Shown one piece after another: positions 1-36,342 of a stretch of DNA of 36,342 nucleotides. Below the pieces are notes generated by a model that had not been told where the DNA came from, made no database searches, and saw only the letters and a list, made by a program, of their open reading frames with translations. This DNA is from Candidatus Zixiibacteriota bacterium (GTDB lineage Bacteria; Zixibacteria; MSB-5A5; GN15; FEB-12), in NCBI GenBank assembly GCA_024277795.1, contig JAJRUL010000119.1, positions 1 to 36,342 on the forward strand, written 5' to 3'. How positions within the stretch are numbered: position 1 is the first letter of the stretch; the number at the start of each line of letters is the position of its first letter. Position numbers and translations under genes: made by a program.

Positions 1-293
1 CCTTTGAATTGATGGGGGCAAGGCTACATACTATATCTGAACTTGGAAGATTAGTTACCAAAGCAGGTTTTGAAGTAAAAAACAGATTCTCACTCTCAAC
101 TGAAGAACCAATATCTGCTGATGATTACATTACTCGGGTGAATGCTATAGTCAATGAGAATTATTTGACAAATCTAAAAGATGAAGATAAATCGACAGTA
201 CGACAGTTGTTGTATGAACATCTTTCTTCACGTAACGGGTCGCTGAAAATAACAGAGTCTTCGATATTTGTTATCGCCGAAAAGCAAAGTTGA
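1..293 (+). CDS. Probable SAM-dependent methyltransferase, C-terminal fragment
   Basis: The reading frame is open to the left edge (codons TTT GAA precede the TTG given by the ORF track), so this is the 3' end of a gene that starts outside the window. The visible ~96 residues contain the pattern 'ISELGRLVTKAGFEV', which resembles the segment near the end of class I methyltransferases where a helix is followed by 'AGFEV'. The final strand 'SSIFVIAEKQS' looks like the last beta-strand of that fold. No SAM-binding motif is visible because the N-terminal Rossmann half is missing. The gene converges on bshB1. The family call is inference from a short tail; another Rossmann-like enzyme cannot be excluded. 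Confidence 0.45.
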   Translation, partial: FELMGARLHTISELGRLVTKAGFEVKNRFSLSTEEPISADDYITRVNAIVNENYLTNLKDEDKSTVRQLLYEHLSSRNGSLKITESSIFVIAEKQS

Positions 294-384
294 TCGGTAG
301 TGTTTTTCTGTAAAGACAGAAATGTTTCATATGTGATATAACAAGTTACAGATCGATGTTGCTTGGTCCTGTCGCTTACTCTGA

Positions 385-1149
385 TTATTCAGTATCGTCG
401 TGAATATCAACAGGTGATCCAGGTTGTTTGAAATATGGATCATTCTTTGCCAGAACCATAATGTCATCTACAAGAACAGGCTCTACAGCATAGAAACCTT
501 GGCCATATTTAGTACGTGCCAGTTGTCCGAATGAACGGGCCATCGTCGTTATACTCTCAATATAGTCACGTGATTTTTCAGGGTTGAGGAACTGAGATTT
601 ATGTGCCGAAAGTGCTTCAATCCATTGGTCAACATACGGAGTTATTTCAACGACAAAATTCGGTGTCACTCCGGGTGGTAGGAAATAGTGAAATATCCTT
701 GCAACGAGATGCGGATCTCCTTCTATCTTTGCTTTCTTCAATGATGCAACATTTGATGCGTTTATTGCGATTACCCCAGCCGCTACGTGGTCGGGGTGTG
801 ACTGCCTTCGTCCGTGGCCGATATGGGGATATGGAGCGAGGATTATTCTCGGTTGAGTTCTACGGATGACACCAGCCAGCTCAAGGCGATGTTCATATGT
901 ATCCTCAAGCCTTGTATCTCCCCAATCAAAACGTGCAATTACATCAACTCCCAATATTTCAGCGGCTTTCTGAATTTCCTCAGCACGGATTTCTGGTGTT
1001 CCACCTGTTCCCATTTCTCCATGAGTCAGGATTACAATACCGCATTTGTATCCGCGCTTGACTGCATCAATAAGTACTCCACCTGTTCCAACTTCAACAT
1101 CATCGGGGTGTGCCCCTATAGAGATAAGATCGTATTGTGAATCGGACAT
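385..1149 (-). CDS. bshB1: N-acetylglucosaminyl-malate deacetylase, BshB1 type (PIG-L/LmbE family)
   Basis: A 254-residue protein with the PIG-L/LmbE zinc-deacetylase signature: AHPDD at residues 13-17 (two metal ligands and the general base) and HPDH at 118-121 (third ligand region). The segments 'LTHGEMGTGGTPEIRAEE' and 'SAHKSQF' match the BshB1 branch, which deacetylates GlcNAc-malate in bacillithiol synthesis. Length is normal for the family. The start is supported by AAGGA eight bases upstream of ATG. It lies just after the terminator of the lipoprotein gene upstream, so it may have its own promoter or live on read-through. Bacillithiol use in this organism is inferred; bshA and bshC are not in the window. 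A related LmbE deacetylase with another substrate is the alternative. Confidence 0.8.
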   Translation of the reverse strand: MSDSQYDLISIGAHPDDVEVGTGGVLIDAVKRGYKCGIVILTHGEMGTGGTPEIRAEEIQKAAEILGVDVIARFDWGDTRLEDTYEHRLELAGVIRRTQPRIILAPYPHIGHGRRQSHPDHVAAGVIAINASNVASLKKAKIEGDPHLVARIFHYFLPPGVTPNFVVEITPYVDQWIEALSAHKSQFLNPEKSRDYIESITTMARSFGQLARTKYGQGFYAVEPVLVDDIMVLAKNDPYFKQPGSPVDIHDDTE

Positions 1150-1169
1150 ATATGCTTTCCTTTATAAGA

Positions 1170-1203
1170 AAACGGCCCGGAGATGATTCTCTCAGGGCCG
1201 TTT
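1170..1203 (-). terminator. Rho-independent terminator after the esterase-like lipoprotein gene
   Basis: On the minus strand AAACGGCCC pairs perfectly with GGGCCGTTT (9 bp), the stem continues after one mismatch with GAGA/TCTC, and the 3' side runs into TTTTCTTA. It sits between the lipoprotein stop and the bshB1 start. On the plus strand it also ends in TTTAT but no plus-strand gene precedes it closely. Confidence 0.8.
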
Positions 1204-1246
1204 ATATCTATTATAGTTCAGTACTATTGCTTGTTGAGAATCTTCT

Positions 1247-2515
1247 TTAATTCAATCCCCGGAATGACCGGTCATGGAAAATCAGCATTTTTCTCAACAA
1301 GTCAGATAAGTACCGATCACCAACCGCAGGATGTCCTGGATAGCCTTGATAGGTCACTACCTCAGGATTGATCGATGCACCTTGCAATGTGTTTACCCAA
1401 GATTGAGTTTGCGCATTGAAGCCACGTGGATCAGGATCTGTTGAACTGGCGATCCATATCTTCATATTGGCAAGCCGTGCTGACCCGCTGTCGGCCATGA
1501 GCGTCTCTAAATTGTTCTTTTTCCACATATCCCAAATTGGTGCATAAGCGCTACCAGTACTATCAAAAGGAAGATGGAAATCAAAATCACGAGTTCCACC
1601 GACGATACGAGATACTAAAGTAGTTGAATCTGCCAAAGAGTAGAATATCGAACTATCATAATTAACTAATCTCGCATCGTATGGGTCGAAAACAGGAACA
1701 AACAATGTGTCATGCGGAGAGAATGCCATTGATGCTCCGATAATCATTCGTGTAAAAGGATTGCTTCCTGAGGTATCAATCTCATCTATCCATTTGACTG
1801 TATCATTGCCATTAAAACTCTGTTCTGCTATAAAGTCGTCAAAGAGATCAAGGAAACCGCTATTGCCTGAAGCACCGTCAAAGTCTAAAGGTCCGTCAAT
1901 TGCAGAAACAGAGCCATACACACTGTCATGCATAAGTGACGCTCGGAATGCTCCATAAGCACCCTGACCTATCCCGCCAATTCCACGTTTCGAGACACTG
2001 TCTATGACAAATGGCAAGGCGGCATTGGATGAGAGATAATCGGAAATGAGTGTTCCCGCGATCAACGTATCATAGTTTCCTGATCCACCACCATTACCTG
2101 ACCAGAACATCCCACCAAAACTAGGATTGTTTCCAAGACAGGCAATAACCATAGGTTCGATTTCACCTGATTCTATAAGCTCATTGGCAATTTGCTCTAA
2201 ACCATGGTTAAAGTAATAGAACTCATCAGCACCTTGCGGAGCGAGAAGAACTAACAAAGGCATCGGTTTCGGTGGGTTGTAAAGCGGTGGAGGCCCCCAT
2301 TTCGTAGCATTGGGAACGTAGGCACGCATAAACAACTGCTGTTTTTTGTTATTGAGCTGAACCAAGAGTTCGTCAAAGAAGACATGGTTGATGACTAAAC
2401 GTCCACCGTCTCCAATATACGTATCAATTGTATTGTGTCCTCGATCAGAACAACCCGCCACCACAAGAACAGTAATGATGGCTATCAATAAAACAAATTT
2501 TGTTATTCTCAACAT
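1247..2515 (-). CDS. Esterase-like lipoprotein with degenerate nucleophile elbow
   Basis: A 422-residue protein with an N-terminal hydrophobic segment ending in the lipobox VAGC (Cys22), so it is probably a lipoprotein. The body resembles alpha/beta-hydrolase 'putative esterase' (esterase D / antigen 85 type) proteins: 'PLLVLLAPQG' is the first core strand, 'PMVIACLGNN' the next, and 'GIGQGAYGAFRASL' aligns with the family's nucleophile elbow G-x-S-x-G-G-Y-G-A. Here the expected serine is Gly183. A late 'YPGHP' could carry the family histidine. The start has GGAG seven bases upstream. It follows the FadL-type porin gene by 11 bp, so the two are probably one transcript ending at the terminator near 1190. 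It may be a non-catalytic binding protein; substrate unknown. Confidence 0.6.
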   Translation of the reverse strand: MLRITKFVLLIAIITVLVVAGCSDRGHNTIDTYIGDGGRLVINHVFFDELLVQLNNKKQQLFMRAYVPNATKWGPPPLYNPPKPMPLLVLLAPQGADEFYYFNHGLEQIANELIESGEIEPMVIACLGNNPSFGGMFWSGNGGGSGNYDTLIAGTLISDYLSSNAALPFVIDSVSKRGIGGIGQGAYGAFRASLMHDSVYGSVSAIDGPLDFDGASGNSGFLDLFDDFIAEQSFNGNDTVKWIDEIDTSGSNPFTRMIIGASMAFSPHDTLFVPVFDPYDARLVNYDSSIFYSLADSTTLVSRIVGGTRDFDFHLPFDSTGSAYAPIWDMWKKNNLETLMADSGSARLANMKIWIASSTDPDPRGFNAQTQSWVNTLQGASINPEVVTYQGYPGHPAVGDRYLSDLLRKMLIFHDRSFRGLN

Positions 2516-2526
2516 TGGCTATCTCC

Positions 2527-4023
2527 CTAGAACCGGTAATTAATGGATAGAGCCGATTCGTAACGATCGGATTTGTAATCACCGGGGAACCGCTGAGCAA
2601 CTAGGCCATCATCGAGACCATCGAAACCAACTACTGAAAGATCAGGCTGGCTTGTATAGGAGCTCATGAAGCCGAGATCCCAACGTTCGATATGAAACTG
2701 CAGGCCAAAGTTAATCCCGGTCTTGGTGCCGTTATCTATAAACTGTGGTGTAAACTGTGTCGCTGATCGTGCTGGTGATTGATCTACGGAGCCACCACCG
2801 AACAAGGTCAGATAGTCTGCAAACTTGTACTCAACTCCAAGCATGACCGTCCCACTATTTTCCCAATCAACAGGTGCTGATATGTTCTGAGTAAAGAAGG
2901 TTCTTGCAACTGTTGCAGTATCAGCAGGACCGGAGAGACCGGTAGTATTGCTATAGGTAAACTCCAGACCTTTATATACAGACCAGAGAGTATATTTTGC
3001 ATCGAGTGCTACTCTGAGCTTTTCCGTTAGTTGGTATGCAAACCCTATTCCGACTGATGCGGGTAGATCAAGCTTTGCTTCAAAGTCAGATTCAGTGATG
3101 ATTTTATCACCTGAGAGAAAGAGTTGACCAACAGAACCGGGGTTAGCGATTGCCGCTGAATCAGCATTTTCCCATAGGGTGTTATTCTTCGGCAAATAGA
3201 ATTCATTTTGTGCCGTACCAGTGAGAGTCAGGCTGGATGGTACCGAAGCAGAGATGCCAACGGATAATTTTTTATTCACTTTGTACAGCATACCTGCAGT
3301 AACACCAAATCCAAATCCATTGCCATTGTTTGATGACCATTGTGGTATACGATCGTAAGGATAGTCAGCAATAATATCATAAGTAGGATCAGTATTGCTG
3401 GAAATTGGATTTTCCCGAAAGAAAAGATTGGTATAGATCAAGTCGCCACGTAATAGCTGTAAGCCGAGACCTAAAGAAAGCTTTTCTTCCATAAACTCAC
3501 GAGCGACGGTCAACTGAAATGCTACTACATCAAGATTTGTGCGATATTGATCAGCAGGAACATTTATAGAATCATTGTACGCTGGGAGTGGGCTGAACAT
3601 CGTCCATGTGACATTATGGTCAAATGGTTGATATGCACTCAATCCCCATACTGTTTCATCCCAGATCGGCAATCTTAAGACAAAGCCACCGGATGGATTT
3701 GACAGTATTTCATGCGCATTAAAATTCGTGCGGTCGTTATAGATTCCAGTTTCATAGACTCCACCCCAACGGTAATCCGGTGTGATTTCATCACGATAAT
3801 GTACAAGGGCGAGGTTTGCACTAAGCTGGTTATCCCAGATATATGCATATCCCGCCGGATTGTAATATGCGGCTGTCCAGTCGTCGGCAGTTGCTCGGAA
3901 AGCACCAGCCATGCCGTTTGCTCTGGTTCCAATACCAGAGTTTTCAAACCCACCGGCATAAGATGGTGAGGCGAGTAAAATTCCAACGATGAATATTGCC
4001 GCTACAAATCTGGCAATTCCCAT
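2527..4023 (-). CDS. OmpP1/FadL-type outer-membrane transport protein
   Basis: The mature start contains the family hallmark: 'GIGTRANGMAGAF' followed by 'AAYYNPAG'. FadL/TodX-type barrels import hydrophobic molecules such as fatty acids across the outer membrane. The sequence ends with aromatic Phe ('SINYRF'), the usual barrel-assembly signal, and shows alternating beta-strand patterns throughout. I chose the start at 4023 rather than the ORF-track start at 4086. The ATG at 4023 has GGAG six bases upstream and begins a clean signal peptide (MGIARFVAAIFIVGILLASPSYA, cut after SYA), whereas 4086 has no ribosome site. Length (~498 aa) is normal to slightly long. It is the first gene of a probable two-gene unit with the esterase-like lipoprotein. 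The substrate is not predictable. Confidence 0.8.
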   Translation of the reverse strand: MGIARFVAAIFIVGILLASPSYAGGFENSGIGTRANGMAGAFRATADDWTAAYYNPAGYAYIWDNQLSANLALVHYRDEITPDYRWGGVYETGIYNDRTNFNAHEILSNPSGGFVLRLPIWDETVWGLSAYQPFDHNVTWTMFSPLPAYNDSINVPADQYRTNLDVVAFQLTVAREFMEEKLSLGLGLQLLRGDLIYTNLFFRENPISSNTDPTYDIIADYPYDRIPQWSSNNGNGFGFGVTAGMLYKVNKKLSVGISASVPSSLTLTGTAQNEFYLPKNNTLWENADSAAIANPGSVGQLFLSGDKIITESDFEAKLDLPASVGIGFAYQLTEKLRVALDAKYTLWSVYKGLEFTYSNTTGLSGPADTATVARTFFTQNISAPVDWENSGTVMLGVEYKFADYLTLFGGGSVDQSPARSATQFTPQFIDNGTKTGINFGLQFHIERWDLGFMSSYTSQPDLSVVGFDGLDDGLVAQRFPGDYKSDRYESALSINYRF

Positions 4024-4086
4024 TCCTCTCTCCGTATTCATAGACATATGTGGAACGATTATTTTATCCAATTTCTCTTTCGACAT

Positions 4087-4750
4087 TTGTTATTTCACAA
4101 CTCATGTCGACCGTTAGTTATACTTTTGCGCGGACAAAACTCTATCCGCGATGTTATGACCAAAAGGTCTGTGGCAACAGGCTGTCAAATTACACTGCGA
4201 CCTCTAGGATGTCAAGGGATAACCCCCTCTTTTCATTCACAATTCAACCTACTAAGTTTTTGCTAAGTGGTCTTTTACGCATAGTGAGATAATGACGAAT
4301 GAAGGCAGGACAATGTCTATTATAAATGGTAATAAAGTGGCCAAAAAACTTACGCAATCTACAATTAGTTGAACGCAAGAAAGTTACATCAGAAGATTCA
4401 AAGGATAATGAGATCAGAGTAAACGATCTTATTAAAAAAAGTACTGAGTGACAGTTGCGACGGGTACTGCAAAGTTGTTTTCGCTGATTCTGTGAGATTT
4501 GTCCCCTTTGTCTGGTAAACACTTACCTGTCGGGTCAAATCCGCCAAGGCGGAGCAAGACCGAATACGACGACTCAGGAAGTTATCAACCTTCTCAAACT
4601 GAAGAATCACATCAAATTTTAATTAAAGGAAAAATATTCCGATTATAACGGGTACATCAAGGTTATTCTTGACTGTATGATTGTCTTATTGGCCTGAGAA
4701 AAGCTTATTAACATAATGTGGTTCATCCTGTTAACGTTTTTCTTCTGCTC
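4087..4750. other. Intergenic region between divergent porin and polysaccharide-export genes
   Basis: About 0.66 kb with no convincing coding sequence; the short track ORFs here have no recognisable protein character. It holds the possible porin promoter near 4200, a small perfect hairpin TCCGCC-AA-GGCGGA (4540-4553) of the kind also seen in the repeat-rich region after recA, and the upstream flank of the sigma-54 promoter at 4751, where an enhancer-binding protein would be expected to bind. I see no clear dyad operator. Confidence 0.5.
4187..4215 (-). promoter_or_regulatory. Possible sigma-70 type promoter for the FadL-type porin operon
   Basis: On the minus strand a perfect TTGACA (4210-4215) is followed after 17 bases by TAATTT (4187-4192). 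A second TTGACA overlaps the downstream side. It would give a ~155-nt leader before the preferred start at 4023. This is a pattern match only. Confidence 0.35.
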
Positions 4751-4766
4751 TGGCACCTTCCTTGCA
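4751..4766 (+). promoter_or_regulatory. Sigma-54 (RpoN) promoter of the polysaccharide export gene
   Basis: TGGCACCTTCCTTGCA matches the -24/-12 consensus TGGCACG-N4-TTGCW with correct spacing; only the G of CACG differs. Transcription would start about 12 bases after the GC of TTGCA, near 4776. That excludes the ORF-track start at 4762, which lies inside the -12 element, and fits the start at 4828. Confidence 0.75.
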
Positions 4767-4827
4767 TAAATGCTCTCAGATTCGAAGAGGATGTCGAATC
4801 GTTGAGGAAAGTAATAGGAAGGTTGTT

Positions 4828-7185
4828 ATGCGAAAAGTTATTTTACTGATCATTCTAATGATTGTTCTGGTTTCTTTGAACTGGTTCAAAGAGCTGGTTG
4901 CTCAGGATCTTTCTACAATGGACCCAGATGAGCTTACTCGTTTGGCTGAGGAGTACAAGAAATCAGGAATGTCCATTGAGGAAGCCCAATACTACAAATC
5001 TCCTGAGATCTTCAAAAGTACAACTATCGATAGTATGAAAGAAGATCATCAAGGTAAGGCTTCAGGAGAGTTCAACAACTCTCTTTCGGCAACGAAGAAA
5101 GAGAACGCTATTTCTGAGCGATCAGACAAAATTCCGTTTGATGAATTGCTTCCGTATGGGATAGAACTGTTTGCTCATTCAGGAAGCAGTAATTCCATTT
5201 CAGATCTGGCAAGTTCTTCTGACTATTTGTTGGGACCGGGTGATAATGTCATCATTTATCTTTGGGGAAGGGTTGAGAAAGAGTACAATGTTACCTTGGA
5301 TCGTGAGGGTAAAGTTATTATTCCACGAGTAGGTGAGATTGTCGGCTGGGGTTTGACTCTTGACCAATTCACAGCAAAAGTTAAAAAGCATTTAGAGCAA
5401 GTGTATTCTGAATTCGAATTGTCCGCCTCACTTGGGAAAATCCGTTCAATCCGTATTTTTGTAACAGGTGAAGTTCAGACTCCCGGGGCTTATACGGTTT
5501 CATCACTTACTTCAGTATTAAATGCACTCTTTATTGCGGGTGGTCCGAACCAACGCGGATCAATGCGACACATTAGAATCATGCGACAGGGAAAGCCAAT
5601 CGCAGAGTTTGACTTATATAATTTGTTGTTAAAGGGTGACAACTCTTCAGATATAACCCTCCAGTCAGGTGATGTTATCTTTGTTCCTGTGGCATCATCA
5701 CGAGTTGCAATTCGTGGTGAAGTTCGACGAGCGGCATGGTTTGAGATGTCTGATTCTGCAACAGCGAATGATTTGATACAACTGGCGGGCGGTGCGGAAC
5801 CGGAAGCATATCTTGAACGAGTCATGCTCGAGCATATAAATGATCTAGGTGAGTGGGAAGTTATCGATTTGAATCTCAAATGCGATGACGATTTGCTATG
5901 TAACGATATTGTTCTTTCCGATGGTGACAGACTGACAGTCTATTCGATTTTTGAAGCACGAAACAATATGGTTACGATACAAGGACATGTTCAGCATCCT
6001 GGATATTATGAACGTAATAATGAGACAAGACTTTCAGATCTGTTAAAACGTGGGCAATTGCGAACCTATGATGTCTATATGAAACGAGCAGATCTTTTCA
6101 GGCGGTATCCTGACCGAAGATCTGAAATAATATCAATTGATCTGACCCGTGTACTCAATGGTGACCCTGAGGCTGATATATTGCTGAAGGATCGCGACTC
6201 ACTCAGAGTGTATTCTTTCTCAGAAGTGCAACATGAAAGCTACGTATATATTGAAGGTGAGGTTGAGAAACCGGGACGGTATCCATTATATTCTGGGATG
6301 ACGGCAGAAGATTTGATCTTTCTTGCGGGTTCCTATACAAGGTCTGCATCAACTCATAGAGCTGAGATAGCTAGACTAGACGCCTCAGGACAATCAACAC
6401 TAATCAATATTGATCTTGAAAATGAAGAGTCGCTTACATTTGAATTACAGGAAGATGACCATTTATATATTAGACCTATTCCTCAATGGAAACAGGATAG
6501 AAGTATAGTCATTACAGGAGAAGTATCTCATCCCGGTACGTATTGGTTGAACAATGATGGTGAGACTCTTCGTAGCATCATTAGACGATGTGGTGGTTTC
6601 ACAAGCCACGCTTTTCCACAAGGATTATCTTTAGAACGACCTACTATTGCAGAGTCGTTGAATAAGCTCAATATTGATGAGCTTATCAAGAGATCTGTTG
6701 AGATTGAACGCGATTCACTGGGCAGAATTGTAAAGAATGAGATACAACAATATGATGTCAAATCTATGAATCGTATTGTAGTTGATATCAATTGTATTAT
6801 GAATTCTGATTGTGACGGTGAAGAATTATATCTTCAACCCGGTGATCGGATATATGTACCTGCTAAGCCATCAGGTATTTCCATAATGGGTGCAATTGGT
6901 GCGAACGGGACAATTCGTTATATGGAGAAAAAGAAGGTTAAATACTATATAGAAAAAGCAGGCGGGTTTACTCGTCAGGCTGATAAGAGTGAAACACGAT
7001 TGATTCGTGCGTGGGGAGAAGTTGTATCAGGTGGTGGTATCCTCGGTAAACAGGTACAGGATGGTGATATTATTGTTGTACCGTCTCGTATTAAAGAGAA
7101 AAAGAACTGGTTCAAGACAATGACTCAGGCTCTTACTGCAACGACAGGTATTCTCACCTCCGTATATTTAGTGAGCAAACTATAA
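4828..7185 (+). CDS. Multi-SLBB polysaccharide export protein (Wza-like)
   Basis: A ~785-residue protein with an N-terminal signal segment (MRKVILLIILMIVLVSLNWF). It continues with the polysaccharide-export domain, recognised by 'YLLGPGDNVIIYLWG' and 'GKVIIPRVGEI', and then about six SLBB-type beta-grasp units, each beginning like 'VTGEVQTPGAY', 'IQGHVQHPGYY' or 'IEGEVEKPGRY'. Such proteins form the outer-membrane/periplasmic channel for capsule or exopolysaccharide. The last ~25 residues form a moderately hydrophobic or amphipathic helix, as in the Wza pore. Start 4828 is preferred: AGGAAGG lies five bases upstream, and the upstream track start lies inside the sigma-54 promoter. No Wzc-like kinase, flippase or polymerase gene is adjacent, so the export locus here is incomplete. 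Confidence 0.85.
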   Translation: MRKVILLIILMIVLVSLNWFKELVAQDLSTMDPDELTRLAEEYKKSGMSIEEAQYYKSPEIFKSTTIDSMKEDHQGKASGEFNNSLSATKKENAISERSDKIPFDELLPYGIELFAHSGSSNSISDLASSSDYLLGPGDNVIIYLWGRVEKEYNVTLDREGKVIIPRVGEIVGWGLTLDQFTAKVKKHLEQVYSEFELSASLGKIRSIRIFVTGEVQTPGAYTVSSLTSVLNALFIAGGPNQRGSMRHIRIMRQGKPIAEFDLYNLLLKGDNSSDITLQSGDVIFVPVASSRVAIRGEVRRAAWFEMSDSATANDLIQLAGGAEPEAYLERVMLEHINDLGEWEVIDLNLKCDDDLLCNDIVLSDGDRLTVYSIFEARNNMVTIQGHVQHPGYYERNNETRLSDLLKRGQLRTYDVYMKRADLFRRYPDRRSEIISIDLTRVLNGDPEADILLKDRDSLRVYSFSEVQHESYVYIEGEVEKPGRYPLYSGMTAEDLIFLAGSYTRSASTHRAEIARLDASGQSTLINIDLENEESLTFELQEDDHLYIRPIPQWKQDRSIVITGEVSHPGTYWLNNDGETLRSIIRRCGGFTSHAFPQGLSLERPTIAESLNKLNIDELIKRSVEIERDSLGRIVKNEIQQYDVKSMNRIVVDINCIMNSDCDGEELYLQPGDRIYVPAKPSGISIMGAIGANGTIRYMEKKKVKYYIEKAGGFTRQADKSETRLIRAWGEVVSGGGILGKQVQDGDIIVVPSRIKEKKNWFKTMTQALTATTGILTSVYLVSKL

Positions 7186-7223
7186 AATTTTTTAGCTTAG
7201 TGTTTCCTATCCTACCTTCCTCA

Positions 7224-7262
7224 AAGCCCCGGAAGCGTCCACGACCTTCCGGGCTTTTTTTA
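7224..7262 (+). terminator. Rho-independent terminator after the SLBB export gene
   Basis: AGCCC(C)GGAAG pairs with CTTCCGGGCT with a single bulged C, followed by a run of seven T. It separates the export gene from the next gene, which has its own sigma-54 promoter. Confidence 0.85.
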
Positions 7263-7397
7263 TGCGGAAGATTTTTCATTCACATTCGGAAAAAACAAGC
7301 CATAACACACTTGGGCAATTAGTACGACTGAAACATCTGCCGTGTCAAATTGAAACAAGACAACGCCTTACACAACCTTCTTGATTATGTCTTTTTT
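7263..7397. other. Non-coding upstream region of the HisC-like gene
   Basis: No coding potential seen. It lies between the terminator and the sigma-54 promoter and is where an enhancer-binding protein would bind. TGTC-N12-GACA (in TGTCAAATTGAAACAAGACA) is a weak dyad about 50 bases upstream of the promoter. Confidence 0.35.
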
Positions 7398-7413
7398 TGG
7401 CAAGCTGGTTGCA
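7398..7413 (+). promoter_or_regulatory. Sigma-54 (RpoN) promoter of the HisC-like gene
   Basis: TGGCAAGCTGGTTGCA has the conserved GG and GC at -24/-12 with exact spacing to the consensus TGGCACG-N4-TTGCW. It lies about 110 bases upstream of the start codon. This is the second such site in the same locus, which strengthens both. Confidence 0.75.
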
Positions 7414-7521
7414 ATGATGAAATGTGTCAGCCCTATTACTGACATAAACAACCTGCTTACAGATTGAGAGCAGGTACGAACAGGGTGCACTATATGTCAC
7501 CCAGCAAGGAGTGTGATAGGT

Positions 7522-8571
7522 ATGGAGACCAGCATTACAAATCCAGTTGATATAGATGAGCTCGTTGCTCGCTTGAATCAACAAACAATGATTGCAGAGT
7601 CAAACGCTTGGCCGTTTGTCGATACGTCTGCCCTTATGGTTGATTTACTAAAAGGTGCATATGCAGTAGGCAGTCGCTTGATCAGCGCAGGTCACATTGG
7701 ACCTGAGATGGAGATTGTTGCCGATAAGGCAGAAATTGAATTGGTTGAAGCATTGGGACCGTCTCCTTTCAGTAGTGATACAAGGACTGTTATTGAGAAA
7801 ATAAATAGTTCACAAGACATATTATATGTTCCGTCGCCAAATAGAATTACTGGCACAACTTTTTCATTATCTGATCTCAAACTCTTGGCCGGTGCGGTTA
7901 CTGATGGCTTGATGATCGTAGATGAGTATTACTATGACTATTATGGGGTGACTGCTGAATTACTCCTATCAGATTATCCACATGTTGTCGTCTTGAGATC
8001 CTTTGCCGCTCCGTTCGGTATCGGTTCTTCGGATATTGGTTATGCTCTGGCAACTCCTGAAAAGATGAAAGACATTCGTCACTATTGTGAAGCTCGTCCA
8101 CTCTCAAGAACAGTTCGCCGTGCAATGCTCACTACGTTGGATAATGGTAAAGCACTTTCAATGAGAATTCGTGAAGTACATAGTGAATCATTACGTTTAG
8201 CAAATAAACTGACTCGTATGGGGGTACAGTGTCGTCTCACGTCAGCAGATTTTCTCTTGCTCAGGGTTGCAGATCCCTCGGCAATAGGTAATTCACTTGC
8301 CAGAACAAAAGTACCCATAATCAACTTAGATGGATACCCTGAGCTGAAGAACTACGTGGCGTACTATATTCAATCTGCAGAAACAAACGACAGATTGTTA
8401 CGCACTTTTGAACGAATTCCATACGAGAAATACCTCATGAAGAGCATAGATAAGCGTGCAATAACAATGAGGCTCAAAGGTGAGACACTTCGTTCAGAGC
8501 AAACTGTCAATCGGATATCCCGTTTTAATTCGAAGCAAACTATCTCTGAGAAAGAAGTTATTGAGGTCTGA
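7522..8571 (+). CDS. HisC-like fold-type I aminotransferase homologue lacking the PLP lysine
   Basis: The middle and C-terminal parts align with histidinol-phosphate aminotransferase (HisC)-type proteins: 'LMIVDEYYYDYYG' corresponds to the VDEAY motif that contacts the PLP ring, 'DYPHVVVLRSF' and 'GSSDIGYALATPEKM' to the strand-loop around the active site, and 'LLLRVADPSAI' to the C-terminal domain. In HisC the segment reads R-T-F-S-K-A-Y-G-L-A-G-x-R; here it reads R-S-F-A-A-P-F-G-I-G-S-S-D. The Schiff-base Lys is therefore Ala (residue 166 of the ORF track) and the phosphate-binding Arg is Asp. The 'NPNNPTG' motif is also degraded to 'SPNRITG'. The N-terminal part is poorly conserved. I infer a non-catalytic paralogue used for regulation or sugar-nucleotide binding in the polysaccharide locus. 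The start at ATG 7522 is chosen over GTG 7513, which is only two bases after AAGGAG. Confidence 0.7.
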   Translation: METSITNPVDIDELVARLNQQTMIAESNAWPFVDTSALMVDLLKGAYAVGSRLISAGHIGPEMEIVADKAEIELVEALGPSPFSSDTRTVIEKINSSQDILYVPSPNRITGTTFSLSDLKLLAGAVTDGLMIVDEYYYDYYGVTAELLLSDYPHVVVLRSFAAPFGIGSSDIGYALATPEKMKDIRHYCEARPLSRTVRRAMLTTLDNGKALSMRIREVHSESLRLANKLTRMGVQCRLTSADFLLLRVADPSAIGNSLARTKVPIINLDGYPELKNYVAYYIQSAETNDRLLRTFERIPYEKYLMKSIDKRAITMRLKGETLRSEQTVNRISRFNSKQTISEKEVIEV

Positions 8572-8750
8572 AAAGACCTATATAAAAATGAAATGCATAT
8601 TGTAACGGTGAGTAAAGATCAGCCTCGTATTGACGATAGATAAAAGTACGTTGGATAGGCGAAAGATTTATCCATCAATCGGGTGAAGCCGAAACAGGAT
8701 TTACAGAAGCCAATAGAAGAGTTTTGAAGAATCGACAACAGGGAAGTTAC

Positions 8751-10181
8751 GTGTCGAAGAAGCAACAACAAGAAACTAACATAGATCGCATAAAACGGAG
8801 GATGTTATTACATGCGATAGGGTCCGGTGGACGATTTATAGCGTCCTTAACTGCGATACAGATTCTATGTTATGTTTTTTCTGTCCCTTTAAATCTCAAT
8901 TTGCAAATTGTCTCAACACTGTTGATCATACGTGTTCTTGTTGAGTTGACAACATTTGAACCGAGAGTTCTGGAATCAAGTCTGGTACAAAAGCATTCAT
9001 TGCAGATACTCGGAACTGAGATACGTGTCAGTATTGCACTTTTTGCCTCATGTTGGTTATTCAAATGGAACATAGAGCAAAAGGTTATGCTCTATTTCTT
9101 CGGTTTGAACATTCTATTTCATTTTGTTCATCTTCTCTTAACAACGAAAGTTCTTAAGAGCTTGATGTACAAAAGAGGAAATGCTCAAGTTGTATCGAGC
9201 AATAGAGTTGTGATAGTCGGTACCGGTCAATGTGGGAAAGCGATTGCAGATATGTTGCTCTGTTCACCTGAGCTCGATGTTTCAATCGAAGGATTCTTAG
9301 ATTATCATCGAAAGGGCCTTTGGAGATATAGAGATATTCCACTAATCGGACATCCTGATATGTTGGAATCGATCATTGCGAAAGGACAACTCGATGCATT
9401 GATCGTTGCAACCGAACAGGAAGATCTCAAAAGAACAGGTTCACTTTTTTCAATCGCTGAAAAGATGGGTGTGACTATTAGTTTTGTTCCGACAATGTCA
9501 ACAAATTGCATTGCTCATCCAGTCCCGGCATCACTCAACGGTATGCCTACAATGTCTTACAGGTCAATCCCTGAAAATCGCCTTTCACTGATGGCAAAGA
9601 GTCTTTTTGATCGCGTGGGGGCGGCGATTGGATTGTTGCTTGCCTCTCCAATTATGCTTGCTTGTGCAATTGCGATTAAGTTGGAGAGTCCAGGGCCGGT
9701 TTTTTTCAGTCAAGTACGGTCAGGTCTCAATGGCAGAACATTTCGGTTGCTGAAGTTTCGGACTATGGTAGTTGATGCTGAAAAGAAGAAAGCAACATTG
9801 AATGATAAGAATGAAATGTCTGGTCCTGTTTTCAAAATTAGGAATGATCCGCGAGTAACAAGAATTGGTCGTTTACTGCGCAAGTTTTCTATTGATGAGA
9901 TACCGCAGTTTATCAATATCCTGCGTGGGGATATGTCGCTTGTTGGCCCGCGTCCACCATTACCATCAGAAGTAGAAAAATATGAACCGTGGCAACATAG
10001 GAAACTCTCAGTTAAACCCGGGTTGACATGTAAATGGCAGGTGAGCGGACGAAACAATATAGACTTTGAAAACTGGATGAAGCTCGACTTGGAATATATT
10101 GACAGTTGGTCTCTGTGGGAGGATACGAAAATTCTTGCACGTACACCAGTTGCTGTTCTCAAAGGGGACGGTGCTTCATAG
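8751..10181 (+). CDS. Polyprenyl glycosylphosphotransferase (initiating sugar transferase, WbaP/WcaJ type)
   Basis: The C-terminal bacterial sugar-transferase domain is complete. It begins at 'LFDRVGAAIGLLLASP', where a membrane helix precedes the catalytic part, and contains 'LKFRTM', 'TRIGRLLRKFSIDEIPQ', 'DMSLVGPRPP' and 'VKPGLTCKWQVSGR'. Upstream lies a Rossmann-like CoA-binding-type domain ('VVIVGTGQCGKAI'), preceded by several hydrophobic helices. This is the usual layout of undecaprenyl-phosphate sugar-1-phosphate transferases that start repeat-unit synthesis on the inner membrane. It lies downstream of the HisC-like gene in the same direction and may share its sigma-54 transcript. GTG 8751 has GGAAG close upstream; TTG 8724 is the alternative start (485 aa). 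The sugar specificity cannot be read from sequence. Confidence 0.88.
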   Translation: MSKKQQQETNIDRIKRRMLLHAIGSGGRFIASLTAIQILCYVFSVPLNLNLQIVSTLLIIRVLVELTTFEPRVLESSLVQKHSLQILGTEIRVSIALFASCWLFKWNIEQKVMLYFFGLNILFHFVHLLLTTKVLKSLMYKRGNAQVVSSNRVVIVGTGQCGKAIADMLLCSPELDVSIEGFLDYHRKGLWRYRDIPLIGHPDMLESIIAKGQLDALIVATEQEDLKRTGSLFSIAEKMGVTISFVPTMSTNCIAHPVPASLNGMPTMSYRSIPENRLSLMAKSLFDRVGAAIGLLLASPIMLACAIAIKLESPGPVFFSQVRSGLNGRTFRLLKFRTMVVDAEKKKATLNDKNEMSGPVFKIRNDPRVTRIGRLLRKFSIDEIPQFINILRGDMSLVGPRPPLPSEVEKYEPWQHRKLSVKPGLTCKWQVSGRNNIDFENWMKLDLEYIDSWSLWEDTKILARTPVAVLKGDGAS

Positions 10182-10293
10182 AAATGCAAAAGGTAAGGTA
10201 TTACGAATGAACAATCTGTACAAATGGATCATTGCTATAGCTGTCATAGCATTGTAGATCAAACGATAATCCCCCTACTGAAGATACTCTCCG

Positions 10294-10845
10294 CTATTCC
10301 TCTAACTCGACACCGAGAGCATCGGCCATTCGGTTGACATAGTTGAAGTAAGAAACAACTTGTACAATATCATGAAGAATGTGATCATCAAACCCAAGTG
10401 ATCTCATACCATTGATATAATCCTGATTGATTGTATGTGCCTTGAGAGTAATCATTTCGGTATAGTCAAGTATCTGCTTATCGAAAGAAGATATATTGGC
10501 GGAACGCCAGTCGGTTGTCAGTTCGTTTTTCAAGCTATCATCACATAAGCGTTCACCAAGTTTTTTAAGAGACCGCAACGCGGTCCAGTGATGCTCAATT
10601 CAGTAATGGCATTTGTTTATTGCAGAAACAACAGTTGCAATCATCTCACGTTGTGCGCGTGATAATGGAGATTTTTGAAACATTATCGAGCGGTAGAACT
10701 CAACATGATGTTGCATTGCTTTCGGATTCAAACCTGCAATCCGAACGATGTTTGCGGGAGTGTAGTTTGCTCCACCGTAGGATTCATACAGTTTTTTCAA
10801 TTCATCAGATGCATCTTCGTATTCGATATAATCAATATAGGCCAT
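10294..10845 (-). CDS. AhpD-like peroxidase-related selenoprotein (Sec82 encoded by in-frame TGA)
   Basis: The track splits this gene into 10600-10845 and 10294-10578, but both are in one frame separated by a single TGA (10600-10602). Read through, it is a 183-residue carboxymuconolactone decarboxylase/AhpD-family 'peroxidase-related' protein. It starts 'MAYIDYIEYEDASDELKKLY', has 'PLSRAQREMIATVVSAINKCHY' before the TGA and 'IEHHWTALR' after it, and ends 'YFNYVNRMADALGVELEE'. The AhpD signature E-x11-C-x2-C-x3-H fits exactly as E67, C79, U82, H86, so the TGA replaces the second cysteine. A SECIS-like hairpin follows directly. AGGAG eight bases before ATG supports the start. AhpD-fold enzymes reduce peroxides or disulfides in the cytoplasm. 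A nonsense mutation of a Cys codon (TGC/TGT to TGA) is the alternative explanation. Confidence 0.82.
10571..10586 (-). promoter_or_regulatory. Bacterial SECIS-like hairpin for the AhpD-like selenoprotein
   Basis: On the mRNA strand, 20 nt after the TGA, GACCGC-GTT-GCGGTC forms a 6-bp perfect stem (7 with a G-U pair) and a three-base loop that starts with G. Bacterial SECIS elements are described as a hairpin with its loop roughly 16-37 nt after the UGA and a G in the first loop positions, which this meets. Confidence 0.72.
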
Positions 10846-10870
10846 TTATAATACTCCTGTCAGTTACTGC

Positions 10871-10905
10871 ATAAAAAAAGCCGGACTTATGCCCGACTTT
10901 TTTAT
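10871..10905 (-). terminator. Terminator of the truncated outer-membrane protein gene
   Basis: On the minus strand AAAGTCGGGC-ATAA-GTCCGGCTTT pairs fully if two G-U pairs are allowed, followed by a run of T. On the plus strand the same positions become C-A mismatches, so it is oriented leftward and lies just after the stop of the broken gene at 10920. Confidence 0.75.
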
Positions 10906-10919
10906 GCTATATGAGTTGC

Positions 10920-11209
10920 TTACATCGGAACGTAAAACGTTATTCCACCAGTTATAGTAACAAACGACGTTTTGAATCCAACTATCAGATTGGAGACATC
11001 TCTAATCTCTGTCTCTTCTGTATTGGCATAGACATACCCAAGCTCCCCGTTTATACTAAAGCTCGGTGACATCATGGCAACAATACCGATCCCTGCAAAG
11101 ACTCCAACAGTTGCTTTTGCTTCTATTTTTTCTGATGGAGATTTAAAGTCAAGTCCGGTTATATCAAGTCCCAGACGAAAAAACGGCCGAATGTTGCTTC
11201 CTGTCGATG
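10920..11209 (-). pseudogene. C-terminal remnant of an outer-membrane beta-barrel protein, cut by repeat and IS element
   Basis: Not listed in the ORF track. The minus frame ending at TAA 10920-10922 reads '...NIRPFFRLGLDITGLDF', 'AKATVGVFAGIGIVAMMSP', 'SINGELGYVYANTEE' and ends 'VTITGGITFYVPM'. These alternating strands are typical of small OmpW/opacity-like barrels. The gene is cut at 11209 by the IS. If the IS is removed, the frame continues only into repeat sequence and meets a stop about 100 bases further on, with no signal peptide. The N-terminal half is therefore missing. Confidence 0.6.
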
Positions 11210-12264
11210 CTGTATAAGTTAGTTAATTCGTAGCCAAAATTATAATATATTAAACATAAAGGTAATTTTGAGTTATGCGATTAAATAGCCAAGATAGTAC
11301 AATCAAGCGTAATTATCTTCAGAAGTATCGTTTTTTAATGAAGGAATATGAGTTAGTAAAAAAGAAAGAACATCCCAAATACAAATTTGTATGGGAGTTT
11401 TATGAATCAACAGATACTGACCGTCGGACATTTTTAAAGTATTACAATCGTTATAAACAAAGCGGTAAAGAGAGTGATCTTCTGCCACGTAAACGAGGTC
11501 CAAAATGGAAGAGCAGATGTCCTCTTCCGTTTATTGAGAATAAGGTTCTTTCGCTTCGAGAAAAAGGGTTGAATAGATATGAGATAATTCATATTTTAAA
11601 ACCGAAACTAAAAAGTCATACACCCTCACCGTCAGGTGTCTATAATATATTTAAGCGTCATAATGTAAATAGGTTACGTCCTCCAATGAAAGCAAATAAG
11701 CGATTGATAATTAAGAAAAAAGCTGGAGAATTAGGTCATATAGATAGTCATTACCTCTCAAAGTGTATTATTCACAGTGAGAGTCGACATCGTTACTTGG
11801 TTGTTGTTATTGATTCCTGTACTCGTGTTGCGTGGGCAGAGCTGGTTGATGACATTAAATCTCTGAGTGTAATGTTTGCGGCATTAAAATGTTTTAATAT
11901 CCTTGCTGATCATTATAATATCCGGTTTCAGGAGGTGTTAACAGATAATGGTCCAGAATTTGGAACAAAGGTTTCAAAGAAGAAAGATAATCATCCCTTT
12001 GAACGAATGTTGATGGAACTTGAAGTCAAACACAGATATACCCGACCGTATAGACCTCAAACAAATGGGAAAGCAGAAAGATTTTGGAGAACGATAGAAG
12101 AAAATTTGCTTCACGAAACAACCTTTGATTCAGTGGACGAATTAAAGGAAGAACTATTGCAATACCTCTACTATTATAATCAGGAAAGACCACATCAAGG
12201 TATAGGGGGAATAACACCTGTTGAATTTAACAAAAACTGTCCACGAATTACTTGACTTATACAG
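11210..12264 (+). mobile_element. IS481-like insertion sequence, intact, with 5-bp target duplication
   Basis: Terminal inverted repeats begin CTGTATAAGT on the left and end ACTTATACAG on the right; over about 27 bases the two ends agree except for five mismatches. The element is flanked on both sides by the direct repeat CGATG (11205-11209 and 12265-12269). It is 1055 bp long and contains one transposase gene. It inserted at the edge of a dispersed repeat next to the broken outer-membrane protein gene. Confidence 0.85.
11275..12255 (+). CDS. IS481-like DDE transposase (integrase core)
   Basis: A 326-residue transposase. The N-terminal ~130 residues contain helix-turn-helix-like segments ('RRTFLKYYNRYKQSG', 'RYEIIHILKPKL'), followed by an rve/DDE catalytic core. 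The likely catalytic acids are D157 in 'GHIDSHY', D224 in 'VLTDNGPEFG' and E268 in 'TNGKAERFWRTIE', and the C-terminus has the usual 'YYNQERPHQGIGGITP'. Length and motifs are those of IS481-type enzymes. No frameshift or stop is seen, and the inverted repeats are intact, so the element may still be active. It overlaps the right inverted repeat at its 3' end, as is common in compact IS elements. Confidence 0.9.
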   Translation: MRLNSQDSTIKRNYLQKYRFLMKEYELVKKKEHPKYKFVWEFYESTDTDRRTFLKYYNRYKQSGKESDLLPRKRGPKWKSRCPLPFIENKVLSLREKGLNRYEIIHILKPKLKSHTPSPSGVYNIFKRHNVNRLRPPMKANKRLIIKKKAGELGHIDSHYLSKCIIHSESRHRYLVVVIDSCTRVAWAELVDDIKSLSVMFAALKCFNILADHYNIRFQEVLTDNGPEFGTKVSKKKDNHPFERMLMELEVKHRYTRPYRPQTNGKAERFWRTIEENLLHETTFDSVDELKEELLQYLYYYNQERPHQGIGGITPVEFNKNCPRIT

Positions 12265-12294
12265 CGATGACGACAATGAATTATCGTTACCGAT

Positions 12295-12409
12295 TGTACC
12301 CCACCAAGAGATCTCGAAGAGATCGGCTGGTGGGTGCTCATTTAGTCTTTGAAACTACTGAATATTATGATCTATCGTTTATATCAATGAAAGTCAGTTC
12401 CCAGTAGCG
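12295..12409. repeat. Dispersed repeat copy 1 with imperfect palindrome
   Basis: Contains CCACCAAGAGATCTCGAAGA...CTGGTGGG (12301-12334), an imperfect hairpin with ends CCACCA/TGGTGG and inner GATC/GATC. The following ~75 bases ('CATTTAGTCTTTGAAA' to 'CAGTAGCG') are similar to the copy at 14350. It is non-coding and lies right of the IS. Confidence 0.75.
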
Positions 12410-12459
12410 ATTTTAGGGCAAACCATGAATAATATATTATTTTCAACCTATTATTTTTG

Positions 12460-12478
12460 ACTGACACGCTCTGTCAGT
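12460..12478. promoter_or_regulatory. Perfect inverted repeat upstream of recA (possible operator)
   Basis: ACTGACA-cgctc-TGTCAGT has 7-bp perfect arms and a 5-base spacer, lying about 80-135 bases upstream of the candidate recA starts. It is placed where an SOS (LexA) operator would be expected, but it matches neither the CTGT-N8-ACAG nor the GAAC-N4-GTTC type, so the assignment is speculative. Confidence 0.35.
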
Positions 12479-12540
12479 GGAGAAAACTATTCTATATATA
12501 GGAAAAATGTGATATATTTGTTGATACATGAACCCGTATC

Positions 12541-13650
12541 TTGAGCAAATATATTATGAAGAAAAAGACAGTGATTAAGAAAGGTACGTCGAACATGGCA
12601 ACATCAACTATGCCTGATCGGACAAAAGCACTTGAAGCCGCAATGACCCAGATTGAACGATCTTTTGGCAAGGGGTCGATTATGCGTCTTGGAGCGGGCA
12701 CAATCCAGGCAATCGAGGTCATAAAAACAGGCTCACTTGGATTGGATAAAGCTCTTGGTGTCGGTGGAATCCCACGTGGCCGAGTTACTGAGATTTTCGG
12801 TCCGGAATCATCGGGCAAAACTACTCTCACTTTGCATGTTATTGCACAGGCACAGAAAGAGGGAGGAGTCGCCGCTTTTATCGATGCCGAGCATGCGCTT
12901 GATGCTACCTACGCTCGTGCGCTTGGAGTCGATATTGACAATTTGCTGATTTCTCAACCAGATACCGGCGAACAAGCACTTGAAATTACTGAAACTCTGG
13001 TTCGTTCAGGAGCTGTTGATATTCTTGTGGTCGATTCAGTTGCCGCTTTGACTCCACGTTCTGAAATCGAGGGGGATATGGGGGATGCCCAGATGGGTAT
13101 GCAGGCGCGGTTGATGTCGCAAGCACTTCGGAAGCTAACTGCTATTATTTCAAAATCTCATACTTCGGTTATCTTTATCAACCAAATACGGATGAAAATT
13201 GGTGTGATGTTCGGCAATCCGGAAACAACAACGGGCGGAAATGCTTTGAAGTTCTATTCGACGACACGGCTTGACATTCGCAAAATTCCAACGATCAAAG
13301 ATAATCAGCAGGTGATAGGATCACGTACACGTGTGCGAGTAGTCAAAAATAAAGTCGCCCCACCCTTTAGAGAAGCTGAGTTTGATATTATTTACGGTAC
13401 TGGTATCTCTCGTACTGGTGAACTGCTTGATATGGCAGTCGAAAATGGTATCATCGATAAATCTGGTGCATGGTTCTCCTATGGCTCCGATCGCCTTGGT
13501 CAGGGACGAGAGAACTCAAAAGCATTCCTTGAGGCCAATCCTGCTATCTTTGAAGAAGTCGCGACAAAAGTCCAAAAAGTGCTTGGGTTGATTCCAGATG
13601 ATACTGAAGCTACCGACGAAGCTGAGGAAAAAGAAGAGGTAGCGGGATAG
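12541..13650 (+). CDS. recA: RecA recombinase
   Basis: Full-length RecA. It has the Walker A motif GPESSGKTT, the N-terminal helix '[22 protein letters not shown]', '[15 protein letters not shown]', the Walker B region '[12 protein letters not shown]', the L1/L2 regions ('[15 protein letters not shown]', '[22 protein letters not shown]'), and an acidic C-terminal tail. It forms filaments on single-stranded DNA for recombination and LexA cleavage. The track start at 12541 is TTG; ATG 12556 or ATG 12595 are more likely, since homologues begin near '[10 protein letters not shown]'. It is monocistronic: IS and repeat sequence lie upstream and a strong terminator downstream. Confidence 0.97.
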
Positions 13651-13717
13651 AGTTAATATAGTTCTACAGGCCAAACAGGTATTGGCTGATTACGTTATAT
13701 GTATATTGTTATTAGTG

Positions 13718-13750
13718 AAAGCCGTCCCGGGCTAAAAGGACGGCTTTCTT
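13718..13750 (+). terminator. recA terminator
   Basis: AAAGCCGTCC and GGACGGCTTT form a perfect 10-bp stem around a 10-base loop, followed by CTTCG. It is the first strong hairpin after the recA stop. Confidence 0.75.
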
Positions 13751-14312
13751 CGCGGCCAGCGGTCTCTTTGAATACACCGCCAGTGAGACCGCTGACGAGC
13801 ATCGCACAATCTGCCGAGGCAGATTGTGGGTGGTATTTCTTTCCTTATTTTGTAATCAGAGGTTTCCCTCTTACTGTCATGAGTGAATCTGATCGATGAG
13901 ATCTGTGGCTATTCTTGGAGTTATGTTGTCGATATGTAAAGCTCAACGTTGAATGGACAGAGGTATGCAATCCAACAGAATGAAACTGCGATATACTAGA
14001 TATCAATCTACAGCTAACGAACACAACAGACTCCTTGAGACTCTCTCAGAAGTTACATTACATATTCAATAGCTGTTTATACTATATGACATCCACTTAG
14101 TGATAAAGTTGATTAAATTGTTACAACGTGAGCGAATTGCTGAATAAAAACCTATTTGGGTTTATTGCGTTTCTGTAACATGCATAGTATACGAGACGCT
14201 CTCTTGGCTGTCAAGCGATTTATCCGATTTTATGATGTGGTTTTGTTGCTGTCGGGTCACACTTTTGACCAGTCAAAAGCAAGACCCGCCAGAAGGATGG
14301 AGAGTGCATCTT

Positions 14313-14341
14313 GTCATTGCGAGTAAAGCGAAACAATCTCT
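14313..14341. repeat. Short dispersed repeat GTCATTGCGAG..GCGAAACAATCTCT, copy A
   Basis: GTCATTGCGAGTAAAGCGAA... matches the copy at 14527 at most positions. In this copy it runs directly into the CCACCA/TGGTGG repeat. Confidence 0.7.
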
Positions 14342-14349
14342 ACCTTACT

Positions 14350-14460
14350 GTACACCACCAAGAGATCTCGAAAAGATCGGCTGGTGGGTTCTTCATTTAG
14401 TCTTTGAAATTGTTAAATATATGTTCCATGGTTAATAATGAAAGCCAGTTAGCAGTAGCG
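14350..14460. repeat. Dispersed repeat copy 2 with imperfect palindrome
   Basis: Contains CCACCAAGAGATCTCGAAAA...CTGGTGGG (14355-14388) followed by 'TTCATTTAGTCTTTGAAAT' and ending 'GCAGTAGCG'. It is clearly homologous to 12295-12409, with divergence mainly in the AT-rich middle. Confidence 0.75.
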
Positions 14461-14526
14461 TAGCGTCCGCTTGCGGACCTGCGACCATACCACATCCCAC
14501 ATCCCATCATTACCGAACCCCACCCC

Positions 14527-14611
14527 GTCATTGCGAGCGTAGCGAAGCAATCTCTGCTGTACTATCAACAAGATCGCCACGTCGCTTTCGCTCCTCGCGA
14601 TGACGACAATG
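14527..14611. repeat. MITE-like repeat bounded by GTCATTGCGAG / CTCGCGATGAC, copy B
   Basis: The left end GTCATTGCGAGCGTAGCGAA and the right end GTCGCTTTCGCTCCTCGCGATGAC are near inverted copies of each other, making an ~80-bp palindromic unit. The right-end sequence CGATGACGACAATGA also occurs alone at 12265, immediately right of the IS. Confidence 0.7.
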
Positions 14612-14741
14612 ATACCGAAGACGATGACGTACATTTTGTGGGTGGCAGACCTTCTGGTCTGCCCCTTAACATATATCCCACCATAAGCGAAGCTCTTGGT
14701 AAGCCTCTCATAAAAAAACAATAAAAACAGGCAATGCCTTG

Positions 14742-16133
14742 TTATGCCTTCGGCCCGATCATCTTCTCAGGGCGAACCTTTTCATCAAATTCAGCTTCGG
14801 TTAACAAACCCAACTCAACTGCCGCCTCTTTAAGCGTCGTGCCGTCGGCGTGTGCTTTCTTTGCGATCTTTGCTGCATTGTCATAGCCAACATGAGGATT
14901 AAGTGCGGTCACGAGCATAAGTGAATTATTCAAGTTTTTTGTGATATTTACTTCATTCGGTTCTATTCCGACTGCACAGTTTTCATTGAACATCTCACAA
15001 GCATCTGCAATCAAACGAATCGACTGTAACAGATTGTAGATCATTACTGGTTTGAAAACATTTAACTCGAAATTACCTGATGAGCCACCGATATTGACCG
15101 AAACATCATTCCCGATTACTTGTGCACAAACCATAGTCATTGCTTCCGACTGTGTTGGATTTACTTTCCCGGGCATAATCGAAGACCCTGGTTCATTAGC
15201 AGGGATATTAATTTCACCGATTCCACAACGAGGGCCTGATGCGAGCCAGCGCACATCATTAGCAATTTTCATTAAGGAACAAGCAAGCGTTTTCATCACT
15301 CCTGACATTTCAACCAAAGCATCATGTGCCGCTAATGATTCAAACTTATTGGGAGCTGTGATAAATTTCTTTCCAGTAAGTTTGGCAATAACTTGAGCAG
15401 ACTTTACAGCAAACTCTGGATGAGTATTCAAGCCAGTGCCAACTGCTGTACCGCCGAGTGCGAGAGGATACAATCTTTGTAAGGCATCATGTACTCTTGC
15501 CAAACCGAGTGACAATTGTGCAGAATAGGCTGAGAATTCCTGCCCCAGAGTCAACGGGGTCGCATCCATCAGATGTGTTCGACCGATCTTGATATTCTTC
15601 TCAAATGCCTTTGATTTTTCTTCCAATGTGTCACGTAGTTGTGTTACCATAGGAATCAATCGCCGATGGATCTCTTCAACTGCAGCGATATGCATTGCTG
15701 TCGGAAAAGTATCATTTGACGATTGCGCTTTATTGACATCATCATTTGGATGAATAGGTTTCTTAGACCCGAGTTCTCCGCCTGCCAATTCAATAGCTCT
15801 ATTGGCTATCACTTCATTTGTGTTCATATTGGTCTGTGTACCAGAACCAGTTTGCCATATTACAAGAGGGAAGTGCTCATCTAGTTTCCCGTCGATTACT
15901 TCATCAGCTGCCTTAACAATCAAATCACCCTTTTCTTTCGGTAATAACCCAAGCTCAACATTAACCATTGCGGCAGCTTTTTTGAGGATCCCCATTGCTC
16001 TGATCAACTCACGAGGCATCCGTTCGCCACCTATTTTGAAATTCTGAATCGATCTCGCTGTCTGACAGCCGTAGTACTTATCAGCAGGGACATTCATCTC
16101 GCCCATAGTATCTGTTTCAACACGGTATTCCAT
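14742..16133 (-). CDS. fumC: Fumarate hydratase class II
   Basis: Class II (iron-independent) fumarase of the aspartase/fumarase superfamily, interconverting fumarate and L-malate in the TCA cycle. Motifs are '[20 protein letters not shown]', '[15 protein letters not shown]', '[18 protein letters not shown]' and the mobile catalytic loop '[11 protein letters not shown]' with its active serine. I place the start at ATG 16133 ('[12 protein letters not shown]', the usual FumC N-terminus), which has a perfect GGAGGT three bases upstream. The track start at 16241 adds 36 residues of non-homologous Cys-rich sequence. The resulting 463 aa is the normal length. The gene stands alone, with the RRM gene upstream and the repeat region downstream. 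Confidence 0.95.
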
Positions 16134-16307
16134 AGTACCTCCACACAGTGAGTGACCCACAAGCATAATATACTCCATAATGCTTGTGAATGTTTTCTCA
16201 TATTTATTGTGACAATATATACATTTACAACGCACTGGCAAGGATGTTTGACCAATAGGAATATATCTACATAACTCAAGGCAGGTAAAAATAAGTGAAC
16301 AGAAAAC

Positions 16308-16340
16308 AAAAAAGCCGGAGTCGAAAGACTCCAGCTTTTA
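16308..16340 (-). terminator. Terminator after the RRM protein gene
   Basis: On the minus strand AGCTGGAGTC-TTTC-GACTCCGGCT (10 bp, one G-U pair) is followed by TTTTTTG. It lies 40 bases after the RRM gene stop and isolates it from fumC. Confidence 0.85.
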
Positions 16341-16380
16341 TTATAGAACAAATATTTTTTTATTCTATAGAAGACAGGGA

Positions 16381-16656
16381 CTAGTAACGTCCACCGCCAC
16401 CACCGCCACCGCTGGTTTTTGGACGTGCCTGATTGACACGAAGTGGGCGACCTTCAAGCTCTGTGCCGTCAAGACCGTCGATAGCAGATTGACCTGCTGC
16501 ATCATCAGGCATTTCTACAAAGGCAAAGCCACGTGAACGACCGGTTTCGCGGTCCATGATGATTTTCGCATCGGATACTTCGCCGAATGCTGCAAATGCT
16601 TGACGAAGTGAGTCTTCGGTTGCTTGAAAGGAAAGGTTTCCTACATAGATGTTCAT
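16381..16656 (-). CDS. Small RRM RNA-binding protein, glycine-rich tail
   Basis: A 91-residue single-RRM protein. The RNP2 motif is 'IYVGNLSF' (residues 3-10) and the RNP1 motif 'RGFAFVEM' (about 43-50), followed by a glycine-rich tail 'SGGGGGGGRY'. Proteins of this class in cyanobacteria and diverse other bacteria bind RNA and are often cold-induced; a role as an RNA chaperone is inferred. GGAG nine bases before ATG supports the start. The ~190-bp region between lysS and this gene is non-coding on this strand; it includes AGGAGG not followed by a normal start codon. Confidence 0.9.
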   Translation of the reverse strand: MNIYVGNLSFQATEDSLRQAFAAFGEVSDAKIIMDRETGRSRGFAFVEMPDDAAGQSAIDGLDGTELEGRPLRVNQARPKTSGGGGGGGRY

Positions 16657-16844
16657 TTAATTCTTCTCCAAAAAATAATTATCAATTTCTTTTTCTGGCC
16701 TATTCCCGGTTCCCTGCTAAAAAACTTTGCTAAAATGAACTCCTCCTGTTTTCGACAACCCTCACCGGCCGGTCAGAGATGGGTAGCAGGCAGGCGACCT
16801 GATCCATCAATGACAACACTCCGATATTCTCATATATTTTTATA

Positions 16845-18437
<1,593 letters not shown>

Positions 18438-18487
18438 GATTTGTAAAGTTGTTGCTGTTGGAGCTTATCATGGAGACTATCTTATCC

Positions 18488-19000
18488 CTACCCTACAGCA
18501 GTAGCGAACTGTTTCCTCAGAGCGGTTTTGACACAACCTGGTACTAAAGTTCCGATATCACCTCCATGTGAAGCGACATCTTTAACGATTGTAGAAGTGA
18601 GGTATACCCACTTCAACGACGGCATCAAAAATACTGTTTCAATTTCTTTGGCTAGCTTTCTATTCATAAGTGCCATCTGGAATTCATATTCAAAATCAGA
18701 AATAGCTCGCAACCCTCGTACAATTGCACTTGCCTTCATTTCTCGAGAAAGCTCTGCCAATAATCCATTAAAACCAATCACTCTAACTTGAGAAGAATAC
18801 GGTTTATTCGAAATAGACTTTTCGACCATTTCGATACGTTCTTCAAAGTTAAATAGGGGTTCTTTGCTGGTATTTCGGGCGACTGCAACTATGACATCTT
18901 CGAAAAGATGACAGGCTCTCTCAATTAATGAGATATGCCCATTCGTCACAGGGTCGAACGTTCCAGGATAAACAGCGCGATTTTTTTTTACACTAACCAA
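18488..19000 (-). CDS. coaD: Phosphopantetheine adenylyltransferase
   Basis: A 170-residue nucleotidyltransferase with 'YPGTFDPVTNGH' (residues 10-21), containing the T/HxGH-type ATP-binding motif. It has 'ASAIVRGLRAISDFEYEFQMALMNRKL', which is diagnostic for CoaD, and 'TSTIVKDVASHGGDI' near the end. It transfers AMP to 4'-phosphopantetheine in the penultimate step of CoA synthesis in the cytoplasm. Length is normal. The start codon is GTG (residues 'VSVKKNRAVYPG'). It lies 50 bp upstream of lysS and 39 bp downstream of the PilM-like gene on the same strand, so co-transcription is likely. Confidence 0.95.
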   Translation of the reverse strand: MVSVKKNRAVYPGTFDPVTNGHISLIERACHLFEDVIVAVARNTSKEPLFNFEERIEMVEKSISNKPYSSQVRVIGFNGLLAELSREMKASAIVRGLRAISDFEYEFQMALMNRKLAKEIETVFLMPSLKWVYLTSTIVKDVASHGGDIGTLVPGCVKTALRKQFATAVG

Positions 19001-19039
19001 ATACTAAAGCCATAAAAACAAAATTACTAACTAACAATA

Positions 19040-19933
19040 TTAAGATACGTTTCCACTATCTGAAAGGCAAGCGCTAAATGAGGCCAGTCCCAAAGCTGAC
19101 AGGATAGAGCTTGTATGAGCTTGAGTCGGCTTCTCGGTCTGATTGAAGTATCCTAAGTTCATCTTTGGTCTTTCTACCGTTATATCAAGTTCCTCGGCTA
19201 TAATGGCAATCACAGCATCAGACAAATTCCCCCCTGATATGACTACAGAAATCAGGGGAAGATTTATTCCAGAGTCGAAAAGTGATGCGAGATGAAAATC
19301 AAGAAGCGTTTTCAACTCAGGCAGAATATGACTGATTTCATCTGTTGAAATAGTCTTACTCAACTGGAATGGTAGGACAAAAAGGTCAACTATTGAACAA
19401 TGGTAGACCAATGCGACAGAGATATATCTATCTGAGATATCAAGGTATGCAACAAATTCACCGTTGGTACTGTGACAAAAATCCAGCCACCCTCGAACTT
19501 GTGCAACCAATCGTGATGAAAAACGAAGCTGTTGTATGTCTTTATGGCTCAAATCATATTCTTGAAGAAGGAAGTCCTCAAGCTGTTGCCGTCTTATTAT
19601 CAGGCCGACATGATGGTTATGATCCTTACCACTGATCACATCAATCAAATATTCATCACTATCACACAGTATTGACTCTCTGATTTCAAAAGCGACTGCA
19701 CTGGTAATATCAACTCCGTGAGGGTATGTCATATTAACCGTATGTATATTGATCAGTCGGTCTGGAAGTGCAATATGTGCATTCGAGTACTCAATCAGAT
19801 AATCAGTAAGGTTTATTACTTCAACAGTCTCCCATGTGACAACTTCAGAGCGTCCTGAATCGGTTCGCAGTTTAACAATTGTTGCCTGATTATTCTGAAG
19901 GTCTATGCCAGTGAAGATCGGAGTCGTCGTCAT
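19040..19933 (-). CDS. PilM/GspL-like actin-fold protein
   Basis: A 297-residue soluble protein with a weak but consistent actin/PilM pattern. The first strand is 'FTGIDLQNNQATIVKL' (like iGIDIGsxxvKvv), then 'VAYLDISDRYISVALVY' as the second phosphate-region strand, 'ISVVISGGNLSDAVIAII' as the adenosine-region GG turn, 'LDITVERPKMN' and 'ILSALGLAS' near the end. PilM and GspL organise type IV pilus or type II secretion platforms at the inner membrane. The start codon overlaps the stop of the ComEA-like gene (ATGA), so they are translationally coupled. No pilN, pilO or pilQ follows; coaD comes next. Nucleotide-binding residues look degenerate, so the pilus role is inference. Confidence 0.5.
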   Translation of the reverse strand: MTTTPIFTGIDLQNNQATIVKLRTDSGRSEVVTWETVEVINLTDYLIEYSNAHIALPDRLINIHTVNMTYPHGVDITSAVAFEIRESILCDSDEYLIDVISGKDHNHHVGLIIRRQQLEDFLLQEYDLSHKDIQQLRFSSRLVAQVRGWLDFCHSTNGEFVAYLDISDRYISVALVYHCSIVDLFVLPFQLSKTISTDEISHILPELKTLLDFHLASLFDSGINLPLISVVISGGNLSDAVIAIIAEELDITVERPKMNLGYFNQTEKPTQAHTSSILSALGLASFSACLSDSGNVS

Positions 19934-20343
19934 TGATTATCTTTTATCCGCAGGTATGGTTCTAAACGTTCGTACAATCTTGGACCGATCCCTCGTACAT
20001 TCATAATATCAACTTTGCGTGCAAATCTACTCTCCTGTCGATATGTAACAATTCGCTCAGCTATTATCGGTCCTATCCCAGGAAGCAGTTCAAGTGAGTC
20101 TGCCGGTGCACTATTCGGATCAAGTACAAAAACTCCTGTAAAGTGTTTCTCATCCTCTCCTACAATGATTTCAAACTTTGGTTCGGACTGAATGGGTTGT
20201 GTGTATTTCCTGACAAGTACATATCCTCCCATTACAATCATGCTTGTCGCTAATACGGCAAGTACTTTAAGTTGATTAGTACTGAAATCGAAATACTTGT
20301 TCATCTTTGTTTCAGACTCATTCTCTCTCATGAGTATACACAA
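19930..20343 (-). CDS. ComEA-like membrane-anchored helix-hairpin-helix protein
   Basis: A 137-residue protein with one membrane helix (about residues 27-44, 'VLAVLATSMIVMGGYVLV') and a C-terminal ComEA-type double HhH domain (about 75-137): 'SLELLPGIGPIIAERIVTYRQ' and 'IMNVRGIGPRLYERLEPYL'. ComEA proteins bind DNA in the periplasm during competence; related ones occur in pilus or secretion operons. The start is uncertain: ATG codons at 20343, 20331 and 20304 are all in frame and none has a strong ribosome site. It is coupled to the PilM-like gene by a 4-base overlap, which together suggests a pilus- or DNA-uptake-related pair. Confidence 0.75.
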   Translation of the reverse strand: MCILMRENESETKMNKYFDFSTNQLKVLAVLATSMIVMGGYVLVRKYTQPIQSEPKFEIIVGEDEKHFTGVFVLDPNSAPADSLELLPGIGPIIAERIVTYRQESRFARKVDIMNVRGIGPRLYERLEPYLRIKDNQ

Positions 20344-20417
20344 TCAGGAATCTGATGTACAGAGGTAGTATAGGTAGGATTATTGATCGACGACAGAAGA
20401 AGGTAAGCTAAGGTAAG

Positions 20418-20996
20418 CTATGGTTTGGTAAACTTCCCCGCCGAACGTGTCGACCCGGATATGCGGTTAAGAATCTTATAGCTGTGCATCCGTTGATCGG
20501 CCTCCATCCCCCAGCCCGTCACTATTTCATCATCAGTTGTAATTCTGACAAACGCATCGGTATGAATGCGATCTGTCTTTGAATCCCAATAGAGATAGTC
20601 TGTTTCCAGTTTTGATCCATTTTCTGAAATAACAACAACATTTCCAAAAATATTGAACTGCCCGCTATTTTCACGAATGATTCCCGAATCACCTGTCACC
20701 TCTGATGTCACTTGGCCGAGACTATCCAATACATTAATGTCAAGCTGATAGGCCATTGTTGAATCTTGTGAATCAAATTGGAGAAGTTTCTCAGCAACGA
20801 TCTCAGCGGTCACGACCCCTTTATCGTACAAGTATATCCGCGCCCCACGAACCTCACTATTCGGATGAATCGCACTGTCACGTTGCGATGATTTCACTCC
20901 CGACGTTCGTGACGCGGATGAATTCTCATCCCGCCCACAACCGGAAATGAATACGATTAATATGAGTAAAGTCGCTATATATCTTTTCACAAACAA
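20418..20996 (-). CDS. lptC: LptC-family LPS transport lipoprotein
   Basis: A 192-residue protein with a signal peptide and lipobox ISGC (Cys20). The pattern 'RGARIYLYDKGVVTAEIVAEKLLQF' followed by 'VTGDSGIIRENSGQFNIFGNVVVIS', 'ETDYLYWDSKTDRIHTD' and 'VTGWGMEAD' is that of LptC/OstA beta-jellyroll proteins that carry LPS from the LptBFG extractor to LptA. Canonical LptC has an N-terminal membrane anchor instead; a lipid anchor is common in non-proteobacterial relatives. Its position directly after the Kdo and lipid A acyltransferase genes supports the role. No lptA or lptB follows in the window. Confidence 0.8.
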   Translation of the reverse strand: MFVKRYIATLLILIVFISGCGRDENSSASRTSGVKSSQRDSAIHPNSEVRGARIYLYDKGVVTAEIVAEKLLQFDSQDSTMAYQLDINVLDSLGQVTSEVTGDSGIIRENSGQFNIFGNVVVISENGSKLETDYLYWDSKTDRIHTDAFVRITTDDEIVTGWGMEADQRMHSYKILNRISGSTRSAGKFTKP

Positions 20997-21055
20997 TCAT
21001 CTCCAAAGTCTTCTACTTATTATCGGCGCCTAAAGACGCATAATTTCAGCTTTTG

Positions 21056-21964
21056 TCAAGATGATTCTCGAGAATCTACATTCCAGCGATCATGTAACCA
21101 TATCCACTGAGACTTATACGTGGTAATAATGTCTTCTATTTCTGCAATACAAGCAGATGTCAGGCGAATTGCATCAGCTTCAAGATCATTAGTCCGCTCA
21201 ATCGTAACTTCTTGGCGCGCAATAAACTTATAGCGATTGTGATCTATTCGGACACAGAAAGTCGGAACCATTGCAGCACCTGTTTTTAAGGCAATCAAAG
21301 ATTGGCCAATCGGGGTAAGGGCGGGATGACCAAACCAAGGTATCATTTCTCCACGGACTTTTGATGATCCTGCATCAATCAAAACTCCAATACAGCCACC
21401 CTTTTTAAGCCAGTTTAGCAATAATCGTGGTGAATCAGTAGTTGCGATATTAGTGATTTTCCCCGCCTGCCTGTTGGCCAATAGGAGTTTATCCATTCTC
21501 GGATCATACATAGTTCGAGCAATCACGGCTGTATCAATACCCTCTTCTGCGGCACACACAGCCATGAGTTCAAAATTACCGATATGTCCCGAGACTCCAA
21601 AGGCCCCCTTACCACGTGCAAGAGCATTTTTGAGATGGTGCATTCCTTCGATCTCGATTAATGCTCTAATTTCAGAATCATAATACTTCTTAACCCGTAC
21701 GATGTCAGTCAGGTTCTTTCCTGAGTTGATAAAAAACTCACGACAAATCTGATATCGCTCACTACCTGACAACTCATCCCCATAAGCAATGACGAGATTT
21801 TTTTCAATTCGTGCGCGATCTTTCAAAAGTAGTGCCCATGCAACATGACCGATAGTCGCTCCCATCGGTTGTGTGATAGATCGGGGAAGGAGATTTATTA
21901 ACCAAATCAAGAACTTGGCAAGATAGTATACAAGATTATGTTTGAGACGCTTGATCAAGCGCAT
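21056..21964 (-). CDS. Lipid A biosynthesis acyltransferase (LpxL/HtrB family)
   Basis: A 302-residue inner-membrane-associated acyltransferase. The catalytic HX4E motif is in 'SGHIGNFEL'. Other family segments are 'LLKDRARIEKNLVIAYGDEL', 'IGVLIDAGS', 'TPIGQSLIALKTGAAMVPTF' and the C-terminal 'SQWIWLHDRW'. LpxL-type enzymes add a secondary acyl chain to Kdo2-lipid A. An N-terminal hydrophobic helix ('LAKFLIWLINLLP') anchors it. It starts two bases after the kdsD stop, so it is in the same operon, which fits its Kdo-dependent substrate. The exact acyl chain cannot be predicted. Confidence 0.88.
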   Translation of the reverse strand: MRLIKRLKHNLVYYLAKFLIWLINLLPRSITQPMGATIGHVAWALLLKDRARIEKNLVIAYGDELSGSERYQICREFFINSGKNLTDIVRVKKYYDSEIRALIEIEGMHHLKNALARGKGAFGVSGHIGNFELMAVCAAEEGIDTAVIARTMYDPRMDKLLLANRQAGKITNIATTDSPRLLLNWLKKGGCIGVLIDAGSSKVRGEMIPWFGHPALTPIGQSLIALKTGAAMVPTFCVRIDHNRYKFIARQEVTIERTNDLEADAIRLTSACIAEIEDIITTYKSQWIWLHDRWNVDSRESS

Positions 21965-21966
21965 AG

Positions 21967-22932
21967 TCAGACCAGTTTTGACTTTAGGATATCGTGAAGA
22001 TGAATAATCCCTACCACTCGACCATCATCATCAGTTGATGCAAGCTGAGTAATAGCATGTTTCTCCATTAATGAAAGGGCCGCTTCCAGTAGTGCTTTGG
22101 CTGAAATAGTTTTTGGATTTGCTTTCATCACATCACCCGCAGACAAGGCATACAGATCAATTTTATTGTCAAGCAATCGCCTAAGATCACCATCAGTAAA
22201 AATCCCTTTCATTCTCTGTTCGGAATCTGTGAGAATCACACACCCGAGTCTCTTTTCAGTCATCACAACTAACATCTCCTGCATCGAAGTCGTTTCTTTC
22301 ACAATCGGTATGGCATCACCCGTATGATGTATTTCGTTTACTTTTTTGAGTAAACGCCAACCAAGAGTTCCCCCTGGATGAAATTGTGCAAAATCCTCAG
22401 CAGAAAAATTCCGTGCTTTTAACAATGCGACAGCAAGTGCATCCCCCATCACCAATGTTACCGTTGTCGATGATGTTGGAACTAAATTGTTGGGACAGGC
22501 TTCCTTATCAACTGAACAATCGAGTAAAATATCAGCTCGTTTTGCCAATTCAGATTCTGTATCCCCTACAAGTGCTATTATAGTCACTCCCAGCCTACGA
22601 CCCGTTGCCATCACGAGTTCAATTTCACCAAGTCGACCCGACTTTGATATGACTAACATAATATCATCAGATCGCATTAGGCCAAGATCGCCATGCCCCG
22701 CCTCGGCAGGGTGCAGGAAAAATGATGAAATACCAGTCGAGTTCAAAGTTGCTGTAATCTTTTTTCCGATCAGACCGGATTTCCCCATCCCCGATACAAT
22801 TACCCGCCCACGACAGGTAAGTATTGCTTCTACAGCACGCTCGAAATCTTCGTTGATTCGATCAGCTAATGCGGAAACTGCCTCGGCTTCCATGTGAATG
22901 ACTTCTCGACCGAAATTAATCAATTCACTCAT
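21967..22932 (-). CDS. kdsD: D-arabinose-5-phosphate isomerase (KdsD/KpsF type)
   Basis: A 321-residue protein with an N-terminal SIS sugar-isomerase domain ('RVIVSGMGKSGLIGKKITATLNSTG', 'PAEAGHGDLG', 'ISKSGRLGEI') followed by two CBS domains (about 205-321, ending 'GIIHLHDILKS'). It converts ribulose-5-phosphate to arabinose-5-phosphate, the first committed Kdo precursor. 'PTSSTTVTLVMGDALAVAL' and 'FHPGGTLGWRLL' are characteristic of KdsD. Its ATG overlaps the kdsC stop by four bases, so translation is coupled. Confidence 0.95.
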   Translation of the reverse strand: MSELINFGREVIHMEAEAVSALADRINEDFERAVEAILTCRGRVIVSGMGKSGLIGKKITATLNSTGISSFFLHPAEAGHGDLGLMRSDDIMLVISKSGRLGEIELVMATGRRLGVTIIALVGDTESELAKRADILLDCSVDKEACPNNLVPTSSTTVTLVMGDALAVALLKARNFSAEDFAQFHPGGTLGWRLLKKVNEIHHTGDAIPIVKETTSMQEMLVVMTEKRLGCVILTDSEQRMKGIFTDGDLRRLLDNKIDLYALSAGDVMKANPKTISAKALLEAALSLMEKHAITQLASTDDDGRVVGIIHLHDILKSKLV

Positions 22933-23471
22933 GAGAGATACTCTTTAGGATTACGCTTTACTGCCAAAAACCAAGACTCAAGAATTTCCCTTACTGCCCC
23001 GTCACCTCCAGAACGTTCCGTAACCCAATCGACAACATCGATGAACTCCTTACAGGAGTTTGCAACTGCTATTGACAATCCAACTTTTTCAGCCAGAGAG
23101 ATATCGAGGATCTCATTTCCAACAAATGTGACATCATTATATGATAAAGAGAGCTCGTGCAAGAGTGCTTCTATCAATAATACTTTATCTTTTCGTCCCT
23201 GAAGTACATGCTTTACCCCGAGTTCCTTCATTCGGCTGTCGGTAGCTGGTGAATACCTCCCTGATACAATTGCAAGAGTCAAACCTGCTCTCTGAGCCAA
23301 GACCATATAGAAACCATCTGAAATATTGAATCTCTTCAACTCAAAACCATCTGACCCAACATAAATCGAATCATCGGTCAAAACACCGTCAACATCAAGG
23401 GCCAGAAGCTTTGTGTTGGCAAGACGGAGTAGGAACTCATCCCGCTTTAGTTTTTCTTTATCGTTATTCAT
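22929..23471 (-). CDS. kdsC: 3-deoxy-D-manno-octulosonate 8-phosphate phosphatase (HAD family)
   Basis: A 180-residue HAD C0-type phosphatase. The nucleophile motif is 'DVDGVLTD', followed by 'FELKRFNISDG', 'LAIVSGRYSPATDSRMKELG' and the conserved 'ERSGGDGAVREILE' near the C-terminus. Motif IV reads GNEILD rather than the more usual GDDxxD; Asn/Glu variants occur in YrbI-type relatives, so this need not mean inactivity. It removes phosphate from Kdo-8-phosphate. The ATG overlaps the kdsA stop by one base (TAATG) and its own stop overlaps kdsD. Confidence 0.93.
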   Translation of the reverse strand: MNNDKEKLKRDEFLLRLANTKLLALDVDGVLTDDSIYVGSDGFELKRFNISDGFYMVLAQRAGLTLAIVSGRYSPATDSRMKELGVKHVLQGRKDKVLLIEALLHELSLSYNDVTFVGNEILDISLAEKVGLSIAVANSCKEFIDVVDWVTERSGGDGAVREILESWFLAVKRNPKEYLS

Positions 23472-24262
23472 TACTTTAACGCCTTTCTCACATTGAGAAC
23501 ATCTCTCAGCAAGTCTTTGATCTGACTAAGAGGAAGCATAGATTTTGCATCAGACATCGCCTTATCCGGATTAGGATGTGTCTCTACAAAAAGTCCATCG
23601 ATACCGATAGCTGTTGCCGCACGTGCCATAGGGATAATCATATCGGGTTGACCGCCTGAAACATTACCTGAACCTGAAGGATGCTGTAATGAATGTGAAG
23701 CATCAAAAATAACTTTGCCGTAAGCTTTCATAACAGGGAGAGACCTAAAATCAACGATGAGATTATGATACCCAAAACAACTGCCACGCTCGGTGAGCAT
23801 TATTTTTTGACTGTTGGCTTTTTCCACAGCATGTTTCATATCTTCAGGCGCAAGGAATTGCCCTTTTTTAATATTCACCCATCTGCCTGTGGCACCTGCT
23901 TCAGCAATAAGATCAGTCTGACGAGATAAAAATGCGGGGATCTGAAGAATATCTGCTACCTCTGCAACAGCTTGAACTTCACCAGCTTCATGAACATCGG
24001 TCAGAATCGGCACGTTATATTTCTCTTTGACTGTTGAAAGAATATCTAATCCTTGCTCCAATCCCGGACCAGTATATGCCTTAGCAGATGTTCTATTTGC
24101 TTTTTGATACGATGCTTTGAACACAAATGGAATATCAAGTTTCTCAGTAATTTCCAAAACGGACTTAGCAACTTCAAGGCATAGCTCTTCTGACTCCGCC
24201 ACACACGGGCCGGCTATCAGAAAAAACTCGCCGTTGGCTATTCTGTTCATTGTATTTGACAT
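23471..24262 (-). CDS. kdsA: 3-deoxy-8-phosphooctulonate synthase, metal-dependent type
   Basis: A 263-residue TIM-barrel enzyme condensing phosphoenolpyruvate with arabinose-5-phosphate to Kdo-8-phosphate. Motifs are 'IAGPCVAESEE', 'FKASYQKANRTS', 'LQIPAFLSRQTDL', 'KKGQFLAPEDM', 'LTERGSCFGYHNLIVDFRS' and 'LFVETHPNPDKAMSDAKS'. The Cys of AGPC, the His of 'DASHSLQ', the Glu of 'VETHP' and the Asp of 'AMSDAK' are the four metal ligands of the Aquifex-type enzyme; E. coli has Asn in place of the Cys. It is the first gene of the overlapping kdsA-kdsC-kdsD set. The start codon follows an upstream stretch without a strong ribosome site; a second ATG is four codons in. Confidence 0.95.
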   Translation of the reverse strand: MSNTMNRIANGEFFLIAGPCVAESEELCLEVAKSVLEITEKLDIPFVFKASYQKANRTSAKAYTGPGLEQGLDILSTVKEKYNVPILTDVHEAGEVQAVAEVADILQIPAFLSRQTDLIAEAGATGRWVNIKKGQFLAPEDMKHAVEKANSQKIMLTERGSCFGYHNLIVDFRSLPVMKAYGKVIFDASHSLQHPSGSGNVSGGQPDMIIPMARAATAIGIDGLFVETHPNPDKAMSDAKSMLPLSQIKDLLRDVLNVRKALK

Positions 24263-24333
24263 GAATTAGAATATAATGGTCACCGGTGAAAACTCCAGCG
24301 AATTTGCATCAGGTTTGAACTCAATATGACCAG

Positions 24334-24678
24334 TCACATCTTACGAAAATGCCATTTGAGCTTGTCACCCGGTGAAAGCATATATTTATCGCAAGCTATT
24401 TTGGCCATACTGTCATTGACAGAATACACCCAAAAGGCACTCGAACTATTGACGATTGAGTCAATTCCTTTGACGAACAGCCCCATTGACGAACTTCTAC
24501 TATCTACCGTATGTTCTCTCTGAAGTAGCTCAAGTACTGTCTCTGCTTCTTCAGCAGTTAACTCAATCGTAATACTATCAGTAACCGCTACAGTTTTCTT
24601 GTCTGCCTTCTTGTCCTGAGCGCTACATGCGATAAGCAGATAACAAATAGATACAGTTAGGAATAATCTCAACATCAT
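24334..24678 (-). CDS. Small DUF4430-like lipoprotein
   Basis: A 114-residue protein with a lipobox LIAC (Cys18). The C-terminal half 'GLFVKGIDSIVNSSSAFWVYSVNDSMAKIACDKYMLSPGDKLKWHF' follows the DUF4430/transcobalamin-C-like pattern: 'Gxxvxxidgi', then 'W.yyVN', then 'y.l..GD.i.W.f'. This is a ubiquitin-like fold sometimes linked to cobalamin binding or cell-surface proteins. It is 71 bp upstream of kdsA on the same strand and may lead that operon, though no functional link to Kdo is evident. The charged spacer after the Cys (QDKKADKK) is typical of lipoproteins. Confidence 0.6.
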   Translation of the reverse strand: MMLRLFLTVSICYLLIACSAQDKKADKKTVAVTDSITIELTAEEAETVLELLQREHTVDSRSSSMGLFVKGIDSIVNSSSAFWVYSVNDSMAKIACDKYMLSPGDKLKWHFRKM

Positions 24679-24849
24679 ATTTACTCTTTCATTCCTTTCA
24701 GATTGATGTATGAAGATAATCTTATGCTAATCTTCACACAAGTAAACGATAGAGAGTCGACAATTTTAGCTATGATTTTACTTGCCCGAACAAGTGCATA
24801 TTCTATACATTATACTCAGTATTTCAACTGGTCATAGTAGGAGAAGAAT

Positions 24850-25779
24850 ATGGAATTTGGTGAAATTGTCAGAACTGCTTTTCGCATCGCATGGCAAAAG
24901 AAAACCTTATGGTTGCTTGGTATTTTTGCAACGGGAAGTTCCATGTCTTCTATGTTTGATGTTTTTGACAAGGGGGGAGATGACTTTGATATTAAACAAT
25001 TCGGTTTAGGCTCAGACTTCGACTCGATTGGAAACTTTTTTTCACAAAATTCATGGATTGTCGTTGTACTCGTGGCCTTGCTCCTCCTTATGCTCTTAAC
25101 ATATTTCATCCTGCACCTAATCTGTGCCCCTGCTTTGATAGATGCAGTTAAGCAGAATGCAACGGGTCATACATATAGGCTTCGGGAGTCACTTTCTGTC
25201 GGTGTTCAATATATGTGGCGATATCTCGGACTGATTCTATTAAAAGCTATGATCGGTATTGCAACCGTTGGTGTTTTAATTGTGACATCAGTATTTGCCT
25301 TTATTGCACATACAGTATTGGGTATTGTCGCTATTCTCTTTATTATTCCAATCGGCTTTATCATGATTGTGAGCTTAGCTTCTATCTTTGCTTTGGCCGA
25401 AAGGGCAATAGTCGTTGATGATTATCCGATTCTTGACTCAATAGATTATGCTTTTGGGCTGTTCATGAAAAATAAAGCGAATTGCTTAACCTGCTTCATC
25501 ATTTACGTTGGTATATCCATTGTGATTGCACTGGCATCATTTGTTCTGTTGGCCGCTTTAGCTATTCCGTTTGCAATAGTCGCTTTTACCTCATCAGCGG
25601 GCTTGATTCTCTCTCTTTTAGTCGGAATACCCTTGTTTCTCGCTATATCCTTGCCTATCAGTGGCTTTGTCGGAGCCGCTCTCGAGGGAATATATACCCT
25701 GTTTTACATGCGTTTATTGGCAATTGGTGATACACAACGAGGTGAAATAGCATCTGATCCATCACCAGGTGCAGTTTGA
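24850..25779 (+). CDS. Polytopic inner-membrane protein of unknown function
   Basis: A 309-residue protein with about five to six hydrophobic helices: near 20-30 (weak), 70-95, 130-155, 158-180, 220-245 and 250-280. The N-terminal 'EFGEIVRTAFRIAWQKKTLWLLGIF' and 'ALAERAIVVDDYPILDSIDYAFGLF' resemble the membrane-domain proteins annotated as DUF4013/DUF7544- or glycerophosphodiesterase-membrane-domain-like, in which a repeated 'A..L...n' helix pair occurs. No catalytic motif is visible. GGAG six bases before ATG supports the start. It is followed 38 bp later by the PDZ-protein gene in the same direction, so the two are probably co-transcribed. Confidence 0.6.
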   Translation: MEFGEIVRTAFRIAWQKKTLWLLGIFATGSSMSSMFDVFDKGGDDFDIKQFGLGSDFDSIGNFFSQNSWIVVVLVALLLLMLLTYFILHLICAPALIDAVKQNATGHTYRLRESLSVGVQYMWRYLGLILLKAMIGIATVGVLIVTSVFAFIAHTVLGIVAILFIIPIGFIMIVSLASIFALAERAIVVDDYPILDSIDYAFGLFMKNKANCLTCFIIYVGISIVIALASFVLLAALAIPFAIVAFTSSAGLILSLLVGIPLFLAISLPISGFVGAALEGIYTLFYMRLLAIGDTQRGEIASDPSPGAV

Positions 25780-25817
25780 TCTTGCTTCTTGGGTAGTAGC
25801 GCGCTTATTATCGGGCT

Positions 25818-27002
25818 ATGAAAAAGAGTCTATTCCTGTTGTTCATATTGACAATTGCTGTTCCAGCAATTGGTCAGAATACATTTTATTCAATTTATAC
25901 GTATGATCATTTTATCCCGCAGGTTTTTATGCAGGATAAAACTGCTGATTTGCAGAGAGATATCTTTCCGAAATGGTACAAAGAACACTCTTCTGCACGT
26001 GACATCGCATGGTTGCACCATAATGATAGTAACATTGTTGAGTTTTGGAATGCACAAGGGGATACTATCCTGCATATCTTAACCGAACTATCGGGAATTG
26101 ACTGGCAGGAAACAGAATTCGATATTCATTTGGTTCGCTACTTTACTTCCATTGGATCAGGAGAGCCAACAATCCTGCCAATTGGTGGCATTATGCATCA
26201 TAGCTTAATTGAAGCCGCACCTCAGGGTAATAGACTCAAACTTAATTTAATCTATCAACTCGCTCGACGGATGCTCTCTCAGACAGATCAGCCGGATCGT
26301 GAATTTGATTTTGGCATTACTCAACATCCCCTCATGCGTCATACCCCTTACAGACGGGACAATCTTGCCATGCTCTTAGCAGTAGCAACCAGCCAGTCCG
26401 TACTTGGGTTAGATTCAACCCGAGATGCTTTTGAGTCTGCCTTTTGGCAACAACGATTCCCGGGATATGAGATTTTTAATCGGCACTTTGTTAACCAGTG
26501 GATTTTAACTCCTTCTCAAACACTCACCGACTGGCTCGTTCAGGAGCCGTACAATTCGGAACTTGTACGAATAACTCGTCCACCGAGACGCCCAAAAAAA
26601 GATACCCTGCAAACTCCCGAAATGTGGGTAGAGGGACTCCCTATCAAAGGACGACTCGGTATTGCTGTCAAAATCGACAACAGCGGATATTTGGTTATTG
26701 ATACACTAGATACGTATCGTTTGGGTTATGCCTGCGGTCTGCAAATCGGAGACCAAATACGCACGGTCAATGGTCGCAGGGTTCGCAACCATAAAGCTAT
26801 GGTAGAACGAATTCTTGAAACATTGGATGATGGTGGTGCGACTTTGCAGATTAGACGTGAAGACAAAACTACAACGGTGGTAATACAACCTTTGGCTTTG
26901 CCTGTTTTTGATGATGATTGGTTTTTATATGATGATGAATACGAAGATACATTCTTCGACTCAATCCCATCAGATTCAGACTATATTGATACTGACAATT
27001 AG
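25818..27002 (+). CDS. Exported PDZ-domain protein of unknown function
   Basis: A 394-residue protein with a signal peptide ('KKSLFLLFILTIAVPAIG', likely cut after AIG). The N-terminal ~250 residues are of unknown fold and carry no HExxH or catalytic Ser/His motif I can see. Residues ~275-360 form a PDZ domain: 'KGRLGIAVKIDNSGYLVIDTL', then 'YACGLQIGDQIRTVNGRRV' and 'LEIRRE'-like 'LQIRREDKTTTVVI'. The tail is strongly acidic ('DDDWFLYDDEYEDT'). It resembles DegS/CtpA-type PDZ parts without a protease domain, so a scaffold role in the periplasm is possible. The start has no clear ribosome site; coupling to the upstream gene may help. Confidence 0.7.
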   Translation: MKKSLFLLFILTIAVPAIGQNTFYSIYTYDHFIPQVFMQDKTADLQRDIFPKWYKEHSSARDIAWLHHNDSNIVEFWNAQGDTILHILTELSGIDWQETEFDIHLVRYFTSIGSGEPTILPIGGIMHHSLIEAAPQGNRLKLNLIYQLARRMLSQTDQPDREFDFGITQHPLMRHTPYRRDNLAMLLAVATSQSVLGLDSTRDAFESAFWQQRFPGYEIFNRHFVNQWILTPSQTLTDWLVQEPYNSELVRITRPPRRPKKDTLQTPEMWVEGLPIKGRLGIAVKIDNSGYLVIDTLDTYRLGYACGLQIGDQIRTVNGRRVRNHKAMVERILETLDDGGATLQIRREDKTTTVVIQPLALPVFDDDWFLYDDEYEDTFFDSIPSDSDYIDTDN

Positions 27003-27105
27003 AAATGTCGAGTTCCCAAATAATTTCAAAATAACAAAAGAAACTACAAAACTGACAATATCAATTGATAACCATTCGTTCGTTTTTTCTCTCAATTGAA
27101 TAGTC

Positions 27106-27134
27106 ACCTGATGCTCATATACCGAACATCAGGT
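27106..27134. terminator. Possible bidirectional hairpin between convergent genes
   Basis: ACCTGATG pairs perfectly with CATCAGGT around a 13-base loop, lying between the convergent PDZ-protein and cytochrome genes. There is no strong T-run, so it is a weak terminator candidate. Confidence 0.4.
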
Positions 27135-27151
27135 AAACTACTATCCCCGAT

Positions 27152-29128
27152 TCATTTCTCACTGTTTATATGGTACGAACTACTTGTACCTGAGTTTTTA
27201 TTATTGTTCTGAGTTTTCATCTGTTCATACCATTTTGGGTGATGTTCTTTGCATTCCTTCATCGTGATTTTTCCATTGAGCCATGTGGTCGACATTGGAT
27301 ACCGATCAGGATGGAAAATAACGAAAAAGAAATGGAAGACGATAATAGCAAGGGTGGCTAACCATGCTTCGTATAGATGAATTGTCTGCCCAACTTTTAT
27401 TGTCCAAGCCGGTAAGAATGATGTGGTAAACTCTGGAAACCAGAGCATCAAACCGGTAACGACCATGATAATCGTTCCCCATGCCAATGCCCAGTATTCC
27501 GCTTTTTCTGTATAATCATACTTCCCAAATGCTGGTGCGGGGACATCCCCCTTCAGATAGTGGCGTATATTCTGTGTTGCTTCAGTCAAATCTGATCGCC
27601 GAGGTAACATCGCTTTAAGCTCTTCATGCCCTCTTCGAGTGAATACAATAAAGATAATGTGGTGAAGTGATACATACATTAGGGCAACGGCGGCGATTCG
27701 ATGAAGTGTGCTTCGGACAGCTTCATGGATACCAATAACAGATAAGGCAGGAACCCACCATGCATCAGGATACCGAAGTGCGAAACCGGTTATAACGAGA
27801 ACAATAAATGATATTGAAACAAGAAAATGTTGGAAAACCATCCCCCCCGTAAACCGTTTTACTGTTTCCACATTTTTCTGTGCTCGATATTTCTCTACAA
27901 TATATCTGATAAGAATAACGGCATTATGAAAAAGCATTCCCCCGATAACAAAAATAATCAGCACGATATAGATCTTCTGAACAGTAGTATCAAGAACATT
28001 TTGTTCAGGTTGGTATGCACTATGTGTATAGCTCTGAGCAAAGGTCGCATTTGCTTGAGGGTGACATTGCTGACATGTTTCAACTATATTATCCGGATTG
28101 ATTGAAGAAGCGGGATTCTGTGCCGGAAGGATATCGTGAGCTTCATGACAGGAAACACAAGTTGCCGACTTCACCGAACCACCCTTGATAGCTAAACCAT
28201 GATAAGAATCCTGATACGTTGTAAAACGATCAGATCCGAGTCCGTACTTTTCTGCCAATCGAGGATCATTGTGGCACCGTCCGCATACATAATCTGATTG
28301 ATTGGAATGATTTACTGGAGAGCCAAGGCTTCCCGGTTCTAAAATCTCATGCTCCCCATGACAATCAGAACAATTCGGGCTGTCGGTTATGCCTGCGGCA
28401 AGAGCCTTTCCATGTATACCCCGACTGTACTTGATGTACATATCATAATGACACTTAGAGCAAGTTTCCGGCAATCTCTTATGATTAACCCGTGATTCTG
28501 GATCGGATGCAGGCTTCATATCGTGTGTGCCATGACAATCATTGCAGGCCGCAGAAGATGCTAACCCTTTCCTAACAGATCGTCCGTGGATTCCTCGCAT
28601 GTACGCATCAAAAGAAGAGACCATGCGGATATCAGGGTCGTTGGAAATCTTATCGTCCGTATGACATTGAGAACAAGTATAAGGTACCCGTTCAGGAGAA
28701 ATCATCGATTGTGGGTTATCCTCAGACAAAATAGAGTGTGTGCCATGACAGGAAGTACATTTTGGTGCGTTCTTGTTTTGACTAATGGCTCTGCCGTGAG
28801 CCGACTCTAAAAACTCTTGCGTAACCTCATCATGACAACTGCCACAATCAACTTTGGGAAGTTGTTCATCATGGGGGTAATCATCGTAACCGTCTAACTC
28901 AGTATGGCAGTCAATGCAATCAAAATCACTATGAACCGACATCGCAAGCGAGTCGGCCGATACAAATTCGCTAGCTTCGTTGCCGTCAAGATCAGTTCCG
29001 ACAAGTTCAGTATCTTCATGGCAGGATAAACAGGTCTCATTGTCTTGTGCTAATACAGGTCGACTGATAACAGCAAAAGCAACAACGAATATTAACAACT
29101 CTACAAGTCGTGCAACATACTTTTTCAC
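27152..29128 (-). CDS. Fused multiheme cytochrome c (11 CxxCH) / cytochrome b membrane protein
   Basis: A 658-residue protein with a signal peptide ending in VLAQ. Eleven CxxCH heme-c sites lie between Cys33 and ~Cys352 (for example CLSCH, CIDCH, CNDCHGTHD, CSDCHGEHE), with many paired distal His in 'GTHD/GEHE/EAHD'. The C-terminal ~270 residues have about five membrane helices ('IYIVLIIFVIGGMLF', 'FQHFLVSISFIVLVITGFAL', 'RIAAVALMYVSLHHIIFIVF', and others) with His at positions fitting a diheme cytochrome b561/FdnI/HydC-like domain. This is the architecture of CbcL-type proteins, which oxidise quinol and pass electrons to periplasmic carriers. It is a shorter paralogue of the upstream 983-residue gene: both start 'DNETCLSCHED' and share the membrane part. 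The electron acceptor is unknown. Confidence 0.85.
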   Translation of the reverse strand: MKKYVARLVELLIFVVAFAVISRPVLAQDNETCLSCHEDTELVGTDLDGNEASEFVSADSLAMSVHSDFDCIDCHTELDGYDDYPHDEQLPKVDCGSCHDEVTQEFLESAHGRAISQNKNAPKCTSCHGTHSILSEDNPQSMISPERVPYTCSQCHTDDKISNDPDIRMVSSFDAYMRGIHGRSVRKGLASSAACNDCHGTHDMKPASDPESRVNHKRLPETCSKCHYDMYIKYSRGIHGKALAAGITDSPNCSDCHGEHEILEPGSLGSPVNHSNQSDYVCGRCHNDPRLAEKYGLGSDRFTTYQDSYHGLAIKGGSVKSATCVSCHEAHDILPAQNPASSINPDNIVETCQQCHPQANATFAQSYTHSAYQPEQNVLDTTVQKIYIVLIIFVIGGMLFHNAVILIRYIVEKYRAQKNVETVKRFTGGMVFQHFLVSISFIVLVITGFALRYPDAWWVPALSVIGIHEAVRSTLHRIAAVALMYVSLHHIIFIVFTRRGHEELKAMLPRRSDLTEATQNIRHYLKGDVPAPAFGKYDYTEKAEYWALAWGTIIMVVTGLMLWFPEFTTSFLPAWTIKVGQTIHLYEAWLATLAIIVFHFFFVIFHPDRYPMSTTWLNGKITMKECKEHHPKWYEQMKTQNNNKNSGTSSSYHINSEK

Positions 29129-29206
29129 ACTATTTTCCTTTCATCCCGATTCCAATCAAGAGAGAGTCGCCTTATTAGCGATATTTTTATCTATTTTTAT
29201 CAGAGA

Positions 29207-29244
29207 AAGAAACCGCCGAAGATTTTGTGTACGCTTCGGCGGTT
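29207..29244 (-). terminator. Terminator between the two cytochrome genes
   Basis: AACCGCCGAAG (29211-29221) and CTTCGGCGGTT (29234-29244) form a perfect 11-bp stem; on the minus strand it is followed by TCTTTCTCTG. It lies just after the stop of the 983-residue gene. The U-tract is interrupted, so partial read-through to the second cytochrome gene is possible. Confidence 0.7.
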
Positions 29245-29261
29245 CACCCTCTTGTTATGTT

Positions 29262-32213
29262 TTATCTATATCCAAACACCTCTGCATAAATGATCAAAAG
29301 GACTATTATCAACCCTAGAATGAGAGCACATGCTCCAAATATTTTGATAGTACGTATCATTACAGGAGGCAAAGGTTCTACAAGGTGATCCTTGAGCTTT
29401 CCTGTCTTTACTAATTCTTCATACTCACGGGGGCGATCCTGTTTCAGCTCTTCAACAGGAACACGTCCCGTAAAGATAACCGTATCCATCGGAAATTTAT
29501 CAGGCCTAAAATGAGTATTGAAGAAATGGACAGTGAAAATAAAGGCAACTGCGAGTAGCGCTTCATCAGAGTGAACGATGGTCGCGACATTGATCACCCA
29601 TCCCGGCAAAAAGAGCGTAAAAAACTCAGGGAACCAAAGAATCAAGCCAGTCGAACCAATAATAGCCACTCCCCAGAAAACTGCAAAATAATCAAATTTC
29701 TCCCAATATGTCCATCGTCCATAAGATGGTCTTGGACCAAGCCCGACAAACCACTTAACCGTCCCAATCAATTCTTTGAGATCAGTCATATTTGGTATCA
29801 TTGATTCTGTCTTAAAGAGTATTTGAGACCAGGTCTTGCCTGTCTTTTTCTTTTCTTTGATTTGATCCCAAATATGGATTCCGAAATATGAGAACGTTAT
29901 TATAGCGCACACTCTATGTATATACCCCGCCGATTCAAAACCTCCAAGTAGCTCGACAATGAAACGTGCCCATCCGAGATATGAAAATTTGAGACACATT
30001 CCCGTCAAAGCGAGTCCCAGGAAGCTGACTACAACCATAACATGAAGTTGACTGAAGAGACGTTTAAATCTTCTGTATTCGAGCTTACCTGCAGAGGCCT
30101 CTCGAATCTTCTTATGTTCTTTTCGTGCCTTCAGAGAACGAGGTAACCAGAGGAGCGTATGAATTGTTGCCATAACAAGGGTTGTAACAAGTAAAATTGT
30201 CATGAACCAAAATGTATAAAAAAGAATCGGATACTTTGTTCTGTCGTGGTGTGTCGCATGAGTCAAATACCCAGCAAATTGACGATGAGATCCTTCGTGG
30301 CACTGTCCGCACGTCGCAACAATATTTTGTCGAGACAGGGTTGAGCGTTGGTCATCAGTCGGCAGAATATTATGCGCACCGTGGCAATCGTTGCATTTAG
30401 CGGCACCCGCATAACCGAGGTTTGAAATCTTCCCGTGGAACGTTTCAAAATACGACTCAGTTACATCTTTATGACAATTCCCACATTGTGCGATGATATC
30501 CAACTTGAATGCATCCTTATCTGAGCGACTGATTGTATGTGAATGATGACAATCACTGCACGTTGGAAGCGGTCCATCTGCATCCGTATTTGTTGAAGCA
30601 TGAATAGACTGTGCAAACTGCTCACCGATTCCATTATGGCAAGTTGCACAGGTACCTGCGATATTGTCCCTATAGACAGTCGATTTCGGATCACTCTTTG
30701 GTAGTTCCATGTGTGGGGAATGACAATCGGTACACATAGCTGTAACAACAAGACCAGATTCAAGGAGTCCTTTTCCATGAATAGACATTACATACTCTTC
30801 AACTATCTGCCTCTCTCCGTTTGAAATCCGCTTCCCTGCTCGACCTTCGTGCTTATGACATCCTCCACAAAGAGCAGGGACATGGATGGGAAAGGTACGT
30901 GATTCAGGATCTTGTCGTGTAAGGATATCATGTGTTCCATGACAATCAGTACATACAGGTGCATCTTGATCACCACGACGAGATAGCTTACCATGAGTAC
31001 CTTGATTGTAGACATCAACTACTTCTGCATGACAAATTGAGCAATCAACTTTTGAAGCTACGGTTGCACAAGGTCGCCCCTTACCAGGTGTTGCACCTGT
31101 ATGACATTGTGCACAGCTTACCGAAGAGTGTGCAGATCCATGTGTTTCTTCTGAATCGACAAAGAGTTCGATTGTTTCGCCATTCCGTGTCATAGTTAAG
31201 TCTCTGCGTCCATGACACTCCATACATTCTTGATCTGCCATACCTTCAGCATAAAAAACTCTGCGAATCTCATGAGGGGAATGACATTCAACACAAACAG
31301 GAACTTTGTCAGGCTCAGACTCCCATAACTCTCCTCGTACTACTTTCTTGTGTACCTCTTTGATCTGTCCATGACACTGCTGACAGGTAGTTGCTACATT
31401 ATCGCGGTATATACTTGAAAGAGTATCTGCATGATCACGGACATTATGAGCTGTATGACAATCAGAACATACAGCTGTAACAGTCAAGCCTTGCTTAAAC
31501 AGCCCTTGTCCGTGAATCGATTGAGAATAGTGCGCAAGGACCGAATCTTTCGGAATATCATATTTTTCTGTTACTTTTGTTCCCTCTTTATGACATGATC
31601 CGCAAAGGAAGGGAATCTTGTGTTTAGCTACACGTGAACTGTCTGAATTGACGCTTAGAATATCATGTGAGCCATGACAATCCCAACAGCGAGGGGCCAA
31701 CTCGGCACCTGCATGTACGGCCTGTCCGTGCAATGACCCTTCATATTCCTTCTCGGTATTCTCATGACAACTGCCACAGATCATCGCTTTACCCGGTGCA
31801 TCAAGTTGATCAGCGGGAACGATGTCATGTTTTCCGTGGCAGTTACTGCATCGTGTACGCCCTTTTCCATGAACGGAACTTGCCAATAGCTCCTGTTTTT
31901 CCTCATGGCACGAACTGCACTCAACAGGAGTGAGTTCTTCCTCATGAGGAAAATCATCAAAACCATCTAAATCAGCATGGCAATCCGTACAATCCATCTC
32001 TCCGTGGATTGACAAACCAAATTGATAGGAATCAACAAACATTGAGATTTCGTTGTCAAAACGATCAAGCCCTGTCAATTCATTATCTTCGTGACAAGAT
32101 AGGCAGGTTTCATTGTCGGCTTGTACAGAAGCTGTACTGATCAATAATAGGAGCAGTATTGAAGGAACAATCAAACTCTTAAAATATGCCTCAACCAAAT
32201 GCTTCAGTCGCAC
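29262..32213 (-). CDS. Giant fused multiheme cytochrome c (21 CxxCH) / cytochrome b membrane protein
   Basis: A 983-residue protein starting at GTG with a signal peptide (ends ASVQA). I count 21 CxxCH motifs by eye, from 'ETCLSCHED' near the N-terminus to 'ATCGQCHEGSH' before the membrane part. They come in repeated blocks of the form 'CxDCHGtHDI...P.lCGxCH', which suggests internal duplication. A cytochrome b-like domain of about five or six helices follows ('FWFMTILLVTTLVMATIH', 'VVVSFLGLALTGMCLKF', 'AVFWGVAIIGSTGLILWF', and others), ending with an extra tail helix 'IKIFGACALILGLIIVLLIIYAEVFGY' absent from the shorter paralogue. It is probably an inner-membrane quinol oxidase module wired to a long periplasmic heme chain. 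A 5' leader with a perfect hairpin precedes it. Confidence 0.85.
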   Translation of the reverse strand: MRLKHLVEAYFKSLIVPSILLLLLISTASVQADNETCLSCHEDNELTGLDRFDNEISMFVDSYQFGLSIHGEMDCTDCHADLDGFDDFPHEEELTPVECSSCHEEKQELLASSVHGKGRTRCSNCHGKHDIVPADQLDAPGKAMICGSCHENTEKEYEGSLHGQAVHAGAELAPRCWDCHGSHDILSVNSDSSRVAKHKIPFLCGSCHKEGTKVTEKYDIPKDSVLAHYSQSIHGQGLFKQGLTVTAVCSDCHTAHNVRDHADTLSSIYRDNVATTCQQCHGQIKEVHKKVVRGELWESEPDKVPVCVECHSPHEIRRVFYAEGMADQECMECHGRRDLTMTRNGETIELFVDSEETHGSAHSSVSCAQCHTGATPGKGRPCATVASKVDCSICHAEVVDVYNQGTHGKLSRRGDQDAPVCTDCHGTHDILTRQDPESRTFPIHVPALCGGCHKHEGRAGKRISNGERQIVEEYVMSIHGKGLLESGLVVTAMCTDCHSPHMELPKSDPKSTVYRDNIAGTCATCHNGIGEQFAQSIHASTNTDADGPLPTCSDCHHSHTISRSDKDAFKLDIIAQCGNCHKDVTESYFETFHGKISNLGYAGAAKCNDCHGAHNILPTDDQRSTLSRQNIVATCGQCHEGSHRQFAGYLTHATHHDRTKYPILFYTFWFMTILLVTTLVMATIHTLLWLPRSLKARKEHKKIREASAGKLEYRRFKRLFSQLHVMVVVSFLGLALTGMCLKFSYLGWARFIVELLGGFESAGYIHRVCAIITFSYFGIHIWDQIKEKKKTGKTWSQILFKTESMIPNMTDLKELIGTVKWFVGLGPRPSYGRWTYWEKFDYFAVFWGVAIIGSTGLILWFPEFFTLFLPGWVINVATIVHSDEALLAVAFIFTVHFFNTHFRPDKFPMDTVIFTGRVPVEELKQDRPREYEELVKTGKLKDHLVEPLPPVMIRTIKIFGACALILGLIIVLLIIYAEVFGYR

Positions 32214-32278
32214 TATAGCTACCTCACGTTGTAACCATCCCGTATTGTGGGGACGATAGGAATATTGTTGTTATTATT

Positions 32279-32306
32279 GGCTGTGCGAAATCTTTTTCGC
32301 ACAGCC
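32279..32306. promoter_or_regulatory. Perfect 12-bp hairpin upstream of the cytochrome genes
   Basis: GGCTGTGCGAAA-TCTT-TTTCGCACAGCC forms a perfect 12-bp stem with a 4-base loop, 66-93 bases upstream of the GTG start of the large cytochrome gene. No T-run follows on either strand, so it is not a standard terminator. It could be an operator or an mRNA leader structure. Confidence 0.45.
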
Positions 32307-32871
32307 TGACAATCCCCTGAAGATAGGAAAACATGGGGAAAGAAGTCATGTTTAGTACAAAAGAAGAATAAAAGCAGGAAAAGAGCAAAACAAAATGGAC
32401 CATAAATACGTGAAAGTTTTCACATAATATATTATATTTTTTTGGACTGTTGGTCGATTGATAAAACCTCTTCGGGGCAACACACGTCCTACCTAGTGCT
32501 TCTTGAATTAAGAAGCCTACGGATCCCTCTGTTATAAGAAGAGGCTCTTCAATTAGCAACGACATCAAATCTTCTCCTATCACCTCATTAGATCTGTCAA
32601 ACGCCAAAGTACTAACCTCTACTCCCTAAAGGGCTATAGGCAACTTAATATGATTCTCGGAAAAATCAATAGAAAGTCTACCTTTCTACCCATAAATTGT
32701 GATTTTTTTCACTATAACTTAGGTCTCCATGTCCATTACACGTTTTTTTATATAAACAAAGCTTCAATATACAGGATTATCCCCACCTCTTTCAATCTTA
32801 TCGAACAAAAGTCCCCTTTGACCCTGATCTATTCTGTTATATAATTCTACCTGATAGTGAAAACATAGTTT
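32307..32871. other. Divergent intergenic region between cytochrome and HD-like genes
   Basis: About 0.56 kb, AT-rich on the right. A leftward short ORF (ATG near 32564 after AGGAG, 'MSLLIEEPLLITEGSVGFL...') has a good ribosome site, but its later part becomes unconvincing where it runs into the hairpin region. The same DNA can fold as CCTCTTC...GAAGAGG enclosing GCTTCTT-AATTC-AAGAAGC (32498-32516) on the leftward transcript, so it may be a structured leader instead. I cannot decide between them. Confidence 0.35.
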
Positions 32872-32895
32872 ATGAACAATATAAATGAGGTTATT

Positions 32896-33435
32896 ATGAG
32901 AGATCTGGTACTCCGTTTACTCCCTGAGATTGATGAAATTTCAGATAATGATCTGAAAGAAAAAGTTATAGCCTGTTGGGTTGAGGCGATCGAATTTCGC
33001 GGATGGAGCGAAGAACTTCTTCGCAATATACCCTTCACCCTGCTTGCTAAAAATGTCAAGATTACCTTCATCGATCATGTTAGAGCGGTCTGTTTAATGT
33101 GTATTGCATGCGATGATGTCTTACGTAAAACCCATCAAGATCAAGCAACCCCAGTGAATCGTGACTATCTGATTGCAGGTGCAATGCTTGCTGATGTCGG
33201 TAAGCTTATGGAATTTGAAATTGTTGATGGTAAACCGCAAAAATCTGACTATGGCAAACATATTCGTCACCCATTCAGCGGAGTAGGTCTTGCTTTCAAA
33301 CATGACTTACCATCAGAAGTCATGCATGTGATAGCCACTCATTCCAAAGAAGGGGCAGGTGAAAAGAGATTGGCCGAGAGCATTATCTTCCACCACTGTG
33401 ACTTTATTGACTTCGATTTGGTCAAAGACCGCTAA
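32896..33435 (+). CDS. HD-superfamily-like protein lacking the His of the HD pair
   Basis: A ~179-residue protein resembling small HD phosphohydrolases: 'FIDHVRAVCLM' gives the first His, 'LIAGAMLADVGKLMEFE' is the HD region, then 'HPFSGVGLAFKHDLPSEVMHVIATHSKEG' and 'ESIIFHHCDFIDFD' provide later His/Asp positions. In the HD motif (normally LHDxGK) the His is Ala107 (track numbering) while the Asp remains, so metal binding may be altered. Start ATG 32896 is preferred over 32872 because GAGG lies six bases upstream. A compact terminator follows. Possible roles (nucleotide or signalling phosphohydrolase, or a non-catalytic sensor) are not distinguishable. It is upstream of the aconitase gene in the same direction but separated from it by 284 bp. 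Confidence 0.65.
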   Translation: MRDLVLRLLPEIDEISDNDLKEKVIACWVEAIEFRGWSEELLRNIPFTLLAKNVKITFIDHVRAVCLMCIACDDVLRKTHQDQATPVNRDYLIAGAMLADVGKLMEFEIVDGKPQKSDYGKHIRHPFSGVGLAFKHDLPSEVMHVIATHSKEGAGEKRLAESIIFHHCDFIDFDLVKDR

Positions 33436-33454
33436 CCCACCTTGTGGGTCTTTT
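33434..33454 (+). terminator. Compact terminator after the HD-like gene
   Basis: ACCCAC-CTT-GTGGGT is a 6-bp stem with a 3-base loop followed by CTTTT. It overlaps the stop codon of the HD-like gene. Confidence 0.6.
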
Positions 33455-33537
33455 GGGTTTCACCCTCTGGTGTTACAAGTTCTGCGGGCTACGTCCGTTA
33501 AGATATATGTTCTGTTTTCAGGTTGTGCAAGGTCTTG

Positions 33538-33621
33538 ATTTTGCTATTAGCAAAATTGTAACCTAACACAGGACAATGAAACTGTTTGTCGGTCAGGATC
33601 TGCTTGAAGCGAATCCTGACC
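33538..33621 (+). promoter_or_regulatory. Two hairpins in the leader of the aconitase-family gene
   Basis: ATTTTGC-TATTA-GCAAAAT (33538-33556) and GGTCAGGAT-N13-ATCCTGACC (33591-33621) are perfect stems of 7 and 9 bp in the 284-bp gap before the hydratase gene. Between and across them lies an 18-codon reading frame (33576-33629, 'MKLFVGQDLLEANPDQA') with a poorly spaced AGGA. Neither hairpin has a T-run. Their role is unknown. Confidence 0.35.
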
Positions 33622-33719
33622 AAGCATAACTTATTACGAAGTTAATCGATTCAAATGTTGCGGGTATCGCCCTTACGTTAATTGAGAATGCAAGTAAGAG
33701 AATAAAAAAGAGAGCAGAT

Positions 33720-35696
33720 ATGAAGAGACAAAATCTCGTTGAAAAGATTGCCCAGCGTTATGCCACCGATATTGATGAATCAACCATTGTACACTCTGGT
33801 GACTATATATCAATTCAACCACAACATATAATGACTCATGATAACACTGGTGCGGTCATTCCAAAATTCAAAGCTATCGGTGCAACTGAGATGTCAAACC
33901 CTCGTCAGCCTGTCTACGCTCTTGATCATAATGTACAAGACAAAAGTGATGCAAACCTCGCCAAATACAAAAAGATCGAAGCATTTGCTCATGAGATGGG
34001 CGTTGATTTCTATCCTGCGGGGCGCGGGATCGGACATCAGATTATGTGTGAAGAAGGGTACGCATGGCCAGGAACAATGATGGTAGCATCCGATTCTCAT
34101 TCCAATATGTACGGAGGTCTCGGATGCCTCGGTACTCCAATCGTTCGTACCGATGCCGCCTCGATCTGGGCAACGGGGAGAACATGGTGGCAGATTCCTC
34201 CTGTTGTTAAATGTACCTTGAAAGGGAAACTGGCACGAGGTGTCACAGGCAAAGATGTGATTATTACCCTTTGTGGGTTCTTTAACAATGATGAAGTACT
34301 CAACCATGCTGTTGAATTTGCAGGTGATGGTATCGCCACTCTTTCGCTTGACGACCGCTTAACCATTGCAAACATGACAACCGAGTGGGGAGCATTAGTC
34401 GGGTTGTTCCCGATCGATAACGTTACAATAGACTGGCTAAAGAACCGTATCTCTTTTGTTGAAAAGCGTGGACTGGCTGGAGTTCCATCTGATCGTGACG
34501 GCAACGGCTCCCATCCTCGAATGAATTCAGCACGGCTACAAGAGTTGATCGACAATAGACCACAAGCAGATTCTGAAGCATTCTATACCAAAGAGCTAAC
34601 CCTTGATTTGTCAACTGTTTCACCTCATATCTCAGGACCGGATCATGTCAAAAAGATGACTTCTCTTACCGATGTATCACAGGAGAAAAAAAGAATCCAC
34701 AAAGCGTACTTAGTTAGCTGTGTGAACAGCCGTGCCGATGACATTGCACAGGCGGCCAAAGTCGTAAAAGGGAAAAAGGTCGCAAATGGTGTGGAGTTCT
34801 ATGTTGCGGCCGCATCGAGCGAAGTACAAGCTGAAGCCGAGTCACAAGGTGACTGGCAAACACTTATTGATAGTGGTGCCAAAATCTTAGCCCCGGGGTG
34901 TGGTCCGTGTATCGGTCTTGGTGTCGGACTCCTTGAAGAGAATGAAGTCGGAATCAGTGCGACTAATAGAAACTTCAAAGGGCGTATGGGGGCACGCTCG
35001 GCCGAAGCATACCTTGCCTCACCTGCGGTTGTCGCCGCTTCAGCGATAGCGGGGTATATCACCGCACCCGATGGCATGGCAACTTCAGATAAAGTCTCAG
35101 CTTCGATCAAAACTAACTCAGCAGATAAAATCGGAGTGAAAAAGGAGATCACTATTATCGATGGATTCCCAGCCATGATGAACGGTCGATTGATTTTCTG
35201 TCACCTTGACAATCTCAATACCGACGGAATTTATCCCGGTAAGTACACCTATATAGATGATTTCACACCAGAGCAACAGGCTGAGGTGGTAATGGAAAAC
35301 TACGATCCCAACTTTGGCAAACTCGTGAAGAAGAATGATATTTTGATCGGCGGGTATAATTTTGGCTCTGGTTCTTCACGAGAACAGGCTGCCACCGCAC
35401 TAAAATATAGCGGGATACAGATGGTGATAGCGGGATCATTTTCCGAGACATACAAACGCAACGCAATCAACAATGGCTTCTTGGCAATCGAATGCCCTCA
35501 GCTTGTCGACGATCTGAAAACGCAATATGGTAACGAAAAACTTACAGTAGTAATGGAGACTGAGGCAACAGTCGACTTTGTGAAGGCGACGCTGTCATTT
35601 GATGGCAAAGTATATAACCTTCCTGCTGTCGGCATAGCAGCTCAGGAACTAATCGTAACAGACGGCCTTGAAAACTGGGTGAAAAAACGGTTGTAG
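33720..35696 (+). CDS. Aconitase/homoaconitase-family hydratase (4Fe-4S)
   Basis: A 658-residue single-chain aconitase superfamily enzyme with fused swivelling domain. Substrate-domain motifs are 'IMTHDNTGAVIPKFKAIG', 'LDHNVQDKSDANLAKY', 'FYPAGRGIGHQIMCEEGYAWP', 'ASDSHSNMYGGLGCLGTPIVRTDAA' and 'TGRTWWQIPPV'. The three cluster cysteines are in 'VSCVNSRADD' and 'APGCGPCIG'. The swivel domain has 'GGYNFGSGSSREQAATAL' and 'SFSETYKRNAINNG'. Among what I know, the 'GRGIGHQIM' and 'WWQIPP' wording is closest to fungal-type homoaconitase and its bacterial relatives, not to AcnA/AcnB. The next gene is an MmgE/PrpD dehydratase, so citrate or 2-methylcitrate isomerisation is plausible; homoaconitate is the alternative. 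Confidence 0.85.
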   Translation: MKRQNLVEKIAQRYATDIDESTIVHSGDYISIQPQHIMTHDNTGAVIPKFKAIGATEMSNPRQPVYALDHNVQDKSDANLAKYKKIEAFAHEMGVDFYPAGRGIGHQIMCEEGYAWPGTMMVASDSHSNMYGGLGCLGTPIVRTDAASIWATGRTWWQIPPVVKCTLKGKLARGVTGKDVIITLCGFFNNDEVLNHAVEFAGDGIATLSLDDRLTIANMTTEWGALVGLFPIDNVTIDWLKNRISFVEKRGLAGVPSDRDGNGSHPRMNSARLQELIDNRPQADSEAFYTKELTLDLSTVSPHISGPDHVKKMTSLTDVSQEKKRIHKAYLVSCVNSRADDIAQAAKVVKGKKVANGVEFYVAAASSEVQAEAESQGDWQTLIDSGAKILAPGCGPCIGLGVGLLEENEVGISATNRNFKGRMGARSAEAYLASPAVVAASAIAGYITAPDGMATSDKVSASIKTNSADKIGVKKEITIIDGFPAMMNGRLIFCHLDNLNTDGIYPGKYTYIDDFTPEQQAEVVMENYDPNFGKLVKKNDILIGGYNFGSGSSREQAATALKYSGIQMVIAGSFSETYKRNAINNGFLAIECPQLVDDLKTQYGNEKLTVVMETEATVDFVKATLSFDGKVYNLPAVGIAAQELIVTDGLENWVKKRL

Positions 35697-35825
35697 GGAG
35701 GTGGGGCAGTAGTAGCCACATAAAAAAGATTACCACAGCGGTAAAGCCTACTATTGCCCTTCCAATCAGCACTCACTATGTTACACACAAATTGAAATCG
35801 ACACGTTAAACTTTTGTAGGATGGT

Positions 35826-36342
35826 ATGGAAAAGACACTCTCAAGACAGATCGCCGAATTTGCTGTCGGCCTCAAATTTTCTGATCTTCCCGAAAATGTC
35901 GTTCATGAAGTTAAGCGCTACCTCTATGACTCCGTTGGGTGTGCCTACGGTGCACGTAACACCAATGATGTCAACGCTCTGCGCGATATCTATCTTGAGA
36001 TGGGAGGGAAAGAGGAAGCTACTATAATTGGTTTTGGCGACAAAATGCCTGCTGTTAATGCGACCCTTGTGAATTCGCTGATGATTCGTGCTCTCGATTT
36101 TAATGACATCTATTGGAAGGAAGACCCGTCACATCCATCCGATATTATCCCCGCTGCCCTGTCAGTTGGTGAGATGGTCGATGCATCGATGGAAGAAGTG
36201 ATTGTTGCGATAGTGCTTGCCTATGAGTTTGAACAGAGACTTTGTCTCTTTGCCAAGCCGGGTGTTCGTGAACGTGGATGGCACCATGCTACCCTCACAC
36301 AATTTGTCTCTCCAATAGTAGCGGGCAAACTTCTCGGTCTTA
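35826..36342 (+). CDS. MmgE/PrpD family dehydratase, N-terminal part (runs off window)
   Basis: The true frame is not the one shown in the ORF track. ATG 35826, preceded by AGGA five bases upstream, opens a frame to the right edge reading 'MEKTLSRQIAEFAVGLKFSD', 'VKRYLYDSVGCAYGAR', 'ALDFNDIYWKEDPSHPSDIIPAALS' and 'GWHHATLTQF'. These are hallmark segments of MmgE/PrpD proteins, which dehydrate 2-methylcitrate (and citrate) to the cis-aconitate form without an iron-sulfur cluster. About 172 of the usual ~450-480 residues are visible. It lies 129 bp downstream of the aconitase-family gene in the same direction, consistent with a shared pathway. Confidence 0.88.
   Translation, partial: MEKTLSRQIAEFAVGLKFSDLPENVVHEVKRYLYDSVGCAYGARNTNDVNALRDIYLEMGGKEEATIIGFGDKMPAVNATLVNSLMIRALDFNDIYWKEDPSHPSDIIPAALSVGEMVDASMEEVIVAIVLAYEFEQRLCLFAKPGVRERGWHHATLTQFVSPIVAGKLLGL

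Follow-up and report, generated by a model that had tools for sequence, protein, structure and literature searches.

Comparative sequence analysis confirmed two real and conserved sigma-54 promoters, P1 and P2, in a polysaccharide locus of an uncultured bacterium whose nearest named relatives are Candidatus Zixiibacteriota. Both promoters share an enhancer box with the promoter of the flagellar flgB gene. It is probable that a flagellar two-component pair resembling FlgS/FlgR or FlrB/FlrC co-activates the flagellum and polysaccharide export through sigma-54 at P1 and P2. The evidence consists throughout of sequences from metagenome-assembled genomes. The window, i.e. the whole stretch of 36,342 nucleotides that was analysed, is the entire contig C84 of a 2.96-Mb metagenome-assembled genome of 252 contigs (G000); genes were called with a simple script as gene finder.

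Sigma-54 promoters of the polysaccharide locus

The plus strand encodes, in this order, an SLBB/Poly_export exporter, a HisC-like protein and a polyprenyl glycosylphosphotransferase (PHPT), while PIG-L, a 422-aa protein and FadL are encoded on the minus strand, divergent from the exporter. The gene order is conserved among relatives whose exporters are 50-56% identical; the left part of the locus is different in some members of the order. The features discussed here are:

4628-4640, plus strand: upstream box of P1, GGAAAAATATTCC, 123 bp upstream of the T of the -24 element (-121 to -127 in most family orthologues)
4751-4766, plus strand: sigma-54 -24/-12 element of P1, TGGCACCTTCCTTGCA, predicted transcription start near 4777
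4816-4823, plus strand: Shine-Dalgarno sequence of the exporter gene, AGGAAGGT, complementary to 7213-7221
4828-7185, plus strand: SLBB polysaccharide exporter (Poly_export and four SLBB stretches), with ATG 4828 as its true start
7213-7221, plus strand: 3' UTR element, TACCTTCCT, complementary to the exporter Shine-Dalgarno sequence and conserved 5' of the terminator
7223-7261, plus strand: rho-independent terminator 3' of the exporter gene (hairpin and T run), at the equivalent position in relatives
7266-7278, plus strand: upstream box 1 of P2, GGAAGATTTTTCA, 132 bp upstream of the T of the -24 element
7288-7300, plus strand: upstream box 2 of P2, GGAAAAAACAAGC, 22 bp past box 1
7398-7413, plus strand: sigma-54 -24/-12 element of P2, TGGCAAGCTGGTTGCA, predicted transcription start near 7424
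7522-8571, plus strand: HisC-like protein of the aminotransferase fold, without lysine at the PLP-lysine position
8751-10181, plus strand: PHPT, the initiating sugar transferase (TIGR03025), longest ORF from 8724

A preliminary description of this DNA had placed two sites with the invariant GG and GC at exact spacing directly upstream of the exporter and HisC-like genes, and both the positions and the spacing proved correct. P1 matches TGGCACNNNNNTTGCW without mismatch and P2 with one, and in both the GG and GC dinucleotides of TGGCACN5TTGCW are 10 bp apart. A sigma-54 promoter is expected to start transcription, in an RpoN-dependent manner, about 12 bp past the C of its -12 element; the predicted starts are near 4777 and 7424. 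The sites are intergenic, P1 77 bp 5' of ATG 4828 and P2 124 bp 5' of ATG 7522, and since the terminator at 7223-7261 precedes P2, the latter starts a separate transcription unit. The rpoN gene, on whose presence the same description had made its proposal depend, is found in the genome (PF04552, E 8.9e-58). It had judged two such sites in one locus unlikely by chance. A scan of the window allowing up to 3 mismatches gave 150 matches versus 142 expected by chance, so that the argument rests on the near-exact sites and on conservation.

A -24/-12 element was present 62-95 bp before the ATG in all 43 exporter loci first examined, a set drawn from two collections in which some genomes are counted twice. 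Among family loci, the strict core occurs at P1 in 26 of 29 (shuffle mean 0.67, maximum 4) and at P2 in 24 of 28 (mean 0.88, maximum 4), as compared to 1 of 27 and 0 of 27 in the control regions upstream of PHPT and FadL. The exceptions at P1 are locus L116, where GG/GC is retained and the -12 element reads GTGC, and genomes G015 (L131) and G007 (L163), which have TTGT at the position of TTGC. In an alignment anchored on the -24 element of P1, identity is 0.70 in the core versus 0.26-0.29, about the random level, in flanking and linker sequence, which argues for selection on the P1 core rather than recent descent. Both promoters recur at orthologous places while the family proteins are about 50% identical.

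PHPT is probably second in the P2 operon; a sigma-54 core of its own is absent upstream in 26 of 27 relatives. In relatives, a gene for a Wzi-type capsule assembly protein continues this operon. At 10182-12255 of the window this gene has shrunk to a short remnant; unrelated genes come next, along with a transposase of the rve family, ahead of recA. The HisC-like protein is probably inactive as an aminotransferase, because the PLP-site lysine is missing in all 37 aligned relatives (SFSKAFG is replaced by SFAAPFG, SFTAAFG etc.); the upstream VDE motif is kept. The sequences suggest that this polysaccharide operon includes a conserved pseudo-aminotransferase.

Shared enhancer boxes and candidate activator

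A paired box, GGAA-N5-TTCC, lies upstream of both P1 and P2, often with a second copy about 22 bp further on; in the window, the second box of P1 is degenerate, leaving one good box. Box and core occur together at P1 in 21 of 29 loci and at P2 in 16 of 28 (shuffles approximately 0). The flgB promoter carries paired boxes at about -124/-102, and a matrix trained on the flgB boxes alone recovers both polysaccharide enhancers: its top-ranking match falls within the enhancer zone at P1 in 26 of 27 genomes and at P2 in 23 of 24. The shared upstream sites for which the preliminary description had suggested looking are thus present, and in the genome these boxes are nearly confined to P1, P2 and flgB. 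Control of exopolysaccharide by RpoN and an enhancer-binding protein (EBP), as proposed there, is supported by rpoN, the conserved promoters and the shared enhancer.

In the genome, flgB is part of a cluster in the order histidine kinase, sigma-54 response regulator (EBP), motA, motB and flgB, and this order, with the boxes and a sigma-54 promoter between motB and flgB, is kept in about 30 genomes. The EBP (G000:C29:696-2045) comprises a receiver, a full AAA+ domain and HTH_8; proteins of this type share 70-79% identity across most of the family and occur in 61 of 61 good-quality relatives. A candidate for the expected enhancer-binding regulator was therefore found, encoded with flagellar genes and not in the polysaccharide locus. 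We infer that the C29 EBP binds at P1, P2 and flgB, that the direction is activation and that phosphorylation is the signal. Its GAFTGA loop reads GAFTDA, as in the other family EBPs; GAFTGA itself is found in sister family f2 and most of f4. The same G-to-D change is described for epsilonproteobacterial FlgR by Francke et al. (2011, PMC3162934). An EBP-like protein with HTH (G000:C110:26125-27525, L066), one of the 14 strong PF00158 matches, was rejected as activator, since without a GAFTGA loop it is not an ordinary sigma-54 activator.

Several points count against the C29 EBP. Besides its GAFTDA loop, shared though it is with FlgR, and the single good box of P1 in the window, the link with flgB amounts to guilt by association, and thirteen other PF00158 proteins are encoded in the genome (14 strong matches in total). 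An EBP on contig C201 is also found near a second sugar-transferase gene, the sigma-54 site and upstream region of which lie at a contig end. P1 and P2 may be sigma-54 promoters that use the shared boxes with another EBP, such as the C201 response regulator, which would then also act at flgB. The number of PF00158 proteins and the sigma-54 site of the PHPT gene near the C201 EBP fit such an arrangement, but in those family relatives that were examined no EBP gene adjoins the polysaccharide locus and the C29-type EBP is linked to a box-bearing promoter in those approximately 30 genomes, and we regard it as unlikely.

In genome G015 (L131, L302), the -12 element has GT for GC at both P1 and P2, the flgB promoter is altered as well, and the EBP is divergent, with GAFTHA in the loop. 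Here the activator loop and the -12 element may have changed together in nature; one case proves nothing, but it fits a single activator for all three promoters.

The boxes were also recovered without a prior motif, by an unbiased count of all gapped 4+4 dyads upstream of the promoters. GGAA-N5-TTCC ranks first at P1 (19 of 27 genomes; 5 for the best shuffled dyad), and at P2 the count returns GGAA-N4-TTTC (16 of 24), GGAA-N18-GGAA (14 of 24) and a conserved element of the 3' UTR, ACCTTCCT. Apart from this last element, no further strong conserved dyad appeared in the count. In relatives the boxes are paired at a separation of 21-23 bp, and their distances to the -24 element fall within 110-147 bp, in clusters about 10 bp apart (110-113, 120-127, 128-134 and 139-147). 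P1 boxes lie at 110-113 or 120-127 bp and P2 boxes at 124, 128-134 or 139-147 bp; the clustering is descriptive, the sequences being related, yet the P2 length classes fall in different branches.

Paired boxes two turns apart at preferred upstream distances are typical of EBP enhancers. The resemblance of the boxes described here in pairing, two-turn spacing and distance, the HTH_8 domain of the candidate EBP and the lack of another strong dyad in the count make it improbable that they bind a different factor of flagellar and polysaccharide promoters, such as a repressor or architectural protein, with the EBP binding elsewhere or acting from solution. It is true that the boxes are palindromes with no known owner and that some EBPs, among them epsilonproteobacterial FlgR (PMC3162934), are without a DNA-binding domain.

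Throughout the 2.96-Mb genome, TGGCAN6TTGCW has 25 matches, about half of them intergenic, versus 7 for the reversed control, and TGGCN7TTGC has 113 versus 38. Polysaccharide genes, where the preliminary description had suggested looking for clusters, do not account for most of these sites, which are also found at the flgB operon, a histidine kinase/EBP operon, a bacterial microcompartment (BMC) shell gene and a second PHPT gene, among others. The BMC shell gene lies behind an EBP gene and has its site (G000:C185:6462, L051) 227 bp upstream. The second PHPT gene (G000:C201:68-1081, L053) has its own sigma-54 site, with an EBP gene 3.5 kb on and the upstream region cut by the contig end.

At first-box distances the combination of box and core is found in the genome at P1, at P2 and at one site on contig C38, which was rejected as chance since it lies inside a coding gene; at the second-box distance there is one match, upstream of flgB. 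Reversed controls gave 0. Among 80 relative genomes, 67 contain matches with the correct spacing, which beyond P1 and P2 include, for the sister families f2 and f4, the operons of flgB and flgF. A control pattern with the -24/-12 spacing one base short matches in 35 genomes at scattered places, and at no exporter promoter among the matches listed. With this, and with both sites conserved throughout the family and in part of the order while the controls are clean, the notion that the -24/-12 matches are chance occurrences or relics without promoter function is scarcely credible even though about half of the TGGCAN6TTGCW matches in the genome are intragenic, and conservation refutes it unless the sites serve another DNA-binding protein of the same consensus.

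In some relatives of f1 and f4 (L232-L239, L243, L244), a large secreted beta-propeller/BACON protein with a T9SS-type tail is encoded behind the same enhancer and sigma-54 promoter. The corresponding gene of the genome under study (G000:C205, L323) retains the paired boxes with a degenerate -12 element, and is not counted as a regulon member here because it has no good -12.

Proposed mechanism and known systems

In the mechanism that we favour, P1 would drive the SLBB exporter unit and P2 the (pseudo)aminotransferase-PHPT operon. RNA polymerase with sigma-54 would wait at both as a closed complex. Paired dimers of a response regulator of the NtrC family would occupy the GGAA-N5-TTCC boxes, which lie 110-147 bp upstream, reach the polymerase through a DNA loop and use ATP hydrolysis to open the promoter. 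For this role the C29 EBP is the most likely candidate; it is encoded, together with its kinase, directly upstream of the motA-motB-flgB cluster. Because this EBP would bind the same boxes before flgB, flagellar basal-body genes and polysaccharide export would be co-activated. With somewhat less confidence we favour the broader reading that the basal-body operon and the polysaccharide export module are both direct targets of one flagellar two-component activator of sigma-54 promoters, which switches them on jointly, in some relatives together with the secreted beta-propeller protein, via an identical paired enhancer, that motility and coat are built together and not oppositely, and that this wiring is older than the family.

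P1 and P2 display every feature of sigma-54-dependent promoters that can be tested on sequence, and the enhancer system presumably works like a classical sigma-54/EBP regulon. The regulator resembles those of FlgS/FlgR of epsilonproteobacteria and FlrB/FlrC of Vibrio, in which a kinase and an NtrC-type response regulator are tied to flagellar sigma-54 promoters: it is an NtrC-type response regulator with a paired histidine kinase beside flagellar genes, and the same enhancer boxes occur at flgB, P1 and P2. Architecture and linkage would thus place it in the FlgR/FlrC type. It shares the GAFTDA motif with FlgR and differs from epsilonproteobacterial FlgR, as portrayed by Francke et al. (2011, PMC3162934), in possessing HTH_8 and in inferred targets that include polysaccharide export. 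Sigma-54 promoters at exopolysaccharide and flagellar genes are a general theme of that paper, as control of the bacterial exterior. It is a concept paper across phyla; in the portions considered, one enhancer common to a flagellar operon and an exopolysaccharide exporter is not described and Zixibacteria are not discussed. Desulfovibrio vulgaris has separate sigma-54 operons for flagella and exopolysaccharide, but there these are listed under different EBPs (DVU1063 for flagella, DVU0110 and DVUA0057 for exopolysaccharide; PMC4641369).

Another NtrC-family protein, Pseudomonas FleQ, governs both flagella and exopolysaccharide. At exopolysaccharide genes FleQ acts on sigma-70 promoters, where it uses c-di-GMP and works in the direction opposite to that at flagella, whereas here both sets of targets are preceded by sigma-54 promoters and the phospho-acceptor domain of the regulator is intact. 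A limited literature search found no case in which one flagellar phosphorelay serves flagella and exopolysaccharide alike through one sigma-54 enhancer. The two are usually viewed as opposite sides of the motile/sessile switch. The conserved shared enhancer predicts instead that flagella and polysaccharide are switched on together by one phosphorelay in an uncultured phylum; flagellum building and cell coating appear, from these sequences, to be under one two-component regulator. The analysis supplies a concrete regulator, a binding motif and a target list that are testable in vitro without culture, and is an example of regulon discovery by phylogenetic footprinting in metagenome genomes.

Start codon and untranslated regions of the exporter gene

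The longest ORF of the exporter begins at TTG 4762, inside the -12 element of P1, while homologues align from ATG 4828 onward, preceded by the Shine-Dalgarno sequence at 4816-4823; the correction of the start proposed in the preliminary description is borne out. A search of positions 4500-7600 against Rfam gave no match. In loci L110-L141 and L159-L166, the complement of the exporter Shine-Dalgarno sequence (TAGGAAGGTRA) occurs 19-57 nt past the stop codon, in one locus 103 nt past it, and immediately precedes the terminator. The longest Shine-Dalgarno complement has a mean of 10.0 nt for the exporter versus 5.8 for 355 other genes. Long-range pairing of the 5' and 3' UTRs of the exporter transcript is possible on this basis. 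Such pairing has a precedent in icaR of S. aureus. Covariation of the complementary segments was considered and rejected: simple counting gave 34 of 39, but on the tree there are one paired and three unpaired A-T/G-C changes. Single compensations are also seen in L110 and L116.

Follow-up and report, generated by a model that had tools for sequence, protein, structure and literature searches.

A predicted AhpD-like selenoprotein of the CxxU type and its SECIS-like hairpin in Candidatus Zixiibacteriota

Comparison with related genes shows that positions 10294 to 10845 of the stretch analysed here (the window; 36,342 nucleotides of contig JAJRUL010000119.1) hold one gene, whose UGA codon is predicted to be decoded as selenocysteine (Sec) with a SECIS element directly downstream. 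Based on the comparative evidence this AhpD-like gene is almost certainly a selenoprotein gene, and the best explanation overall, which we hold with high confidence, is a Sec-decoded CxxU AhpD-like oxidoreductase.

Gene model and features

With TGA read as Sec, the minus-strand frame from 10845 to 10294 encodes 183 residues, starts with ATG at 10845, ends with TAG at 10296-10294 and contains a single TGA (codon 82). Translation table 11 breaks the gene into two ORFs (10600-10845 and 10294-10578). The initial annotation, which left the strand unstated, had joined these fragments across the TGA as one gene and expected automatic callers to miss or split it; the joining and the split were both borne out. 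The following features were recognized:

10294..10845, minus strand: coding sequence of the AhpD-like (TIGR01926) predicted selenoprotein, 183 aa with U82; matches to TIGR01926 (E 1.6e-35) and CMD PF02627
10600..10602, minus strand: in-frame TGA, predicted U82; TGA in all position-checked copies of the order, Cys codons in distant homologues
10570..10586, minus strand: bacterial SECIS-like hairpin with a 7-bp stem; from folds, covariation and further relatives
10854..10858, minus strand: Shine-Dalgarno sequence AGGAG, 8 nt before the ATG; from the sequence
10873..10899, minus strand: terminator-like hairpin with a T run, read from the sequence; separates the gene from an upstream minus-strand ORF fragment (10920-11222)

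The position of the terminator-like hairpin between the gene and the upstream ORF fragment suggests that the gene is probably transcribed on its own transcript. A plus-strand gene at 10294-10845 was rejected because its translation contains internal stops, and the plus-strand fold of the same stretch was no more stable than its shuffles.

Family, fold and proposed chemistry

The protein belongs to TIGR01926 ("peroxidase-related enzyme"), scoring 122.5 bits (cut-off 81.8) over residues 3-180, and also matched the CMD domain PF02627. The AhpD core E-x11-C-x2-C/U-x3-H is present, and the TGA falls at the second Cys of this signature (E67, C79-H-Y-U82, H86), as had been claimed; the homology said to continue on both sides of it extends over residues 1-183 in the homologue alignment. 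Scores against AhpD proper (TIGR00777; 15.2 bits, cut-off 191.95) and against the AhpD_rel_CFYUT (seleno)protein family NF041238 (65.6 bits, cut-off 175) were below threshold. The NF041238 proteins are likewise AhpD-related and carry CxxU, but they are longer (model of 357 positions) and have the motif CFYUT.

AlphaFold2, supplied with 26 window and locus homologues, gave a model with a mean pLDDT of 94.5, whose best fold matches were 2prr, 6k40, 2pfx, 3c1l and 2oyo (TM about 0.8-0.85). These TIGR01926-type structures have the same fold and active-site pattern as this protein, and the two chains that were compared by residue, 6k40 and 2pfx, carry Cys at the position occupied by Sec in this protein. 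The spacing of the core residues is also that of Mycobacterium tuberculosis AhpD, whose proton relay and cysteine pair comprise Glu118, Cys130, His132, Cys133 and His137 (PMC3141380). The present protein is of another family; its third relay position is Tyr rather than His, and Sec takes the place of Cys133.

The product would be a thiol/selenol oxidoreductase of the AhpD-like type (TIGR01926, CMD fold) with the motif C-H-Y-U. SelB would deliver Sec-tRNA(UCA) to UGA codon 82, guided by the downstream hairpin. Following the family mechanism, U82 would most likely attack as a selenolate, with E67 and H86 (and Y81) activating it as the proton relay does in AhpD; the substrate reduced would be a peroxide or the disulfide of a partner, and C79 would resolve U82 as a selenenylsulfide. 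A specific peroxide or disulfide role is favoured with modest confidence. Many CMD/AhpD-fold proteins have weak or no peroxidase activity, which counts against a peroxide role. A true selenoprotein acting instead as a disulfide reductase, as an adaptor for CoA or another low-molecular-weight thiol, or in other AhpD/CMD-fold chemistry is a reasonable possibility, though not the one we prefer: the debrominase Bmp8 and sestrin are among the fold matches and mycobacterial AhpD is an adaptor for AhpC (PMC3141380), but all AhpD relay residues are retained and the closest structures are labelled peroxidase-related or antioxidant, labels that are mostly putative.

AhpD-like CxxU selenoproteins and a CMD-domain CxxU selenoprotein were named in the Sargasso Sea survey of 2005 (PMC1088965), the AhpD-like group was split into AhpD-like 1 and 2 in the GOS survey of 2008 (PMC2398784), and an entry in a 2026 review gives an AhpD-like protein with TIGR01926 and CxxU (PMC13188914). 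The initial annotation was correct that AhpD-like selenoproteins had been reported in bacteria, but the novelty it implied for CxxU in a peroxidase-related protein is not upheld, since the review entry already joins the two. The assignment of this gene to the known kind, as an additional member, is well supported: it has the same TIGR01926 model, the CxxU motif and a bacterial-type SECIS after the UGA. The cited members come mainly from marine metagenomes, whereas this one is from a Zixibacteria lineage and is linked to flavodiiron genes in relatives.

Decoding of the UGA codon

The gene has the attributes of a bacterial selenoprotein gene, namely a UGA at the Cys position of homologues, a bSECIS-type hairpin, and tRNA-Sec, SelA, SelB and SelD in the genome. 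The hairpin is GGACCGC-GUU-GCGGUCU, with the apical loop GUU at 10579-10577. Its stem begins 13 nt past the TGA and 20 nt lie between the TGA and the loop, in keeping with the proposed G-leading 3-base loop at the expected distance, and the stem has compensatory changes. Counted from the TGA, 58 nt have a folding energy of -18.2 kcal/mol compared to -9.85 +/- 2.28 for shuffles (z -3.66), none of 200 being as stable. An Rfam scan of the window gave no match at gathering thresholds.

Among 14 relatives 99.0% of the stem cells are paired, and in three stem pairs both bases change (A-U/U-G, C-G/A-U and C-G/U-A). Such double-sided changes occupy 10 cells, compared to 2.5 +/- 1.3 in shuffles (0 of 500). 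Stem covariation, measured in related sequences that keep three of the seven pairs constant, was 0.429, against 0.185 +/- 0.035 for shuffles and at most 0.122 for slid versions. In further relatives the two middle pairs change separately, giving GGAACGC-GUU-GCGUUCU in L095 and GGGCUGC-GUU-GCAGUCC in L098. With the stem changes, the amino acids encoded by the two arms change jointly, as from Thr-Ala-Leu-Arg to Asn-Ala-Leu-His. The loop-flanking codons GCG TTG are identical in all 14 sequences counted; elsewhere in these genes GCG makes up 21% of Ala codons and TTG 16% of Leu codons. More distant TGA copies (L011, L012, L014, L055 and L056) have different stems at about the same place. Stem pairing is kept through amino-acid-altering double changes, as expected of a SECIS element, and the hairpin is termed SECIS-like.

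The initial annotation had made its reading depend on selB, selC and selD and proposed a genome search for selA, selB, selD and tRNA-Sec. When this was run, all were found in the same assembly. The tRNA-Sec (67.2 bits, over cut-off) has the anticodon TCA (UCA in RNA); selA (494.7 bits) and selB (330.7 bits), both over cut-off, are adjacent on contig C26; and selD scored 395.8 bits. The selD gene (L071, G000:C223:7736-8662) has one in-frame TGA of its own, and the SelD of this genome is probably itself a selenoprotein. Nearly all relatives have selA (60 of 61 with a match, 54 over cut-off), so its presence alone does not predict the AhpD-like gene and co-occurrence is uninformative.

A profile search of 81 genomes of the order returned 29 matches; 28 of these, among them each of the 23 close copies, have one TGA, and in every copy placed on the alignment the TGA is residue 82. 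It was also found in the named collection, in two Zixibacteria records, one Eisenbacteria record and two further MAGs (L009, L010, L011, L012 and L014), where the alignments of L009 and L010 are identical to those of G002 and G031 of the order set and probably represent the same genomes. Residue 82 is encoded by TGC or TGT in distant homologues from Saprospiraceae, Flavobacteriaceae and a Thermoplasmatota MAG. The alignment suggested earlier, to see Cys or TGA at this residue, thus gave TGA in relatives and Cys codons farther away. All of 26 sequences share E67, C79, Y81, H85 and H86, with either Cys or Sec at residue 82.

UGA readthrough occurs in bacteria, and the codon might instead be read by a near-cognate tRNA or as Trp, have another meaning in a changed code, or serve as a regulated stop. 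This is very improbable given the full Sec pathway in the genome, the hairpin kept by compensatory changes, and distant homologues that have Cys at this position and never Trp. That the TGA stands in place of an expected Cys codon through an error in sequencing or assembly, or because the gene is a pseudogene in decay, can practically be dismissed. The TGA is one base from TGC or TGT and the assembly is a fragmented draft of 252 contigs, but the same TGA recurs across many genera and families in genomes that were assembled independently, a pattern that an isolated error or pseudogene cannot explain. Cys is absent from this position in all close homologues, the rest of the protein is intact and conserved, and the downstream stem is conserved as well.

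Other in-frame TGA codons were also noted. A scan of the window for other TGA-joined ORFs gave no convincing case of a further selenoprotein; the one long candidate (7381-8571) is an aminotransferase ORF continued upstream past its first start, with the TGA outside the matched domain. This TGA, at 7465, is probably due to chance. The HisC-like aminotransferase itself (7513-8571, plus strand) matches from near profile position 112-126, and its N terminus may be truncated or divergent. A distant AhpD-like paralogue (L104/L059, G019:C4:11810-12190) has a TGA at the Sec position and a GC-rich hairpin after it; Gly-Ala-Pro replaces Cys-x-x, which would leave Sec without its usual partner Cys. A second TGA-bearing AhpD-like type, MGC-H/D-Y-U-x3-H, occurs in two genomes (L062, G019:C12; L101, G065:C1), with a CCGCGGUGCGG hairpin after the TGA. 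A third has the motif NGCVHU-T-A-x-H (L099, G053:C569; L102, G076:C19), and the protein of L057, at the same place as L099, scores over the TIGR01926 cut-off.

Genomic context and the flavodiiron link

In the window the gene stands alone. On one side is a sugar transferase gene (8724-10181, plus strand) and on the other, past a short ORF fragment, an IS-type integrase with rve domains (11275-12255, plus strand). The presence of this integrase near the selenoprotein gene might be related to operon break-up.

In five relatives (L042, L043, L046, L047 and L050) the AhpD-like gene is immediately preceded, in the same orientation, by a gene for a flavodiiron protein (PF19583 ODP plus flavodoxin), and in a sixth (L049) by a contig-end fragment of one. 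An alpha/beta hydrolase gene of one family was found upstream of the flavodiiron gene in L081 and L085, and with genes between in L078 and L080; in L010, L082 and L083 the hydrolase is directly before the AhpD gene. The genome of the window has a hydrolase (MAKLSRQTKE...)-flavodiiron pair elsewhere (G000:C122, L086 3526-5854), without the AhpD gene that comes after this pair in L078, L080, L081 and L085. The simplest reading would be an ancestral hydrolase-flavodiiron-AhpD(Sec) block which was broken in this genome.

Flavodiiron proteins are a family of O2/NO reductases. Their recurrent linkage in relatives points to a role against oxygen, peroxide or nitrosative stress, and this context suggests that the AhpD-like selenoprotein may protect an oxygen-sensitive bacterium against such stress. 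That the Zixibacteria protein is a dedicated redox partner of the flavodiiron protein, forming a selenium-dependent arm of O2/NO defence whose ancestral block was split in this genome, is a rather unlikely extension. A literature search for flavodiiron proteins with AhpD gave no description of such a partnership, and papers on selenoproteins and flavodiiron proteins together, judged by title, concerned other organisms.

The analysis corrects the gene model where automatic callers give two genes and adds a well-supported predicted selenoprotein to a little-studied bacterial lineage. It also offers a clear example of a putative SECIS stem constraining the amino acids which it overlaps, and the flavodiiron linkage provides a testable hint to the role of AhpD-like selenoproteins.
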